A DNA stretch of 64,000 nt, taken from assembly GCA_016841945.1 (NCBI GenBank), contig JAENYC010000014.1, positions 1-64,000 of the forward strand. Direction: 5' to 3'. Below the pieces are notes generated by a model, which did not search any database, was not told the origin of the DNA, and saw only the letters and a program-made list of their open reading frames with translations. This document shows, one piece after another, positions 1 to 64,000 of the stretch. The stretch is from Haloplasma contractile (lineage in GTDB: Bacteria > Bacillota_I > Bacilli_A > Haloplasmatales > Haloplasmataceae). Every line of letters starts with the position of its first letter. The stretch's first letter is position 1. Both the position numbers and the translations under genes were made by a program.

Positions 1-662
1 ATATTTTCTTTAATCTTTTCACCTTTAATTATATATTCTAAATCTACATTCGGTTGAATATTATGATAAATAGCTCTTTGATTCACATTTTCAACAATTC
101 TTAAATTATTACTATTTGTATCTTCGTTTGAAATAACCGTTAAATCAGCATGTTCAATATCATCAATTGTCCAATCAAGTTGATAATTATTATACTTTAA
201 CTTAAATGACTTGTTTTCATGAATCTTTTTAGGAAGTTTGAATTTAAACTTGTTTGCTTTGTTTTCATATTCATTTGATTTAGTATCTAATATTAAACGA
301 TTATCAATTTCTTTCCAAGTATCATCTTCATGATAATGAACGGCTTCATTATAAACACTGACTTCATAACTTCCATCCAACTTACGAAAATATTTCTTAT
401 AAACATCTCTTCGATCTTTATCCTCAAATTAAATAGGAATATCATAAGGATCTGTTTCTTGATTTAAGTCATCTTCACTTAATTCTTCATAACTGACTTT
501 ATTAATTTCTTTACTACCTTTTACAACAAATGCATTCCAATTAATTGATGTAAAAATCATAACAAAAGCTAAAACTAAACAAATATACTTAGAACACCTA
601 ATAAACACTTTGTAGCTACTAGGAGCCTCCTCCTTTAGCACGACCTTACTTTTTTTAAACAC
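1..662 (-). pseudogene. 5' part of an Rhs/wall-associated-type surface protein, interrupted by an in-frame stop; cut by left edge
   Basis: The gene starts at a GTG (660-662) behind a GGAGGG Shine-Dalgarno. Residues about 23-45 form one hydrophobic segment, so the product is exported or membrane-anchored. A TAA at 429-431 closes the frame after 77 residues. The same frame then runs open from 428 to base 1 with sensible coding (FRKLDGSYEVSVYNEAVHYH, then TWKEIDNRL). That pattern is typical of the N-terminal region of Gram-positive WapA/Rhs-like proteins, where a 'VHYK...WKEIDN' stretch follows the signal region. One base change (for example AAA or GAA to TAA) would explain the break. The rest of the gene lies outside the window. 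It could instead be a sequencing error or a recoded stop. The Rhs assignment is by motif memory only. Confidence 0.6.
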
Positions 663-740
663 AATAATCCCTCCATTATTTATTAAGTTATAACTAATTA
701 GATTAGATATAACTAAGTAAATTTTATCAAAAAAAAAAAC

Positions 741-789
741 GACGTCGAATTATGTCGACATAACTGAAATAATTAAAAAAAGTTGTCAA
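741..789 (-). promoter_or_regulatory. Promoter and palindromic operator of the Rhs-like gene
   Basis: On the minus strand a TTGACA -35 box (784-789) is followed about 20 bases downstream by a perfect 14-bp palindrome, TTATGTCGACATAA (750-763). A second short palindrome, GACGTC, lies at 741-746. A near-identical arrangement occurs upstream of the secreted caspase-fold gene at about 26.2 kb, so a shared DNA-binding regulator is likely. The -10 box probably overlaps the palindrome, which is the usual geometry for repression. Confidence 0.5.
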
Positions 790-792
790 AAA

Positions 793-839
793 CAAAAAAA
801 CTTGTGATTTCACAATAACAGTGATTTACAAGTTTTTTT
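793..839. terminator. Bidirectional intrinsic terminator
   Basis: AAACTTGT pairs with ACAAGTTT around a loop that adds a GTGA/TCAC pairing, with A- and T-runs on both sides. It lies directly downstream of the cation ATPase on the minus strand and can stop that transcript. Confidence 0.7.
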
Positions 840-868
840 CTATATTCATTCTAAATTTTATATATTTA

Positions 869-3544
869 TTATTTATCTGTCTTTACTCTTAAGATATATT
901 TATATATCTCAACAATAATTATTGGAGTAATTGATAGAATCATAACGATTGTAAATTGTCCTATATTTAATAGTGTAATTTTGAATAATTTTCTTGTAAA
1001 TGGAATTAACATTGTACCGAGTTGTAAGATAGCACTGATTGAGAAAGCGCCAATTAAGAACTTATTTGATAAAATACCTAATTTAAATATTGAATATTCT
1101 TCTGAACGGGTATTGAATGCATGAAATAATTGTGAAAATGCGAGTGTCATAAAAGTCATGGTCATCGCTAATAGTTTATTATTAATCCCATCACCTAATT
1201 GATAACCGATGTAATAAGCTAAGAAAGATAAAATACCTAAAATAAATCCTTGAATTAAGATTAATCTTCCTAAGCCATGTGCAAATATTGATTTGTTTGT
1301 ATCCCGAGGTTTTTTATTCATCACATTTGGTTCACTTTTTTCAAGTCCTAATGCGATAGCTAATAAGGAATCAGTGACAAGATTAACCCATAAGATTTGA
1401 GTCGCAGTTAGTGGGACAACATAAAAACCAAAGATTAAAGTGCCAAGTAAATTGGCTAATAAAATGGTAAATATTTCACCAATATTACAACTTAATAAAA
1501 AGTGAACAGCCTTTTTTATGTTTGAAAAGATGGTTCGACCTTCTTTTACTGAACGAACAATAGTCGCAAAATTATCATCAGTTAAGACCATATCCGCTGC
1601 ACCTTTAGCAACTTCTGTACCGGTAATTCCCATCGCTACACCAATATTTGCGGTTTTTAATGCCGGAGCATCATTTACACCATCACCAGTCATCGCAACA
1701 ACATGTCCTTTTTCTCGCCAAGCCTCTACAATCCGTACTTTATTTTCAGGAGATACACGTGCATAAACGCCATATTGTTCAATACTATTATTAAATGTTT
1801 CATCATCTAATTGATCAAGTTCTAAACCTGATATGGCTTCATTTTTCTCCTCAATAATACCGAGTTGCTTCGCTATCGCAATCGCTGTATTTTTATGATC
1901 CCCTGTTATCATGATGGTTTTAATTCCCGCTTTTTTACATAATTTAATGGATTGTTTCGCCTCTTCACGTGGAGGGTCAATCATTCCCACTAAACCTAAG
2001 AAAGTGAGATTATTTTCTAAATCATCATGTGTTAATTTTTCAGCATCTACATTATCATCTAATACTTTATAACCAAACGCTAAAACGCGCAAAGCATGGT
2101 TTGCCATGTCTAAATTACTATGATTCACTTTATCTGTTTGTTCATCATTAAGCGGTAGGACTTCGTTTTTAACTTCAATCCTATCACAACGAGAAAGTAA
2201 TACATCTGGTGCTCCTTTTGTGATAGATATTTTTTTACCATTTATCATATTAACGGTCGTCATCAATTTACGGTCTGAATCAAATGGTAACTCAAATAGT
2301 CGTTCGAACTTATTCAATACTTCTATTGGATTAATATCTAATTCAATCGCTAAATCCATTAGCGCAATTTCAGTCGGGTCACCAATTGTCTTTATTTCAT
2401 CATTTTCTTTTCTTAACTTCGTATCATTACACAAGACCCCATATTGAACTAACTGTTTCAAATCATCATTTAGTTCCTTGGTATCTTTTATATATGACAT
2501 TGAATCATTTATATATAATTGTTTAATTGTCATCCTATTTTGCGTCAACGTTCCAGTTTTATCAGAACAGATAATACTTGTTGAACCCAATGTTTCAACA
2601 GCCGGTAATTTACGCATAATCGCTTTTCTCTTCACTAGATTTTGCATACCAATGGCAAGCACTATCGTAACAATAGCCGGTAATCCTTCTGGAATGGCAG
2701 CAACGGCTAAACTAATAGCCATAATAAACATTTCTCTTAATTCACGACCTTGTAAAACACCCATTAAAAAGATACCGGCACAGATTAATAAAGCGATAAT
2801 CGCTAAAGTTTTTCCTAAATGTTCGAGGTTCTTTTGAAGTGGGGTTTGCGCTTTTTCTGTCACATTTAACATATTCGCAATATTACCCATCTCTGTTGCC
2901 ATACCAGTATTTACAACCATTCCTTTACCACGACCATAGGTCACAACTGTACTCATATATCCACAATTTAACCTATCACCAAGAGGCATGGATGCCTCAT
3001 CCAATTGATCTGTATTTTTTTCAACTGGTACTGATTCTCCCGTTAATGCTGATTCATCTATTTTTAAACTGTGAGATTCTATCAATCTAATATCAGCGGG
3101 TATATAATCACCTGCATCAATTAACACGATATCACCTGGTACCAATGCTTCTATAGGAATAACTACTTGTTTATTATCTCTTAATACTTTTGCTTGTGGT
3201 GATGATAACTTCTTAATCGCTTCAAGTGATTTTTCAGCTTTACTTTCTTGAATTAACCCTAATATCGCATTCATTAATACGATGAATAAAATTAAATAAG
3301 CTTCATTTCTTTCATGAGAAAAGAATGAAATCACCGCAGCGGCGATTAAAACAATCACCATAAAATTTGATATTTGCTCTAGGAAGCGTTTAAATAACGA
3401 TTTAGGTTTTGCTTCATCTAACTTGTTTTCTCCATATTTTTCTTTTCTTTCTTCAACTTCTTTTGTTTCTAGTCCTGTTTTCACATTTGTCTCTAGTTCT
3501 TTTTCTAACTCATTTAACGATTTCGTATGATAATTTTCAATCAT
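869..3544 (-). CDS. P2A-type cation-transporting ATPase (Ca2+/Mn2+ exporter)
   Basis: The 891-residue polytopic membrane pump should export a divalent cation at the cost of ATP. The A-domain TGES lies at residues 168-171, the phosphorylation motif DKTGTLT at 328-334, and TGDGVND marks the hinge near residue 610. Ion-site residues of the P2A (SERCA/PMCA/PacL) class are visible: PEGLP in TM4 (285-289) and NLVTD in TM6. The N-terminal cation-ATPase domain and the C-terminal four-helix block are present, so the protein looks complete. The start at 3544 is fixed by AAAGGAGG eight bases upstream. The gene is monocistronic and sits behind a Mn2+-type yybP-ykoY riboswitch. Mn2+ export, with or without Ca2+, is therefore the best reading, as for Lactococcus YoaB. 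Confidence 0.93.
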   Translation of the reverse strand: MIENYHTKSLNELEKELETNVKTGLETKEVEERKEKYGENKLDEAKPKSLFKRFLEQISNFMVIVLIAAAVISFFSHERNEAYLILFIVLMNAILGLIQESKAEKSLEAIKKLSSPQAKVLRDNKQVVIPIEALVPGDIVLIDAGDYIPADIRLIESHSLKIDESALTGESVPVEKNTDQLDEASMPLGDRLNCGYMSTVVTYGRGKGMVVNTGMATEMGNIANMLNVTEKAQTPLQKNLEHLGKTLAIIALLICAGIFLMGVLQGRELREMFIMAISLAVAAIPEGLPAIVTIVLAIGMQNLVKRKAIMRKLPAVETLGSTSIICSDKTGTLTQNRMTIKQLYINDSMSYIKDTKELNDDLKQLVQYGVLCNDTKLRKENDEIKTIGDPTEIALMDLAIELDINPIEVLNKFERLFELPFDSDRKLMTTVNMINGKKISITKGAPDVLLSRCDRIEVKNEVLPLNDEQTDKVNHSNLDMANHALRVLAFGYKVLDDNVDAEKLTHDDLENNLTFLGLVGMIDPPREEAKQSIKLCKKAGIKTIMITGDHKNTAIAIAKQLGIIEEKNEAISGLELDQLDDETFNNSIEQYGVYARVSPENKVRIVEAWREKGHVVAMTGDGVNDAPALKTANIGVAMGITGTEVAKGAADMVLTDDNFATIVRSVKEGRTIFSNIKKAVHFLLSCNIGEIFTILLANLLGTLIFGFYVVPLTATQILWVNLVTDSLLAIALGLEKSEPNVMNKKPRDTNKSIFAHGLGRLILIQGFILGILSFLAYYIGYQLGDGINNKLLAMTMTFMTLAFSQLFHAFNTRSEEYSIFKLGILSNKFLIGAFSISAILQLGTMLIPFTRKLFKITLLNIGQFTIVMILSITPIIIVEIYKYILRVKTDK

Positions 3545-3564
3545 TGTTTTCCTCCTTTATTTAA

Positions 3565-3688
3565 AACAAAAAGACCATCAAATAATGGGTCCCCCATTTT
3601 TGAAGGTCTTGTCTCCAAGCTTAACTTGATAATTAACCGGGTATAAACCGTATTGACGATTAATTAATAGTGAAACTACTCCCCTTCA
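3565..3688 (-). promoter_or_regulatory. yybP-ykoY (Mn2+) riboswitch with terminator expression platform
   Basis: Read on the minus strand, the leader starts with the class signature GAAGGGGAGTAG (about 3676-3687). It contains an ACCCGG segment and then AAGCTTGGAGACAAGACCTT, the second conserved arm of this class. The aptamer's 3' end (AAGACCTTCAAA) can pair with TTTGATGGTCTT (3571-3610), followed by TTTTTGTTTT, giving an intrinsic terminator before the ATPase start. Mn2+ binding would be expected to stabilise the aptamer and permit read-through to the exporter. The switching direction is inferred from known members. Confidence 0.87.
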
Positions 3689-3695
3689 TCAATTT

Positions 3696-3724
3696 ATTAT
3701 ATAGTATATCCATAAAAATTACAA
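3696..3724 (-). promoter_or_regulatory. Promoter of the riboswitch-ATPase transcript
   Basis: TTGTAA (3719-3724), a 17-bp spacer, then TATAAT (3696-3701) on the minus strand. The riboswitch begins about 8 bases downstream. Confidence 0.75.
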
Positions 3725-3824
3725 TAAAAATATATATATGAAAGAATATTATGAAATTAATTGAATTTGTTGTATAATATGGAGTGATACTTTTGCTAAA
3801 ATATAATAAATAGGAAGTGATTAA

Positions 3825-4388
3825 TTGATTCAGAAAATAACAAAACTAAGCGCTAATCATATGCCTGATGTCATTCAAATATCAAATAATCAATTTGGAA
3901 AAGACTATGTAACTAAACATTACCTAAAACAAATAATTAAAAATAAAAAACAATGTCCCTCTAAAGTAGCCATTGATGAAAATAATCATGTACTAGGATA
4001 TTATATCGGTTGGATCATTAAAAATGAAGAAATAGAGGACGTTTTAAAACTATCACCAGATATTTTTAATAATGCTAAAGAAATCGGTGTATTAAAAACA
4101 ATAGCGGTATCTAAAAAAAGTCAAGGACTAGGTGTAGGAAGTAAGTTAACTAAAACTTTTATAAAAGATTTAAAAAAGATTGGCATCACAACTGTCTGTA
4201 CAGTGGCATGGAAAAGTATCAAAGGGATTAACATTGAAAAACTCGTTACAAGATTAAAATTTAAACCGGCCTTAGAAATCCCTAACTATTGGAAAGACTA
4301 TAGTGAAAAAACAGGCTATCATTGTCCTATCTGTGGTATACCTTGTAGGTGTCATGCAGTAATATATATCTTAAAAAATGAGGATTGA
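3825..4388 (+). CDS. GNAT-family acetyltransferase with Cys-rich C-terminus
   Basis: This 187-residue protein starts at TTG (3825) behind AGGAAG. It carries the GNAT acetyl-CoA loop, VSKKSQGLGVGSKLTK, near residues 95-110, and a preceding beta-strand with LKTIAV. Acetyl transfer to an amine is the family reaction; the substrate is unknown. The C-terminus has an unusual cluster, CPICGIPCRCHA, at about residues 167-178. That cluster could bind Zn or another metal, or act as a redox site, and is not part of the standard fold. The gene stands alone and is followed by a strong terminator. Confidence 0.85.
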   Translation: MIQKITKLSANHMPDVIQISNNQFGKDYVTKHYLKQIIKNKKQCPSKVAIDENNHVLGYYIGWIIKNEEIEDVLKLSPDIFNNAKEIGVLKTIAVSKKSQGLGVGSKLTKTFIKDLKKIGITTVCTVAWKSIKGINIEKLVTRLKFKPALEIPNYWKDYSEKTGYHCPICGIPCRCHAVIYILKNED

Positions 4389-4393
4389 TATTT

Positions 4394-4418
4394 AAGGACC
4401 CATGTTGGTCCTTTTTTA
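4394..4418 (+). terminator. Intrinsic terminator of the GNAT gene
   Basis: AAGGACC, loop CATGTT, GGTCCTT, then a T-run. Confidence 0.9.
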
Positions 4419-4546
4419 CTTTGTTTTAATAAAGTAAAAAAAATTGAAAATCATACATTTTCCTACAAAATCTGTGATTTAAAAGTGATAAGATTAATTT
4501 GCACAAACAGGCATTGTGTAAAATTTTTTAGAAAGGGAGTATGAGA

Positions 4547-6937
4547 ATGAAAAAAGGTTTATTTAAGTTAATGATATTTGCCTTAACACTCGTCTTTTGT
4601 ACACTACTATTTACAACCTCTGTTAATGCGAATGACATTTCTTTACAAACTGCAAAGCTCTATGGTCAATTTGATTTTCAATCAACAGAAATAACCTCAG
4701 TAATTGTTGAATTAGAAGAAAAATCCATCATAGAGTCTAAACATGCTGGCATAAATCAATCTGATGCGTATCTTCAAATTGTAAGAGATTATATCATTGA
4801 AGATATCTCAAATCATATTTATGACATTAACGTCAAAAGAGAATATGAGTATTTATTTTCTGGATTTTCATTAGATTTACCACAAAATGAAGTATTAAAA
4901 TTATTAACGATTGATGGAATAAAAGCAGTTTATCCAAATGTTCAATATGAAACATTAGTTACTGAAAAAACAATGATAGAAACATTTAATCCTGAAATGA
5001 TGGAAAGTGGACCATATGTTGGTGCACCTGATGCTTGGAGTATGGGGTATACAGGAGAAGGAGTGAGGGTTGCTGTTATTGACACAGGAATAGACTATAC
5101 CCACCCTTATATAAGCCACGCCTTTGGAGATTATAAAGGATATGATTTTGTAGATAATGATTGTGATCCAATCTACGGATATGATCGTGATGGATATCCA
5201 GAATATCATGCCACCCATGTAGCGGGAACTATTGCGATGGCTTATTATGGTATTGCACCTAATGTGAACTTATTATCCTATCGAGTATTAGGAGGACCTG
5301 ACGGTACAGGTACATCTGATCAAGTCATTGCTGGTATAGAGCAAGCAGTTATTGATGGCGCAGATGTGATGAATCTTTCACTGGGTAATTCATTGAATGA
5401 TCCTGATTATGCAACCAGTATTGCCTTAGATTGGGCAATGGCTGAGGGGGTTGTTGCGGTTACTTCAAATGGAAACAATGGACCTGACAATTGGACAGTA
5501 GGTTCTCCTGGTGCATCTAGAGAAGCAATTTCTGTTGGTGCTTCTGAACTACCTCATTATGTCTATGACGTCGTAAACTTCTTTACATCTGAAGAGGTTT
5601 CATATCCTTCATTAGGTATAATGGGAGATTGTGACTTAGAAGAATTACTTGCATTAAACGGCAACACCTATGAATTTGTTTATGTTGGATTAGGTTATCC
5701 AGAAGATTATATAGGAACAGATGTTGAAGGAAAAATCGCTTTAATTAGCCGAGGCGATTTTGCATTTGTGGACAAAGCATTCATTGCGGATTATTTTGGT
5801 GCAGCCGGCGCTATCATCTTTAACAATGTAGATCAAGATTTCAGTTTCTCAGATATCATGGCATTACCAACATTTAAATTAAGTAAAGCTGATGGAGAAA
5901 AGATGTTAGATGAATTAGACTTAGGTCACAATGAGGTGACCATCTCTGTTGAAGGTTATTCTCTAGAGGAGACCATTGCTGATTTTTCATCACGAGGACC
6001 TGCATTTGCTACATGGATGATAAAACCTGATGTAAGTGCACCAGGTGTTGATATTTTCAGTTTATATCCTGGTGGATATTTCGCAACAGCTAGTGGTACG
6101 AGTATGGCATCTCCACATGTTGCAGGTGCAGCAGCACTAATATTACAAGCTCACCCTGACTGGTCGGTAGAAGAAGTAAAAGCAGCTTTAATGAACACTG
6201 CTGATACCATCATCAATCCTTATACAGGAGAACCTTATCCACATAATACACAAGGAGCAGGTAGTATTCGAATAGCTCAAGCCATTCAAACTGAAACCCT
6301 CGTTACACCAGGTAGTTATTCATTTGGAAAATTTGTTAAAGACACAGGAAAGCAAGTTAAAGGTTTACATTTTGAAATTCAAAATCTTTCAAATGATCGT
6401 AAGAATTATACATTCAAGGTAGAATTTGAAGGTCAACCAAAAGGCATAAAAGTCATGAACAGTAAAAACACTAAAGTTCATGCTCATCAATCTCAACAGG
6501 TACATGTTAATGTTCAAGTCGATACAAGAAAATTAACACCTGGTTATTATGAAGGAACCATTACTGTAAGTGATGGAATTAAAGAAATAGTTGTGCCAAC
6601 CATACTATTTGTTCAAGAACCTGACTATCCTCGCGTCACTGATGCTGGCGTTATCCCATATGATATTCCTGGCTACTATCTTGCTTATGGTTATTTACCA
6701 GCAGGTGCTGAATATACACAGATAGATATTTATACCTTTAATGAAACAAATGGCACGATTGAATATTATCTAGGTACACCTTTCTGGGCTTATAATGTAG
6801 AACCTGGCTATTATATTGAACTATGGGATGGAACTATTAATGCTCAACCATTACCTCCAGATCAATATGTCATTGTCGTATGGGCTGATTATTTAGGTCA
6901 GCTAGATTATTACGCTACATTATTTGTGATTGAGTAA
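4547..6937 (+). CDS. Secreted subtilisin-like serine protease (S8) with inserted PA domain
   Basis: This exported endopeptidase is about 796 residues long. A Lys-rich, hydrophobic N-terminus ending near VNA is a signal peptide. An inhibitor-I9-like propeptide region follows up to about residue 145. The catalytic triad is visible: Asp in VAVIDTGID (about 180), His in HATHVAG (about 224) and Ser in SGTSMASPHVAG (about 520), plus the oxyanion Asn in TSNGNNGPDN. Between His and Ser lies a protease-associated (PA) domain insertion (about 340-470, with the GKIALISRG-type core). A C-terminal Fn3-like/beta domain follows. ATG at 4547 is preferred over 4541 because AAAGGGAG ends 7 bases before it. The gene is monocistronic. 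The likely role is extracellular protein degradation that feeds amino-acid fermentation. Confidence 0.93.
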   Translation: MKKGLFKLMIFALTLVFCTLLFTTSVNANDISLQTAKLYGQFDFQSTEITSVIVELEEKSIIESKHAGINQSDAYLQIVRDYIIEDISNHIYDINVKREYEYLFSGFSLDLPQNEVLKLLTIDGIKAVYPNVQYETLVTEKTMIETFNPEMMESGPYVGAPDAWSMGYTGEGVRVAVIDTGIDYTHPYISHAFGDYKGYDFVDNDCDPIYGYDRDGYPEYHATHVAGTIAMAYYGIAPNVNLLSYRVLGGPDGTGTSDQVIAGIEQAVIDGADVMNLSLGNSLNDPDYATSIALDWAMAEGVVAVTSNGNNGPDNWTVGSPGASREAISVGASELPHYVYDVVNFFTSEEVSYPSLGIMGDCDLEELLALNGNTYEFVYVGLGYPEDYIGTDVEGKIALISRGDFAFVDKAFIADYFGAAGAIIFNNVDQDFSFSDIMALPTFKLSKADGEKMLDELDLGHNEVTISVEGYSLEETIADFSSRGPAFATWMIKPDVSAPGVDIFSLYPGGYFATASGTSMASPHVAGAAALILQAHPDWSVEEVKAALMNTADTIINPYTGEPYPHNTQGAGSIRIAQAIQTETLVTPGSYSFGKFVKDTGKQVKGLHFEIQNLSNDRKNYTFKVEFEGQPKGIKVMNSKNTKVHAHQSQQVHVNVQVDTRKLTPGYYEGTITVSDGIKEIVVPTILFVQEPDYPRVTDAGVIPYDIPGYYLAYGYLPAGAEYTQIDIYTFNETNGTIEYYLGTPFWAYNVEPGYYIELWDGTINAQPLPPDQYVIVVWADYLGQLDYYATLFVIE

Positions 6938-6945
6938 TATATTTA

Positions 6946-6979
6946 AAGACATGTTATCTACCATAACATGTCTTTTTTT
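6946..6979. terminator. Intrinsic terminator
   Basis: AAGACATGTTAT pairs with ATAACATGTCTT, followed by TTTTT. It ends the subtilase transcript. The convergent radical SAM gene ends just beyond it. Confidence 0.92.
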
Positions 6980-6986
6980 AATCAAA

Positions 6987-8063
6987 TTAATTTTTACTAT
7001 TATCTAAAATTGATTCCACCCATTCCTTCTTATTAAACAAAGCACAACCATGTTCAGTTTCAGATAAATGTTCATCACTTTCTCTAATAGATTTTAAAAA
7101 CTTCGAATTTAATGCTTCTTTTAAAGTCATCTCTTTTAAATTCGTATCAGAATAAGGTGCAAATGGACAAGGCTCTAAATGTCCTTCAGGACTAATATGT
7201 ACAAAACCTCTACCTGAAGATAAACAACCACCAAATTCCTTTTCATCACCAGGAAAAGCAATAAATAAGGCTTTATATTTATTTCTTAGTGTTTGTATTT
7301 TAACATCAAGTGTTTCACGTTGATGTTGTGTGATTTCTAAGTCTTCTGTTCCTTTTTCAATTGGTACAAATACCACATAAAAAAATAACTTACAACCTTT
7401 TTTTATATAATCATTAATAAAATCTTCATTTGTAATTGTGTCAAAATTATGCTTTGTTACTGTAAAAGATAGTCCATAGAAATGATTATATTTTTTAAAT
7501 AAGGACATGACTTGTTCTGCTTTATGTAAAATCCCGACTCCTCTACGTTCATCTGTTTCTATATTATTTCCTTCAATACTAATAATAGGTATTATATTTC
7601 GTTTTCTTACTAATGGTTTTATGTTTTCTTCATTAATTAATGTACCATTTGTAAAAACAGGAAATATGATTTCTTTATATTTACTCGCTAATAATAGTAT
7701 ATCTTCTCTAATGAAAGGTTCACCACCTGCAAGTAATATAAATGAAATACCTAGTTCTTTTGCTTCAGCTAAGATATTATTCCAGTTTTCAGTATTTAAT
7801 TCCTTACTACATTTTTTATGATGAACACTTGCATAACAACCTTTACAATGTAAGTTACATTTACTCGTAATACTAGCTATCATAAATGGCGGAACATGTA
7901 CTCCCTTTAATTCCCAATTTTTTCTTAATAAAGCATTCTTTTTTTGATATCTTATAGTTCTTAATAAAAAAAGCAAAAATAACGGATTAAAATAAGAGAT
8001 TTTTTTTGTGTTTTTTAACAATCTCATAATCGAATGATTCAACTTAACTAAATCTTTTTTCAT
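6987..8063 (-). CDS. Radical SAM protein with SPASM-like C-terminus
   Basis: The [4Fe-4S]/SAM-binding motif CNLHCKGC (CxxxCxxC) is at about residues 69-76, followed by the GGEP motif (AGGEPF) of the radical SAM barrel. The C-terminal part has Cys residues in GGCLSSGRG and LEPCPFAP. This resembles the SPASM/twitch region of peptide- and heme-modifying enzymes, but no partner peptide is visible. ATG at 8063 is chosen because GGAGG lies 6 bases before it; an upstream in-frame ATG at 8096 lacks such a site. The product has about 358 residues. The substrate is unknown. The gene stands alone between a convergent protease gene and a pseudogene. Confidence 0.85.
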   Translation of the reverse strand: MKKDLVKLNHSIMRLLKNTKKISYFNPLFLLFLLRTIRYQKKNALLRKNWELKGVHVPPFMIASITSKCNLHCKGCYASVHHKKCSKELNTENWNNILAEAKELGISFILLAGGEPFIREDILLLASKYKEIIFPVFTNGTLINEENIKPLVRKRNIIPIISIEGNNIETDERRGVGILHKAEQVMSLFKKYNHFYGLSFTVTKHNFDTITNEDFINDYIKKGCKLFFYVVFVPIEKGTEDLEITQHQRETLDVKIQTLRNKYKALFIAFPGDEKEFGGCLSSGRGFVHISPEGHLEPCPFAPYSDTNLKEMTLKEALNSKFLKSIRESDEHLSETEHGCALFNKKEWVESILDNSKN

Positions 8064-8141
8064 GCTGACCTCCATATAAATCATTATCTTCATCATAACA
8101 TATTATAATTAATAAATGATTAATTTTATGTTAATAATACA

Positions 8142-8184
8142 AAATAAACAGTTATGCAAAATAATTTCTGTATAACTGTTTATT
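8142..8184. terminator. Intrinsic terminator
   Basis: The 14-bp stem AAATAAACAGTTAT / ATAACTGTTTATTT overlaps the 3' end of the esterase pseudogene on the minus strand. Confidence 0.8.
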
Positions 8185-9158
8185 TAGCCATGTTTTTGAA
8201 AAATTCCCATATTATAAACGATTGATTCAGTCCATTAGGATCTGCAAATAGTTCACTATTACTTCCACCTGACCATGCATGTGTCATATTGTTGATGATG
8301 TATTTTTCCATCACAATATGGTTATCTTTATCATAGTAAATATACCGCGTATAATTGTTTTCAGTTTCAATTCGATTAGCTATATCATCAATGGTATCAT
8401 TATTTAATCCATTATCAAGCCAATCATTGGTGGTGACCCATTGAGATATAACTTGATGTCCATTTACTACATTTACAGTTTCATCATCTGTCCCGTGAAA
8501 CACGATAATGGGCATCACAGGTTTCTCATCAGATAACCCATTTTACCTTGTTCAATCGGGTCAGGTCTACCATCTTCCATCACATCATATACATCAAATA
8601 CATTTGTTGTTGCTTTATATTCTAATCCTGCACTTACTGAGATGGCTTGAAAAACATTTTGATAAGTAACACCTAAATAACTGACATTGCACCACCTGCT
8701 GATAAACCAACAACAAATACTTTACTCTCATCAATGTGACAGTTTTCTTTCACATCATTAACCATCGAAACAATTAATGCTGGTTCTGCTTCATCCCTAT
8801 CTTGATGATAGGGACTAAACCAATTCCAACAAGCTTTACTATTGGCTTCTGTTGATTGTTTAGGATATAAAACTAAAAACTTCTCGTCCTCTGCAATCTC
8901 ATTCATTTAGGTTAATTTCGCAAAACTATCAGGTTCTTGAGAGCAACAATGTAACATGACAACCAAAGGATATTTATCATTTAAGTCAATATTGGTAGGA
9001 ACATATAGTTTATATTCACGATGATTAAAAGTATATGTCTTAAAATGAATTTCACTATTTTTGTTATGTATCAACAATATATAAATAACTAAGCTAAATA
9101 CTGCAATAAATAAAATAAATCAAGTCAATAATTTTTTATTACTTATAATGTATTTCAT
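8180..9158 (-). pseudogene. Decayed secreted esterase (PHB-depolymerase/feruloyl-esterase-like family)
   Basis: An alpha/beta-hydrolase gene can be reconstructed across four lesions. It starts at ATG 9156-9158, overlapping the 3' end of the DUF3795 gene. The frame hits TGA at 9120-9122 inside the signal anchor, then TAA at about 8907-8909. After the nucleophile elbow GLSAGGAMS it shifts frame near 8670, and a second shift lies near 8535-8545. Between lesions the reading is good: YPLVVMLHCC, then LVLYPKQS, GLSAGG, VFHGTDDETV (Asp region) and MTHAW (catalytic His). All elements of a serine esterase of this family were once present. Several independent lesions make sequencing error unlikely. The residual ORFs should not be annotated as genes. 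Confidence 0.85.
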
Positions 9159-9459
9159 CTAGTACACTCTTAGATTCAGGTGAATGCTTAAAATGTTTTA
9201 TTATTTCATCACATTCATAATTCTCACACTTGGCACAGTTAGCAACCTCTTTTTTAGTTGCACACTGCCGTATTTTACAACCTTCATCCTTTATATGAAA
9301 GCATCCTTTACAATTAAAATCTTCTATTTTGGGTGTTTTATCCTTTGTTGTATATCGTTTCACTAATGCTAATCTTAAGTCGTCATCATTATTAATAGTT
9401 GCTTTATATACATCACATTCTGAACAAATGATTCCACAATAAGCTATGATTTTTTCCAA
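9139..9459 (-). CDS. DUF3795 cysteine-rich protein
   Basis: This 106-residue cytoplasmic protein begins with IAYCGIICSECDVYKA, the DUF3795 signature. Three further Cys groups follow: CKGCFHIKDEGCKIRQC, then CAKCENYEC. The spacing suggests one or two metal sites, Zn or Fe-S. The family's function is unknown. Good AAGGGAGG-type sites precede ATG 9459. Its 3' end overlaps the first codons of the dead esterase gene, so the two once formed a coupled operon. Confidence 0.85.
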   Translation of the reverse strand: MEKIIAYCGIICSECDVYKATINNDDDLRLALVKRYTTKDKTPKIEDFNCKGCFHIKDEGCKIRQCATKKEVANCAKCENYECDEIIKHFKHSPESKSVLDEIHYK

Positions 9460-9521
9460 ACTATTTCCTCCCTTTTATATAATCTTATTATATAAGATAA
9501 ACTATGAAATGACAAATTGAT

Positions 9522-10340
9522 TTAAAATGATAATTTTTCTCTTCTTACACGATGATTTAAATAAATAAACAAGATAAAGATAGGCACTGCAGGTAAATAT
9601 TCTAGATAATTATATTGTTTAGATCTTTCAACAGTTACAGTGGCTAAATCAATAATGTAAGTATATACCCAATGTAGGAATATTGCGGTAAAAAGATTAT
9701 ATTTTGTTTTAATAAATAGATAGGTGTATATAAAGGCTGTACTCGTTGTTAAGAATAAAAATGGAAGAAATGGTAATTGGTTAACATACTGATTTGAACC
9801 AACAATATAAAATAATGGTAAATGCCATAACGACCATATTATACCCAATACTAAACTTGAAATATTCGGACTCGTTATTTTTAATAATCGTTTTAGCGCA
9901 TAACCACGCCATCCATACTCTTCAGATAAAGGACCAAGAATAAGTAATGGAATAAAGGTGATTATAATAGGAACTAAATGATTTAAGTTGATTTCATTTC
10001 CCAAAATCAAACCTATCACTATTTTTCCTAATCCATAGTAAAGTGGAATTAGAATCATTAATATATACCATTTTGTTTCAATTCTAAGCTGAATCGAACT
10101 TTTAAATAATCTTTTTACACCATCTTTTCCTTCATGTATACGTGTCAAAATAATTCCGACAACAGATGGAACAAAACCACCTAGAATAAATAAAATAATT
10201 GCCCAAATAGGTCCTGTTTCACCAGAACTAAAATTAGCAGCGGGTATTTTAAATACCGCTAAGGGTCCCCAAAATACCAAAAACGTTAAACCTAAAGTCA
10301 TAATAAAAAATATAATAATTTGTTTAAATTCTTTTGTCAT
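9522..10340 (-). CDS. CPBP-family intramembrane metalloprotease
   Basis: This 272-residue protein has about seven to eight membrane helices. The CPBP (Abi/Rce1-like) motifs are visible: SEEYGWRG (EExxxR, about residues 136-143), WSLWHLPLFY (first His) and FLHWVYTY (second His). Family members cleave substrates within the membrane or process peptides; the target here is unknown. AAAGGAG precedes ATG 10340. The upstream TetR-family gene ends 15 bases away in the same direction, so the two form an operon. The protease is then controlled through the TetR operator. Confidence 0.88.
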   Translation of the reverse strand: MTKEFKQIIIFFIMTLGLTFLVFWGPLAVFKIPAANFSSGETGPIWAIILFILGGFVPSVVGIILTRIHEGKDGVKRLFKSSIQLRIETKWYILMILIPLYYGLGKIVIGLILGNEINLNHLVPIIITFIPLLILGPLSEEYGWRGYALKRLLKITSPNISSLVLGIIWSLWHLPLFYIVGSNQYVNQLPFLPFLFLTTSTAFIYTYLFIKTKYNLFTAIFLHWVYTYIIDLATVTVERSKQYNYLEYLPAVPIFILFIYLNHRVRREKLSF

Positions 10341-10355
10341 AAAATCTCCTTTCGA

Positions 10356-10946
10356 CTAATTATTAGAATCAATTGTCTCTTCCATAAAAGAAAGAGTCCC
10401 TGGTACTACACCTAATGATTTTTCAATCATTGATTGGAAAGCTTTCACCATATTCATGAAATCATCATAAATAACTGTATTTGTAAATAATAAAGTACTA
10501 AGAATGACAATCATCTCTGCATATTCTTTTGGATAATCACATTTAAAGACACCTTCTTTTATACCTTGTTCTATAATACTTTGAAACATCGGTGTAACTA
10601 GTTCTAATTTCTTTTTCAATAGATGAGTAATTAATGTGGGATTTTGAATCATTGATTGCATTTCATCAGCAAGGGGTTGCCCTTTAGAACTAAATCCTGA
10701 TACAAATTTTATTTTATCAATGGCTGTAAGTTGAGGATTATTTAGAATATTATCACTTCGTTCTTTTTCAGCTTGCAAAAGCATTACAATAGCTGAATCT
10801 AATATCTCTTCTTTTGAATGAAAATGATGGTATAACCCTCCTCGAGATAGATTTAATTCCTTTAAAATATCATTAGTAGATGTTTTCTCATATCCCTTCA
10901 TCACAAATAATCGCATTGCTACTTCTAAAATTTCTTGTTTTTTCAT
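10356..10946 (-). CDS. TetR-family transcriptional repressor
   Basis: This 196-residue regulator has an N-terminal TetR helix-turn-helix: MRLFVMKGYEKTSTNDIL, then LSRGGLYHHFHSKEEIL (about residues 10-50). The C-terminal ligand/dimer domain is divergent, as usual. It is followed by the CPBP protease gene and preceded by a palindromic operator at its own transcription start, which implies autoregulation of the pair. AGGAGTGA lies before ATG 10946. The inducer is unknown. Confidence 0.93.
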   Translation of the reverse strand: MKKQEILEVAMRLFVMKGYEKTSTNDILKELNLSRGGLYHHFHSKEEILDSAIVMLLQAEKERSDNILNNPQLTAIDKIKFVSGFSSKGQPLADEMQSMIQNPTLITHLLKKKLELVTPMFQSIIEQGIKEGVFKCDYPKEYAEMIVILSTLLFTNTVIYDDFMNMVKAFQSMIEKSLGVVPGTLSFMEETIDSNN

Positions 10947-10960
10947 TATATCACTCCTAT

Positions 10961-11014
10961 ACCGACCGACTGTCTGTCGGTAATTATTATATACTAAATA
11001 TTATACTTTGTCAA
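10961..11014 (-). promoter_or_regulatory. Promoter and operator of the TetR-CPBP operon
   Basis: TTGACA (11009-11014), a 17-bp spacer and TATAAT (10986-10991) form a consensus promoter on the minus strand. Directly downstream, 10961-10981 is a 21-bp near-perfect inverted repeat with ends ACCGAC/GTCGGT, symmetric at 18 of 21 positions. This is the typical form and position of a TetR self-operator. Its GC content contrasts with the surrounding AT-rich DNA. Confidence 0.85.
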
Positions 11015-11114
11015 TCTTTTTTTAATCAATTAAATTATTATACTAACTAAAACCTTTGTTAAAATAGAAATTAATCTATTAAATATATAAAATAGTATAT
11101 TGATTGAATAAATT

Positions 11115-11140
11115 AAAAGTGCCAATAATTGGCACTTTTA
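11115..11140. terminator. Intrinsic terminator after the EFR1-type gene
   Basis: AAAAGTGCCAA and TTGGCACTTTT form an 11-bp stem just past the stop of the minus-strand gene. Confidence 0.85.
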
Positions 11141-11142
11141 AA

Positions 11143-12009
11143 TCAATTAATTAAATCTTTTAAACTTACATCTGGATGATGATATCTTTTCTTATTCTTT
11201 GTTTTTTCTCCAAATTGAATTGCTTCTTTAGGACACCATTGTAAACATGCAAAACACTGTTCACAATGATGTAACCAAATTGGTTTATTATTTTTTATTT
11301 CTATATTTTGAATAGGACAAACATTTTTACATATAGCACAACTACTACAATTATCATCACAATGAAAAGCATGGTCATATAGTTGTATACTTTCAAGAAA
11401 GTTAAGATTTGTTTTCCCTTTAAAGTTACCAATTTTTAACCAAACTCTCTTTTGTAATACCTCTCTTAAATTTAGAAAATCGATTATATTTTCAATTACT
11501 TTTGCTTTTGTCTCTATTTTCCCTACATTTTCATTATTTATATATTCATAGATCTCTTCTAACTTATTTTTCCAATTATAAAACATATTCTCTTGTTTTT
11601 CTATTGGTATCTCCCTTAACGTAAATGATTTGAAGAATTTTTTTAATGTTAAGGATGGTGTGACATAATTATAAGGCATTTGCACTGCAAAACCACATGA
11701 TAGGTTTCCACCTATTTTTTTTATTTCACTTGCTAAATATTTTAATGAAATACCAGGATTATTTCCATAAGTACAAATACTAAAGATATATTTTTTTTCT
11801 ATATTATCTAGTTTTTGTACAAACCGTTTAATTATATATGGTATCCCTTGATTATAAACAGGAAATACTATACCGAAGTTATCACCTATGTTAATTTTTT
11901 CTTGATAAATAATACTTGCGATTGATATCATTTCTGCTTTTAATTTCAAAGCAAGATCCCGTGCAACTGCTAGTGAATTTCCCGTACCAGAAAAATAAAA
12001 AACTTTCAT
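11143..12009 (-). CDS. EFR1-type flavodoxin/4Fe-4S ferredoxin fusion
   Basis: The product has about 288 residues. The N-terminus is a flavodoxin-like FMN fold with the phosphate loop FSGTGNSL (residues 6-13). The C-terminus has two 4Fe-4S clusters: CSSCAICKNVCP and CEQCFACLQWCP. Proteins of this architecture (EFR1 family) shuttle electrons between ferredoxin and FMN in anaerobes; the partner is unknown. GGGAGGA sits 2 bases before ATG 12015 and 8 before ATG 12009, so 12009 is preferred. The gene lies next to the hydrogenase operon in the same direction, but a terminator separates them. Confidence 0.85.
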   Translation of the reverse strand: MKVFYFSGTGNSLAVARDLALKLKAEMISIASIIYQEKINIGDNFGIVFPVYNQGIPYIIKRFVQKLDNIEKKYIFSICTYGNNPGISLKYLASEIKKIGGNLSCGFAVQMPYNYVTPSLTLKKFFKSFTLREIPIEKQENMFYNWKNKLEEIYEYINNENVGKIETKAKVIENIIDFLNLREVLQKRVWLKIGNFKGKTNLNFLESIQLYDHAFHCDDNCSSCAICKNVCPIQNIEIKNNKPIWLHHCEQCFACLQWCPKEAIQFGEKTKNKKRYHHPDVSLKDLIN

Positions 12010-12094
12010 ATGCATTCCTCCCTATTTAACCTATTCAATTTTATCACTATTTTATCATAATTATCACCTTATATCGATATTTTATATCAAAAGT

Positions 12095-12130
12095 AAAAAC
12101 CTTATCACATAAAATCGTGATAAGGTTTTT
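12095..12130. terminator. Intrinsic terminator of the hydrogenase operon
   Basis: AAAAACCTTATCAC pairs with GTGATAAGGTTTTT around a short loop, just downstream of hydA on the minus strand. Confidence 0.92.
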
Positions 12131-12140
12131 ACAATATATT

Positions 12141-13946
12141 TTATTCATTTGTTCTGACATAAGGATATTTACCTCTATCAACATAAGTTGTATGTAAATA
12201 TTTTTTTGAAACCTCGGATAATGGCTCTCCTAAAAACTCTTCATAAATCTTTTTAATTTGTTCATTTTCATGAGAACGTCTAATTTCCATACTTTTATCG
12301 ATATTATAAAGTGCATCTGATCGATTATGTCGATAATCAAGTGATATTTTTTTATGATCCTTACCACCTAATATAGGTTGTCCTCCACCACCAACACAAC
12401 CACCAGGGCAAGCCATCACTTCCATATAATCAATTTTTTTCTTACCTGTTCTATGATTATCTAATGCTTCTTTCGCATTTCCAGTACCATGCGCAATCGC
12501 GATAGATAATTTTTTATCACCTATTGTTATTTCTCCATATTTTAATCCACTTTGAGAACGGGCATCTGTATAATCCGGAATATCAATTTCATCGCCAGTT
12601 ATTAAGTAATGTGCTGTTCTTAGCGCTGCTTCAAATAAACCGCCTGTTGCGCCAAAGATTGTACCAGCCCCGCTATATTGATTAAATGGTTCATCATATT
12701 CTTCATCTGGTAAATTTACAAAATCTATTCCTGCTTGGCGTATCATCCTTGCTAATTCCCTCGTAGTAAGAACAAAATCGACATTACGGATACCATCAAC
12801 CTCTAACTCAGGTCTTGATGCTTCATATTTTTTAGCCGTACATGGCATAATCGCAACATTGATAATGTCTTTTGGGTCTAAATCATATTTTTTTGCATAC
12901 CAAGATTTCGTTAAAGCGCCACACATTTCATGAGGTGATTTACAACTTGATAAGTTCTGAAGAAATTCGGGATAAAAATGTTCAGCGAATTTAACCCATC
13001 CCGGGCAACAAGATGATAAGAGGGGTAATTTTTCAGGTTCTTTTAATCTTTCTATTAATTCATTTGCTTCTTCCATAATGGTTAAATCTGCCGTTACATC
13101 AGTCGCAAACACCTTATGAAAACCCAATCGTCTAAGCGCTGCGACTAACTTTCCTCTAACTTGTGAGCCAATTTCCATTCCGAATTCTTCGCCAATTGTC
13201 ACTTGAATAGATGGAGCAGTTTGAACCACAATATGTTTTGTATTATCTGATAATACATCCCATACATCGGATATACTCTCTTTTTCAGTAAGTGATGCTG
13301 TTGGACAAGCAATCACACATTGTCCACACATAATACAACTTACTTCTATTAAATCTTTTTTAAAAGCAGGGGCTATGACAGTATCTAATCCACGGTTTAT
13401 AGGTGAATAGACATGACATTCCTGTATCTTATTACAAATGGCTAAACAGCGCCTACAATTAATACATTTATTGTAATCTCTTTGAATCACTGGATTATCA
13501 TTATGAAAACCATAATCATACATTTCTCCTGTATAAGGTATATCTCTTATTCCTAATTGGTCCGCTAAGTTTTGTAATTCACAATTGAGATTTCTAATAC
13601 AGGTTAAACATTCTCGATGATGATTGGATAATAATAAAGTGACCGCTGTTTTTCTTGCTCTTCTCACTCTTTCAGTATTGGTTTTAACTTTTAATCCATC
13701 ACGTACAGGATAGACACAGGATGCTTGTAAAGCATGCACACCCTCTATTTCAACTAGACAGACACGACATGTTCCGATTTCATTTATATCTTTTAAGTAA
13801 CATAAACTAGGAATATCAATATGATTCATTCTTGCGGCTTCTAATACAGTCACCGTTTTTGGTACTTTATATTCTATCCCATTAAAATAAACGCTGACTT
13901 GTTCTTCTTTCATTTGTTTTTCATCATGTTCTTTAATATTTTCCAT
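12141..13946 (-). CDS. hydA: [FeFe]-hydrogenase catalytic subunit (NADH/ferredoxin-linked, multimeric)
   Basis: This subunit (about 601 residues) reduces protons to H2. The N-terminus has a 2Fe-2S ferredoxin fold (CYLKDINEIGTCRVC). A His-Cys 4Fe-4S site (HHRECLTCIRNLNC) and two 4Fe-4S clusters (CINCRRCLAIC, CIMCGQCVIACP) follow. All three H-cluster motifs are intact: SSCCPGW, MPCTAKK and ACPGGCVGGGGQP. The C-terminal small-subunit-like tail is fused. ATG 13946 is chosen because GAGGAGG precedes it by 8 bases; a longer frame would overlap hydB. It is the last gene of hydC-hydB-hydA, the trimeric NADH-dependent, often electron-bifurcating type. It would dispose of reductant from fermentation. 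Confidence 0.95.
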   Translation of the reverse strand: MENIKEHDEKQMKEEQVSVYFNGIEYKVPKTVTVLEAARMNHIDIPSLCYLKDINEIGTCRVCLVEIEGVHALQASCVYPVRDGLKVKTNTERVRRARKTAVTLLLSNHHRECLTCIRNLNCELQNLADQLGIRDIPYTGEMYDYGFHNDNPVIQRDYNKCINCRRCLAICNKIQECHVYSPINRGLDTVIAPAFKKDLIEVSCIMCGQCVIACPTASLTEKESISDVWDVLSDNTKHIVVQTAPSIQVTIGEEFGMEIGSQVRGKLVAALRRLGFHKVFATDVTADLTIMEEANELIERLKEPEKLPLLSSCCPGWVKFAEHFYPEFLQNLSSCKSPHEMCGALTKSWYAKKYDLDPKDIINVAIMPCTAKKYEASRPELEVDGIRNVDFVLTTRELARMIRQAGIDFVNLPDEEYDEPFNQYSGAGTIFGATGGLFEAALRTAHYLITGDEIDIPDYTDARSQSGLKYGEITIGDKKLSIAIAHGTGNAKEALDNHRTGKKKIDYMEVMACPGGCVGGGGQPILGGKDHKKISLDYRHNRSDALYNIDKSMEIRRSHENEQIKKIYEEFLGEPLSEVSKKYLHTTYVDRGKYPYVRTNE

Positions 13947-13959
13947 CACTAAAACCTCC

Positions 13960-15858
13960 TCATCGTTTATATATCGCGTCAGTTGGACACTTAGGAATAC
14001 AAGCACCACATTTTATACAAATATCCTGATGTATTTCATATGGTGGCTTTTTACGTTCACCTGTGATTGCACTTACTGGGCACACTCTTGCACATATACC
14101 ACAGGCAATACATTTTTCATCTGAAATCACTACTTGTAATAACGCATTACATACCCCAGCTGGACATTTATGCTCATTGATATGGGCTAAATATTCATCT
14201 TTAAAATATTTTAATGTACTCAATATTGGGTTAGGTGCCGTTTGACCTAATCCACATAATGAACTCTCTTTAATGTCATAACATAATTCCTCCATGATTT
14301 TTAAATCTTCTTCTTTCCCTTTTCCTTCTGTAATTTTCGTTAACATTTCTAAAAGCCTTTTGGTACCGATACGACAAGGCACACATTTTCCACAAGATTC
14401 GTCTTGCGCAAATTCTAAATAAAACCTTGCGATATCCACCATACAATCCGTTTCATCCATCACAATTAATCCACCAGAACCCATCATTGAACCAATCTCT
14501 GATAGGGATTCAAAATCAATTGGTGTATCTATTAATGATACAGGAATACAACCTCCTGATGGCCCTCCTGTTTGGACCGCCTTTAATTCCCTTTGGTTAT
14601 CAATTCCACCACCAATATTATAAACAATCGTTCTTAAAGTTGTACCCATCGGTACCTCTATAAGACCTGTATTTATCACTTGGCCCGCAAGCGCAAATAC
14701 TTTCGTTCCCTTACTATTTTCCGTTCCTATTTTATTGTACCAATCCGCACCATTCTTTAAAATAATTGGAACATTGGCATAGGTTTCTACATTATTATTT
14801 AAGGTAGGTTTTTCCCATAAACCAACCTTGGCTGGAAATGGTGGTCTTGGTCTTGGTTCCCCTCTCATCCCCATGACAGATTGTAATAAGGCAGTTTCTT
14901 CACCACATACAAAAGCACCAGCACCAAGTCTAATATCTAACTCAAAATTAAACCCACTGTTTAAAATGTTTTGTCCTAATAATCCTAATTCTTTTGCTTG
15001 ATTAATCGCAATTCTAAGACGTTCAACAGCGATTGGATATTCTGCTCGGACATATACAAAACCTTTACTCGCTCCTATTGTATAACCAGCAATGGTCATT
15101 GCTTCAATCACACTATGGGGATCACCCTCTAAAATAGAACGGTCCATGAAAGCACCTGGGTCTCCCTCATCAGCATTACAGACCACAAATTTTTCATCAT
15201 TTTCATATGAAAGCGCGTATTCCCATTTCTTACCTGTCGGAAATCCTCCACCCCCCCGTCCTCTAAGACCAGAGTTTAATAGTTCATTTATAATAGTATT
15301 TCGATCTCTTTTTTCTTCTAAAATGGTTGCTAACATGAGATATCCATCCATCGCAATATATTCATTAATATCCTCTGGATTAATAACACCACAATTTCTT
15401 AACGCGATTCGTTGTTGATCATTAAAAAAATCTAATTCATCAATTGTTTTTTTAACTTGTTTATCATCACCCTTATATAGTAAACGTTCAACTACCTCAT
15501 TCTGACAAAAATGTTTGTCAACAATCTCATCTATATCTTCTTCACTAACTTCACAATAAAAAATACGTTCAGGATGAACAACAATGATAGGCCCTAGTTT
15601 ACAAAACCCAAAGCAACCTGTTTTATATACTTTCACTTTATTGATAAGATTTCTTTTTTGAATTTCTTGATTTAACTTCTTTAATATGATTTGACTTTTT
15701 GAAGCTGTACAACCCGTGCCTGAACAAATTAACACTTGATACTCTTTTATTTCATTTAAGTTTCTATCACTTTCTTTTAACCTCATATTGATTTCACTAT
15801 ATGATTGGTCTTTTATTTCTTTTAATTGATTAAGATCTGATATATGTTTTAACTCCAT
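13960..15858 (-). CDS. hydB: Hydrogenase flavoprotein subunit (NuoF-like)
   Basis: The product has about 632 residues. An N-terminal thioredoxin-like 2Fe-2S domain (CSGTGC, later CFGFC) is followed by the NuoF core, with the FMN/NADH glycine-rich loops GRGGGGFPTG and GAGAFVCGEETAL. A 4Fe-4S site (CGKCVPCRIGTKRL) comes next. The C-terminal ferredoxin has two 4Fe-4S motifs: CIACGICARVCP and CIKCGACIPKCP. It accepts or donates electrons at NAD(H) and passes them to HydA. AAAGGTGG lies before ATG 15858. The gene is 13 bases from hydA and 15 from hydC. Confidence 0.95.
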   Translation of the reverse strand: MELKHISDLNQLKEIKDQSYSEINMRLKESDRNLNEIKEYQVLICSGTGCTASKSQIILKKLNQEIQKRNLINKVKVYKTGCFGFCKLGPIIVVHPERIFYCEVSEEDIDEIVDKHFCQNEVVERLLYKGDDKQVKKTIDELDFFNDQQRIALRNCGVINPEDINEYIAMDGYLMLATILEEKRDRNTIINELLNSGLRGRGGGGFPTGKKWEYALSYENDEKFVVCNADEGDPGAFMDRSILEGDPHSVIEAMTIAGYTIGASKGFVYVRAEYPIAVERLRIAINQAKELGLLGQNILNSGFNFELDIRLGAGAFVCGEETALLQSVMGMRGEPRPRPPFPAKVGLWEKPTLNNNVETYANVPIILKNGADWYNKIGTENSKGTKVFALAGQVINTGLIEVPMGTTLRTIVYNIGGGIDNQRELKAVQTGGPSGGCIPVSLIDTPIDFESLSEIGSMMGSGGLIVMDETDCMVDIARFYLEFAQDESCGKCVPCRIGTKRLLEMLTKITEGKGKEEDLKIMEELCYDIKESSLCGLGQTAPNPILSTLKYFKDEYLAHINEHKCPAGVCNALLQVVISDEKCIACGICARVCPVSAITGERKKPPYEIHQDICIKCGACIPKCPTDAIYKR

Positions 15859-15873
15859 TATAGCCACCACCTT

Positions 15874-16383
15874 TTAATCATCTTGTTCTTCTTTACTTTT
15901 TTTAATATATTGATGTAGTAAAGATGGAATATCCGATGGTGTTACTTTACCATGAACATCATCATTTATCATCACAACGGGCGCTAATCCACAAGCTCCT
16001 ATACATCTTGTATCTTTCAAAGTAAACAAGTGATCTAATGTTGTTTCACCAGAATCTAAACCCAACTCTTCTTTAATCGCATTTAAAACATCCTTTGCAC
16101 CTTTCACATAACACGCTGTCCCCAAACACACACCTATCGTAAATCTCCCTTTCTTTTCTTGAGAAAATAATGAATAAAAACTAACCACACCATTGACAGT
16201 AGAAATAGGAATATCAAGTTTTAGAGATAAATAAGATTGAACCTTTTCAGGTAGATAACCAAATACCTCTTGTGCATCACGTAAGATAGTAATTAAATGA
16301 CCTTGATCATGTCCATGGGTTTCTAAGATTTCATCAAGCTTTTTAAAATTTTCTTCTTCTGTTTTATCAATATAGATATCCAA
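15874..16383 (-). CDS. hydC: Hydrogenase NuoE-like 2Fe-2S subunit
   Basis: This thioredoxin-like 2Fe-2S protein has about 169 residues. Cys ligands are visible in CLGTACYVKGA and CIGACGLAP. It is the third electron-transfer subunit of the HydABC complex. GAGGTGA precedes TTG 16383 by 6 bases. A GTG at 16392 overlaps that site and is less likely. The operon order hydC-hydB-hydA matches other NADH-dependent [FeFe]-hydrogenases. No maturase genes (hydE, hydF, hydG) are in the window. Confidence 0.93.
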   Translation of the reverse strand: MDIYIDKTEEENFKKLDEILETHGHDQGHLITILRDAQEVFGYLPEKVQSYLSLKLDIPISTVNGVVSFYSLFSQEKKGRFTIGVCLGTACYVKGAKDVLNAIKEELGLDSGETTLDHLFTLKDTRCIGACGLAPVVMINDDVHGKVTPSDIPSLLHQYIKKSKEEQDD

Positions 16384-16452
16384 TAAAATCACCTCATATA
16401 TTACTATCTTTTATTTTGTGTGAATCGTAACTTGCTATGTATAATAAAATAA

Positions 16453-16485
16453 TAAAAAAAGAACTTACTTCTTTAGTAAGTCCTT
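16453..16485. terminator. Intrinsic terminator of the second GNAT gene
   Basis: GGACTTACT and AGTAAGTTC pair around AAAGA on the minus strand, followed by a long T-run. Confidence 0.88.
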
Positions 16486-16913
16486 TAAAACTGTTTATAC
16501 AAATACTTTATATCATCTATCACTGTCCATCCAATGGATTCCCAAAAGTCTTTAGAACCAGGATTTTTGACATTGATAAATAGGAAACCAGTTGTGATGC
16601 CAACCTTTTTAAATTCTGAAATGGCACGTTTTTCCATTTTTCTTCCTATACCAAGTTTTCTATATTCTGGTTTTACCGCAGTATTATATACAGAAGCTCT
16701 TCTCCCATCGTGACCACATAATAAGGCACCTATCATTTCATTTGAAACATAAGCAACTGTGCTAAAACCTGGATTTCTCTTTAAATAGTTAATCAATCTT
16801 TTCTTAGTATCAAAAGTTTGTGAATAACCAGCCTGAAATGAATGATTCCATAACTCAATAGCATGGTCTAAATCAGATTCTTTCATCGCACGGATTATTA
16901 TTTTTTCCTTCAT
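16485..16913 (-). CDS. GNAT-family acetyltransferase
   Basis: This 142-residue enzyme has the acetyl-CoA loop VKPEYRKLGIGRKMEKRA at about residues 81-98 and the C-terminal strand typical of GNAT folds (FWESIGW). Its size suits a single-domain amine or amino-acid N-acetyltransferase; the substrate cannot be told. AGAGGGGA precedes ATG 16913. The gene stands alone, divergent from the YwaF-like membrane protein. Confidence 0.88.
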   Translation of the reverse strand: MKEKIIIRAMKESDLDHAIELWNHSFQAGYSQTFDTKKRLINYLKRNPGFSTVAYVSNEMIGALLCGHDGRRASVYNTAVKPEYRKLGIGRKMEKRAISEFKKVGITTGFLFINVKNPGSKDFWESIGWTVIDDIKYLYKQF

Positions 16914-16981
16914 AAGACCATCCCCTCTTTGTATAATAGTATCATATACTTAGCAATAGATACAATCATTAAATAATTATT

Positions 16982-17008
16982 TTGATTTTCAAAGAAATTT
17001 GCTATAAT
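16982..17008 (+). promoter_or_regulatory. Promoter of the YwaF-like gene
   Basis: TTGATT (16982-16987) and TATAAT (17003-17008), spacer 15 bp. This is a little short, but the -10 is consensus. Confidence 0.5.
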
Positions 17009-17035
17009 AGTAATATAACTAAAGGAGGAATAAAT

Positions 17036-17803
17036 ATGCGTGAGTTTTTTAAATATGATGACCCTTTCAAAAATCCCGAGATATATCATACTTTAACAAC
17101 ATTAGAATGGATTATGCCACTTATAATCGTTTTTATTTCAATCTTTTTAATCATTTTATATAAAAATAAGTTACGCCAACAAAAAAAGTTAGACCGATAC
17201 ATTTTATATGCTTTAGGTTCATTAGAAGCATTTTTCTATATCATGGGATATACATTAAAATGGTCAACTGATGGTATCAACGTTTCAACTTTACCATTTC
17301 ATTTATGTTCTATTAGTATGCTTTTAACAACCATTCTAGCATTTACTAGAAATAAAAAGATACTTTATTTTGTCCTATTTACCGGTGTACTAGGTGGATT
17401 AGGGAGTCTTTTAACACCTGATGTAGGCTATTCTTATCAATATTTTAAATATTATCAGTTCATGGGCGGACATGCTTTAATCATCATTGTTCCACTCTAT
17501 ATGTTAATCGTACACCGTTATATTCCTAATATAAAAGATACCATTCGTGTCATGATTATTGTTCAAATACTCGCGATATTTATGACTATTTTTAACACCA
17601 TTTTTAAAACAAACTATATGTATATTACTATTGGAGCTGATGTTTATCATGAAGGTACATTATTGACAGTTTTAGGTAAATATCCATGGTACTTAGTTAA
17701 TCTAGAACTTCTAGCCATTGCACTTTTCTTACTTTGGCATGGCATTATTTATATAATATATCGTGAAAAAACAAATGATGAGATAGAAGAACAAATTGCA
17801 TAA
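17036..17803 (+). CDS. YwaF/TIGR02206-like integral membrane protein
   Basis: The product has about 255 residues and six or seven membrane helices. It resembles the YwaF/TIGR02206 family: LPFHLCSISMLL (about residues 72-83), GVLGGLGSLLTPD, then GHALIIIVPLY. No biochemical function is established for the family. The start at 17036 is set by AAAGGAGG; an upstream frame lacks a ribosome site and would overlap the promoter. It is followed at once by a terminator, so it is monocistronic. Confidence 0.8.
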   Translation: MREFFKYDDPFKNPEIYHTLTTLEWIMPLIIVFISIFLIILYKNKLRQQKKLDRYILYALGSLEAFFYIMGYTLKWSTDGINVSTLPFHLCSISMLLTTILAFTRNKKILYFVLFTGVLGGLGSLLTPDVGYSYQYFKYYQFMGGHALIIIVPLYMLIVHRYIPNIKDTIRVMIIVQILAIFMTIFNTIFKTNYMYITIGADVYHEGTLLTVLGKYPWYLVNLELLAIALFLLWHGIIYIIYREKTNDEIEEQIA

Positions 17804-17811
17804 TGCCTAAT

Positions 17812-17842
17812 AAAAAGACTTTTGATTCAAAAGTCTTTTTTT
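17812..17842 (+). terminator. Intrinsic terminator
   Basis: AAAAAGACTTTTGA and TCAAAAGTCTTTTT form a 14-bp stem ending in a T-run. Confidence 0.92.
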
Positions 17843-17920
17843 CTCTTCAAAATAAATCATATATTTTAATACATTCATATTTATGTTATCATATCAATAG
17901 ACTATTTTGGAGGAAGAAAA

Positions 17921-18841
17921 ATGAAAAGAATAAGAATATTAGCATTTTTATTAAGTTTTATGATTTTAGTCAGTTGTACACTAATAAATAGATCAACGAC
18001 TACAGAGGACTTGACATCTACAATGACTACGGAACAAACCACTACTACTGAAACAAGTACAATGACTACTACAGAACAAACCGCTACTACTGAAACAAGT
18101 ACTACAACTACTGAAGAACAAAACACTACTACAACCGAGGATGAGTGGTCAGATTATTATGCAGATGCCTATGGAAAAACAGGTGATGCATTAAAAAGTG
18201 CTTTACATAATATTATTGATGACCATACTGAATTAACTTATGATGAAGTAAAATATGCTTTAAGAGATACAGATGAAGATCCTGTTAATCCAAATAATGT
18301 AATTCTTTTTTACACTGGCCGAACTCAAAGTAAAAATGAATTTGGAGGAGATGTAGACGATTGGAATAGAGAACATGTATGGGCAAAATCCCATGGTGAT
18401 TTTGGTAAGACCATGGGTGCTGGAACAGATTTACATCATATAAAACCAACCGATGCATCAGTTAATAATTCTAGAGGTAATAAAGATTTTGATTATGGAG
18501 GTTCACTCCATAATGAATGTATCATTCTTAAATGTAAAACAGACTCTGATTCATGGGAGCCAGATGATGAGGTAAAAGGTGATGTCGCACGCATGATGTT
18601 TTATATGGCGGTTCGATATGAAGGAGATAGCGGTGAAGTTGATTTAGAACTTAATGATTCCGTTAATAATAATTCTGCACCTTATATAGGTCGAATATCT
18701 GTATTACTTGAATGGCATCAACTAGACCCTGTGAGTGATTTCGAAATGAATAGAAATAATATTATATACGAAGATTATCAACATAATAGAAATCCATTTA
18801 TAGACCACCCTGAGTGGGTTAACCTTATATGGAATAATTAA
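17921..18841 (+). CDS. Surface endonuclease I (EndA/NucM-like) lipoprotein
   Basis: This is a 306-residue extracellular nuclease. The signal peptide ends in the lipobox LVSC (Cys about 20). A Thr/Glu/Ser-rich stalk runs from about residue 25 to 70. The endonuclease I domain follows, with its beta-beta-metal signature NREHVWAKSHGDFG and GTDLHHIKPTDASVNNSRGN. The His/Asn residues of that motif bind Mg2+ and act in catalysis. Digesting extracellular DNA or RNA for nucleotides is the usual role. GGAGGAAG precedes ATG 17921. Lipid anchoring of this usually secreted enzyme keeps it on the cell surface. Confidence 0.9.
   Translation: MKRIRILAFLLSFMILVSCTLINRSTTTEDLTSTMTTEQTTTTETSTMTTTEQTATTETSTTTTEEQNTTTTEDEWSDYYADAYGKTGDALKSALHNIIDDHTELTYDEVKYALRDTDEDPVNPNNVILFYTGRTQSKNEFGGDVDDWNREHVWAKSHGDFGKTMGAGTDLHHIKPTDASVNNSRGNKDFDYGGSLHNECIILKCKTDSDSWEPDDEVKGDVARMMFYMAVRYEGDSGEVDLELNDSVNNNSAPYIGRISVLLEWHQLDPVSDFEMNRNNIIYEDYQHNRNPFIDHPEWVNLIWNN
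17998..18132 (+). repeat. Imperfect tandem repeat encoding the Thr-rich stalk
   Basis: Units built on ACTACTGAAACAAGTAC and ACTACTACAGAACAAACC recur about three times, encoding TTTETST / TTTEQT blocks. Such low-complexity DNA can change length by slippage, varying how far the nuclease stands from the membrane. Confidence 0.75.
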
Positions 18842-18869
18842 ATATTATCATAATTATTTAGATATTATA

Positions 18870-18898
18870 TTTACACACTCCTAATTACCGCTTATAAT
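18870..18898 (+). promoter_or_regulatory. Promoter of the unknown lipoprotein gene
   Basis: TTTACA (18870-18875), 17-bp spacer, TATAAT (18893-18898). Confidence 0.75.
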
Positions 18899-18927
18899 TA
18901 ATTTATACTACTATAGGAGGAGTAAAG

Positions 18928-19755
18928 TTGAAATTTAAACTTATATTTTTAATTTTGATATCTTTAATTATATTAACTGGGTGTACTGAAGAAAAATCGG
19001 ATTATGAAATTTTTACAGAACTTTATAATGAGGCAGTTAGTAATTTTGAAAACCGTGAAAGCGCAATTTTTGAAGAAAATTCATTTTATAATTATGAATT
19101 ATTGGAACAAACTATTGAGACATCAATTGATTTTTCTTATGAAGAAATATTAGAACCGTATTATATGAAAAGTACCTTTAGGCAAGATATATCTACTGTA
19201 GGTTTAACTACAATGGATATCCTAGTGCTTCAAGATAGTGATACTTATCAAATATATAGTAAAATTAACGGTAATATAATGAATGAGTCATTAACAGAAG
19301 ACGAGTTTAAAGAAGAAGTCGTGAATGATGAATTAAACATTACATTAAATCATATACCTGATTCTATTGAGAAAATAAAAGAAGAAACCATTACGAGTAG
19401 TAATGAAAAAATAATTACCTATGAAACAACATTTAAACTAAGTGATTTAGAAACAGAAGATCAAATACTTTTTGATGAACTAATTGAATTGTATATTGGG
19501 GAAAATCAAGATACATCAATCTTATTAGATATAGAAGTCACTAAAACAATTGTATTAAATGCTACGACTAAACAATTAGTAGTGATTTCTTATGATACAA
19601 ATGAGGTTATTACTCAAGTATTTAATCAATTCATAGAAGAAAATACACTTGACTGGGAAATATGTGATACTGAAGGTAGTTATTCATTTAAATTTATTAG
19701 TTTAAATAATGTCATTAAAGACGATGATTTTATTAGTGACATGACAGAAAAATAA
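18928..19755 (+). CDS. Lipoprotein of unknown function
   Basis: This 275-residue protein starts at TTG 18928 behind AGGAGG. A hydrophobic signal ends in lipobox LTGC (Cys about 19). The mature part is acidic and mixed alpha/beta, without a motif I recognise. It has a weak resemblance to LolA/LppX-like lipoproteins with long antiparallel strands (the repeated pattern of T/I strands ending in ETTFKLSDL), but I do not claim homology. It has its own promoter and terminator and no operon partner. Confidence 0.75.
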   Translation: MKFKLIFLILISLIILTGCTEEKSDYEIFTELYNEAVSNFENRESAIFEENSFYNYELLEQTIETSIDFSYEEILEPYYMKSTFRQDISTVGLTTMDILVLQDSDTYQIYSKINGNIMNESLTEDEFKEEVVNDELNITLNHIPDSIEKIKEETITSSNEKIITYETTFKLSDLETEDQILFDELIELYIGENQDTSILLDIEVTKTIVLNATTKQLVVISYDTNEVITQVFNQFIEENTLDWEICDTEGSYSFKFISLNNVIKDDDFISDMTEK

Positions 19756-19784
19756 GAGAGCACTAATACAATAGTGCTCTTTTT
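19756..19784 (+). terminator. Intrinsic terminator
   Basis: AGAGCACTA, loop, TAGTGCTCT, then TTTTC. It also lies at the 3' end of the convergent hypothetical gene. Confidence 0.9.
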
Positions 19785-19785
19785 C

Positions 19786-20511
19786 TTAATCATCATAATC
19801 AGCAAATATTTTCTTTAATTCCTTTTTTAGTTCATCTTCTTCATCATGTACTTGTTCATCATATTTATGTTCTTCTTCTAAATCAATATCTTCTTCATAT
19901 AGATAATCCTTTTTATCTTTGTATGCATCTATCGGTTCTTCTTTATGCTCTTCCTCTTTCAATATATACTCCTTTTTTTTGAATTTTGTCGCATTAGAAG
20001 TTACGGGAAAGGTAGACCGGTCAATGAGCTTTCCTCTCATAGGAGAAACATAATATGGTGTTTCATCATCATCTTTTTGTTTATTCTTTACAATCCGAAT
20101 AAAGACATCATTTTCTTCTTCATCATCCATAATGAGGGGTTGTTTAAACTTTTCTTTCTTTCTCTTTTTACCTACCATTTTTTTTAACTCATTTAAAACA
20201 ACTTCATAAATATCTTCTTGATATTCTTCATAAGAAAATAAATGTTTAAATTCATATACTATCTTTTTATTTTTCTTTAGATCAATATTAATCGCAATGA
20301 TTTGTTGATAATGTTTTGATAAATATATTATATCCTGTAATTTATCATATTTAGAAATCAATACAATTAATACTTTAGCAGTTATGATTTTATCTTTTTC
20401 ATCATATGTTAAACCAATTGAATTATATTGACTTTGATTAAGGATTTTCATAAGCTGTTTTATTATTCGATTAACCTTTTTATGATATAAAACGACAACA
20501 TCATAAGGCAT
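19786..20511 (-). CDS. Hypothetical acidic cytoplasmic protein
   Basis: I do not recognise this 241-residue protein. The first about 115 residues look like a small alpha/beta domain: strands VVVLYHKK, ITAKVLIVLIS and IIAINIDLKK alternate with helices. This recalls a TIR- or Rossmann-like fold without catalytic motifs. The rest is highly charged and low in complexity (EEE, KKK and DEE runs), probably disordered, ending in a short acidic helix. GGGAGCGG lies before ATG 20511. No signal peptide or membrane segment is seen. The gene stands alone between convergent and divergent lipoprotein genes. Confidence 0.65.
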   Translation of the reverse strand: MPYDVVVLYHKKVNRIIKQLMKILNQSQYNSIGLTYDEKDKIITAKVLIVLISKYDKLQDIIYLSKHYQQIIAINIDLKKNKKIVYEFKHLFSYEEYQEDIYEVVLNELKKMVGKKRKKEKFKQPLIMDDEEENDVFIRIVKNKQKDDDETPYYVSPMRGKLIDRSTFPVTSNATKFKKKEYILKEEEHKEEPIDAYKDKKDYLYEEDIDLEEEHKYDEQVHDEEDELKKELKKIFADYDD

Positions 20512-20642
20512 ACTATCCGCTCCCTATCAACTATTATTTATATTATAAACGATACAATAATCAATTTCTACAAAATAGTTGTGAATTATTTGATTTTGTT
20601 TTAAAATATAGATAAATAACGTATATATTACTATATTAATAA

Positions 20643-20663
20643 TAATTATAATCGTTATAATTA
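20643..20663. promoter_or_regulatory. Perfect 9-bp inverted repeat upstream of the S41 lipoprotein gene
   Basis: TAATTATAA, spacer TCG, TTATAATTA: a perfect palindrome 25 bases before the start codon. It contains TATAAT-like sequence on both strands. It could be an operator overlapping the promoter, or simply an AT-rich palindrome. Confidence 0.45.
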
Positions 20664-20687
20664 ATATTTTAAATTAAGGGGACTTTT

Positions 20688-23600
20688 ATGTTAAATGTTA
20701 GACTAAACTTAAAGATTATTTTTTTAGTTATACTGCTTTTTATATTATCGGGTTGTAAAAATGAAGTAAATACAACAACCATTACTGAAACGACTGAATC
20801 ACTACCCGTTATCACAAAATATAAGGATTTAAACGCTGTAGACCTTTCACCAGAATATATTATAGAAGCTGATAAATTAACGACTTATCATTACCATGAC
20901 CATCAAATAACCTATGTAAATATTTTAGAGTTTATCACATTTATGAAAGGAGCTATAATAGATTTAACCATTACAAAAGATGATATGTTAACCATCTCTC
21001 ATACAATGAATGTTCCAAATGAATTTCGAGATATTTATGGTGGGCCTACATACACCTATGAAATGACGATTGATGCTCATACCGATACAATATTATATAA
21101 TGACTTCGATATGATAAACATCTTAAACCTTAATCCTTTAACAGAGTATGAAACTGAGGTAATCCTGTCAGATTATGAAATATACGATGAAGGAGATTTA
21201 TCCGTTGAAATTGATTTATCTTTATATGATATTGATATTATACTCTATGAAAATGAATATTATATGCCATTATATCTTGCTAATCTATTCTTCACAGGAG
21301 ACGCTATCAATGTTTATGAAATGAATAATGATATTTTTATTCTCGATTATCTATCAAATTTATCAATGCTTGAAGATTTATATAAAAAGAATCATGAATT
21401 AGAAGCATCTAATATAACCATTCACACTAAGAATTACTTAGCTTTATATTTTGACTATTTTTACGGTCTAAAAGAATATAAAAATATCGAATCTTATAAA
21501 ACGGTTTTAGATAATGATTATAACTTTGAAACATTTGACGATTTCGATTCAATACATAAAGAAGTAAAAAAATTCATGACTGACCTTAATGATTTACACA
21601 CCTCAGTTATAACCTATGGATATATGGACCCAAACTTTCATCCAAACAATCTCAGAAGCTCAAAAATGAATCGTTATATCTATGCATATAATAAAAATGA
21701 ATGCTATATAAGGGATAAAGAAATAGATTATACCATTTTTGAAGACACAGTTATTCTTCAAATTAATGCATTCTCACTAGAAACAAAAGACCTTTTAAAC
21801 CCAATCATTGAACAAATTAGAGATTATGAAAACATTGTCATTGATATCAGTTGTAATCCAGGTGGTAATGTATATGGAGTAATTGAATTACTCAGTTATA
21901 TGACTGATGAAGATATACCTGTTTCTTATATAAATCCCAAAACTGGTAGCAAAATAATTGAGTATTATGATACCTCAAATACTGAATATTTGGATAAAAA
22001 CTACTATATATATACAACCGCAGCAACCTATAGCGCCGCTAACCTATTTGCATCCATTGTGAAAGATCAAGGATTAGGCTTTATTATCGGTGAAAAATCA
22101 GGTGGTGGTGCATCAGCCATCACAAATACTGTGTTACCAGATGGCGCATTGATTGTTAATTCAAGTAATTTAACATTTATCAACAAAAATGATGAGATAA
22201 TTGAAGATGGTATTGATGTTGATTTTCATTATAATAATCCCTATAAATTTTTTGATTCAGGATTATTTTTAGATACTATATTTCAAGATTTTTCAGATGT
22301 TTCAATCGATAAACTCAATCAAGATGATTCATATAGTTATCAATTTAATATAGATAAAAATAGTTTATTCACGATAAATAAATATAAACTATCTGTTTAT
22401 GATTATGATACAAATGAATTATTATATCAAGAAGAATTTACACAGGATGATTTTCAGTTTATCGTTAATAAACCGCTAGATAATTTAATTTATAAAATAC
22501 AAGTATCAGTAGAATTTCAATTAAATGGAACAAATAATGAAGAACTCATTTATTCAGATATTATAGATGACCATGGTGACTCATTTGAATATGCATCTAA
22601 TATTCCAATTGACCAAGTTATCACATCACATCGTTACCTAAACCGTGATAAAGATGTGTATAAGTTCTCCATAATAGAAGGAGGAACATACACAATAGAA
22701 ATAGATGATGATATAAGGAGTATGGATATTTACAATGATAAAGGAGATTTAATCACTCATGATTACGTTTTTCTATTGGAACCTGGAACATATTATATCC
22801 AAGTATCACGATTTGAAGTGGGTTACTATAACATACAAATTAAAACATTAGAAGATGATAATACCGGAACAACAATCATAACACTACAAGATGGTGTACA
22901 ACATCATCAATTATTTTATGATTTTCTTTATGATGAAGAAACATTTGAATTTATATTAAATGAAGATTCTGTGGTTACTTTTTCATGGAATGTTGAAGAT
23001 TATTCTAAATATAGTATTATAAAGACTAATGGTTATCCCTATCAAGGATGTAAAAGATTATCGACCAATGAAAATTTAAGAATCTTTTTACCAAAAGGGA
23101 CCTATTTTGTTAGTTTGAATTCTCATCCTCCTTATGAAGAAGTGAGTTTGACTACCACATTAACAACTGATTTTCATGATTATTCAGGTGATATTTCTTC
23201 TATAAAAAATAATTATGGTGAATTACAGTTCGGTTTAAACAGTGTAACATTTATTGCTCAATATGATATTGATGTATATTATATTGACATCATCGAAAGT
23301 AGTTCTTATATATTTAATTACGATGATACATATAGAGATGTATATTATAAAAATTTTCAAAAGGATTATAGAGAGAAACTTTCTCCGAATGAAATACTTT
23401 GTTTAAAACCCGGTAGGTATTATTTTATATTTGAAAGTAAAGATTTAGACAATGATCAATATCCTACTACAACTGACATTACCTTTACTCAAGTACATGA
23501 TGAAAATAATGAAAATAATATGTCCATTATTGAAATAAATCAAGAAATAACCACTACTCTATCCTATCCGTTAGATAGTGATTACTTTGAATTTTATTCA

Positions 23601-24134
23601 AGTGAAAGAAATACTTATCAACTTGATATTAATGGTGGTGACGTGAGGTATTGTACAATCATTGATTCTATGAACAATGAAATTGTTGTCTACGATTGTT
23701 CTGAGGACACATTTCATTTTACAGTAAATGAAGGCCATTATATATTAAAAATAGAAGCATCATCTCATATACAATATATTAGAGAGATTAACTTTTTAAT
23801 AAAAGATTCTCCTCTTAAGGTTGAAGCACCAAATAAAATTGATTTACCATTAGGATATTATGATATAGTCAATTTAGATTCAGTCACAACAATTAAAGGA
23901 GCGATAGATTATAGAGAGGATAGAGATATTTTTATTCTCAATGTTGAAACAAGTGGATACTACAGGTTAAATTTAAACGATCCTTTTATACCAGTAAGTG
24001 TTAATATAAAAGGTGAATTTGAAATCTGGAGAAACGATTCTACAAAATATTTTGAAGCTGGTAAATATTATCTTAAAATCTCAGAAAATGATAAGATTGA
24101 TTACATAATAATTTTAGAAATAATACCAAATTAA
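20688..24134 (+). CDS. Large S41-family peptidase lipoprotein with C-terminal beta-domains
   Basis: The product has 1148 residues. A signal peptide ends in lipobox LSGC (Cys about 23), followed by a short Thr/Glu stalk. Residues about 230-520 match an S41 (C-terminal processing/tricorn-core) peptidase. INAFS is followed by IVIDISCNPGGN, the strand before the active site, and then TAATYSAANLF, where the nucleophilic Ser should lie. IIGEKSGGGAS comes next. No PDZ domain is obvious. The remaining about 600 residues hold at least four beta-sandwich modules like bacterial pre-peptidase C-terminal (PPC) domains (pattern DxDxYxFxxxxxxxYxIxI and LxPGxYYIxxS). The likely role is cell-surface proteolysis. 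AAGGGGAC precedes ATG 20688. This gene is monocistronic. Confidence 0.82.
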   Translation: MLNVRLNLKIIFLVILLFILSGCKNEVNTTTITETTESLPVITKYKDLNAVDLSPEYIIEADKLTTYHYHDHQITYVNILEFITFMKGAIIDLTITKDDMLTISHTMNVPNEFRDIYGGPTYTYEMTIDAHTDTILYNDFDMINILNLNPLTEYETEVILSDYEIYDEGDLSVEIDLSLYDIDIILYENEYYMPLYLANLFFTGDAINVYEMNNDIFILDYLSNLSMLEDLYKKNHELEASNITIHTKNYLALYFDYFYGLKEYKNIESYKTVLDNDYNFETFDDFDSIHKEVKKFMTDLNDLHTSVITYGYMDPNFHPNNLRSSKMNRYIYAYNKNECYIRDKEIDYTIFEDTVILQINAFSLETKDLLNPIIEQIRDYENIVIDISCNPGGNVYGVIELLSYMTDEDIPVSYINPKTGSKIIEYYDTSNTEYLDKNYYIYTTAATYSAANLFASIVKDQGLGFIIGEKSGGGASAITNTVLPDGALIVNSSNLTFINKNDEIIEDGIDVDFHYNNPYKFFDSGLFLDTIFQDFSDVSIDKLNQDDSYSYQFNIDKNSLFTINKYKLSVYDYDTNELLYQEEFTQDDFQFIVNKPLDNLIYKIQVSVEFQLNGTNNEELIYSDIIDDHGDSFEYASNIPIDQVITSHRYLNRDKDVYKFSIIEGGTYTIEIDDDIRSMDIYNDKGDLITHDYVFLLEPGTYYIQVSRFEVGYYNIQIKTLEDDNTGTTIITLQDGVQHHQLFYDFLYDEETFEFILNEDSVVTFSWNVEDYSKYSIIKTNGYPYQGCKRLSTNENLRIFLPKGTYFVSLNSHPPYEEVSLTTTLTTDFHDYSGDISSIKNNYGELQFGLNSVTFIAQYDIDVYYIDIIESSSYIFNYDDTYRDVYYKNFQKDYREKLSPNEILCLKPGRYYFIFESKDLDNDQYPTTTDITFTQVHDENNENNMSIIEINQEITTTLSYPLDSDYFEFYSSERNTYQLDINGGDVRYCTIIDSMNNEIVVYDCSEDTFHFTVNEGHYILKIEASSHIQYIREINFLIKDSPLKVEAPNKIDLPLGYYDIVNLDSVTTIKGAIDYREDRDIFILNVETSGYYRLNLNDPFIPVSVNIKGEFEIWRNDSTKYFEAGKYYLKISENDKIDYIIILEIIPN

Positions 24135-24160
24135 AAGAAAATCCTAAAGATTTTCTTTTT
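24133..24160 (+). terminator. Intrinsic terminator of the S41 gene
   Basis: AAAAGAAAATC, loop CTAAA, GATTTTCTTTT. Confidence 0.85.
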
Positions 24161-24164
24161 ATTT

Positions 24165-24242
24165 TTACCATTTATTAAATACCATTATCTTTTCATCGAA
24201 ACCATCTTTTGGTACTTTAGCAGATATAAACACATTAAAGAA
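24165..24242 (-). pseudogene. C-terminal remnant of a nitroreductase gene
   Basis: The minus strand reads KVPKDGFDEKIMVFNKW and then TAA (24165-24167). This matches the C-terminus of the intact nitroreductase at 26463 (KEPKDDFDEKKIHYNKW, stop). About 20 codons are recognisable; no upstream part survives. The two matching 3' ends flank the caspase-fold operon (24244-26166). They differ at many bases, so this is an old duplicate or a gene broken by insertion, not a fresh direct repeat. Confidence 0.7.
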
Positions 24243-24243
24243 A

Positions 24244-24663
24244 TTACATATATTCATCGATATTGATATATAAATATATTTTCTTTGAATCAATTATTTT
24301 ATCATTTTTATCGTATTTTATAACTTGATAATCGTCTAATCTAATTCTTGTACCATCATTATAATAAATATGACAAACATATCGTGAAGTTGCTTTAATA
24401 TTAAAAATGCGTTTCTTATACTTTCCATCTTTTATTTCGTTTATAAAGTCAATCTTTTCTTCTTCACTTAATTCACTTATAAGTTCCTCATATTCTTCAG
24501 TTTCTTCATTATATTGTCCAGCTAAATCTTCAATTTTAATTGTCATTATATTGTCAGTTGGTATAACTTTTGACAAATTTTTTGATGAAAGTAAAATTAC
24601 TACCCCAACTATAAATATAATGATTATAAATATAATAAGTATTAATTTTTTTTTGTTTATCAT
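24244..24663 (-). CDS. Small membrane-anchored protein in the caspase-fold operon
   Basis: This 139-residue protein has one N-terminal membrane helix (about residues 5-26, mostly Ile/Val/Leu). The outer domain is acidic with a short beta-rich end (RYVCHIYYNDGTRIRLDDYQV). I recognise no family. Its ATG immediately follows the TAA of the upstream caspase-fold gene, and the Shine-Dalgarno AGAGGTGAG lies inside that gene's last codons, so translation is coupled. The shared topology (both outside the membrane) suggests a partner, inhibitor or target of the secreted protease-like protein. Confidence 0.7.
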   Translation of the reverse strand: MINKKKLILIIFIIIIFIVGVVILLSSKNLSKVIPTDNIMTIKIEDLAGQYNEETEEYEELISELSEEEKIDFINEIKDGKYKKRIFNIKATSRYVCHIYYNDGTRIRLDDYQVIKYDKNDKIIDSKKIYLYINIDEYM

Positions 24664-26166
24664 TTACTCACCTCTAATTCCACATATTTTTGAATAATCA
24701 ATTGATGTGTTATCATTGAGATTAGTGCATATGGTATCCACATAAATCAGTCCACCTTCTGTTTCATATGTACAGTATTTTATCTCAATAGGAATGATTT
24801 CTTCTTCGTAAATATAATATACATTATATTTTTCAACATCAACTAATCTATCAAAAACAATATTAAATACTTTTACTTGATCAGGAATTTTTGTTTTTAT
24901 AGAATTAATAGAAAGAATATTTTGGTTTTCCATTTTCACACCTGAATGTTTAATGCTTAAAATTTCATTACCAAAATACTCAATATCATAAAAATCATTT
25001 GTAAGCTTCCCATTGATAGTTCTATATACTCTCTTTGTTCCATCTTCATTATCAAGGAAGTACCAACCTTTTTCTTTTAAAATTCTATTATTAAATTCTT
25101 TTACAATATTTGAGTTTGCAGTATCATTTAACTTATTTATATATGAAGCAGTGATTTTTGCTGTAGTACTACCATCTATTTCATAATCTCTAACATTGTC
25201 CCAAGGCCATATTAGACCATTTTTTGCATAATTAGCAGCATAAGCAATAGTTTCACCAGCTGAAAGCTTGTTAAATAATCTATCAGTAAAAACCCTTGAA
25301 GAACCTACCGTTGTTGTATCAGGCCATCCAATTGCTGATGTAGCTCCAGCATCAACAGAACCTTGAGACATAGAATTATTGTAACTATTATTCGAATTTG
25401 AAGAATAACATGATGCCCATACTACAACCTTTACATTTTCCATAGAATTTAATTGATAAACCCATACGCTACCTGATGGAAATGAAACTCCTGATCCTTG
25501 CGAACCATTTTTAGATCCATATCCATGACCACTAAAGAATACAATTTCACTATTTAATCTTGTATGATCTCTACTATCTAATGACAGCATATGAGATCCA
25601 CTGTGATTAGTATTATCAGAAAATTTATAGGTGTTATATAAGTTACTCAAATCATCATATGGTTTGTTTAAATCAGGTTTTGTATTGATGTCACTTGTGC
25701 CATCCGGTTTATCTGGATAATCAAAACCATATAATACCGCTTGTTGTTTTCTTATCTGTAATTGAAAAGATCCGCTTGTTAAAGATGAATTAAGCCTTAC
25801 TGTGATTTGAATAGTTCTATTAGTCTCTCCTTTAAATCCGATTGCTGAATTTAATAATACACCGCTGTTATTATCAGTTAAAATACCTGTACTCAAGCCA
25901 CTTACTGACAAATGTGTATCATGGTTTCCAAATGTTTCAACTATATAATATTTATTATCTGAAATGTTAATAAAGTATGTTTTTTCACCTCCAGTACCTA
26001 AATGAACATCTTCTATACTATTTAAAGAAATTGGATAAATAGTATAACAATGTATCGAACCATCTGGTAATATTTCACATATTTGATTAGCTTTTGCGAT
26101 ATTAGTATTTAAAACTAACACTATAAGAATAACAGTAAAACAAAGTACAAACTTAAAATACTTAAT
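24664..26166 (-). CDS. Secreted caspase-fold (CHAT/clostripain-like) putative cysteine protease; probable AUU start
   Basis: The product has about 500 residues. The likely catalytic dyad is His in VFFSGHGYGSKNG and Cys in VVWASCYSSNS, each after a hydrophobic strand as in caspase, clostripain and CHAT folds. GATSAIGWPD follows, as in CHAT proteins. A beta-rich domain precedes the protease region and a smaller domain follows it. No ATG, GTG or TTG lies near the strong GGGAGGAG site; an in-frame ATT (26164-26166) is spaced 6 bases from it. Starting there gives a perfect signal peptide (KYFKFVLCFTVILIVLVLN, then AKA). The only in-frame canonical start, GTG at 26121, would destroy the signal. The gene is followed by a coupled small membrane protein. 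Its promoter shares a palindrome with the Rhs-like gene at 0.7 kb. Confidence 0.75.
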   Translation of the reverse strand: MKYFKFVLCFTVILIVLVLNTNIAKANQICEILPDGSIHCYTIYPISLNSIEDVHLGTGGEKTYFINISDNKYYIVETFGNHDTHLSVSGLSTGILTDNNSGVLLNSAIGFKGETNRTIQITVRLNSSLTSGSFQLQIRKQQAVLYGFDYPDKPDGTSDINTKPDLNKPYDDLSNLYNTYKFSDNTNHSGSHMLSLDSRDHTRLNSEIVFFSGHGYGSKNGSQGSGVSFPSGSVWVYQLNSMENVKVVVWASCYSSNSNNSYNNSMSQGSVDAGATSAIGWPDTTTVGSSRVFTDRLFNKLSAGETIAYAANYAKNGLIWPWDNVRDYEIDGSTTAKITASYINKLNDTANSNIVKEFNNRILKEKGWYFLDNEDGTKRVYRTINGKLTNDFYDIEYFGNEILSIKHSGVKMENQNILSINSIKTKIPDQVKVFNIVFDRLVDVEKYNVYYIYEEEIIPIEIKYCTYETEGGLIYVDTICTNLNDNTSIDYSKICGIRGE

Positions 26167-26210
26167 TGTAATCTCCTCCCTTTCCTTTATAATAAAAATT
26201 ATAACATGTT

Positions 26211-26290
26211 TATATATATAAGAGTGTCAAATTATGTCGAACATAATTTTTTCAAAACTTGTCATTAAAAAATTATGCCGACAACAACGA
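26211..26290 (-). promoter_or_regulatory. Promoter region with palindrome shared with the Rhs-like gene
   Basis: The minus strand reads TGACAAG, then TTATGTTCGACATAA (26232-26246, a palindrome with one extra base), then TTGACA. A further half-like site TTATGCCGACA is at 26273-26283 on the plus strand. The first two elements match the order seen before the Rhs-like gene (TGACAAC, then TTATGTCGACATAA, then TTCGACG). Confidence 0.55.
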
Positions 26291-26371
26291 TATATGCATG
26301 ATAACAAGACACATATAATTATTGATAGAATCGTGAGCCTACATTAACTACATTTTTGTTCTTACTTAAAA

Positions 26372-26416
26372 AAATACAAAACATAGGTTAATTTCTAGTA
26401 AAAAACCTATGTTTAA
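26372..26416 (-). terminator. Intrinsic terminator of the NAD-salvage operon
   Basis: AAACATAGGTT and AACCTATGTTT form the stem, followed on the minus strand by a T-run. It lies downstream of the nitroreductase gene. Confidence 0.88.
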
Positions 26417-26462
26417 AAAATATAAACTCAAATTTGTATAAAAGATAAAATCTAGAGTATTT

Positions 26463-26972
26463 TTACCATTTATTATAATGAATTTTCTTTTCATCAAAAT
26501 CATCTTTTGGCTCTTTTATTTCATTTTTATATCCAACTGCGATTAATCCAACAGGAATAATTGAATCTGGTAAGTTTAATAACTTCTTCGTCATTTTTGT
26601 TAATTTAGTTTTTGGATGTATACCACACCATACAGCTCCTAAACCAAGTGCATGAATCGCAATGAGCATATTTTGTATCGCTGCTGAACAATCTTCAACT
26701 AAAAAGCCCTCTTCTTTTTGAACATCTATATTACCACAAACAATAATACCACATCCAGCTTGCGGTAACATTTTCGCATAAGGATGTTCTTTTGCGAACG
26801 CTTCAATATTATTTTTATCTTTTAACACAACAAACTCCCAAGGCTGTCTATTATGTGCTGATGGAGCAGCAAAACCTGCTTTTAATATTAATTGTAAATC
26901 CTCATCCTTGATTATTTCACCTGTAAACTTTCGAATACTTCTTCTTGTTAAAATTGCTTTTAATGCATCCAT
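26463..26972 (-). CDS. Nitroreductase-family FMN oxidoreductase
   Basis: This 169-residue protein is of the short nitroreductase type. RRSIRKFTGE (residues 12-21) supplies phosphate-binding Arg residues for FMN. APSAHNRQPWEFVV (about 35-48) and GLGAVWCGIHP (about 109-119) are the other FMN contacts. It transfers hydride from NAD(P)H to a quinone, flavin or nitro compound; the natural substrate is unknown. AAGGAGG precedes ATG 26972. The upstream kinase-phosphatase gene ends 19 bases away with no terminator, so it is probably the last gene of the NAD operon. A decayed copy of its 3' end lies at 24.2 kb. Confidence 0.9.
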   Translation of the reverse strand: MDALKAILTRRSIRKFTGEIIKDEDLQLILKAGFAAPSAHNRQPWEFVVLKDKNNIEAFAKEHPYAKMLPQAGCGIIVCGNIDVQKEEGFLVEDCSAAIQNMLIAIHALGLGAVWCGIHPKTKLTKMTKKLLNLPDSIIPVGLIAVGYKNEIKEPKDDFDEKKIHYNKW

Positions 26973-26991
26973 TTTTATCCTCCTTATTATT

Positions 26992-28263
26992 TTATTTCAT
27001 CGGTCTACTTGGAACAGAATACTGTTTAAATGCATTCACCGAAATGAGTTCTTCCTCAGGATAACGATAAGCTGTTAATTTATTCCCAAATACACATCCT
27101 GTATCAATATTAATAGTATTATTTAATCTATATGGCTCTAAATTAGGGGTATGACCATATACTACAAAGGCCTTTCCTTTATAATCCTTTGCCCATAAAT
27201 ATCTTTTTGGTAAACCGAACTCATCTGTCTCTCTCGTTGTTTCTCCATATAAGGTATAACTTCTTATACTTCTTGAGGTTCTTCCGATATATGATTCTTT
27301 AATTCCAGCATGGGCAACAACTAATCGTTGATGATCAAATATTAAATGACTATCTAAATGTTTTAAGAACTCCCTCACCTCATCTTTAAATTCCTGTGTT
27401 TCATTTTCCAATTGTTCAATTGAATTTTCAAGACCATTTTTAACTTGAACATTTCTTCCTTCTAATTTGCGATATAATTTATTATCATGATTTCCTTGTA
27501 CACAATATGCGATATTAGACCTTACCATATGCATCACTATTTTTAATACTTCTACAACCTTAGGACCCCTATCAACTAAATCACCCAAAAAAATTACTTT
27601 TCTATTATCCTTGTGATGTATTTCATAATTATCATCATTTATACTAATTTGATAACCTAACTTTTTTAATAAACTGATTAATTCATCATAACATCCATGA
27701 ACATCACCAATGATATCAAAGGGACCTATTTCATAACTTTTATCACAGTATAACGGATTCTTATATATTTTGGTTTTTAGTATATCATCAATAGAATTCA
27801 AAATAAAGACATAATTAAATCCTTCTTTTTTTAAATTCATTAAAGAATACTGCATTTGATTATATTGATATTCAATTATTTTTTCTTCAAGATTTCTATC
27901 ACTTCTCATTTTATTTCGTCGTTTACAGATTTGTACGGGAATATTAAATACAATCGCCGCTGTTAAACAGTGATGCTTTTTTGATATTTCTAATAATTCA
28001 AAACGAGCACTTTCTAATACATTTGTCGCATCAACTACTGTGAATTTTCTTAAACTCAGTCGTTTATCTATAATATCATGCATTAATTCAAAGGCCTGTT
28101 TATTAACGGATTGATCAAATTCATAATCCGATATTAAATAACGACAATAATCAGATGATACAATTTCACTATCTTTAAAGTGTTTTTTCGCAAAGGATGT
28201 TTTTCCACTACTTGATGGACCAATTAAAATAATTAAAGAAAATTCTGGCAGTTTTATTCGCAT
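26992..28263 (-). CDS. Polynucleotide kinase-phosphatase-like protein (P-loop kinase + metallophosphatase, no ligase)
   Basis: This 423-residue protein has two domains. Residues 1-170 are a P-loop kinase: Walker A GPSSSGKTSF (15-24), with the VDATNV and RRNKMRSDR lid seen in Pnkp-type polynucleotide kinases. Residues about 180-423 are a calcineurin-like phosphatase: IGDVHGCYDEL, FLGDLVDRGP, QGNHDNK and YGHTPN metal motifs. The arrangement equals the first two domains of bacterial Pnkp (RNA repair); the C-terminal adenylyltransferase/ligase domain is missing and no Hen1 is nearby. GGTGG precedes ATG 28263. Its place inside a nicotinate/NAD operon is unexpected. It may act on nucleotides or nucleic-acid ends, which I cannot decide. 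Confidence 0.82.
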   Translation of the reverse strand: MRIKLPEFSLIILIGPSSSGKTSFAKKHFKDSEIVSSDYCRYLISDYEFDQSVNKQAFELMHDIIDKRLSLRKFTVVDATNVLESARFELLEISKKHHCLTAAIVFNIPVQICKRRNKMRSDRNLEEKIIEYQYNQMQYSLMNLKKEGFNYVFILNSIDDILKTKIYKNPLYCDKSYEIGPFDIIGDVHGCYDELISLLKKLGYQISINDDNYEIHHKDNRKVIFLGDLVDRGPKVVEVLKIVMHMVRSNIAYCVQGNHDNKLYRKLEGRNVQVKNGLENSIEQLENETQEFKDEVREFLKHLDSHLIFDHQRLVVAHAGIKESYIGRTSRSIRSYTLYGETTRETDEFGLPKRYLWAKDYKGKAFVVYGHTPNLEPYRLNNTINIDTGCVFGNKLTAYRYPEEELISVNAFKQYSVPSRPMK

Positions 28264-28281
28264 ATATAATCCACCTTTTTT

Positions 28282-29727
28282 TTATTTTAGTGAATGGCTA
28301 TAAATCATCTCATTTTTTAAATCCCATAGTTTTTGTGATAAATCGACATAATATTCATGTGGATTTTCAAACCGTAAAACAGAATCCCAAAGTCTAGTTA
28401 ATTCTTCTTGGCAACGATTTCTAATGTCTTCAATACTTGGCGTTTGATAAACACATTTCCCATTTTCAAATATTGGCACTAACATTTTCTTTACTGTAAA
28501 ATCCTTTAATGTTTTACGTTTCCATGGGTTATTAGGGTCAAAAATCTCATATTCTTGATCCTTTAAAATTATCTCTTCATTTAATGTTATGACATCTGCT
28601 AGTGCTTTATTTGTTTTCTTACTAAAAAAGCGATAGATTTGTTTAAATCCTGGATTCGTTATTTTAGATACATTTTCACTAATCTTAATCTTAGGAATTA
28701 ACTTGCCTTTTTCTTCAATTGCGACTAGTTTATACACCCCTCCGAATATAGGTGATGATTTAGACGTGATTAGCCGCTCTCCTACACCAAATAAATCTAT
28801 CTTAGCGCCCTGTATGAGTAATTCTCGAATAATATATTCATCTAATGAGTTAGAAGCAACAATCTTACAATCAGGATAGTTCGCTTCATCTAACATCTTT
28901 CTTGCTTCCTTTGATAAATAAGTGATATCCCCACTGTCAATTCTAATGGCTTTAGGTCTATATCCCTTAGGCACTATGACTTCATTAAATGTTTTAATCG
29001 CATTTGGAACACCGGATTTTAATACATCATAGGTATCAACTAGTAATGTACAATTTTCTGGATAAATACGCGCATAAGCTTTAAACGCACTCAATTCTGA
29101 ATCATACATTTGTACATAACTATGGGCCATCGTACCAAGCGCTGGAACTTTTAACATTTTATCCGTTAATGTACAGGATGTCCCAACACACCCACCAATA
29201 TAAGCTGCCCTAGCCCCATAAATCGCACCATCATAGCCCTGAGCTCTTCTACTACCAAATTCTAAAACTGCCCGATTACTAGCTGCACGAACAATTCTAC
29301 TAGCCTTGGTCGCAATTAAACTCTGATGGTTAATAGTTAATAAAATCATGGTTTCAATTAATTGCGCTTCAATAATGGGGCCTTTTACGACTAGTATTGG
29401 CTCATTGGGAAAAATAGGCTCTCCTTCTTCAATTGCCCAAACACTGCAACTAAATGTAAATTCTTTTAAATATGTTAAGAATGCTTCACTAAATATCTTC
29501 TTACTTCTTAAATATATTATATCCTCATCATGAAAAGATAAATCTTTCAAATACTCAATCACTTGTTCTAGACCTGCCATAATCGCAAAGCCCCCATTAT
29601 CAGGAACCTTTCGAAAAAACATGTCGAAATAGGCAATGGTCTCTTTTTTATCATCTTCAAAATATCCATTTGCCATCGTTAATTCATAAAAATCAGTTAA
29701 TAATGTTAAATCCCGTTTAATATTCAT
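28282..29727 (-). CDS. pncB: Nicotinate phosphoribosyltransferase
   Basis: This 481-residue enzyme turns nicotinate and PRPP (with ATP) into nicotinate mononucleotide in the Preiss-Handler route. Family stretches are visible: LLTDFYELTMANGYF at the N-terminus, FGSRRAQGYDGAI, GTMAHSYVQMY, and IRIDSGDITYLS with the conserved phosphate-binding region. The length agrees with the long bacterial form. It lies 11 bases after pncA in the same operon. Confidence 0.95.
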   Translation of the reverse strand: MNIKRDLTLLTDFYELTMANGYFEDDKKETIAYFDMFFRKVPDNGGFAIMAGLEQVIEYLKDLSFHDEDIIYLRSKKIFSEAFLTYLKEFTFSCSVWAIEEGEPIFPNEPILVVKGPIIEAQLIETMILLTINHQSLIATKASRIVRAASNRAVLEFGSRRAQGYDGAIYGARAAYIGGCVGTSCTLTDKMLKVPALGTMAHSYVQMYDSELSAFKAYARIYPENCTLLVDTYDVLKSGVPNAIKTFNEVIVPKGYRPKAIRIDSGDITYLSKEARKMLDEANYPDCKIVASNSLDEYIIRELLIQGAKIDLFGVGERLITSKSSPIFGGVYKLVAIEEKGKLIPKIKISENVSKITNPGFKQIYRFFSKKTNKALADVITLNEEIILKDQEYEIFDPNNPWKRKTLKDFTVKKMLVPIFENGKCVYQTPSIEDIRNRCQEELTRLWDSVLRFENPHEYYVDLSQKLWDLKNEMIYSHSLK

Positions 29728-29738
29728 CCTATTCTCTC

Positions 29739-30404
29739 CTAAACGATTTCTTTTACCACTTCTATATCATTCATTATCATATTATATAATCCAAAAACAT
29801 GCATTAAATCACCATCATGGGTATCATGGTCATATGTATTCACCCCATTCATAGGAACAATAATACGGCTATCTTGATTTAAACGATTAAAATGAGTCTT
29901 TAAAGATAAAACAAATTGTAAAACACAAATATCAGTACAATCACCAACGACAATAAATGTATCAATCGTTTCATTTTCTTTTAACCATTTTTGAAATGAG
30001 GGTTCAATAAAACCATTTGTTGAATTCTTTTCTATTAATTTATAACCACCAATGGATTTTAGTTCCTCAATTACTTCTTTTTCATTTGTTCCTTCTACAC
30101 AATGAGGTGGAAAAGACTTAAATTCCCTTGAATCTTTATTATGACAATCAGCAAAAACGAGTTTTTTAATGCTTAATTCTTCACATTTGTAAGATAATTT
30201 AACAACCTCAGGGACTATACTGGCAATGCGTTGACTTTGTAAAGCACCTTTTTTTACAAATCCATTGACCATATCAATCATAACAAGTACTGTCTTATCC
30301 TTATCTAAATGATTAAAATTAACAGACTTTAGTTCGTTCAATTGTTTAAATATCTTTTCTAAAATGGCTTCTGCAGTCTTTAAAAACACAAACTCATTTT
30401 TCAA
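29739..30404 (-). CDS. pncA: Nicotinamidase-like isochorismatase-family hydrolase
   Basis: This 221-residue cytoplasmic hydrolase should convert nicotinamide to nicotinate. Catalytic Asp is in VMIDMVNGF (about residue 43), Lys is expected in IEKNSTNGF, and the nucleophilic Cys lies in VVGDCTDICVLQF. DCHN (about 92) and the C-terminal MNGVNTYDHDTHDG fit metal ligands. Its position between nrtR-like and pncB supports the nicotinamidase role. The start overlaps the stop of the upstream Nudix gene by 4 bases (ATGA), so translation is coupled. Confidence 0.9.
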   Translation of the reverse strand: MKNEFVFLKTAEAILEKIFKQLNELKSVNFNHLDKDKTVLVMIDMVNGFVKKGALQSQRIASIVPEVVKLSYKCEELSIKKLVFADCHNKDSREFKSFPPHCVEGTNEKEVIEELKSIGGYKLIEKNSTNGFIEPSFQKWLKENETIDTFIVVGDCTDICVLQFVLSLKTHFNRLNQDSRIIVPMNGVNTYDHDTHDGDLMHVFGLYNMIMNDIEVVKEIV

Positions 30405-31282
30405 ATTAGTTTCTCCTTTCTATTTGGATTAAATCGATATAATTTCGATGGCCGATGACCTTTATCTTTTGTATAAGCATTAGTCTCAATCACCATGTCA
30501 GATACTTTACGTCTAAAATTCGCTTTTAATAACTTCTTATCTAATATAACCTCATATACTTGTTGTAATTCAGTTAAGGTAAATTCCTCAGGCATTAAAT
30601 TAAATACAATATCTGTATATTCAATCTTATTTCTTAACCGTTCAATACCATATGAGATAGCTAGTGCATGATCAAATGCGATTAGATGAGTAGAAACGAT
30701 TTTCCTTTTAACTGAAGTATTTCTTCCATGGGCTTCTATCATCACATGAAGGGTCGTTTCTAAGACAATCTCCTCACATACAAGATTTAATTGATATATC
30801 TTCTTCTTCCTATAACCATTATCCTTTTTTTTCTTTTCTTCATCTATCAATTTGTATTTTATCTCAAACCATTTCGCATCTTTTGCATCATCACTTGCTT
30901 TAACTTCAAACTGCATACTATCTATTAATGACATGTAACAACAACTGATGACTCTAGTTCTAGGGTCACGTCCTACATCTCCATAGGTATACAATTGTTC
31001 AAGATAAATATCTTCAATATTGGTTTCCTCTTTTAATTCTCTTCTTGCCGCGTCTTCTAAATTCTCATCCATATAAATAAAACCACCTGGAATTGCCCAG
31101 TAATCCTTAAAAGGATGTTTTTTTCTTTTAATTAATAATACTTTAAATACCTTTTCAGGTAGTTTTCTATAATTACTATTTTCCTTGTTTATAACGGTAT
31201 AAACCAAAGTATCCACAGTAACAGAGGGTCTATCATATTTTGAGGGATCATAGTTTTTTAAAAATGTTTGTTCACTATCCAT
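30401..31282 (-). CDS. NrtR-like Nudix regulator of NAD metabolism
   Basis: This 293-residue protein combines a Nudix domain with a C-terminal winged helix. The Nudix box is clear: a GGF start, then ENLEDAARRELKEETNI (about residues 78-94); the last Gly is replaced by Thr. The C-terminal region, FTLTELQQVYEVILDKKL then NFRRKVSD (about 230-270), is the DNA-binding wing found in NrtR proteins, which repress NAD genes and are released by ADP-ribose. It leads the operon nrtR-pncA-pncB-PNK-nitroreductase. It could still hydrolyse a nucleotide. GGAGAG precedes ATG 31282. Confidence 0.85.
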   Translation of the reverse strand: MDSEQTFLKNYDPSKYDRPSVTVDTLVYTVINKENSNYRKLPEKVFKVLLIKRKKHPFKDYWAIPGGFIYMDENLEDAARRELKEETNIEDIYLEQLYTYGDVGRDPRTRVISCCYMSLIDSMQFEVKASDDAKDAKWFEIKYKLIDEEKKKKDNGYRKKKIYQLNLVCEEIVLETTLHVMIEAHGRNTSVKRKIVSTHLIAFDHALAISYGIERLRNKIEYTDIVFNLMPEEFTLTELQQVYEVILDKKLLKANFRRKVSDMVIETNAYTKDKGHRPSKLYRFNPNRKEKLI

Positions 31283-31283
31283 A

Positions 31284-31343
31284 GTCTCTCCTTATTATCA
31301 TGATGTTATTATTATTGTATTACTATCATTTGCCCTTTGTCAA
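31284..31343 (-). promoter_or_regulatory. Promoter and likely operator region of the NAD operon
   Basis: TTGACA (31338-31343), 18-bp spacer, TACAAT (31314-31319). Between the -10 and the ribosome site lies ATCATGAT (8-bp palindrome) within two related stretches, ATGATAGTAATA and ATGATAATAA. This is where an NrtR-type repressor would be expected to bind. The operator assignment is a guess. Confidence 0.6.
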
Positions 31344-31365
31344 CTATTATTCTATTAATAAGAAA

Positions 31366-31388
31366 AAACCTCAAATAAATTGAGGTTT
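31366..31388. terminator. Intrinsic terminator of rsgA
   Basis: AAACCTCAA and TTGAGGTTT form the stem, which overlaps the rsgA stop codon. A T-run follows on the minus strand. Confidence 0.88.
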
Positions 31389-32451
31389 ACCAAATTTCTT
31401 TATTTTTATATTTTGTAAACTTGGCTAATTCTTTTCCACGACGCTTTTGCTCATTTCGTAATCTCTGTTGATTTTTAGCTTCAACATAAGCCGCTTCCTT
31501 TTTTAATTTTATATAATTTTTAAAACGTTTTTCATCTAAAGTACCTTCTTCTATTGCGGCCCTAACAGCACAACCAGGTTCTGTCAAGTGTTTACAATCT
31601 TTAAATCGACAATTTTGTGCAAGTGTTTCAATATCACTAAACGTTTCATCAACACCATCACTACCTTGCCATAAAGATACTTCTCGCATTCCTGGCGTAT
31701 CGACTACCATACTACCATTCGGTAATAAAACAAGCTCTCGATGGGTTGTTGTATGTCTCCCTCTATCATCTTGTGCTCTCACTTCTTTGACTTTTAATAC
31801 TTCTTTCCCTGCAAGACGATTAACAAGGGTTGACTTTCCCACACCTGATGAGCCTAATAAAGCAACCGTTTTTCCTGGTTTAAAATATTCTTTCACTTGT
31901 TCTAAACCATCACCAGTTAAAGCACTGACTGCACACACATCAACACCTGGGGCACTATTTCTTACTTCATACACTTTTTCTTCTACATCATCACATAAAT
32001 CAGATTTACTTAATATGACAACAGGGATTGCGCCACTTTCCCAAGCTAGTACTAAATATCGTTCTATTCTTCTAAGATTATAGTTCTGATTTAAAGAACT
32101 AAATATAAACACCGTATCAAAATTAGCAGCAATTACTTGTTCAACTGTTTCATCACCACTTACCTTACGAGAAAATTTAGATTTTCTAGGTAATACAGTC
32201 TCAATAATTCCCTTTTTTTCATTTGGTAATTTCTCTAAAGCAACAAAATCACCTACGGCAGGAATCATACCACTATCTAACCCATGTTTATATTTTCCCA
32301 TTAATTCAGCTTGTAATAAACCTAGATCAGTTACAACTTTAAAATATTTTCCATGTTCTTCAATTACACGACCTGGCAAAAGGACATCGTTATTTTTTTC
32401 TTTAAATGCTTTCTCAAAAAATTGATGATAACCATATTGGTTTAAATTCAT
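31387..32451 (-). CDS. rsgA: Ribosome small-subunit biogenesis GTPase RsgA
   Basis: This 354-residue GTPase checks 30S maturation. The domain order is an N-terminal OB-fold (about 20-90), then the circularly permuted G domain. The permutation is visible as G4 (ILSKSDL) preceding G1 (GSSGVGKSTLVN, about 201-212) and G3 (DTPGMRE). The C-terminal zinc site is CRFKDCKHLTEPGCAV. GGAGG precedes ATG 32451. The 190-base leader upstream holds a promoter, an 11-codon leader ORF and a terminator-like hairpin, so expression is probably controlled by attenuation. Confidence 0.95.
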   Translation of the reverse strand: MNLNQYGYHQFFEKAFKEKNNDVLLPGRVIEEHGKYFKVVTDLGLLQAELMGKYKHGLDSGMIPAVGDFVALEKLPNEKKGIIETVLPRKSKFSRKVSGDETVEQVIAANFDTVFIFSSLNQNYNLRRIERYLVLAWESGAIPVVILSKSDLCDDVEEKVYEVRNSAPGVDVCAVSALTGDGLEQVKEYFKPGKTVALLGSSGVGKSTLVNRLAGKEVLKVKEVRAQDDRGRHTTTHRELVLLPNGSMVVDTPGMREVSLWQGSDGVDETFSDIETLAQNCRFKDCKHLTEPGCAVRAAIEEGTLDEKRFKNYIKLKKEAAYVEAKNQQRLRNEQKRRGKELAKFTKYKNKEIW

Positions 32452-32476
32452 TGTTTCCTCCTAATTTAAGATAATA

Positions 32477-32528
32477 ATTAAAAATCACAAAAAGCATAAC
32501 CTTTTTTGTGGTAAATAGGTTAAACCTG
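32477..32528 (-). promoter_or_regulatory. Attenuator-like hairpins in the rsgA leader
   Basis: On the minus strand AGGTTTAACCT (32518-32528) is followed by CACAAAAA, a loop containing AAGGTTATGC, TTTTTGTG (32486-32510), then ATTTTTAATT. The second hairpin resembles a terminator. AACCT of the first element can instead pair with AGGTT in the terminator loop. That gives two exclusive structures, as expected for transcription attenuation. Confidence 0.5.
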
Positions 32529-32539
32529 TTTTTTAATAT

Positions 32540-32575
32540 TTAGTATAAAACCACCATTAAATTATTATCAATCAT
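32540..32575 (-). CDS. Short leader peptide ORF upstream of rsgA
   Basis: ATG 32573-32575 opens an 11-codon frame (MIDNNLMVVLY, then TAA). It stands 7 bases behind a near-perfect AAAGGAGTGA site and about 30 bases after the transcription start. A strong ribosome site on so short a frame, followed by alternative hairpins, fits a translation-sensing leader like those of antibiotic-inducible ribosome-protection genes. No homologue is known to me. Confidence 0.5.
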   Translation of the reverse strand: MIDNNLMVVLY

Positions 32576-32611
32576 TATACATCACTCCTTTTGCCTTTTT
32601 TATACACAACG

Positions 32612-32640
32612 ATTATATATGAAAATAGGTGATTAGTCAA
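32612..32640 (-). promoter_or_regulatory. Promoter of rsgA
   Basis: TTGACT (32635-32640), exact 17-bp spacer, TATAAT (32612-32617). Confidence 0.85.
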
Positions 32641-32644
32641 ATGT

Positions 32645-33490
32645 TTAAAGGATATCCATTTCTTTTAATATCTTCATGGTTTTCCATTCATTCATATTAG
32701 AATAACTCATTTCCTTTAATTTCATAGGAATAAAAACTTTTTTAGTTAATTCAATTAGTTTCCTATTTATTCTTATTCTATCAATGTTTTCCTTTAATGA
32801 TAATTGTATGTAAAGTGGAAAGATATCCTCTATATTTTTAATTATATTAGTGATATTTTGATATTTATTTAATAATCTTACAGCCGTTTTCATCCCTATT
32901 TTAGGTACACCTTTAATATGGTCAGATTGATCACCGACTAAAATCTTATAATCAACAAATTGTGATGGTTTTACACCATATTTCTCAATCACTTTATCTT
33001 CATCATAAATGATAGTGTTTTTTCCACGGTATATATACAGATAAACATTGGAATTAATAAGTTGAAGAAAATCTGTATCATTTGATACAATATAGATTTC
33101 TAATTCTTCTTGATACTTTGACACATAACCTGCGATTAGATCATCTGCTTCTATACCATCGGTTTCACAATATTTGATTTTCAAATAATCTAACACATTT
33201 TTAATACCATCTAACTGTGAGAAGGGATTATTTTGTTCCTCTACTAGATGATAATCAATACGATTTTTTTTATATTGAGAATCTATAACTGTCCTATCAC
33301 TACCGTTTTCACCATCAAATATCACAAATACATAAGAAGGTTCAACATGTTTCAATATCTTTATCATCGCACCTAAAAAACCTACAATTGCCTGTATCGG
33401 TTTATTTTCTTTTCCCATGATTCTAGATGGCATACCATAAAACATTTTAAAAAGCATATGATGTCCATCAATTAACAATAGTTTATCCAT
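32645..33490 (-). CDS. 5'-3' exonuclease (Pol I N-terminal/FEN-like)
   Basis: The product has about 281 residues. The PIN-like active site of the bacterial FEN family is visible: LLIDGHHMLFK (about 5-15), then VFDGENGSDRT, a central CETDGIEADDLIAGY and IVSNDTDFLQL, and GDQSDHIKGVPKIGMKTA, the helix-hairpin-helix H3TH. These Asp residues bind two metal ions. It is a free-standing paralogue of the DNA polymerase I 5' nuclease, likely for flap or RNA-primer removal. The start at ATG 33490 is preferred; it overlaps the upstream membrane protein by 8 bases. Confidence 0.9.
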   Translation of the reverse strand: MDKLLLIDGHHMLFKMFYGMPSRIMGKENKPIQAIVGFLGAMIKILKHVEPSYVFVIFDGENGSDRTVIDSQYKKNRIDYHLVEEQNNPFSQLDGIKNVLDYLKIKYCETDGIEADDLIAGYVSKYQEELEIYIVSNDTDFLQLINSNVYLYIYRGKNTIIYDEDKVIEKYGVKPSQFVDYKILVGDQSDHIKGVPKIGMKTAVRLLNKYQNITNIIKNIEDIFPLYIQLSLKENIDRIRINRKLIELTKKVFIPMKLKEMSYSNMNEWKTMKILKEMDIL

Positions 33491-33827
33491 TATCATCATT
33501 CATCTTTTGTTTTCCTTTATAGATAAGAATACTTATTTGATAAAGATAACCTATCATTCCAATGTATAAATAGACCTTTCCTCTTGTAAAATGTTTAAAA
33601 TTTAAAATATCATAATTATTTTTAGAAACTAAGTCTATACCACAAATAATTAAAGTATAAAAAACATTAAAATAGATAACATGTGATAATACATTTAGTT
33701 TGATACGAAAAGTTTTATTAGTCATAAAGATATAGATAACGATACTAAATGATACAATTAAAAATATTAATGGTAAAACATATATAAAGATATATTGTAG
33801 TATACCACTTTCCTCAAAAATACTCAT
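33483..33827 (-). CDS. Small membrane protein of unknown function
   Basis: This 114-residue protein has three probable membrane helices (about residues 8-30, 48-65 and 80-102). I recognise no family. GAGGTGG precedes ATG 33827. It overlaps the exonuclease start, so the two are co-translated, but there is no clear functional link. Confidence 0.7.
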   Translation of the reverse strand: MSIFEESGILQYIFIYVLPLIFLIVSFSIVIYIFMTNKTFRIKLNVLSHVIYFNVFYTLIICGIDLVSKNNYDILNFKHFTRGKVYLYIGMIGYLYQISILIYKGKQKMNDDNG

Positions 33828-33881
33828 ATTTATCCACCTCTATCTTAAGTATAATTAAACATTATTTTTTTGTAAAGAAAT

Positions 33882-33917
33882 AAAAAAAAGTAGAGATAAA
33901 TATATCCTTATCTCTAC
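33882..33917 (-). terminator. Intrinsic terminator of the OYE-SIMPL operon
   Basis: GTAGAGATAA and TTATCTCTAC form the stem, followed on the minus strand by an eight-base T-run. Confidence 0.92.
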
Positions 33918-34543
33918 ATTAAATCTTCTATTTCATATTCTATTGTGATAGAATCCGTCTCTTTTATCTCTTCTGGTGTTATACTCACTTGACTAGCCTC
34001 TAACATTTGATTCTCTAACACTAAACTAGACCGAATCATGATTTCAGGCACATTATAATTAATGTTTAGGATTTTACCTAATTTAATCCCAGCTGATTTT
34101 GCGATGACTGAGGCACTTTGTTTGGCATTTAATACCGCATCTGTTAATACCTCATCTTTAAATGATTGTTTATCTTTTACTTCAAATGAAAGACGATAAA
34201 CTGGTTCAGCATCACTCTTAGAGACAATATTAATTAGTTGATTTAACACTTCTTGTTTATAATCAAACTCTAATCTAAGTTGATGAATGGCTTTATAACC
34301 TAAAAATATTTTTTCATTGTTTTCATATTTATAATCTGTATCGATTGAATAATCAGTGGTTTTTAAATCCTCCTTCGAAAAGTTAGCCTTCATAATATCC
34401 TGTTTTAAAATATTGGTCCTTTTATTTAATTCATTCATTGCTTTATCATAGTCATATGATTGACTCATAATCTCAAAGTTTACGACCATTAAATCAGGAA
34501 TTTTTGAAACTTGACCGACACCTTTAACACTTAAAATCCTCAA
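33914..34543 (-). CDS. SIMPL-domain (DUF541) protein
   Basis: This 209-residue protein matches the SIMPL/DUF541 pattern. It has an N-terminal strand SVKGVGQVSKIPDLMVVNFE, a central LKTTDYSIDTDYKYE, and AVLNAKQSASVIAKSAGIKLGKIL, with the conserved helix before a Gly. Family members are often exported, but no signal peptide is visible here, so it should be cytoplasmic. Function is unknown; the E. coli relative YggE is linked to oxidative stress. It begins at TTG 34543, two bases after the OYE stop, with GGGAG inside the OYE end. Confidence 0.82.
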   Translation of the reverse strand: MRILSVKGVGQVSKIPDLMVVNFEIMSQSYDYDKAMNELNKRTNILKQDIMKANFSKEDLKTTDYSIDTDYKYENNEKIFLGYKAIHQLRLEFDYKQEVLNQLINIVSKSDAEPVYRLSFEVKDKQSFKDEVLTDAVLNAKQSASVIAKSAGIKLGKILNINYNVPEIMIRSSLVLENQMLEASQVSITPEEIKETDSITIEYEIEDLM

Positions 34544-34545
34544 TT

Positions 34546-35568
34546 TTATCTCCCTCTTTTATATGGTTTAATCCACTCCATCTCATGATTTAGTTTATTG
34601 GCTGCATGAAGTGGAAAATAAGGATCTCTTAACAACAATCTTCCGAAAAAGACTAAATCACTTCTATCATTAGAAACAACTTCTTCTGCCATCTCAGGTG
34701 TTGTGACCAATCCACCTGCAACTGTCACAACATCCGTATTTTGTTTGATTTTTTCAGCATATTTAATTTGATAGCCTGGATATGGATTAATTGAAGCATC
34801 TGCGATAACGCCACCTCCACTCACATCAACTATATCAACACCATATGCTTTTACAAGGTTAATCACTTTTATTAAATCATCGACATGATTTCCATCCTCT
34901 ACAAACTCTTCCGCAGAGATTCTTAACATAATTGGTTTTTCCTTTGGCCAAACTCTTTGTATAGAAACTAATATTTCTTTTAAGAATCTCACTCTATTTC
35001 CTATTGAGCCACCGTATTCATCCTCTCTTTTATTTGTGAGCGGAGATAAGAATTGATTAATTAAATATCCATGTGCGCCATGAAGTTGTATGGTATCAAA
35101 ACCTGCCTCAAATGCTCTTTTGGCACTATTTCTAAATGAAGATATGACATCCTTAATATCATCTTTTGTCATTTCTTTAGGTGTTTGATATTTATCACTA
35201 AAAGGAATTGAACTTGATGAAATACTGTTTTCTGCTTTTACACCACATTTTCTACCTGCATGACCTAATTGAACACAAACTTTGGCACCATATTGTTTTA
35301 TTTCATGCACCAACTTCTTTAATGGTTCAACTTGCTCATCCTCCCATAAGCCTAAATCATTCCCAGAAATTCTACCGCGCGCCTCCACTGCAGTGGCCTC
35401 AAGTATAATCAGTCCTACACCACCAATGGCTCTATTTACGTAATGAATGGTATGAAACATTGTGGGATAACCATCAGTTGTCGCTTGATACATACACATC
35501 GGAGCCATTACTATACGATTCTTTAATGTTAAATCTTTAATTTTTAATGTTTCAAATAATTTTGCCAT
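34546..35568 (-). CDS. Old yellow enzyme family NADPH dehydrogenase (NamA/YqjM-like)
   Basis: This FMN oxidoreductase has about 340 residues and reduces alpha,beta-unsaturated carbonyls with NAD(P)H. Recognisable parts are LKNRIVMAPMCMYQA (FMN contact, with Cys), VQLGHAGRK, FDTIQLHGAHGYLINQF (substrate His/His pair), LSPLTNKREDEYGGS, and the C-terminal FFGRLLLRDPYFP. It is of the thermophilic-like YqjM class by length and motif. ATG 35568 lies behind GGAGG with 6-base spacing. It forms an operon with the SIMPL gene. Confidence 0.92.
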   Translation of the reverse strand: MAKLFETLKIKDLTLKNRIVMAPMCMYQATTDGYPTMFHTIHYVNRAIGGVGLIILEATAVEARGRISGNDLGLWEDEQVEPLKKLVHEIKQYGAKVCVQLGHAGRKCGVKAENSISSSSIPFSDKYQTPKEMTKDDIKDVISSFRNSAKRAFEAGFDTIQLHGAHGYLINQFLSPLTNKREDEYGGSIGNRVRFLKEILVSIQRVWPKEKPIMLRISAEEFVEDGNHVDDLIKVINLVKAYGVDIVDVSGGGVIADASINPYPGYQIKYAEKIKQNTDVVTVAGGLVTTPEMAEEVVSNDRSDLVFFGRLLLRDPYFPLHAANKLNHEMEWIKPYKRGR

Positions 35569-35726
35569 TTTGACCTCCATTTACATTATATTCATCTATT
35601 ACTATTTTAAGCCTTTTTTAATATATAAGCAATGAAATCACTGTCTTTATATTTCCTAATATTGTATTGAGTATAATAAATAAATGCTGTATACAATAAA
35701 AATATGAGTATAAAAGGAGATCTCTT

Positions 35727-36914
35727 ATGGAATTATCTATAAAAAAGCCGTTATCAAAACTTTATTTAGCCACATTTATTATACACCTAGCAGATTATAT
35801 AATTATTCCTATTCTCCCTATTTTATTAAGTATTGAAAAAGGATTTTCTCCTGTTCAAATTGGAATATTAATCGGAACAGGGGCTTTATCTTTTCAGTTT
35901 GGAAGTATTATCGGTGGTATTATATCTGATAATATAAGTCGAAAGATTACACTAATGACTGGTGCTTTCATTGCGGCCATTACTTTAATTGGATTTGGAC
36001 AAAGTGAATCCTTTATGACCTTGGTTTTTTTCTGGACATCAAGTAGTGTTGGCTCCGGATTTTTTTCGCCTACTATTAAAGCATCCATTTCTGATTTTTG
36101 TAAGAAAACAACCGATGGTAAAACAAATGCTTTTTCAAGACGGGGGATATCAGCTAATTTAGGTGTCGCAATTGGTGGTTTAATTCCTCTTTTAATATTT
36201 AATTTACCTTTTCAAACCTTCTTTTATATTTCCGCCATTTTTTATATCAGTTTATTTTTTCTTTCAATGTTTATTCCCAATCATAACGATAATCAAAGTT
36301 TTCATAAACCGAGGCCCAAACACTTTACCCTTCTATTTAAAAACAAACCCTACCTTATATTTAGTTTGATTACAGTCTTTGTATGGGCCATTTATGCACA
36401 ACTGAGAATATTATTACCACTACGTGCATCAGTGACCTTCACGAACACAAAATTAGTCGGAAGTATTTGGTCAATTATGAGTTTCTTCGCTGTTATCTTT
36501 CAAACTTATATGACAAAATACTTTATTAAAAACCTTCATCTTTTCACATCTATTATGTTGGGAACCATATTATTAGGCACTGGGATATTACTCATTGGAT
36601 TTTCCTATTCATATCCCTTATTATTACTTAGTGCGCTCATATTTATTATAGGCGAGATGTTAAATACGCCAAGTATCGATAGCATGACGAGTGAACTGGC
36701 TAAAGAAGAAATAATCGGTGCCTATTTTAGTTTCTCTAATATGTCTTATGGTATTGGAAGTGCAATTGGTAGTTATCTAGGGGGAAGCCTCATATCTGCT
36801 TATGGTATTTTGAGCCTCACACCATGGTTGACAATTTTTATCTTCTCAATCTCAATCGTATTTTTAATGTTCCTCATTAAAAGAACATCTATTATAAAAA
36901 ATGCGTTAAAATAA
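35727..36914 (+). CDS. MFS transporter
   Basis: This 395-residue protein has twelve predicted membrane helices. The MFS loop-2/3 motif is visible as GGIISDNISRKITLMTG (about residues 70-86). The C-terminal half has a weaker copy. The family members it resembles are drug/multidrug or sugar exporters of the YfkF/YttB kind; the substrate is unknown. AAAGGAGAT precedes ATG 35727. It is monocistronic and ends at a shared terminator. Confidence 0.88.
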   Translation: MELSIKKPLSKLYLATFIIHLADYIIIPILPILLSIEKGFSPVQIGILIGTGALSFQFGSIIGGIISDNISRKITLMTGAFIAAITLIGFGQSESFMTLVFFWTSSSVGSGFFSPTIKASISDFCKKTTDGKTNAFSRRGISANLGVAIGGLIPLLIFNLPFQTFFYISAIFYISLFFLSMFIPNHNDNQSFHKPRPKHFTLLFKNKPYLIFSLITVFVWAIYAQLRILLPLRASVTFTNTKLVGSIWSIMSFFAVIFQTYMTKYFIKNLHLFTSIMLGTILLGTGILLIGFSYSYPLLLLSALIFIIGEMLNTPSIDSMTSELAKEEIIGAYFSFSNMSYGIGSAIGSYLGGSLISAYGILSLTPWLTIFIFSISIVFLMFLIKRTSIIKNALK

Positions 36915-36916
36915 GG

Positions 36917-36950
36917 AAAAACATCTAAGTAAGTGCTTAGATGTTTTTTT
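36917..36950. terminator. Bidirectional intrinsic terminator
   Basis: AAAACATCTAAG and CTTAGATGTTTT form a 12-bp stem between convergent genes, ending in T-runs. Confidence 0.9.
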
Positions 36951-39628
36951 TACTGCCATTTATTTTTAAATACGCGCTTTCTTTCTACCTTACTCAAGGA
37001 TTTAAAAGAAAGTGAGTTCATTCTTGCTTCTAGTAATAATTTACGTCCTTCAACATCCCGTGTATAAATTAAACGATTATCACTAACATAACGTTTAAAC
37101 TTTTTCGCAAAGAAAGTAGCTGAATCTTTATTTTTTCCAAAAGTTTTAGGGACGGTTATATAATCCTTGGTCTTAAACTTTCCTATCACACCTCTTCGTT
37201 CTAAGAGATATCTAGGATTATCAATCGGATTTAAAATTTCTTCCAAACAATCATTAAATATATATTTTTCATAACTCGATGCATGATCTAAATAACAAGA
37301 AACTGTATAAGCATTTTCCTTCCTAACTTTCACCTTCACAAATGGTGACTTCACTAAATCAAGATAAATCAATGTATCTAAAACTCCTTTTCCTATGCCT
37401 TTCATATTATGTTTTAAAGAACCAAATCGAAATAATAATGTAAGTGCCTTTACAGTATATGGAAAGGAAACAATAAAAATTGTACCGAATATAAAAGGAA
37501 ATAAAAGAAGGTTTTTAAAACTACTTAATAAATAGGGAAGTAACGCCATACAAGCGGATAAGCCTTGAAATAGTAAAAATCGGGTGGCATCAATATATAC
37601 AACCTTTTTAGGTATTACTTCATGATTGGTGGTCAACTCTTCATACATTTTGGCATTAGAGACACCACCTCTTAATACCTTACGCCATTTTTTAATTAAA
37701 GCCTCTCGATTGTTCGCTCGTTTTTTCATTTCACGATTAATTTCATTAATGTGTTTTTCATTATAGGGTGGATTAATTATAGATAAACGGTCAATCCCAT
37801 TTTCAATACTGTTTTCTGTATAAGAAACTCCAACAAAACTTTTAAATCGTCTTTTTAAAGTTTCATAATCTTCACTTCTTAATTCCTCTTGACCATAAGT
37901 CACATGATGATTGATACGCTCCCCTAAAAAATGAACTAAATCTGTTTGATACCATGCATTATTTTCAACACACACCAAATGCCAAATATTGGCGGTTTTA
38001 TTCTGATTATCTTTATCTACACGAATCGCTCTTCCTCGCATTTGATTAGACAACATATAAGACCCTACAAAACTCGCTAAAATCAAGGCATTAATGCTTG
38101 GCTCATCCCAACCCTCTCCTAATAAAGATTTAGTTCCAATTAAAACATTAATTTCTCCTTGTCTAAATAAACTTGAGATTAAATCTACTTTTTGTCTATT
38201 GTGTTCACCAGTTATCACCAATTCATAAAAATCACCAAAAGATAATGGTTTTATATGTACATAATCTGTCAACTCTTTATCATGAAGCATTTGTTTTAAT
38301 GGTTCTATCGTATGATTCGGTAAAATCATTAAACTTCCACTAATAACGCCTAATTTACAACCTTTTATCTTTTCTTTTCTAAGGATTTCAAAAATTGGTA
38401 CAACCCCAATTGAATTAACTAGTATCTCATCCTCTTCTTCTTTTGGCAACAATTCTTTTTTTATATAATCTGTTAAAATGACCATTTTTAAGTTTTCTTT
38501 TAAATGATTTAACTCACTTTTAACAATCTCTTTAATACTATTTAGTTTTCCCATACTTCGAACAAGCATCTTATTGATTTTTTCATTATTGATTAAAGAC
38601 ACTGTCCTATGATGAATACAACCAGCTTCTGACAATTGTTTTTTAATATTATTTATTGTATCTTCATAAGTAGTTGGATAATCGGTGTCATGAAATAATA
38701 ACTGATTGAACAAATCTTCTAAACGTTTAACTGTTAGCTTCGGTATTTTAGAATGATGACCAAGTATTTCAACCGCTTTTTTAGGTAAATTGATGTTACA
38801 ATCATTTAAAAACACCAACATATTTGTATAGTGTTCTGGAGCATCAAGTATTTTTTCCATATTTCCTTGAGGGTCTACTATAAAAGGATGATGATTTATT
38901 AATTCAAGCAACTTCTTATCATCCATTATTTTCTTTATCACTTGTCTCACATGATGATTATAGGTATTAATCACCTTTAATTCTTCTTCTGTAGGATAAT
39001 TAAAATAAACATAATCTTGGTGAGGACATAAGTTTTTAGCATGTACAAGTTCAGGTACAGAAATTTCAGCATCTATCTCACCACAAAGGGTTTGATATTT
39101 ATCCCATTCAAAAGGAGAAACATCATAAGGTGGTGTGGCTGTTAAAGCAACAATTTTCACGTTTCCTAAACTATTTATAACCTCAACTAAACTTTTCCAC
39201 CATTCTGTACGCAAATGATGGGCCTCATCTAGTACAACAGTTTCTACTTTCATTTCTTTAAGTAAAGGTATTATTTCATTATTGGTTTTATTATAAGCAG
39301 CATGTAAGCCCTGATAAGTCATCACTGTTAGTAATTTAAGATCATTTATATCACGTGTGATATAATCATCTAGTTGAGAATGATCTTGAAGATAATAATT
39401 TTCAAAACGATTAATCCATTGTTCACGAATCGTGATAGTTGGCGCTAAAATCATGGCTTTTTTCCCTATTCGTTTAATTGCTTCTAAACCTAAAATCGTT
39501 TTACCCGAACCAGGCGCAGCCACAACATGTAATTTTTTATCAAATAAATGTCCTTTTAATTCATTTAACACACGCTTTTGATAAGGTCTCCATTTTCCTT
39601 TAAAATTAATATCATTGAATAACTTCAT
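36950..39628 (-). CDS. SF2 DEAH-box helicase with an internal hydrophobic segment
   Basis: The product has 892 residues. Helicase motif I is AAPGSGKT (37-44), motif II DEAH (134-137) and motif III LTATPP. The C-terminal helicase half contains GTKSLLGEGWDEP and QMRGRAIRVD (motif VI, Arg fingers). This resembles the type III restriction/UvrB-like DEAD_2/ResIII group, but no nuclease motif is seen. Residues 684-733 are strongly hydrophobic (two possible membrane helices), which is unusual for a helicase. The C-terminus is Lys/Arg-rich and unlike families I know. GAGGTGG precedes ATG 39628. It stands alone between a terminator and murI's terminator. A role in defence or DNA repair is only a guess. 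Confidence 0.82.
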   Translation of the reverse strand: MKLFNDINFKGKWRPYQKRVLNELKGHLFDKKLHVVAAPGSGKTILGLEAIKRIGKKAMILAPTITIREQWINRFENYYLQDHSQLDDYITRDINDLKLLTVMTYQGLHAAYNKTNNEIIPLLKEMKVETVVLDEAHHLRTEWWKSLVEVINSLGNVKIVALTATPPYDVSPFEWDKYQTLCGEIDAEISVPELVHAKNLCPHQDYVYFNYPTEEELKVINTYNHHVRQVIKKIMDDKKLLELINHHPFIVDPQGNMEKILDAPEHYTNMLVFLNDCNINLPKKAVEILGHHSKIPKLTVKRLEDLFNQLLFHDTDYPTTYEDTINNIKKQLSEAGCIHHRTVSLINNEKINKMLVRSMGKLNSIKEIVKSELNHLKENLKMVILTDYIKKELLPKEEEDEILVNSIGVVPIFEILRKEKIKGCKLGVISGSLMILPNHTIEPLKQMLHDKELTDYVHIKPLSFGDFYELVITGEHNRQKVDLISSLFRQGEINVLIGTKSLLGEGWDEPSINALILASFVGSYMLSNQMRGRAIRVDKDNQNKTANIWHLVCVENNAWYQTDLVHFLGERINHHVTYGQEELRSEDYETLKRRFKSFVGVSYTENSIENGIDRLSIINPPYNEKHINEINREMKKRANNREALIKKWRKVLRGGVSNAKMYEELTTNHEVIPKKVVYIDATRFLLFQGLSACMALLPYLLSSFKNLLLFPFIFGTIFIVSFPYTVKALTLLFRFGSLKHNMKGIGKGVLDTLIYLDLVKSPFVKVKVRKENAYTVSCYLDHASSYEKYIFNDCLEEILNPIDNPRYLLERRGVIGKFKTKDYITVPKTFGKNKDSATFFAKKFKRYVSDNRLIYTRDVEGRKLLLEARMNSLSFKSLSKVERKRVFKNKWQ

Positions 39629-39693
39629 TTTACCACCTCAATAATTCCATTATATCATTATATTAATATAATATAAATGAGAATTTTTGAATT

Positions 39694-39729
39694 AAAAAAT
39701 CAGGAAATAAATATTTATCTCCTGATTTT
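39694..39729. terminator. Intrinsic terminator at the end of the PGA/glutamate locus
   Basis: AAAATCAGGA pairs with TCCTGATTTT, extended by GATAAAT/ATTTATT pairing, and is followed by a T-run on the minus strand just after murI. It is the first clear terminator after the 60.5 kb promoter on this strand. Confidence 0.85.
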
Positions 39730-39736
39730 ATTATTT

Positions 39737-40522
39737 TTAAACAGATATGAAATCAATTGAATCAATACGTTTATTAAACCAACTCATGGATTTTTTAAAT
39801 GTTTTAACATCTCCTGTTGTATATAATTCTACATGTCCTGGTTCTTTAGTATTATTTAATAAATGATTCTTTTGTAAACTATTATGTACTACTTCATAAG
39901 TAGCATTTCCACTATCCACAATGTTTACATCTCCCATGACTTCTTTTATTTCTTTAGCTAATAGACCATAATGTGTACAACCCATCAGTACTGTATCTAT
40001 ATTTTGACCTTTAAATGGTTCTAAAACCTCTCTTACTGCATCTAATGATTCTTTTGTATTCATTTTGTTCGCTTCGATTATTGGTACAAATTTTGGACAA
40101 GCTTTCGCATATACATTTATTCCAAGTTTTTTTAATATCGTCTGATATAATCCTTTTCTAATTGTGACAGGTGTGGCCAAAACAAGTACATTTTTGGTTT
40201 TTGTCGTATTGATGGCTTTAAAAGCAGTAGGATAAACAATACCGATTACCTCTGGTTCTTTTTTATCTGCTACATGTTCACTATTAACGGTTGCCGTATT
40301 ACATGCAATAACAACTTGTTTAACATCGCATTTTTCTAAATATCTAACAATGTTACTCACGTAATCTATGATTTCTTGATCTGTTTTTTCGCCATAAGGT
40401 GAATTTTTAGTGTCACCAATATATATAAAGTTTTCATGAGGTAAACGATGAATCAATTCATCTAGTACTGTTAATCCTCCAACACCGGAGTCAAAGACTC
40501 CTATTGGGCTTTTTGAATCCAT
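39737..40522 (-). CDS. murI: Glutamate racemase
   Basis: This 261-residue enzyme interconverts L- and D-glutamate. The two catalytic Cys regions are clear: VIACNTATVNS (about 71-81) and LMGCTHYGLLAKE (about 180-192). The N-terminus is PIGVFDSGVGGLTVL, with Asp and Ser of the substrate site. D-glutamate is needed for peptidoglycan. Its place as last gene in the PGA locus, 25 bases after the repeat lipoprotein and before the terminator, suggests it also feeds D-glutamate to PGA synthesis. GATGGTGG precedes ATG 40522. Confidence 0.95.
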   Translation of the reverse strand: MDSKSPIGVFDSGVGGLTVLDELIHRLPHENFIYIGDTKNSPYGEKTDQEIIDYVSNIVRYLEKCDVKQVVIACNTATVNSEHVADKKEPEVIGIVYPTAFKAINTTKTKNVLVLATPVTIRKGLYQTILKKLGINVYAKACPKFVPIIEANKMNTKESLDAVREVLEPFKGQNIDTVLMGCTHYGLLAKEIKEVMGDVNIVDSGNATYEVVHNSLQKNHLLNNTKEPGHVELYTTGDVKTFKKSMSWFNKRIDSIDFISV

Positions 40523-40547
40523 TATTCCACCATCTTTTACTGTTAAA

Positions 40548-43500
40548 TTAATCTGTTGCTGGGACTGGGTCTAATAAAGTGACATCAACATGGTCAACAT
40601 CTAAAATGGTAAATTGTGCATAGTCAGTGCTACTTAATGGTAATGTGTTACTAACATATGCATAAATCACACTGTCTTCTGAATAACAGAATCCAGGATA
40701 TCTACCATAAGTATCTAAATCATCTTGTCCAACAAATCCAAGTTCATCATGCCACCAATCATTACCAACATTTAATGCACTATTGCTTAACTTAATTGAG
40801 AAGATTAATTCATTCTCATTCCAAGTTGAAGCATGTTTAAGACCATCAAAATCTTGTTGTTCAAACATAAGTCGCATGTTTATATCACTATCGAAGGTTC
40901 CTGAACTTGTACTTAATGAGAAAGGACCTGTGATTTTAATGAGTTGTCCATGAAGTAAGTTTTCTGCTAAATTATCTAAATCAGCATCGCTTGATACTTC
41001 TACAACATCATTTAAATCAAATGTATAGGCATTTCCTGATGAATTAATTGTTACACCTGCTAAACCATCCTCAACTTCAACACTGCTTCGTCCAGTGAAT
41101 TCTCCACTTGTTTCTACTGTATAAATTCCAGAGAATTGTATTTCATCACCTTTTTGAATGACTTGCTCATTGACTTTATAAACATTAAATTCTTCATCAA
41201 ATGCAACACCAGTTACATATAATAATTGATTAGAATCAGCATCTTTCACAAGTATTCCGGCATCTGGGTTAGAATTTGAACCATTCCAATGGAATCCAAC
41301 TACAATTCCTTTTACACCTACAAAGTCATTATTAGTGGCATTCGCTATTGTATCTGTAACATTATTATATGTTACGCTTGTCGGTTTTATAGTTACATCA
41401 ACAGATGTTTGATAATCAATACCACCAATTTGATAACTAGCTGTTAAAGTAACAGTTTCTGATTGGCTCGATGGCGTAATTGCCCCAGTACTAGGATCAA
41501 TCACAGAAGGATTACTTGATGTCCATGTAACACTTCCATCAATTCCATCAAATGTATCAGGGAAGTCAATGGTTGTACCTTCTGGTGCTTCTGGAAATGC
41601 ATGTTTTACATCATATTCAACTTGAAATTCTGTATTATCTGCCCAAGATACATCAATATGATCAATATCTAATATAGCTAATTGTACATAAGTATAACTA
41701 CTCATCACATATGGATAACTTACATATGCATAAATTTCACTATCTTCGCTAAAAGGTATACCTGGATATCTATCATAGGTATTATAAACCTCTTCGTTAA
41801 ATCTTAAAGTATTAATAAACCAATCTTCACCAAGATTATTACCAACATTATTTAATTTAAATGTAAATACTTGTTGTTGTCCCCAAGAAGTATCGTATTT
41901 TACATCATCTATACCTTCTACTGTTGGGTCAAAATGTAAGCGCATATTAGTCGTTGAGCTGTATGACGAGTTACTAGAAGATAATAAGAAACCTCCAGTA
42001 AATTTAATTAATTGTCCATGTGGTAGGTTTTCAGCCAGTGCTGCTAATTCTTCCTGACTTGATATTACAACTGCATCATTTAGGTCAAATGAGTAATCAT
42101 TTCCTGATGAAGTGATTTCTATATCTGATACACTTACTTCACGGCGACCATTAGATTCTTCTTCTGTTCCAAGTGTGTATGTACCGATTATTTTAACTTC
42201 ATCACCTTTTTGAACAACTGCATCATCTACTGTATAAGTACCTTCTTCATGATTACCAGCTAATCCTTTTATATATAGTATTTGATTTGAATCAGCATCT
42301 TTAACAAGTAATCCACCATCTGGAGATGATCCAGAACCATTCCAATGGAATCCTACAACGATACCTTTAACTTGAACGACTGCTTCATTAATCGCATTCG
42401 CAATTGTATCATCAACTGATGAATAATTAACACCCATAACCGTTACAACGATAGTTGAGGTTACATCTTCACCATTAATTTTATAAGCTGCTGTTAATTC
42501 AACTGGTTGTGATGTTTCTGAAGCATTCACGTCTCCAGTTGTTACATCAATGATGCTAGAATCAGCTGATGTCCATGTAATATCGCCATCAATACCATCA
42601 AATGTAGTTGGTAAATCGATTGTTGATACACCGACTTCAATAGATGTTGGTATAGAAGTTTCAAAATCATATCTTGTTTTTAAATCACGGTCTATTTGCC
42701 AGTGTGTTTCATCAGCTATTGCGATTTGAATATACGTATTACTGATATTTACGATGTATGCATATGCATAACCAGTATATTGACTAGCAGAATCTCCTGA
42801 ATATGGAATTTCCATATAATCTTGAACAAACTGAGTAAATCCTTCTGCATCATCCATATAAGTTTTTCCTGTAGTACCATTATTAAATGCGATGACCTTA
42901 TTTAATTCTGCACCAGTTGGAATTGATAGTGATTCATCATATCCAACTCTAATCCAGTTTTGTGATCTTGTACTATCAGGAGATGATGTTGATAATCTAA
43001 AGTAAGGATCTTCTACTTTAATTAGTTTACCATAATAATCTCCTAGATTATTTCTTATATCAGCATGTAAACTTTCGTCTAATACTGCTGCATTTTCAGT
43101 ATCATGTGTAACTTCATTACCACTTGAATAAATCACGAAATCACTTGTTGAATCAATCGTTCTAAATTCTTCATGATAATTTACTAAACCAGTTACTTCA
43201 ATTTCATCTCCAACTTGTACTGAATCATCAAATGCATCAAATGTTCCTTCTTTCGTATTATCATCTGATCTAAATTGAACCATCATGATTTCATCTGTAT
43301 CAGCATCTTGTAATAAGATGATTTTAATTTTAGATGTTGTTGATGATGTACTATAATATCCATATGATGTTGTAACAGCTAATACATTACCGCTTACAAT
43401 CACTGTATCGTCTTCTAATAATTCACTTGCTGCTAAGAATTCTGATACGGTTTGTGCTTGTACAACCGGCACAGTAATATTTAAATCAAATGTATCACTT

Positions 43501-44426
43501 TCACTACCAAGTGTTACAGTACATGTTAAGACTGTTGAAACTTCACTAGATGGCATTGTATAAACTAATACATTATCAGTTAAAGTTAATGCATCATTTG
43601 TTTCTAATGACCAAGATAAAGTCACATCAGGTAGAGAATCTAAAGTTGTTGGTAATGTATATGAACTTCTAATTGATTCTGGTATGTTAAGTTTATCTTG
43701 TACTAGTGTTACTGTTTCTGCCAATGTTAATGGTGATTCTACTATTGAATCACTTGCATCAGCAAATGACACTATCCAAGCATTTTGCGTTGCATTATAA
43801 GAATGTACAACAACATTTAATTCTACACGCTTATTATTAAATGATGTAAATGCTGTTAAATCAGAATCATCATTCACCATTATTTCATCTTGATCATCGT
43901 CTTTTAACGTTACATTTCCTGTTAACTCATCAATTAAAACATACGCAGTTAATGTATAATAATTTCCACGTGAATTAACGCTTGTTGGGTCTAAATCTTT
44001 AATGGTTTGTACCATTGCCGTTTCTGGTTCAACGGTTGTTACGGTTCCATCAGTCACGACTTCACATAGTGTAACGTCTTTGATTCGAGTATTATTTTGA
44101 ATAATACTATATGTACCTTTGACTTCAACTACATCACCGATTGAAACATCTTTCTCCCACGGTGTTGGTCTAGAGACAAAGATTCTACCCTCTTCTGAAT
44201 CTGCCATGTAAAAACCATTATCGATAACTCCATAGACAGTTCCCTCAACATAAACTTCACTATTGTTCGACGAATCTTCAAGTACAGTTTGAATAGATTC
44301 TAGTTGCTGTTCTGTTGTCGTAGTCTCTGTTGTGGTCGTTTCAGTTTTTTTACAACCTATTAGAACAATAGATAAAGAAATGATTAACATTCCTAAAACA
44401 AAATGTCTAATTCTTCTCTTTAACAT
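40548..44426 (-). CDS. Giant repeat lipoprotein of the PGA locus (Ig-like and OB-like modules)
   Basis: The product has 1292 residues. The signal ends in lipobox LIGC (Cys about 25), then KKTETTTTETTTTEQQ, a Thr-rich stalk. An OB-like domain follows (VEGTVYGVIDNGFYMAD, about 55-130). Three composite modules come next. Each combines a bacterial Ig-like strand set (FDGIDG.[IV]TWTS..S.ID), an OB-like block (VKGIVVGFHWNGS, LVKDADSNQ.LY) and a closing block (IPFSEDS.IYAYVS, VQ.AI.D.DH). The last two modules, about 1050 bases each, are close duplicates. No catalytic motif is seen. Its start overlaps the PgsW-like gene by 20 bases and murI follows at 25 bases. It may bind PGA or the cell surface; I infer this only from context. 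Confidence 0.8.
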   Translation of the reverse strand: MLKRRIRHFVLGMLIISLSIVLIGCKKTETTTTETTTTEQQLESIQTVLEDSSNNSEVYVEGTVYGVIDNGFYMADSEEGRIFVSRPTPWEKDVSIGDVVEVKGTYSIIQNNTRIKDVTLCEVVTDGTVTTVEPETAMVQTIKDLDPTSVNSRGNYYTLTAYVLIDELTGNVTLKDDDQDEIMVNDDSDLTAFTSFNNKRVELNVVVHSYNATQNAWIVSFADASDSIVESPLTLAETVTLVQDKLNIPESIRSSYTLPTTLDSLPDVTLSWSLETNDALTLTDNVLVYTMPSSEVSTVLTCTVTLGSESDTFDLNITVPVVQAQTVSEFLAASELLEDDTVIVSGNVLAVTTSYGYYSTSSTTSKIKIILLQDADTDEIMMVQFRSDDNTKEGTFDAFDDSVQVGDEIEVTGLVNYHEEFRTIDSTSDFVIYSSGNEVTHDTENAAVLDESLHADIRNNLGDYYGKLIKVEDPYFRLSTSSPDSTRSQNWIRVGYDESLSIPTGAELNKVIAFNNGTTGKTYMDDAEGFTQFVQDYMEIPYSGDSASQYTGYAYAYIVNISNTYIQIAIADETHWQIDRDLKTRYDFETSIPTSIEVGVSTIDLPTTFDGIDGDITWTSADSSIIDVTTGDVNASETSQPVELTAAYKINGEDVTSTIVVTVMGVNYSSVDDTIANAINEAVVQVKGIVVGFHWNGSGSSPDGGLLVKDADSNQILYIKGLAGNHEEGTYTVDDAVVQKGDEVKIIGTYTLGTEEESNGRREVSVSDIEITSSGNDYSFDLNDAVVISSQEELAALAENLPHGQLIKFTGGFLLSSSNSSYSSTTNMRLHFDPTVEGIDDVKYDTSWGQQQVFTFKLNNVGNNLGEDWFINTLRFNEEVYNTYDRYPGIPFSEDSEIYAYVSYPYVMSSYTYVQLAILDIDHIDVSWADNTEFQVEYDVKHAFPEAPEGTTIDFPDTFDGIDGSVTWTSSNPSVIDPSTGAITPSSQSETVTLTASYQIGGIDYQTSVDVTIKPTSVTYNNVTDTIANATNNDFVGVKGIVVGFHWNGSNSNPDAGILVKDADSNQLLYVTGVAFDEEFNVYKVNEQVIQKGDEIQFSGIYTVETSGEFTGRSSVEVEDGLAGVTINSSGNAYTFDLNDVVEVSSDADLDNLAENLLHGQLIKITGPFSLSTSSGTFDSDINMRLMFEQQDFDGLKHASTWNENELIFSIKLSNSALNVGNDWWHDELGFVGQDDLDTYGRYPGFCYSEDSVIYAYVSNTLPLSSTDYAQFTILDVDHVDVTLLDPVPATD
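40560..42660 (-). repeat. Two tandem coding repeats of about 1050 bases in the giant lipoprotein
   Basis: The segments about 42660-41610 and 41610-40560 encode parallel modules. Shared stretches include DTIANA, GVKGIVVGFHWNGS (VKGIVVGFHWNGS in both), VKDADSNQ and LAENL.HGQLIK. Borders are estimated from protein similarity and are accurate to perhaps 50 bases. Confidence 0.75.
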
Positions 44427-45492
44427 ATTTCCTCCTTAAATTATTTTTTTTGCTTAATACTAAATTAAGCATGTATATGAAAGTTACACTCAAGAGTATA
44501 ACTACATAACCAATATTATATTTCTTTGAATAAAATATATTGCCATCATTAGAAGTAGGCAGTGGTATAGGGTCTACGATTAGGCCTTCTCTTGTTGCCA
44601 GTTCATTAATTTCTAATAAATGAATACATGGAATACGATTGTTTAAGAAATAGTCTATAAGACCAGCGTTCTTATCAATTCGTGTTATTTTTTTTTCAAT
44701 TAATCCATTCATTTTATTAAAAACTTGTGTATTTCGACCTAATGCGACCATATTGCCACCAATATTAATAAATACTTTTGGTTTTCCTTCTTCTAAATAA
44801 TAGTTATATCTATGATTTACATTTTTTTGATAATCTTCTTCATATATTAATTCTATTTGGTGATATTTTTCTTCTAGTTGTATTTTCATGGTTTCATCAA
44901 ATTGCCTACCAATATCCATATCACCACCAAAACTCCAATAATCGATAGGATGGGATATGAGTTCATGTTCTAATAATACTTGATACATATCTATCAAGGT
45001 AAATTGATTATTAGTCGCACCATAAATTGATGCACCAATAGAAACCATGACAACCGATTTCAATTCCATAACTTCAACAGCACTTATCACTGAAACCATA
45101 AGCGCTGGAAATGAAGCAGATGAATTGATGGCCACAATATCACCTTTTTTAAGACCTAATTCTTTAAAATATTTTACAATCAATGCTGAAAAGTGAGGAT
45201 TTGTAGAGGTTCTTTTTGCACTAAGTGAACCCAATGTTGTTGCTAATCTAGATTCTTCAGTGCCATATTCACTAGAACCTATCATTCCAGTTTGGTTAAT
45301 ATCTTCATCTTCTATTTTTATTCCTAAACGGATTTTTTCTTCTTTAATCTTTTCAAAACTCGAAATTGTTTTTTCAATTGCTTGTTGTTGCAAATCATCA
45401 TATGCATTTCGTTCTTGTACTGCTGTTTTTTCTATTAGAATATAACCTAGTGCTAATATGACAAATAATATAATTAATTTATATTTATTCAT
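44407..45492 (-). CDS. PgsW-like poly-gamma-glutamate system protein
   Basis: This 361-residue protein has one membrane helix at each end (about 4-21 and 330-350), leaving an outer alpha/beta domain. That domain contains GDIVAINSSASFPALMVSV, VVMVSIGASIYGATN and FINIGGNMVALG. It matches my memory of the family annotated 'poly-gamma-glutamate system protein' (PgsW), which occurs with pgsB and pgsC in anaerobes. Its exact task is unknown; it may replace PgsA in export or chain handling. It begins 3 bases after pgsC and overlaps the repeat lipoprotein gene. Confidence 0.75.
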   Translation of the reverse strand: MNKYKLIILFVILALGYILIEKTAVQERNAYDDLQQQAIEKTISSFEKIKEEKIRLGIKIEDEDINQTGMIGSSEYGTEESRLATTLGSLSAKRTSTNPHFSALIVKYFKELGLKKGDIVAINSSASFPALMVSVISAVEVMELKSVVMVSIGASIYGATNNQFTLIDMYQVLLEHELISHPIDYWSFGGDMDIGRQFDETMKIQLEEKYHQIELIYEEDYQKNVNHRYNYYLEEGKPKVFINIGGNMVALGRNTQVFNKMNGLIEKKITRIDKNAGLIDYFLNNRIPCIHLLEINELATREGLIVDPIPLPTSNDGNIFYSKKYNIGYVVILLSVTFIYMLNLVLSKKNNLRRKYVKEKN

Positions 45493-45495
45493 TAT

Positions 45496-45918
45496 TTATA
45501 CCATTAAAATCATCATTAACTTTAATACAATGGTAACAATTCCAAGCGATAATACAGTTTTTACGATACCTTGTCTATTAAAGTCATTGGCAATAATACC
45601 AGGTATAATATATCCGATTAGTGAAATATTCATGAAGATGGTTAACAAACCAATTGTTTTAATAAATAGTATATTTAGAATCACAGCGATTAAGATTGTC
45701 AATGTATATTTTCTCTTACCAAATACAATCAAATAACGAGAAAGAAATCGCATCACTAGGTAGGTACCAACTGCAATCAATACAGTATAGACCATCCTAT
45801 TCAATTGATTTATATAAAACACCATGGACCCAGGGACAATAATTCCTCCTGGTGACACATCGGTTATTTCATAAAAGATGATACTTACAATAATTCCTAA
45901 AAATACAATTTCATACAT
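45496..45918 (-). CDS. pgsC: Poly-gamma-glutamate synthesis membrane protein PgsC/CapC
   Basis: This 140-residue, all-membrane protein has about four to five helices. The N-terminus carries the PgsC pattern ITDVSPGGIIVPGSMVFY (about 19-36), followed by a conserved Arg/Lys pair region. The B. subtilis homologue is 149 residues. PgsC works with the PgsB ligase to polymerise glutamate at the membrane. The gene overlaps pgsB by 8 bases, so the two subunits are translationally coupled, as in other pgs operons. Confidence 0.92.
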   Translation of the reverse strand: MYEIVFLGIIVSIIFYEITDVSPGGIIVPGSMVFYINQLNRMVYTVLIAVGTYLVMRFLSRYLIVFGKRKYTLTILIAVILNILFIKTIGLLTIFMNISLIGYIIPGIIANDFNRQGIVKTVLSLGIVTIVLKLMMILMV

Positions 45919-47020
45919 TTTCGTTACCTTCTTTAAAATACCTTATAATCTCTAAACCTCTGTTCGCTATGTTCCCTATACCAAAAATGATATCTTCATT
46001 TAAAAGCATATCATTATCTTCTAAATATTGAATGTTAATATTATAAGGAAGTTTTTCTATCCTCTTTTTTGTTTGTCTTTTTAATGCACCGCAAACCATC
46101 ACTTTCTTAGGCTTAATATAAGAAATCGTATCGATTTGTTGATGCATCCTAAATGCTCTATCAGCACGATTGTTTATTAATATAGTTAAATCTTTTTTAT
46201 TGTATTTTCTTACAATTTTTTCATAAACGATTTTTATTGAATCTGGATCATTTATCGAAAACCCATTGATAAAAATGGTATTTTCTTTTCTTAAGATATT
46301 TAGTGCACCTGGGTCTTTATGGTAATGTTTCATGCCATTAATAAAAGATTTTCTATTACAACCAACTACCTCTCCAACTGTTAATGCCATTTTGACATTT
46401 TCCTCAAAATAATCTATGTCAGAAACACTTTGAGATAGTGTTGTTAGTGGTATCAATTCAGCCTGTCTTTTATTAACAATTTGTTGGTAATGTGTCATTA
46501 ACCATGACTCTCCAACAATTAATTTACCATTAGTTGGTATGACATGACTTAAAGCATCCGCCACGCTTTCTTTTGTATTTCCCATAACATCTTGATGATC
46601 ATGACGCGCATTCGTAATAAGAACAATATCTGCATCTAACATTTTATGTTGACTAATATCTTGCATTTCAGGCATAACTGCCATACATTCGATCACTAAT
46701 ATTTCTGCTTTTTCTTTGTATGCTTGACGCATTATTCTTAATTGTTCACGAATATTTGGTTGTCCCATTCGTCTAATTTGTTTTTCAATAAAGTTTGTAT
46801 TAATTGTTGTTGGAATCGTTCCTGTTGACTTACAAAACGTTTTATAACCATTATTTCGTAGTCCCGCGTCAATTAATCTTGTTACAGTACTTTTACCTCT
46901 TGTTCCATTCACGTGTATCACGTGTTTAAATGATTGTCTTATTTTTTTATAATAGACTGTTTCATAAACTAAATATCCTAGAAAGATAACTGTTAACGCA
47001 ATGGTAACATTAATTATCAT
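45911..47020 (-). CDS. pgsB: Poly-gamma-glutamate synthase ligase PgsB/CapB
   Basis: This 369-residue ATP-dependent amide ligase joins the gamma-carboxyl of glutamate to the next amino group. It has an N-terminal membrane helix (4-22), then the PgsB-specific P-loop HVNGTRGKSTVTRLID (about 36-51, GKST 42-45), TGTIPTTIN, and VIECMAVMPE. VLITNARHDHQDVMG holds the Mur-ligase Mg2+ region. Its length is close to B. subtilis PgsB (393). It overlaps pgsC downstream by 8 bases and the upstream M14 gene by 11 bases. Confidence 0.95.
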   Translation of the reverse strand: MIINVTIALTVIFLGYLVYETVYYKKIRQSFKHVIHVNGTRGKSTVTRLIDAGLRNNGYKTFCKSTGTIPTTINTNFIEKQIRRMGQPNIREQLRIMRQAYKEKAEILVIECMAVMPEMQDISQHKMLDADIVLITNARHDHQDVMGNTKESVADALSHVIPTNGKLIVGESWLMTHYQQIVNKRQAELIPLTTLSQSVSDIDYFEENVKMALTVGEVVGCNRKSFINGMKHYHKDPGALNILRKENTIFINGFSINDPDSIKIVYEKIVRKYNKKDLTILINNRADRAFRMHQQIDTISYIKPKKVMVCGALKRQTKKRIEKLPYNINIQYLEDNDMLLNEDIIFGIGNIANRGLEIIRYFKEGNENV

Positions 47021-47819
47021 TTGATAATTCCCATATCGTTTCTAATATAATAGAAGCAATTAACTCTTGTTGCTCAATTCTCTTTGATTCCTCATTTTTT
47101 CGATTTGTTTCAATCGTAAATACAGGAATTACTAAATTCTCTGAAACAGCTCTGTTTAATGTACCCTCTGGGGGATTGTTTAGAAAAGTAAATGCACTCA
47201 CACCACTTTCTCTAATCCGATTGTATTGTTCAACAATATCACTCCCCATTAGAGTAACCATTCCATTTCCACTTGCAGTATGCGCAATCAGTGAATCTCC
47301 TAAATATGGTGGATTTCTCCAACTATCTCTTGATTCATGCATATCAAACAAATAATCTGGTTTTGCATATAATATTTCATCATATAATGTTCTTGCAATA
47401 ACTTCTGTTTTTGTGCCATCTCTTTTTCCAGGAAATACACGATTTAAATCTGTATATCCTAAATCTCTCGCATAACGGACTCCATATTCAATAGCTACGG
47501 TACTCAATCTAGGAACAATGACTATCTTCCCTTTTTCAAAATCATAATCAAGGAGGTTGGTTGCGGCTTTATAACCCGCAACCTCATTCCCATGAGTACC
47601 ACCAACAATAAATATTGTTGGACCAGGTACATTTGTTGTAAAGGTATACATCTTAAATTCATCTTCTGTTCCTTCAAGTAAAGTCTTTTCTTCTCTTGTA
47701 ATCTCAACTTTAGTTTCAGTAACAGTTGTTGTTGTCTGTTGTTGTTCTTCTTGCTGTTTACATCCTGTTAATAGAATGATAATTAATATGTATGTTATGA
47801 TGAATAACCTTTTTTTCAT
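47010..47819 (-). CDS. M14-like zinc amidohydrolase lipoprotein (AstE/AspA-type), PGA locus
   Basis: This 269-residue surface enzyme has a signal ending in LTGC (Cys about 20), then a Gln/Thr-rich stalk. The zinc site of the succinylglutamate-desuccinylase/aspartoacylase group is visible: GGTHGNEVAGY (His and Glu, about 73-83), DLNRVFPG (Arg/Asn substrate loop) and DMHESR (third ligand His). ETNRKNEES holds the likely catalytic Glu. Known PGA hydrolases of the PghP type share the M14 fold, so hydrolysis of PGA or gamma-glutamyl peptides is a reasonable guess. It overlaps pgsB by 11 bases. Confidence 0.82.
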   Translation of the reverse strand: MKKRLFIITYILIIILLTGCKQQEEQQQTTTTVTETKVEITREEKTLLEGTEDEFKMYTFTTNVPGPTIFIVGGTHGNEVAGYKAATNLLDYDFEKGKIVIVPRLSTVAIEYGVRYARDLGYTDLNRVFPGKRDGTKTEVIARTLYDEILYAKPDYLFDMHESRDSWRNPPYLGDSLIAHTASGNGMVTLMGSDIVEQYNRIRESGVSAFTFLNNPPEGTLNRAVSENLVIPVFTIETNRKNEESKRIEQQELIASIILETIWELSNDN

Positions 47820-47827
47820 AGTAGTGT

Positions 47828-48469
47828 TTACTCAAATATTTGTTTTAATGCTGGTACAAATTTTACATTAGATGAAAAATAGTATACTGGTACATTATGA
47901 TCACTAGAAAGTGTATCAAAGAATCCATCCATATTTCCAGATTCTAATACTAACATAACCTCTGCATCTTTTGATGAGTTTTCAATCATTGTATCAGATA
48001 AATCACCACGACGTCCTTCTCCACCATTATGAATCATAATAAGGGTGATTTCATCATTGGCAGCACGAGTTGCAAATTCATTTGCACGTGCTTCTTCACT
48101 ATCTTTATCAAACTGTCCAGTTAAACCTTTTGAACTAGCACCAGGAACAATAATAACAACTGAATCTGCATCAACTTGATCTGCTGTTAAAGCTTTGTCT
48201 TTTGTTACATCAGCTTCATCAAGACCAACACCAGATGTTGCACTCGTTAACATGGTATATACAATTTCAAATTCTGGTCCTTGTCCAATTGTTGTAACAT
48301 ATACTTTTTTATCTTTTCCAATACTTTCTAGACTAGCATCTAGAGCTAAATCAACATTACTCGCTTCTTCAGTTGTTGAAGTTTGTTCAGAAGTTTCTTC
48401 TGTTTCTGTACAACTAGATAAAGCAAATACACTAATAATTAAAGCAAATGCAATAAATAATTTTTTCAT
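47828..48469 (-). CDS. DUF6305-like lipoprotein of the PGA locus
   Basis: The product has 213 residues. The signal ends in lipobox LSSC (Cys about 20), followed by a TETEETSEQTSTTEEA stalk. The core has VTTIGQGPEFEIVY, VVIIVPGASSKGLTG, LIMIHNGGEGRRGDLSD and VLESGNMDGFF. These patterns fit what I remember of DUF6305, a family of unknown function with an alpha/beta fold. It stands between two M14-like hydrolases and 8 bases before the second, so it is probably part of the same surface machine. The function is unknown. Confidence 0.7.
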   Translation of the reverse strand: MKKLFIAFALIISVFALSSCTETEETSEQTSTTEEASNVDLALDASLESIGKDKKVYVTTIGQGPEFEIVYTMLTSATSGVGLDEADVTKDKALTADQVDADSVVIIVPGASSKGLTGQFDKDSEEARANEFATRAANDEITLIMIHNGGEGRRGDLSDTMIENSSKDAEVMLVLESGNMDGFFDTLSSDHNVPVYYFSSNVKFVPALKQIFE

Positions 48470-48499
48470 TTTATATCTCCTTTTATATTTTTTTATTCA

Positions 48500-49642
48500 T
48501 TATTCATCTGGATTTAGTAAGTAATTACCAATTCCATTTGTAATAATTTCATCATATGTAGGCATATTATTGATATCTAAACTACCTTCTGCCTCAGGCA
48601 TCCTATTATATACATCAACAATAGTCATGATAGTTGCAACATGACGTCCTACACGTTCATTAAGATGTACACCACTTTCATCATAATCCACATAAGTGAT
48701 GCCTAGCTCTGTCGCTTTTGTGTAAAATTTATCGATACCCGTTACAATTAATTCCTCTGTCATTTCACCTCTAATACGACCTTGAGAGGCGTTTGAAGTT
48801 TCTGCAAGGAATACTCTTGTATCGGTATAATCACCTAATTCTCTATGAGTTAATCCTCTAAAATCCTTAGGTGAGCTTTCTGGTTTTATTACGACACCTT
48901 TCATTTCTAATTCAAACACGATTTGTCCAATCATATCGGAATTTTTTTCATGATAAACAATGGCATTATTAACTGGATATTCTGGTGCAGCTTCATGTAA
49001 ATCTACTGTTAAGGTAATATCATTTTGCTTTACTAACTCAGTAATAGCATAAGCAATTCTTTCGGATATATTACCATCAATAACACCAGGATATGCTCGG
49101 TTAAGATTTCTTGATTCTTGACCTGACATTTTACTTCCAGAACGATGAATATATACTTCAGGAACTGGCCATTGATCAACGAAATTTGTAGCACGTGCAC
49201 CATAGACGAATTCTCTTTCACCAAATGGCGTGTCTATATGGTATGTCTGAGGTGCGCCTTCTTGTGGATATGAGAAATTTAATCCACATTTATTCGCTTC
49301 AGTTAGAATAAATACTTTCCCGCTTGATACAGTCGCATTTTCTAAAAATAGAGTTGCAGCGACTTGTGAAGCAGGCTCGTTACCATGCGTCCCACCTATT
49401 ATAAGTAAACTAGGACCAGGTTTTCCACTATCTATAGTAAATATATCAGCATTTCCACATGTATCTTCTAAGTTAGGGTTATAGTCACTTAATTTTGTTT
49501 GTTCAACAATACCTTCTCGTACGACAAATGTCGCATCATAATTTCGCATTTTATAAAAACTAATGCCGGTAATCACTGAAAATACTAAAGCAATTACCAA
49601 GTAAATACTCATTGATTTTAATTTTTCTATACTTATTTTCAT
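48500..49642 (-). CDS. Membrane-anchored M14-like zinc amidohydrolase, PGA locus
   Basis: This 380-residue protein has an N-terminal membrane helix (about 13-29), so the enzyme faces outward. Zinc and substrate motifs are GGTHGNEPASQ (about 84-94), RNLNRAYPG and TVDLHEAAPE. AETSNASQG near the C-terminus has the likely catalytic Glu. It is a paralogue of the lipoprotein hydrolase at 47.0 kb but longer. A pair could divide endo- and exo-cleavage of PGA; this is inference. The ATG directly follows the TAA of the 48-residue peptide gene. Confidence 0.82.
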   Translation of the reverse strand: MKISIEKLKSMSIYLVIALVFSVITGISFYKMRNYDATFVVREGIVEQTKLSDYNPNLEDTCGNADIFTIDSGKPGPSLLIIGGTHGNEPASQVAATLFLENATVSSGKVFILTEANKCGLNFSYPQEGAPQTYHIDTPFGEREFVYGARATNFVDQWPVPEVYIHRSGSKMSGQESRNLNRAYPGVIDGNISERIAYAITELVKQNDITLTVDLHEAAPEYPVNNAIVYHEKNSDMIGQIVFELEMKGVVIKPESSPKDFRGLTHRELGDYTDTRVFLAETSNASQGRIRGEMTEELIVTGIDKFYTKATELGITYVDYDESGVHLNERVGRHVATIMTIVDVYNRMPEAEGSLDINNMPTYDEIITNGIGNYLLNPDE

Positions 49643-49789
49643 TTACTTCACCATCAACAATCTTAGTAAAAACGGAATAATGACAATTGTACAATTTATT
49701 CTATCCGTCTTCTTTTTATAGTCGTATAAATTCCAAATGACCAATCCCAAAATTGCTAGAAGCATAACACGATAAATCAATAATATCAT
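49643..49789 (-). CDS. 48-residue membrane peptide in the PGA locus
   Basis: ATG 49787-49789 lies 7 bases behind AAGGAGGA. The 48 codons end at TAA 49643-49645, and the next gene's ATG follows at once. Residues about 2-20 form a membrane helix (MILLIYRVMLLAILGLVIW). A charged DYKKKTDR stretch and a second hydrophobic part follow. PGA operons of Bacillus include a small membrane peptide (PgsE/CapE, about 50 residues), so it could be its counterpart. It could also be a subunit of the neighbouring permease. I see no sequence proof of either. Confidence 0.72.
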   Translation of the reverse strand: MILLIYRVMLLAILGLVIWNLYDYKKKTDRINCTIVIIPFLLRLLMVK

Positions 49790-49821
49790 AATGAGATTCC
49801 TCCTTATTTTTTATGTAATAA

Positions 49822-51105
49822 TTAAGATAATGCAGGCATGATAAGTGTAATATACAGCATTGTATAAACAATAATTACACCTATTGGGATTAACATTTGT
49901 TTAAATACTTTTAAATAATTTTTTATTCCAATAAGTCTTGCTGCTGTTGAGCCTGAAATCGCAATCGGTGGCATAATATCTCCGATTGATGCTAGCATTG
50001 ACAATCCTGAAGCAATCGGTATCGCACCATATATAACAAATGATAATACGTATGGTCCACCAAACACTGATGAAGATGCAAATGCTGATATCGCACCAAA
50101 TATCGGTACTGCAGTCGCCATAGCAACATATTGCATTAATCTAGGTAACTGTAAAACTAGTATTACAAATGCTCCACGGACACCATTTAATGTCATCGCT
50201 TGGATAAACATCCCAACACCTAATAACATTGCCATTGTTGGAAGTGCTGAATTTATCGCATTTTTACAAGTAAATAATATATTTTGCTTTTTACCAACAA
50301 ATAATGCAGGAAGCGCTGCAATGATAAATATCAAAGGCATTCCGAGTGGTGCAATCACAAATGGGAAAACTTGTACTAAGATTAATAAAGTAAATAACAA
50401 AATTAATGGTAAGTAAACAAGTCCATTCACTTCATTCATAATATTAAAGTTTATCTTATCTTCTAATTCCTCCAATTTAATTTTCTTTATATACTTACGT
50501 CCTAAGAATAGAACACTGAAAACTGCTAGAGGGAAAGATAAAATCATTAGTGGGATTTCAAATCCCATATATGGTAAATCAACAATTTCGCAAATTACCA
50601 TAACAGGAACGTTGACAGGAGGTGCTACCATTCCAAAGATAGCACCTGTTCCTATAATAGCCGCTGTTTTAGTCTTAGGTATACCTAATGCGATTAAAAT
50701 AGGAGCCACTAATGCACCTGATGTAATCACTGATGTCACAGATGAACCTGTTATCATCGAAGGAAACATAATCAGAAACATTAACGCAATCAACATAAAT
50801 GTAGGTAATTTATAGAACCTTTTTACAATCAAAACACTAAATGCATCAAGTGTTCCTGCTTTTTCAATGATTTTCATATAAATCATTGCACAAGCAATCA
50901 CTAAAATAACATCGAAATAAGCAAAAGAACCCTCTACTAAGTGTCTTGGTATTTCTAAAAATATTTCAGGTTTACTGAAAGAATAAACAATTAACCCTAA
51001 TATCGCAGATGTCATCATCGAAATTCCTGGCGGTAATTTAAATTTAATAGCACATACCAGGAAAGTTGTAATCATAAGGACTAATAGTATTACTTCAAAT
51101 AACAT
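49822..51105 (-). CDS. TRAP-type large permease-like transporter
   Basis: The product has about 427 residues and eleven to twelve membrane helices. It resembles the DctM/ion-transporter superfamily: FPSMITGSSVTSVITSGALVAP contains a discontinuous-helix Ser/Gly site, and a matching motif GAIFGMVAPPVNVP follows. The second half has FASSSVFGGPYVLS and SIGDIMPPIAISG. No DctP binding protein or DctQ is adjacent. Its place between gamma-glutamyltransferase and PGA hydrolases points to uptake of released glutamate or gamma-glutamyl peptides. ATG 51105 is chosen because it lies just after the ggt stop; a longer frame would run inside ggt. Confidence 0.75.
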   Translation of the reverse strand: MLFEVILLVLMITTFLVCAIKFKLPPGISMMTSAILGLIVYSFSKPEIFLEIPRHLVEGSFAYFDVILVIACAMIYMKIIEKAGTLDAFSVLIVKRFYKLPTFMLIALMFLIMFPSMITGSSVTSVITSGALVAPILIALGIPKTKTAAIIGTGAIFGMVAPPVNVPVMVICEIVDLPYMGFEIPLMILSFPLAVFSVLFLGRKYIKKIKLEELEDKINFNIMNEVNGLVYLPLILLFTLLILVQVFPFVIAPLGMPLIFIIAALPALFVGKKQNILFTCKNAINSALPTMAMLLGVGMFIQAMTLNGVRGAFVILVLQLPRLMQYVAMATAVPIFGAISAFASSSVFGGPYVLSFVIYGAIPIASGLSMLASIGDIMPPIAISGSTAARLIGIKNYLKVFKQMLIPIGVIIVYTMLYITLIMPALS

Positions 51106-51106
51106 T

Positions 51107-52966
51107 TTAGTATCCCAACGCCTTTCCATCACGTCGTGGATCTGCTCCACCGTGTAATTCTCCTGTTTCACTATCAAATGTGATACCTTGTACACCACCG
51201 AAGTATAAACTTCTATTTTCTGTTTCTTCTGAACCATGTACTTCTACTTCATAGCCCATCTCTTCAAGTGAAGTTCTGATTTCTTCAGAGATACCACTTT
51301 CAACATGAATTAATTTTAGACCTGAGCTTTCTTCTGGTGAGTTCGCAGCATAACAATAAATACGATTTGCATTAATTGCTTCTTGAATATCCATTTCAAA
51401 GTCAATTAAGTTAACAATGGTTTGCATGACAGTTCCGACAATACGCATACTACCTGGCGAACCAACTGCTGCAAATGGATTACCATCTTTCATAACAATG
51501 GTAGGTGTCATGTGACTCAATGGTTTCTTATAAGGTTCCACACGTGAATTACTAGTAGGTCTTACACTAAATCCACTTAATTGATTGTTTAAGACCATTC
51601 CAGTTCCTTCTACAAAGGTACCTGAACCAAAGAAATAGTTTATTGTATGTGTACTAGACACAATGTTTCCATATTTGTCAACCACTGTATAATGAGTAGT
51701 TGAATGATGTTCATCAACATTTTCATCATATGCTGCTTCTAAAGGATAAGTTAAATCATCACCAGATTGATGCGCACGTGGGTTACCCCATCCTCTGCCT
51801 GCATCGCGAAGAACAACGGCTTGATTTGGATCATATAATTCGAAACGTTCAGCTGCATATGATTTTGAAGTTAAACCAGCTATTGGTACTGGTACAAAGG
51901 CTGGGTCAAAGATATATTGACGTTTGTCACCATAAGCGATTTGTTGTAAAGTCGCTAATAAATGGAGATATTCAAGACTATTATGTTCTAATTCAGATAC
52001 TTCTTGAACTGTATTACTGTATACTTCTAATAAATTTAACATTTCAATGACTGTTGTTCCACCAGAACTCGTTGGAGGCATTGAAATAATATCATAACCT
52101 TTATAAGTTCCCATAACTGGTGTTAATTTTCTCGTTAGGTCTTTACCACGTGCCATATCTTCCATTGTGATATATCCTCCGCCATCTTGAATGGTATCTA
52201 CAATGGCTTGGGCAATTTCTCCTGTATAGAAAACATCTTTTCCTTGTTCTACAATTTTACGCATTGTATTTGCTAAATCAGGATTTTTCAATACATCCCC
52301 AACTTGAAGTGGAGAGAATCCATCACTTGTATAAATTGGATAAGAGATATCAGAATAAAGACTTAATTTACCCCAACTATCTGATATAACGTTGGCTAAA
52401 GTCTTATCAATTTCAAATCCATTTTCAGCCAGTTCAATAGAAGGTGACAATAAATCTTCTAGTGTTAATTCACCACTACCATGGTTTTCAAACACAGTTA
52501 GCATTCCATCAACCATCATTGGAACACCAATCGATTTAATTCCATAATCAAGTTCTTCATTACTGTTATATTGTTGAATAGTACCAGCCCCACCTACGAA
52601 TTCTCTATAATCATAGGCCACTAATTCGCCTTTCTGAGCATCGTATCCAACAAGGTAACCTCCGCCACCCATGCCAGAACCATTAGGCTCTGCTACACCA
52701 AGGGCAAATGATATCGCAACGGCTGCTTCAAATGCATTTCCACCATTTTCAAGCACATCAAGTCCTATTTTACTTGCATGAGCACTTGCTGATGCAACCA
52801 TTCCATTATTCCCTTTTGCATCACGGAATGATAAATCAGTATAATCTTCTGTTGTTGTTGTAGTAGTTTGTTCATTAGGCCCTACTTCAGGTTTACAGCC
52901 TGTTAATGTAATAACAAAGACTAATAAAGTAAGTAGAGATAAAACTTTTGCAACTTTAATTTTCAT
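51107..52966 (-). CDS. ggt: Gamma-glutamyltransferase lipoprotein
   Basis: The product has about 619 residues. The signal ends in lipobox LTGC, then an EQTTTTTTED stalk, so the enzyme is lipid-anchored at the surface. It is an N-terminal nucleophile hydrolase. The self-cleavage/nucleophile Thr lies in HHSTTHYTVVDKYGN (about residue 400), and the substrate region is GSPGSMRIV. AFEAAVAISFALGV and GSGMGGGGY mark the large subunit. It releases terminal gamma-linked glutamate from PGA or glutathione. AAAGGAGAAG precedes ATG 52966. It precedes the permease by one base and follows citF after 84 bases. Confidence 0.93.
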   Translation of the reverse strand: MKIKVAKVLSLLTLLVFVITLTGCKPEVGPNEQTTTTTTEDYTDLSFRDAKGNNGMVASASAHASKIGLDVLENGGNAFEAAVAISFALGVAEPNGSGMGGGGYLVGYDAQKGELVAYDYREFVGGAGTIQQYNSNEELDYGIKSIGVPMMVDGMLTVFENHGSGELTLEDLLSPSIELAENGFEIDKTLANVISDSWGKLSLYSDISYPIYTSDGFSPLQVGDVLKNPDLANTMRKIVEQGKDVFYTGEIAQAIVDTIQDGGGYITMEDMARGKDLTRKLTPVMGTYKGYDIISMPPTSSGGTTVIEMLNLLEVYSNTVQEVSELEHNSLEYLHLLATLQQIAYGDKRQYIFDPAFVPVPIAGLTSKSYAAERFELYDPNQAVVLRDAGRGWGNPRAHQSGDDLTYPLEAAYDENVDEHHSTTHYTVVDKYGNIVSSTHTINYFFGSGTFVEGTGMVLNNQLSGFSVRPTSNSRVEPYKKPLSHMTPTIVMKDGNPFAAVGSPGSMRIVGTVMQTIVNLIDFEMDIQEAINANRIYCYAANSPEESSGLKLIHVESGISEEIRTSLEEMGYEVEVHGSEETENRSLYFGGVQGITFDSETGELHGGADPRRDGKALGY

Positions 52967-53050
52967 ACTTTCTTCTCCTTTTTGTTCAAATATTTTAATA
53001 CGCAAATGCTATTTACGTAATTTTAACTAATAAATTATGTCTATAGTTTA

Positions 53051-54562
53051 TTATTTTTCTTCATTTTCATTTCTTTTATATAGAAAATCGATTACTGTAC
53101 CATCGCGATACTCTACTACACCGATTAAATCATTGGTAAAGCTTATATCTTGTGGTACACCAATTAATTGATCTGAAATATTTTTTAATTCTTCTATTGT
53201 CATTAACGGTAAATTGGTTTTCTCTAATTTTTCTATCAAATCAGAACGTTTTGGATTAACTGCAATACCTCTTTCTGTTACAAGAACATCTACTGTTTCA
53301 CCAGGAGTTGTTTTACAGATTACTTTATCTTTTATGACAGGAATTCTAGCGTTAAATAGTTGAGAAACAATTATTGTTACTTTAGCACCAAAGGCTGTAT
53401 CACTATGTCCTCCAGAACCTCCCATAATTTCTCCAATAGATGTAGTCGTCACATTGACATTAAAATCTAAATCTATTTCCGTTGCACCCAATATGACAAA
53501 ATCTAAATCGCTTACAATACAATCATCATTTATATTGGCATATTTAGAAGCACTGATTGGTATATGGTTAGGATTTTCGCGTATTGAGCGAATGGCTTCT
53601 AAATCGAAACATTGCACATCGTATAATTTTTCAAATAAACCTTTTTCATGCATATCAACGAGATAACCTGTAATTCCACCAGATGCAAAACTACCTTTAA
53701 TCTTTTCTTGTAACATTAAGGCTTTTAAGTAGTCTGCCACTGCTAAACTAGTACCTCCTGCACCAGTTTGAAATGAAAATCCATCTCTGAAGTATCCAGA
53801 ATGTTTGATAACCTCAGTTGTTAATCTCGCTATCTTTAAACCAATAGGATTTTGGGTAATCTTTGTAGTTCCCGATACAATCTTACTTGCATCACCGATT
53901 GAATCAATCGTAATAATAGAATCTATAAACTGTCCTTCAATATGGATTTCATCTAATTTATCAACTAAGTTATCAGTAATTACAACTGTATGCTTACCAT
54001 AGTAAGCATCTGTGTAGGCATAACCTAGTGAGCCACAAGCACTTTTTCCAATAGATCCATTGATATTACCTTTCTGATCACAAGTAGGTACTGCGATAAA
54101 ACTAACATCGATTGTTACTTCTCCACTTTCTATAATCCTTGGTCTTCCTCCATGGGTATGCATGATGACTGGTTTTTGTAGTAAACCATTGTTAATCGCA
54201 TTTGCGACTGGACCAGATATATATGCTGCATAAATTTGAGTGACAGTTCCTTTTTTTATGTGTTCAACGAGTGGCTCATGACATGGAAATATTGAACTAG
54301 TAAACAAACATATATCTTTAATATTCCGTTTGGCGATTTCTTCTATTACCATGTTCAATACATAATCACCATTTCTTAAATGATGATGAAATGATAATGT
54401 CATACCATCTTGAATATTTATCTCATCGAGTAAATCAGAAACGCTTTTTTTTATTTTATAAAGAGAGGAATTCTTTTTGGTTGTTTGTACTTTTTTTTGT
54501 TTTTTATTTCCATGTCCATAAGAATATAATTCAAATTCTTTTTTATAACCATTAATTTCCAT
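53051..54562 (-). CDS. citF: Citrate/citramalate lyase alpha subunit (CoA transferase)
   Basis: The product has about 503 residues. The alpha subunit swaps acetyl on the acyl-carrier subunit for the substrate acid. Family stretches are LSFHHHLRNGDYVLN, a glycine-rich SFQTGAGGTSLAVA (about 275) and GEIMGGSGGHSDTA. Next to methylaspartate ammonia-lyase, the natural substrate should be citramalate, not citrate, as in glutamate-fermenting clostridia. It starts at ATG 54562, overlapping citE by 11 bases. Confidence 0.92.
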   Translation of the reverse strand: MEINGYKKEFELYSYGHGNKKQKKVQTTKKNSSLYKIKKSVSDLLDEINIQDGMTLSFHHHLRNGDYVLNMVIEEIAKRNIKDICLFTSSIFPCHEPLVEHIKKGTVTQIYAAYISGPVANAINNGLLQKPVIMHTHGGRPRIIESGEVTIDVSFIAVPTCDQKGNINGSIGKSACGSLGYAYTDAYYGKHTVVITDNLVDKLDEIHIEGQFIDSIITIDSIGDASKIVSGTTKITQNPIGLKIARLTTEVIKHSGYFRDGFSFQTGAGGTSLAVADYLKALMLQEKIKGSFASGGITGYLVDMHEKGLFEKLYDVQCFDLEAIRSIRENPNHIPISASKYANINDDCIVSDLDFVILGATEIDLDFNVNVTTTSIGEIMGGSGGHSDTAFGAKVTIIVSQLFNARIPVIKDKVICKTTPGETVDVLVTERGIAVNPKRSDLIEKLEKTNLPLMTIEELKNISDQLIGVPQDISFTNDLIGVVEYRDGTVIDFLYKRNENEEK

Positions 54563-55430
54563 GATTATCACCACTCATATTTACTAGTCCAATATTTTTC
54601 GCTATTGCCATTATGATTTCAGCTCGTTTGATAACAGGAAGATCTACCATTTTCCCATCAAGAGAGAAAACGCCTTTACCTTCTTTAAGAGCTTTTTCAT
54701 TGGCTTCAATCACTCGTTTTGCATATTTAATTTCTTGTATACTAGGTGTAAAAATACGATTGATAGTATGTATCTGTCTAGGATTAATAGAGGCTTTTCC
54801 ATTAAAACCAATATTTTTAGCAAATATGGTATCATTTATTAATCCTTCCTCATCAGAAGTATCTGTAAATGGCGTATCAATGACACTCTTTTTCAACGCA
54901 CGAGCTGCATTCACAACTCGGGTTCTTGCATATAATAGTTCTTCACCAGATTTACTTCGCTCACACATTAAATCAACACATAAATCTTCACCACCTAGCA
55001 TTAGCCCAATACAACGTGGAGTCGCATTTAAGATATTGAAAACTTGTTCAACTCCTAATGCTGTTTCGATTAATACCATTATTTTTATTCTTGAATTCAC
55101 TAAAGATAATCGTTTATCAAGATCTTTCACACTTTGAATATCTGCCTTTGGTAATAGTATTGTGTCTATTCCTAAGCTTTTTATGGCATCTATATCCTGT
55201 TCATAATACTTTGTTTCAAATGGATTTACTCTTACAATTGTTTCTACATTTTGATATGATATGGCATTTGTTAATTCCTTTAAAAGACATCTTGCTGAAT
55301 CTTTTTCATCAATTGACACCGAGTCCTCTAAATCAATAATAATACTATCTGCATCAAAAACATCGGCATTTTGTAACATACCTGGTGAATTACCAGGAAT
55401 GAATAATAAACTGCGTCTTAATCTATTCAT
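54552..55430 (-). CDS. citE: Citrate/citramalate lyase beta subunit
   Basis: The product has about 292 residues and a TIM-barrel fold. It cleaves citramalyl- (or citryl-) carrier to acetyl-carrier and pyruvate (or oxaloacetate). Recognisable parts are RRSLLFIPGNSPGML, IIDLEDSV, VRVNPF, IETALGVE with the Mg2+ Glu, and GGEDLCVDL. GKASINPRQI near residue 215 is the conserved end of the site. ATG 55430 is preceded by AGAGGTG within citD and overlaps it by 8 bases. Confidence 0.95.
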   Translation of the reverse strand: MNRLRRSLLFIPGNSPGMLQNADVFDADSIIIDLEDSVSIDEKDSARCLLKELTNAISYQNVETIVRVNPFETKYYEQDIDAIKSLGIDTILLPKADIQSVKDLDKRLSLVNSRIKIMVLIETALGVEQVFNILNATPRCIGLMLGGEDLCVDLMCERSKSGEELLYARTRVVNAARALKKSVIDTPFTDTSDEEGLINDTIFAKNIGFNGKASINPRQIHTINRIFTPSIQEIKYAKRVIEANEKALKEGKGVFSLDGKMVDLPVIKRAEIIMAIAKNIGLVNMSGDNHGN

Positions 55431-55692
55431 TACTTGCACCTCTTATTATCGCAGTTATCATTCTAGCTCGAATGGTAAAATCTAATGCACCTTTATCAAC
55501 TGCCTTTACCATGACGTTTTGTATGCCATATTCTTCTAATACATCTTGGATGACTGATTTTATCTGAGAACCAAAGGTATCAAAGACAACGCTTTCTAAT
55601 TCAATAGAAGTCTTTCCTTGCCCTGGAAATAACATAATGTAAATATCATTTGATTCATAAGTACCAGCTTTTGATGGCTTAAGTAATTCCAT
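55423..55692 (-). CDS. citD: Citrate/citramalate lyase acyl carrier subunit
   Basis: The product has about 89 residues. SKAGTYESNDIYIML (about 6-20) includes the Ser that carries the phosphoribosyl-dephospho-CoA arm, in the family ESSD context (here ESND). The C-terminal DKGALDFTIRARM fits the family. Activation needs citG, citX and citC products, none of which is in the window. ATG 55692 lies 5 bases past the mal stop, with AAGGTGA inside that gene's end. Confidence 0.93.
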   Translation of the reverse strand: MELLKPSKAGTYESNDIYIMLFPGQGKTSIELESVVFDTFGSQIKSVIQDVLEEYGIQNVMVKAVDKGALDFTIRARMITAIIRGASNE

Positions 55693-55697
55693 CAAAA

Positions 55698-56954
55698 TCA
55701 CCTTCTATTTTTTTTATTTCTATATTCTAGAATCCTTACAACTCGCATCATTTCATTGTAGACTATCATAAAACCTTCATCAAAGCCCATTCCTGGCTTT
55801 GCGAGTACTTGGTCTGCTTGACAAGCCATTGCAATTTGTGTTGTCACCTCAGCAGAACGATTTGTTTCGTTACATGTACCACCACTATAAACACCAACAT
55901 TATGTGCTTTACAATATCTAATTGCATCAATGACATTATTAATCCCACCTAAAACTGGTGTTTTAATTTGAAGCATATGGGCTGCCTTTTTATCGATGAA
56001 TAATTTAATATCTTCCATTGTATTACACCATTCATCTGCAACGATTTGTACTGGAATGTTTCTTGTTTCAATTTCTTTTACCAAAACACTCAATGCTTCT
56101 ACTTGTAAATCACGATCTTCTACATCCATAGGTCCTTCAATACGTAATTGATATGGATGTGCTGCCTTCCCACATTTTTCAATGTAATCTGCCATTTTCT
56201 TAATATCATTATTGAAAAGTAGACCTATTGTCCCATACACATCTATGTGAAAGACTGGATGATAATTCTTATTCACTTTTCTATTATCGATGCGGTCTTT
56301 CATCCATTTAATGTATGAAAGCAACAGTTCTCCATCTTCTCCTAATTTTGTACCAATATTATTTATTAAACCATGTGGTAATACATCAGCTTGTTTGATA
56401 ATCATTTTGTCAACATTTGAAAAACGGTCATCACCTGTTTGTCCAAAGATTGGAACGACATCAATTTTATGTGGTAACTGATATTCTTCTTTCACAATTT
56501 CAGCCATTGTAACGTGATTAGCTTTAGCCACTGCATCTAATATCGCCTGTGTCACACCATAACGTATCGCTGTGTGTATTCTTTTTCCATTTACCTTTAC
56601 TTTATCAATTTCCTCTGCTAGTTCTCTAAAAGAACTTAGTTCCCGTCCAATTAGTAATGGATTTATATTTGTTTCAATAAATGGAATGAAATCTTTCGCT
56701 AGAAATAAGGGATCTCTTCCACCGGCTCCTGAATATTGTATTGCTGCACAATCTCCATGGGCAATTTGTCCATCTTCTAGTACTAATAAAACAGAGATAG
56801 ATTCACCAGCTTGACGGATGGATGTAAAACCTTCAGTAACACATTCTCCATCATAGATAAATTGATTTTGTTTAGCGCCCTTTTTTATCGCTCTTTGATC
56901 ATCAAAATAAAATCCTGTTCTTCCTTCACTTAATATCACATCAACTATTTTCAT
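55698..56954 (-). CDS. mal: Methylaspartate ammonia-lyase
   Basis: This 418-residue enolase-superfamily enzyme removes ammonia from (2S,3S)-3-methylaspartate to give mesaconate. Family stretches are YSGAGGRDPLF (about 75), VPIFGQTGDDRF (about 172) and FHIDVYGTIG (Mg2+ Asp). Further stretches are IVADEWCNT (Asp/Glu ligands) and LQIKTPVLGGINN, with the catalytic Lys. The length agrees with the clostridial enzyme (413). It is the third step of the glutamate-mutase route. The gene lies between mutE (15 bases away) and citD. Confidence 0.96.
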   Translation of the reverse strand: MKIVDVILSEGRTGFYFDDQRAIKKGAKQNQFIYDGECVTEGFTSIRQAGESISVLLVLEDGQIAHGDCAAIQYSGAGGRDPLFLAKDFIPFIETNINPLLIGRELSSFRELAEEIDKVKVNGKRIHTAIRYGVTQAILDAVAKANHVTMAEIVKEEYQLPHKIDVVPIFGQTGDDRFSNVDKMIIKQADVLPHGLINNIGTKLGEDGELLLSYIKWMKDRIDNRKVNKNYHPVFHIDVYGTIGLLFNNDIKKMADYIEKCGKAAHPYQLRIEGPMDVEDRDLQVEALSVLVKEIETRNIPVQIVADEWCNTMEDIKLFIDKKAAHMLQIKTPVLGGINNVIDAIRYCKAHNVGVYSGGTCNETNRSAEVTTQIAMACQADQVLAKPGMGFDEGFMIVYNEMMRVVRILEYRNKKNRR

Positions 56955-56969
56955 CTCTATCCTACTTCC

Positions 56970-58427
56970 TTATATGCTTGGTTTACCAACTAGTTGTCCT
57001 TCACTCACTGCGAATATATCATCAACAGTCATTTGAAAGTCAACAGCTCTATTTTGATTTATTCCACGTTTTTCTAACATATATTTGTTATATTTTTTAA
57101 GTTCTTTAGATAGTGGTACATTCCCAATGTCTAAATAACGAACAGCACCATAAGAATCACGCGCTGGTAATATCTTATTAGCTGTATGACGACTTGGTGC
57201 AAATGGAATATCTAATATACCACGTTTAAATGCTTCAACTACACCTTTTGCTAAATCACCTTTTCCAACTTCGATTACCGCGTCTAATATACAAGTCGTC
57301 TCTTCTTTAATCACATCAATTTGTTCTTTTAATTTATTAGACATAAATGCTCTTTGATCAGCCATTAATTGTAATACCATTTTGGTACACTTTAATCCAC
57401 TGGCATTCGCTTCCATCGTTGGTATTCCAAATGCTTCATGTGGTGTTTTAACAATGACCTTGGTGACTTTGGCTAGTGCTGCAGTTACTGATGCATTAGC
57501 GATTGCCCCATAAGCTTTTGATTCATCTTTAGGGAAACCTCCCATCCATTGATGAAATACAGTCGTAACGACACAATCATTATGACCAAACTGTTTTAAG
57601 TATTGATCAGTTTGTTTTTCTAACGCTTTAATAGCTGAAATATCTTGTATCTGATTTCCGCACTGACCATAACCAACAGTTATATGTTTTACACCTTGTT
57701 CTGCTGCTAGTAACGCCTCAATGATAGCCACAGCATTTGACATTGATGGTGGAACTAAAGTTCCTGTTAATGGACCAAATGGCTCACGATTTGTTGGTAC
57801 ACCATTTTCTTCGTAAATAGCTGCTAACCGATCAACATACTGCCAATCTCTAATTGTCTTATCTAGGGGTACATCTTTTGAATAGGGGATATTATAGGAT
57901 ATTGCACCGCCTTCATTTGATGTCCATCCAGATGCATGTAGTATTTCACTCATTAGGCGAGCATCAGGTGTACCATGTCTGGCTTGTATAGGTTTATTTA
58001 GACTCTCTTGTAGTTTTCTTCCTCCTAATATTCCATGGTTTACAATTGGAAATCCATTTAACATAGAACGTTCTAAACGTAATGATTCTTTAATACCTAA
58101 TTCACAATTTTCATAACGATTTTGTCTAGTATAAGAATCAATGGTAGTTGGTAATAAATCAGCTTCGCCTTTTTCATCTAAATAATTTAGTAACTTGATT
58201 TGTTGTTCCACTAATGCAACACCTGCACGTGGTTGGGTTAATACTGTACGACTCTCTTTTGCTTTTTGTAATTTTAAGGCAAAATTTTTCTCGCTAGGTA
58301 CAGTCTTTGCATATTCAATCATTTTGTCTAAGTCAGCTACTTGGGCTCCTGTGTGCCAAGTATTTAAAACTTCTTCTCTTGTTTTCATAAATTCAGCCAT
58401 TGTAAGCTTTTTATTTTTGAGATCCAA
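56970..58427 (-). CDS. mutE: Glutamate mutase epsilon subunit
   Basis: This 485-residue TIM-barrel catalytic subunit isomerises L-glutamate to 3-methylaspartate with MutS-bound adenosylcobalamin. Characteristic stretches are [47 protein letters not shown] and [13 protein letters not shown]. The C-terminal [15 protein letters not shown] is typical as well. The clostridial length is 483. It follows mutL by 3 bases. Confidence 0.97.
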
Positions 58428-58430
58428 TTT

Positions 58431-59825
58431 TTATCCTCCTATTTCACATAATATATACTTTTCCATCATTCGAAACGCACAATTTGGTAAATCATAAGAT
58501 AATAATCCCATCGCTGATAATATATATTTCTCATCAACTTTAAGATTAGGATTCTTAGGTTTTAATACGGTAGGTTCTTGTTTAGAAAACAATCCTTCTT
58601 CTAAAATTTTATCTGGATTCTCACTATGAACAATAACGCCACCTGTTCCAATAATGTATTTAACTTCTAGTAAATCTTTTCCATATTGATTAAAGACTTC
58701 TCCTAAAGGGGTATAGGCTATTTCAATATGTCCAACATGTCGATTCATCGCTAATTTCGTTGCGACCTTAGCTAAAGCTTCATCAAATCGTACATCATCT
58801 ATATTTTCAGGAACGTATGCGATATGATTATGACGATATTGACATCTTTCACTAATCTCATTACTATCGATATAATCTTTAATCATTTTTTCACCACTTA
58901 CTTCCAATAAAGCGAGTGCTGAATATCTCATTCCTAAATCTCCTTCAACGGTTCTTTTGGCGAATGGTTCTTGTAATCCTTTTAAATTGATACCCGCTTT
59001 TGATGGATACCCTTCTGATAAAGAGTGTACATCTGTTGTGGCTCCTCCAATATCAACTACAATTAAGTCTCCAACACCCGATAATTCACTTGTTCCTTTA
59101 GATAATACCTCACACGCTTTTAATACGGCTGCTGGAGTAGGCATTAAAATACCATCAATAAAAGATTCTGCCTTATCCATTCCTTTAGACTGTATAATAT
59201 TTTTCATAAATATTTCTCTAATCTTTTCGCGTACCGGTAAGACGTTTATTTCATTTAGATTAGGCATTACGTTTTCTGTTATTGTATAATTGATATGATG
59301 TTTATCAAATATCTCTCTAATTTCATCATTAGCACATTTATTTCCAGCAACTATAATGGGAATATCTTGGAAATGAATCGCAATTTTTTTAGCGTTTTCA
59401 ATGATGACTTTTTTATTTCCACCATTTGTACCACCTGATAATAGAATAATATCTACATCCATGTTTTTCATTTCACTTATTTCATCATTTGTCATCTCAT
59501 AGCTATAAGTCGCTAAGACACGAGCACCCGCTCCCAAAGCCGCCCTTTTTCCAGCTTCAACTGTTAGCTCAGGAACAAGTCCAACCGTCACCATTTTTAA
59601 TCCACCTGCAGCGGATGAACAAGCTAATTTTTTTATTATTTCAATATTTTTCTTATCATATTTTTGTTTCAACAAATCAAATGCTTGATTAAATCCAGTC
59701 ATGATGTTTGTCTCTACCGTCGTTATCGCTTTACTCGTTGCGATGATTTCTTCATGTTCAATATCAACCAATGTTAATTTGGTATAGGTACTTCCAAAAT
59801 CAATCAGTAGATAGGCTTTATCCAT
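58431..59825 (-). CDS. mutL: Glutamate mutase reactivase MutL
   Basis: This 464-residue ASKHA-fold ATPase sits between mutS and mutE in clostridial operons. Phosphate-binding parts are visible: LLIDFGSTYTKLTLV (residues 7-21) and LIVVDIGGATTDVHS (about 255). DIILLSGGTNGGNKK lies between. It probably exchanges damaged cobalamin in the mutase. It lies 10 bases after mutS. Confidence 0.95.
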   Translation of the reverse strand: MDKAYLLIDFGSTYTKLTLVDIEHEEIIATSKAITTVETNIMTGFNQAFDLLKQKYDKKNIEIIKKLACSSAAGGLKMVTVGLVPELTVEAGKRAALGAGARVLATYSYEMTNDEISEMKNMDVDIILLSGGTNGGNKKVIIENAKKIAIHFQDIPIIVAGNKCANDEIREIFDKHHINYTITENVMPNLNEINVLPVREKIREIFMKNIIQSKGMDKAESFIDGILMPTPAAVLKACEVLSKGTSELSGVGDLIVVDIGGATTDVHSLSEGYPSKAGINLKGLQEPFAKRTVEGDLGMRYSALALLEVSGEKMIKDYIDSNEISERCQYRHNHIAYVPENIDDVRFDEALAKVATKLAMNRHVGHIEIAYTPLGEVFNQYGKDLLEVKYIIGTGGVIVHSENPDKILEEGLFSKQEPTVLKPKNPNLKVDEKYILSAMGLLSYDLPNCAFRMMEKYILCEIGG

Positions 59826-59835
59826 TAAGAATCAC

Positions 59836-60246
59836 CTAAATCTCCAAATCCTTTTTTAAATCTTCTATTCCTTTTTCTATTTTTTCACCAGGTGGATAGA
59901 CACGGTCAAACCCTAATTTTTTAAATCTTTCTTCAACATCTTTAAATTCTTGTTTTCCAACAACAATATTTCCACCAATATACAATAAAATATCTTTAAG
60001 GCCTGCTTCATCACATTTTTCTCTTAAACCTTGACAATCGATTTCTCCATGTCCATATAAAGAAGATACTAAAATCGCATCTGCATTTGTTTCAACTGCC
60101 GCGTTAATAAAATCCTCCTGTGATGATAAAACTCCTATATTCACAACATTAAATCCACCATTACTTAAAGCATAATCAATTATCTTATTTCCTACTGCAT
60201 GTACATCGGACCCGATCACACCGATAACGACTGTTTTTTTATCCAT
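59836..60246 (-). CDS. mutS: Glutamate mutase sigma (cobalamin-binding) subunit
   Basis: This 136-residue Rossmann-like protein binds B12 base-off. [14 protein letters not shown] (about 9-22) carries the DxHxxG motif, whose His ligates cobalt. [11 protein letters not shown] and [11 protein letters not shown] complete the cofactor loops. It is not related to the mismatch-repair protein of the same name. It is the first gene of the 20-kb locus, with GAAGGAGAG before ATG 60246. The leader has a hairpin followed by a U-run, but I see no cobalamin-riboswitch B12 box. Confidence 0.97.
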
Positions 60247-60315
60247 CGTTCCACTCTCCTTCGCTCCGTCATCATTTCATTTTGTTTTTATTTTGATTTA
60301 GATTCGTTTTGAAAT

Positions 60316-60394
60316 AAAAAAATGATATAAGATACAATAATCAAAACAGCAATACTACCTTGCTTTTTGAATATCGCAACAGTATATCATTTTT
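60316..60394 (-). promoter_or_regulatory. Long hairpin with U-run in the mutS leader
   Basis: On the minus strand AAAAATGATATA pairs with TATATCATTTTT (outer 12-bp stem), enclosing a second stem TCAAAAAGCAA / TTGCTGTTTTGA with one bulge. A seven-base T-run follows. It lies about 60 bases after the transcription start and 70 before mutS. It can act as a conditional terminator, or as a structured element for a regulator. It matches no riboswitch class I know. Confidence 0.6.
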
Positions 60395-60439
60395 AATTTC
60401 ACTCTAAAATAATAGTTATTATCAATAACATTAATAAAT

Positions 60440-60454
60440 TTATTCCCGGAATAA
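60440..60454. promoter_or_regulatory. Palindrome at the mutS transcription start
   Basis: TTATTCC, central C, GGAATAA: a perfect 15-base inverted repeat that begins about two bases downstream of the expected start of transcription. This is a good repressor position. Confidence 0.55.
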
Positions 60455-60462
60455 TTGCCTTC

Positions 60463-60491
60463 ATTATAACGCGCAGATTTTTTTATGTAAA
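60463..60491 (-). promoter_or_regulatory. Promoter of the glutamate fermentation/PGA locus
   Basis: TTTACA (60486-60491), exact 17-bp spacer, TATAAT (60463-60468). It is the only strong promoter I see for the minus-strand gene series down to 39.7 kb, though weaker internal ones cannot be excluded. Confidence 0.82.
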
Positions 60492-60510
60492 CAGATATAT
60501 ATTGTTTTTT

Positions 60511-60524
60511 TATAAGCGCTTACA
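60511..60524 (-). promoter_or_regulatory. Putative CcpA cre site
   Basis: TGTAAGCGCTTATA matches the cre consensus TGWAANCGNTNWCA at all but one fixed position. It is centred about 60 bases upstream of the predicted start, a position that could serve activation or, less typically, repression. The rest of 60247-60709 holds no gene that I can see. Confidence 0.6.
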
Positions 60525-60709
60525 CATTTCATCGTATATTATTACCTTCATTACCTCAAAAAAATAAAGCTATATATATAATATTTTATATGTTTGAAAA
60601 TGTAAACTGATTTATCCAAATATATATTTGCCAAAAATTACATTAAATTTTGTAGAAAAAATGTAGAAATATTAATTTATTATGTTATACTCTTAGTTGG
60701 GTGATATGT

Positions 60710-62392
60710 ATGTATATTTCAAAACGAAATGGATATGTCTACTTAACTGAGAGTTTTCGTGACGAATTTGGGAAGGTCAAAAATCGAAATATCAAGTCTT
60801 ATGGTAGATATGATAAACTACTAGAAGAAGACCCTAATTTTTGGGAAAAACTTCAAAAAGAAGCTGAAGAATATACTAAAAAAATAAATCTAGAAGAAAA
60901 ACAAAAAAATGATTTAATTAAAGAACGAGTCACAAAATTTGTGTCAAATAATTCTAAAATTGGCTATCAATCACGTAATTATGGATATCTCATTTATAAA
61001 AAAATATGGGATGATTTAAATTTAGATTCTTTTATCAAAAAAATACAAAATAATCATGACAATATTCAAGGTAGTCTTCGTGATACACTTCTTATGAAAG
61101 TATTATCTAGATTATTGATTGATAATAAAAACCCATATATCGGTTCTTTTAATATTAACAACAATGATAAAGTATTAGATATCGTTAATAACCATAAGAT
61201 TAAAATTGTAAAATATATTAATCAACAGCTTAAAGACTTATATGATGTGAAATATGATACTATTTATTATTATGTTACAACTTATCATTTCACAAATATT
61301 AAAAATCAAGTTCGAAATATTGGATATAGTACAGATAATAAAGTGACTGGATTCCAAGTTGTAATGGGATTATATACAGATAAACATGGTTTACCTTTAG
61401 GATTCGAACTATTTCCAGGGAATTCATTTGACCATAAAACATTAAAATCTACATTAATCAATGTACAAAAGAAATTTAATGCGTTAAAAATTGTAGTAAT
61501 AGGAGATTATAATTTAAACTTTAAAAAAAATCTTTATATGATTAAAAATCTAAACTTTGATTATATTATGTCTAAAAGAATTAAAGATACTAAACAACGC
61601 GTAAAAGGTAAAATATTATCCATCGATAATTTTCATAATGTTGTTGATAATAAAGGTGATGTAACACTTAAATATCTAAAAATAAACCATCACACTGATG
61701 TTAAATTAAAAAATAAAGATAAAGTCACAATAAAAGAAAAGGTTATTATTACTTGGTCAAATGCTAGTGCAATTAAAGACCAAACTAAAAGAGCTCGATT
61801 AATTAATCGAGCAATGAATCTCATGGTCATTCCATCTAAATTACGAGCACTATATAAATCAAAAGGGAAGCACAATATAAAATTAAAAACAGGAATAGAA
61901 GAAATCTCTTTAGATCCAAGTAGAATCTCAGAAGATGAAAAATGGGATGGCTATTATGGCATTCAGACGAGTAAAGTCAACGCACCTGCTGAAAAAGTAA
62001 TTGGGATTTACAATCGTTTACGTAAGATTGAAGAAGCATTTAAAGTGATAAGACAAAAAATAGAGTTTAGTAACATATACCTTTGGAGTGATGCTCAAAT
62101 TAAGTATCATTTTGTTATGAACTATTTGGCATTTACTCTGCAGGAAATAATTGAGTATCAATTGGAAAAAAGAAATGTAGATTATAGTACTGATAGAATT
62201 CATGAAGTACTACAAAATGCTTGTTTGACATTACTGGGCAATAAAAACGAAACCATTTTTTTGAAACAAGAAGTAAATGAACCTGAATTATTTAAAGAAA
62301 TCATTGATACATTATTATTTAATGACATCAATACAACAACATTAGATCACGATATGAAACAATATTTAAAAAACTTTAAAATAAAATTGTAG
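60710..62392 (+). CDS. IS1634-family (IS4 superfamily) DDE transposase
   Basis: The product has about 560 residues. It starts MYISKRNGYVYLTESFRDE, the usual IS1634 beginning. The catalytic core shows VVIGDYNLN (second Asp region), DEKWDGYYGIQT and YNRLRKIEEAFKVIRQ, the YREK-like region with the Glu. The first Asp should lie around residues 220-240 (VMGLYTDKHGLPLGF). The length is full for the family, so the gene appears intact. GGGTGAT precedes ATG 60710; a GTG at 60701 overlaps it. Confidence 0.9.
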   Translation: MYISKRNGYVYLTESFRDEFGKVKNRNIKSYGRYDKLLEEDPNFWEKLQKEAEEYTKKINLEEKQKNDLIKERVTKFVSNNSKIGYQSRNYGYLIYKKIWDDLNLDSFIKKIQNNHDNIQGSLRDTLLMKVLSRLLIDNKNPYIGSFNINNNDKVLDIVNNHKIKIVKYINQQLKDLYDVKYDTIYYYVTTYHFTNIKNQVRNIGYSTDNKVTGFQVVMGLYTDKHGLPLGFELFPGNSFDHKTLKSTLINVQKKFNALKIVVIGDYNLNFKKNLYMIKNLNFDYIMSKRIKDTKQRVKGKILSIDNFHNVVDNKGDVTLKYLKINHHTDVKLKNKDKVTIKEKVIITWSNASAIKDQTKRARLINRAMNLMVIPSKLRALYKSKGKHNIKLKTGIEEISLDPSRISEDEKWDGYYGIQTSKVNAPAEKVIGIYNRLRKIEEAFKVIRQKIEFSNIYLWSDAQIKYHFVMNYLAFTLQEIIEYQLEKRNVDYSTDRIHEVLQNACLTLLGNKNETIFLKQEVNEPELFKEIIDTLLFNDINTTTLDHDMKQYLKNFKIKL

Positions 62393-62405
62393 ATATAAAG
62401 ATGAT

Positions 62406-62448
62406 AAAACCAAACTAATCAATTGATTAGTTTGGTTTTATTTTTTTT
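62406..62448 (+). terminator. Intrinsic terminator of the transposase gene
   Basis: A perfect palindrome AAAACCAAACTAATC / GATTAGTTTGGTTTT around AATT, followed by a T-run. Confidence 0.92.
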
Positions 62449-62604
62449 GATAATATAAATTTTAAATAACTATATTTAATTTATTACTAACTTAAACATT
62501 CCACTTATACTATCTAGGTATAAATATATGAATAAATATTTATAAAACGTATTGTACAAATTATCATTAATTGATAAAATACCATATTGACGGGAGAGAT
62601 TTAT

Positions 62605-63573
62605 ATGATGATGAAAATAAAAAACATCTTAATAAATGCTTTTAAAAACTCTTTGAAAACCATCATTTTTATGATGAAAATTATTATACCTGTTACATTT
62701 TTTGTTTTATTATTACAATATTTAGATTTAATTAAATACATGACGACAGTGTTTGAACCATTTATGAAATATCTAGGATTACCAGGAGATGCTGCACTTG
62801 TACTGATTACCTCTAATCTTATCAATATCTACGGTGGATTAGCTGTCATGGCATCATTTGCTTTCACTATTAAGGAAGTAACAATTCTAGCCGTCATGAT
62901 TTTATTTTCTCATTCATTACTAGTTGAAACAACCATCATCAAAGGTTTTAAAGTTTCAATCAAGAAGCAATTATTAATCCGTATATCAGCGGCAATTATT
63001 TCTGGTATTATACTCAATCTATTAATTGGTAATCATTACGGAGAATATGCTTATAAAACGATAGAACCATCTGAAAATCCCACCATCTCGTTTACATCTT
63101 GGGGAGAATTTCTGAATTTTGCAGATGCTTTTATATCCCATTACTTTAAAACGATTATTAAAACCCTAATTGATTTAGTCTTTATTATTTCAGCAATATT
63201 ATTTGGACTAGAAGTATTAAAAGAATTTAAAATACTCGCTAAATTAAACAATCTTTTATACCCTTTCACAAAGTATCTTGGTGTGTCTAAATCATCGACT
63301 TCGTTATTAATTATTGGATTTTTCTTTGGACCAAGTTATGCTTCTGGCCCTATCCTCCTTCATTATAAAGAAGGAAAGATGACCAAACACGATATCGCTA
63401 TCGTGACCACCTTTATTCTATTATGTCACGCGATATTTGAAGATGTTTTTCTATTTGTGAGATATGGTGCTATTCCATGGATTGTTATATTATATAAAAT
63501 TATTTTTACAATTATTGTTTTGTATTTATATAATCTTTATCTTCAAAGAAATAAAAAAACGACACAAGTTTAA
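62605..63573 (+). CDS. Gate-domain (nucleoside-recognition/SpmA-SpmB-like) membrane protein
   Basis: This 322-residue protein has about eight membrane helices. Both halves carry the Gate-domain pattern found in nucleoside transporters and spore-maturation proteins: FEPFMKYLGLPGDAALVLITS (about 50-70, first 20 recognisable) and YPFTKYLGVSKSSTSLLII with GPSYASGPILL in the second half. The substrate is unknown. GGGAGAG ends 6 bases before ATG 62605; an upstream in-frame TTG overlaps this site. The stop codon lies within the following terminator loop. Confidence 0.85.
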   Translation: MMMKIKNILINAFKNSLKTIIFMMKIIIPVTFFVLLLQYLDLIKYMTTVFEPFMKYLGLPGDAALVLITSNLINIYGGLAVMASFAFTIKEVTILAVMILFSHSLLVETTIIKGFKVSIKKQLLIRISAAIISGIILNLLIGNHYGEYAYKTIEPSENPTISFTSWGEFLNFADAFISHYFKTIIKTLIDLVFIISAILFGLEVLKEFKILAKLNNLLYPFTKYLGVSKSSTSLLIIGFFFGPSYASGPILLHYKEGKMTKHDIAIVTTFILLCHAIFEDVFLFVRYGAIPWIVILYKIIFTIIVLYLYNLYLQRNKKTTQV

Positions 63574-63584
63574 TGTGTCGTTTT
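63556..63584. terminator. Bidirectional intrinsic terminator
   Basis: AAAACGACAC and GTGTCGTTTT form the stem between convergent genes. Confidence 0.92.
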
Positions 63585-63585
63585 C

Positions 63586-64000
63586 TTATTTATAGACTCT
63601 CCATAATAAATTGCCATTATCATCAAGATACGTCATATATTCAAAATTATATTCTTCTTCATAAGCAACCATACGGATATAATCTCTATCGAATTGTACA
63701 ATTTGTTCATAATAGGTTGAAGTTATTCCATTATAAATCCGCTTTCCAGATTGATCTAATACCACATAGGTTTTAATATCTCCACCTTCATTTGATGCAA
63801 ATATCACATTGCAATCGGTTATATCATCTCCAAGATAATAATTAATCATAAAGTTTAATTCCTCATTAGATAAGTGTTGATACTCACTATGACCATATTC
63901 AATTGTTAAAATCCTATTCTGATTAACAGTGCCAACGTAATCAAATTCATGTGAAAGGATAATATTACCCTGATGATCAATCAACCCCTCTTTTCCATTA
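63586..64000 (-). CDS. WG-repeat protein, C-terminal part (cut by right edge)
   Basis: The frame is open to the right edge and reads NGKEGLIDHQGNIILSHEFD at its start. The GK.GLID..GN pattern is the WG-repeat unit. Further diverged units follow (TYVVLDQSGKRIYNG, TYLDDNGNLLWRVYK). WG-repeat proteins are beta-rich, often surface or binding proteins of unknown role. The N-terminus lies outside the window. A TTG at 63984 is inside the repeat and is not the start. Confidence 0.82.
   Translation of the reverse strand, partial: NGKEGLIDHQGNIILSHEFDYVGTVNQNRILTIEYGHSEYQHLSNEELNFMINYYLGDDITDCNVIFASNEGGDIKTYVVLDQSGKRIYNGITSTYYEQIVQFDRDYIRMVAYEEEYNFEYMTYLDDNGNLLWRVYK

What the first reader, a model, noticed from the sequence alone, without database searches (positions are those of the whole stretch)
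32477..32640. Leader-peptide attenuator upstream of rsgA
A consensus promoter, an 11-codon frame with a very strong ribosome site, and two exclusive hairpins (one terminator-like) precede a ribosome-assembly GTPase. This arrangement is known for antibiotic-inducible ribosome-protection genes. I do not know it for rsgA, where it would let stalled or slow ribosomes raise RsgA.
Basis: partly seen in the sequence, partly recalled or inferred. Interest (0 to 1): 0.65.

Follow-up and report, generated by a model that had tools for sequence, protein, structure and literature searches.

The report
Ribosome-sensing leader before an RsgA paralogue
A short leader that probably senses stalled ribosomes precedes not the normal ribosome-assembly gene rsgA but an extra copy of it; the same type of leader, built from different sequences, sits before this extra copy in many bacteria, which suggests an unrecognised factor switched on when protein synthesis is blocked.

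Summary
The promoter, the 11-codon frame with a strong ribosome site and the two overlapping hairpins are present. Promoter and ribosome site are strongly conserved in the one congener. The hairpins are weak in this AT-rich leader, and its whole-leader fold is no better than chance.

Two things change the picture. First, the gene is not housekeeping rsgA (305 aa, elsewhere in the genome) but a 354-aa paralogue from a separate RsgA clade (tree support 100/100) found from Bacillota to Bacteroidota, Streptomyces and Methanolobus. Second, its Bacillota and Fusobacteriota members often have a leader uORF (25 of 42 against 13% in shuffles; housekeeping rsgA 5 of 21 against 14%). In one group of 11 leaders the late uORF segment can pair either with the uORF's own ribosome site or with a segment beyond a covarying terminator. 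The peptide is not conserved: the RNA segment occurs in all three frames.

This is the layout of vmlR-type attenuators; the gene situation resembles hflXr, a duplicated ribosomal GTPase. A WblC- and tetracycline-induced RsgA copy is published for Streptomyces coelicolor. I infer that ribosomes stalled early in the uORF raise the RsgA paralogue. Induction and function are untested.

The parts
32635..32640 (-). -35 hexamer TTGACT
   Evidence: 11 of 12 consensus with the -10, 17-nt spacer, identical in G001
32612..32617 (-). -10 hexamer TATAAT
32585..32592 (-). Shine-Dalgarno sequence of the uORF (AAAAGGAG)
   Evidence: inside a 20-nt invariant block between window and G001
32540..32575 (-). uORF, 11 codons plus stop, MIDNNLMVVLY (G001: MIEKHVKVILV)
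   Evidence: same length and stop position in G001, residues differ
32498..32521 (-). candidate hairpin AACCT..AGGTT (weak), overlaps the terminator-like hairpin
   Evidence: -3.0 kcal/mol, 30 of 200 shuffles as stable; the G001 counterpart AACCTATgaATAGGTT is strong
32486..32510 (-). candidate terminator-like hairpin CACAAAAA..TTTTTGTG
   Evidence: -5.1 kcal/mol, 7 of 200 shuffles as stable; not listed by the terminator scan
32480..32484 (-). T-run after that hairpin
32457..32462 (-). Shine-Dalgarno sequence AGGAGG of the RsgA paralogue
31387..32451 (-). RsgA paralogue, 354 aa, RsgA GTPase domain
31366..31388 (-). intrinsic terminator after the paralogue gene, so that it is probably a single-gene unit

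Best explanation
The element is the leader of a single-gene transcription unit that encodes an inducible RsgA paralogue, and it works as a ribosome-mediated attenuator. Ribosomes load on the uORF as RNA polymerase transcribes the leader. If the ribosome runs through, or if none loads, the late uORF segment is covered or is held by the uORF's own ribosome site; the leader terminator then forms, or the paralogue's ribosome site stays closed, and expression is low. If the ribosome is held at the start or first codons by an inhibitor or another translation defect, it keeps the uORF ribosome site occupied and leaves the late segment free, which then pairs downstream and opens the way to the gene. 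The peptide sequence does not matter in the best-resolved group; early stalling does. The product would be a GTPase acting on 30S subunits or stalled ribosomes under translation stress, much as HflXr acts on 70S ribosomes. Shown: uORF, ribosome site and promoter in the window and congener; uORF enrichment, alternative pairings, terminator and frame-independence in other members of the clade; the separate clade. Inferred: the direction of the switch, induction by inhibitors, the protein's function, and that this window's AT-rich leader uses the same switch.
For: Separate paralogue clade, 67 sequences against 22 housekeeping ones, 100/100; own genome and Listeria hold both kinds. Strict-SD ATG uORF in 25 of 42 Bacillota and Fusobacteriota paralogue leaders against 13% in dinucleotide shuffles; housekeeping rsgA 5 of 21 against 14%. 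The uORF's ribosome site pairs with the end of the uORF at p<=0.05 in 18 of 35 leaders, where about 2 are expected, including separate lineages of the clade (group A, group B, Tumebacillus, Brevibacillus). In group A, RNAalifold finds this pairing plus a terminator, with double-sided changes, and the late segment also pairs with a segment past the terminator at p<=0.05 in 11 of 11 canonical leaders. The late segment lies in three different frames (MKTKHFIDKRRYITTLK, MEKFILFKSEDTSLHKKV, MNEIKSTRKLKMHHCTK), so RNA rather than peptide is conserved. Same anatomy as vmlR: anti-antiterminator over the uORF, antiterminator, terminator, late pairing that frees the gene's ribosome site (PMC9226507). 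Tetracycline and retapamulin hold ribosomes at start codons (PMC12121999). In S. coelicolor one of two RsgA paralogues (SCO6149 against SCO5211) is WblC- and tetracycline-dependent (PMC7157823). A model of group A leaders has as its best hit in this genome (E 0.057) the leader of a ribosomal-protection-type EF-G relative.
Against: In the window leader no tested pairing exceeds shuffles and the terminator-like hairpin is weak. The group A model does not match the window leader. Not every paralogue has a uORF leader: strict criteria miss 14 of 42, and L013, L014 and the Lysinibacillus copy L087 appear to have none; paralogues of other phyla show 6 of 25 against 9% expected. The match to the ribosomal-protection leader has a modest E-value and was not repeated in other members of the family. 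Many loci come from related genomes, so counts overstate independent events. No expression data. Identity of SCO6149 with this clade was not tested directly.
Confidence: 0.68

Rival explanations
1. The uORF and leader are real, but control in this genome is purely translational or by coupling: uORF translation keeps the paralogue's ribosome site open or closed, without premature termination.
For: The window hairpin is a weak terminator. Group B leaders (L063, L070-L078) lack a terminator and show GGAGGG in the uORF, CCCTCC after its stop and the gene's GGAGG as alternative partners. In L011 the uORF overlaps the gene start.
Against: The window leader has a hairpin with a T-run in the place where group A has a strong terminator, and G001 keeps AGGTTAT and TTTTTGTG blocks there.
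Confidence: 0.3
2. The leader does not sense antibiotics but 30S assembly or initiation capacity: slow or defective 30S subunits dwell on the uORF start and raise an assembly factor, as feedback.
For: The gene product belongs to the RsgA family, which acts on 30S subunits. The central pairing involves the uORF's own ribosome site. vmlR is induced by ribosome assembly defects without antibiotic (PMC9226507).
Against: The housekeeping rsgA, which would be the natural target, does not show the enrichment. The paralogue is scattered and present in a minority of genomes (12 of 392).
Confidence: 0.2
3. Chance: an AT-rich intergenic region with a fortuitous short frame and hairpins; the leader is an ordinary 5' UTR.
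For: The window leader's fold is not better than shuffles.
Against: Conserved SD block, promoter and frame in G001 against diverged flanks; enrichment across the clade; alternative pairings in relatives.
Confidence: 0.08

Closest known systems
vmlR leader of Bacillus subtilis (ABC-F resistance factor; PMC9226507)
   Same: uORF with SD, early stalling as trigger, anti-antiterminator over the uORF, terminator, and pairing in read-through RNA that frees the gene's ribosome site; here best seen in group A leaders
   Different: The regulated gene is an RsgA paralogue, not an ABC-F protein; uORFs are 10-28 codons, not three; induction not shown; weak structures in the window itself
hflXr of Listeria monocytogenes with its rli80 leader (PMC6310831)
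   Same: A second copy of a ribosome-associated GTPase, separate clade in Firmicutes, short uORF and attenuation; the housekeeping copy is not so controlled
   Different: HflX family, not RsgA; the hflXr uORF has a macrolide-type RLR motif, whereas the group A uORF peptides share no motif
toiL uORF upstream of topAI in E. coli (PMC12121999)
   Same: uORF that responds to several antibiotic classes, with tetracycline and retapamulin stalling at the start codon
   Different: Rho-dependent termination within a toxin gene; different bacteria and target
WblC/WhiB7 regulon of Streptomyces coelicolor (PMC7157823)
   Same: One RsgA/EngC paralogue (SCO6149) is tetracycline- and WblC-dependent while the other (SCO5211) is not
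   Different: Control by a transcription factor, not by the leader of the gene itself; membership of SCO6149 in this clade not tested here

Membership tests
Ribosome-mediated attenuator (vmlR / hflXr type) | Short translated-looking uORF with strong SD in the leader | tested here: met
   (window, G001 and 25 of 42 clade leaders)
Ribosome-mediated attenuator (vmlR / hflXr type) | Intrinsic terminator between uORF and gene | tested here: inconclusive
   Clear and covarying in group A; only a weak hairpin with T-run in the window; absent in group B
Ribosome-mediated attenuator (vmlR / hflXr type) | Mutually exclusive pairings that a stalled ribosome would switch | tested here: inconclusive
   Strong in group A and several other lineages; not above shuffles in the window
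Ribosome-mediated attenuator (vmlR / hflXr type) | Induction by ribosome-targeting inhibitors dependent on uORF translation | not testable with these tools
   needs reporter or Term-seq experiments
Peptide-specific stall leader (RLR and similar) | Conserved peptide motif in the uORF | tested here: not met
   Group A segment read in three frames; window and G001 peptides differ at 7 of 11 residues
RsgA family | Circularly permuted RsgA GTPase domain with zinc knuckle | tested here: met
   PF03193 184.7 bits over cut-off, TIGR00157 173.6 over cut-off 100; C-x4-C-x-H-x5-C present in the sequence and aligned to E. coli RsgA
RsgA family | N-terminal OB-fold domain | tested here: inconclusive
   PF16745 22.4 bits, below its cut-off of 27
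Housekeeping RsgA orthologue | Groups with the single-copy RsgA of relatives | tested here: not met
   own genome has another, 305-aa, copy in the housekeeping clade
Known Rfam leader families | Match at gathering score | tested here: not met
   no leader family matched in the window region or in 19 relatives

The most novel reading that the evidence does not exclude
The RsgA paralogue is the founding type of a widespread family of inducible translation-stress or antibiotic-protection factors that act on the small subunit, controlled by its own attenuator in Bacillota and Fusobacteriota, analogous to HflXr for the 70S ribosome. Its leaders, unlike in sequence, share a peptide-independent design in which the uORF's own ribosome site is one arm of the switch.
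Probability: 0.4. Interest if true: 0.8.

Novelty: new variant of a known kind. Interest (0 to 1): 0.6.

Why it matters
Ribosome-mediated attenuators usually mark genes that help cells survive ribosome-targeting drugs. Finding them repeatedly before one clade of RsgA paralogues, but not before housekeeping rsgA, makes a testable case that this clade is an inducible stress or resistance factor that annotation hides under the name of a ribosome-assembly gene. It would be a small-subunit counterpart of HflXr and would explain why many bacteria carry two rsgA genes.

Tried and rejected
Rfam at E up to 5 on 3 kb around the leader and at gathering score on 19 relative loci: no leader family. Pairing of the window uORF SD with its own late codons, and of the late uORF with the downstream leader or the gene's SD: not above shuffles. 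Pairing of the segment behind the group A terminator with the gene's SD: significant only in L082, L066 and L083, so not claimed in general. Pairing of the late uORF segment with the terminator's 3' arm: plausible by eye but p<=0.05 in only one (L081) of 11 canonical leaders, so classical antitermination is not proved; two further group A relatives, L015 and L019, show neither this nor the downstream pairing. Shared leader with ribosomal-protection genes: one hit in the own genome, no leader on the relative's copy and no hit in G001, so kept only as a hint. Most weak hits of the RNA model elsewhere were coding sequence or ordinary terminators. Literature: no paper found linking rsgA with Term-seq; the two papers holding both rsgA and leader peptide were not read in full but are reviews on other topics; the 2016 Term-seq study is not in the library.

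Full report
What was claimed. A consensus promoter, an 11-codon frame with a strong ribosome site and two exclusive hairpins upstream of rsgA at 32477-32640, - strand.

Check of the sequence. The promoter TTGACT-17-TATAAT (32640-32612) matches 11 of 12 consensus bases. The frame ATG..TAA at 32575-32540 encodes MIDNNLMVVLY, with AAAAGGAG about 9 bases before the start. The candidate terminator CACAAAAA..TTTTTGTG (32510-32486, T-run 32484-32480) and the overlapping AACCT..AGGTT hairpin (32521-32498) are there, but they are weak: -5.1 and -3.0 kcal/mol, equalled by 7 and 30 of 200 shuffles. The terminator scan does not list the first, and the whole leader folds no better than shuffles. In the single congener G001 the promoter hexamers and spacing, a 20-nt block around the SD, the start codon and the uORF length and stop are conserved while the upstream flank differs. 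There the corresponding helices are nested, with a strong AACCTATgaATAGGTT hairpin, so the proposed exclusivity is not conserved.

Which gene. The genome has two RsgA proteins: one of 305 aa on contig C11 and the 354-aa protein of the window. A maximum-likelihood tree of 89 sequences puts the window protein in a clade of 67 paralogues separated from 22 housekeeping RsgA with 100/100 support; the Listeria material has members on both sides. The paralogue clade reaches Tumebacillus, Brevibacillus, Listeria, Peptoclostridium, Acetoanaerobium, Cetobacterium, Bacteroidota, Methanolobus, Streptomyces, Vibrio and Leptolyngbya. In the window's own phylum sample 12 of 392 genomes have it at E<=1e-50. 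The protein keeps the RsgA GTPase domain above cut-off and the zinc knuckle; the N-terminal OB domain scores below its cut-off.

Leaders across the clade. I extracted the leaders of 42 Bacillota and Fusobacteriota paralogues. With a strict SD definition 25 have an ATG uORF of 5-40 codons, against 13% in dinucleotide shuffles; 21 housekeeping leaders give 5, against 14%. Several leaders missed by the strict rule have uORFs with a slightly different SD (L070-L078, L086), while L013, L014 and L087 seem to have none. Paralogues of other phyla give 6 of 25 against 9%, with no recurrent form.

Architecture in the best-resolved group (group A: L016, L017, L066-L069, L079-L083). The uORF ribosome site (for example GGAGTGATGTA) is complementary to the end of the uORF (TACATCACT). 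RNAalifold on 11 leaders predicts this helix together with a GC-rich terminator followed by TTTTTG; 5 of 16 pairs have changes on both sides. The same late segment is complementary to a segment just past the terminator in 11 of 11 at p<=0.05. So the late segment has two exclusive partners. It is read in three different frames, for example RRYITT, SEDTSLH and KMHHCT, and in L068 it lies beyond the stop codon; the RNA, not the peptide, is conserved.

Other lineages. The pairing of the uORF ribosome site with the end of the uORF reaches p<=0.05 in 18 of 35 leaders, where about two are expected. It appears with different sequences in Tumebacillus (TTAAAGGAG with CTCCTTTAA), Brevibacillus (GCAAAGGAG with CTCCTTTGC) and group B. 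Group B (L063, L070-L078) also has GGAGGG within the uORF, CCCTCC after its stop and the gene's own GGAGG, and no terminator: a translational version. Near relatives share ancestry, so these counts are not independent events.

Window leader against relatives. The window and G001 share the SD block AAAGGAGTGATGTAT with group A, but none of the tested long-range pairings in them beats shuffles, and the group A covariance model does not reach its leader. For this genome the switch is therefore inferred from family membership and position.

A hint from the same genome. The best hit of the group A model in the window's genome (E 0.057) is a leader, uORF MRKINNEVKRN, in front of a 647-aa EF-G relative that scores best against the tetracycline ribosomal-protection family (552 bits, below the curated cut-off of 775). 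This gene has a second uORF, MKTRTNFLYKNYMKGWLNN, with AAAGGTTGG, CCACCTTT and the gene's AAAGGAGG as possible alternative partners, as in group B. A relative's copy has no such leader and G001 lacks the gene, so this is a hint only.

Mechanism. Combining these, a ribosome held at the start or early codons would occupy the uORF ribosome site and free the late segment, which would then pair downstream; a ribosome that runs through, or no ribosome, leaves the gene off. This is the logic described for vmlR, where read-through RNA also refolds to free the gene's ribosome site (PMC9226507), and for hflXr, where a duplicated ribosomal GTPase of Listeria is induced by lincomycin and erythromycin through a uORF attenuator (PMC6310831). 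Tetracycline and retapamulin stall ribosomes at start codons (PMC12121999), which is the kind of stall a peptide-independent uORF could report. Because the segment behind the terminator cannot itself stop the terminator from forming, and pairing with the terminator's 3' arm is not significant, the exact antitermination step is open.

Function of the paralogue. In Streptomyces coelicolor the RsgA paralogue SCO6149 is tetracycline- and WblC-dependent while SCO5211 is not (PMC7157823). Streptomyces plasmid homologues fall inside the paralogue clade, but SCO6149 itself was not available, so this link is a lead. No published study of this clade's leader was found in the library.

Verdict. Induction and function remain to be shown.

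Noticed in passing
G000 contig C2:21808-23896 (L124, L129, L133), outside the window: EF-G relative closest to tetracycline ribosomal-protection proteins with two successive uORF leaders, one like group A and one like group B.
   Followed up: partly
window 28282-31282, - strand: Apparent NAD-salvage cluster: NrtR-type Nudix regulator (30401-31282), an isochorismatase/nicotinamidase-like protein (29739-30404) and nicotinate phosphoribosyltransferase (28282-29727); only the first was checked against profiles.
   Followed up: partly
L067 about 1490-1530: The paralogue's frame has no ATG, GTG or TTG at the expected place after a strong SD; an ATA or ATT start is possible, or a sequence error.
   Followed up: no
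L087 (Lysinibacillus fusiformis plasmid pMGMM7): The RsgA paralogue is directly followed by a fosfomycin-resistance-type gene fosM and shows no uORF leader.
   Followed up: no
phage records OR847338, OR848819, OR848648, OR846881: Records named Listeria phage carry the Listeria rsgA copies and look like fragments of the host chromosome.
   Followed up: no
group A leaders (L066-L069, L079-L083): The terminator tail TTTTTGTNTGC is more conserved than a terminator needs, so part of it may have a second role, for example in RNA polymerase pausing or the downstream pairing.
   Followed up: no
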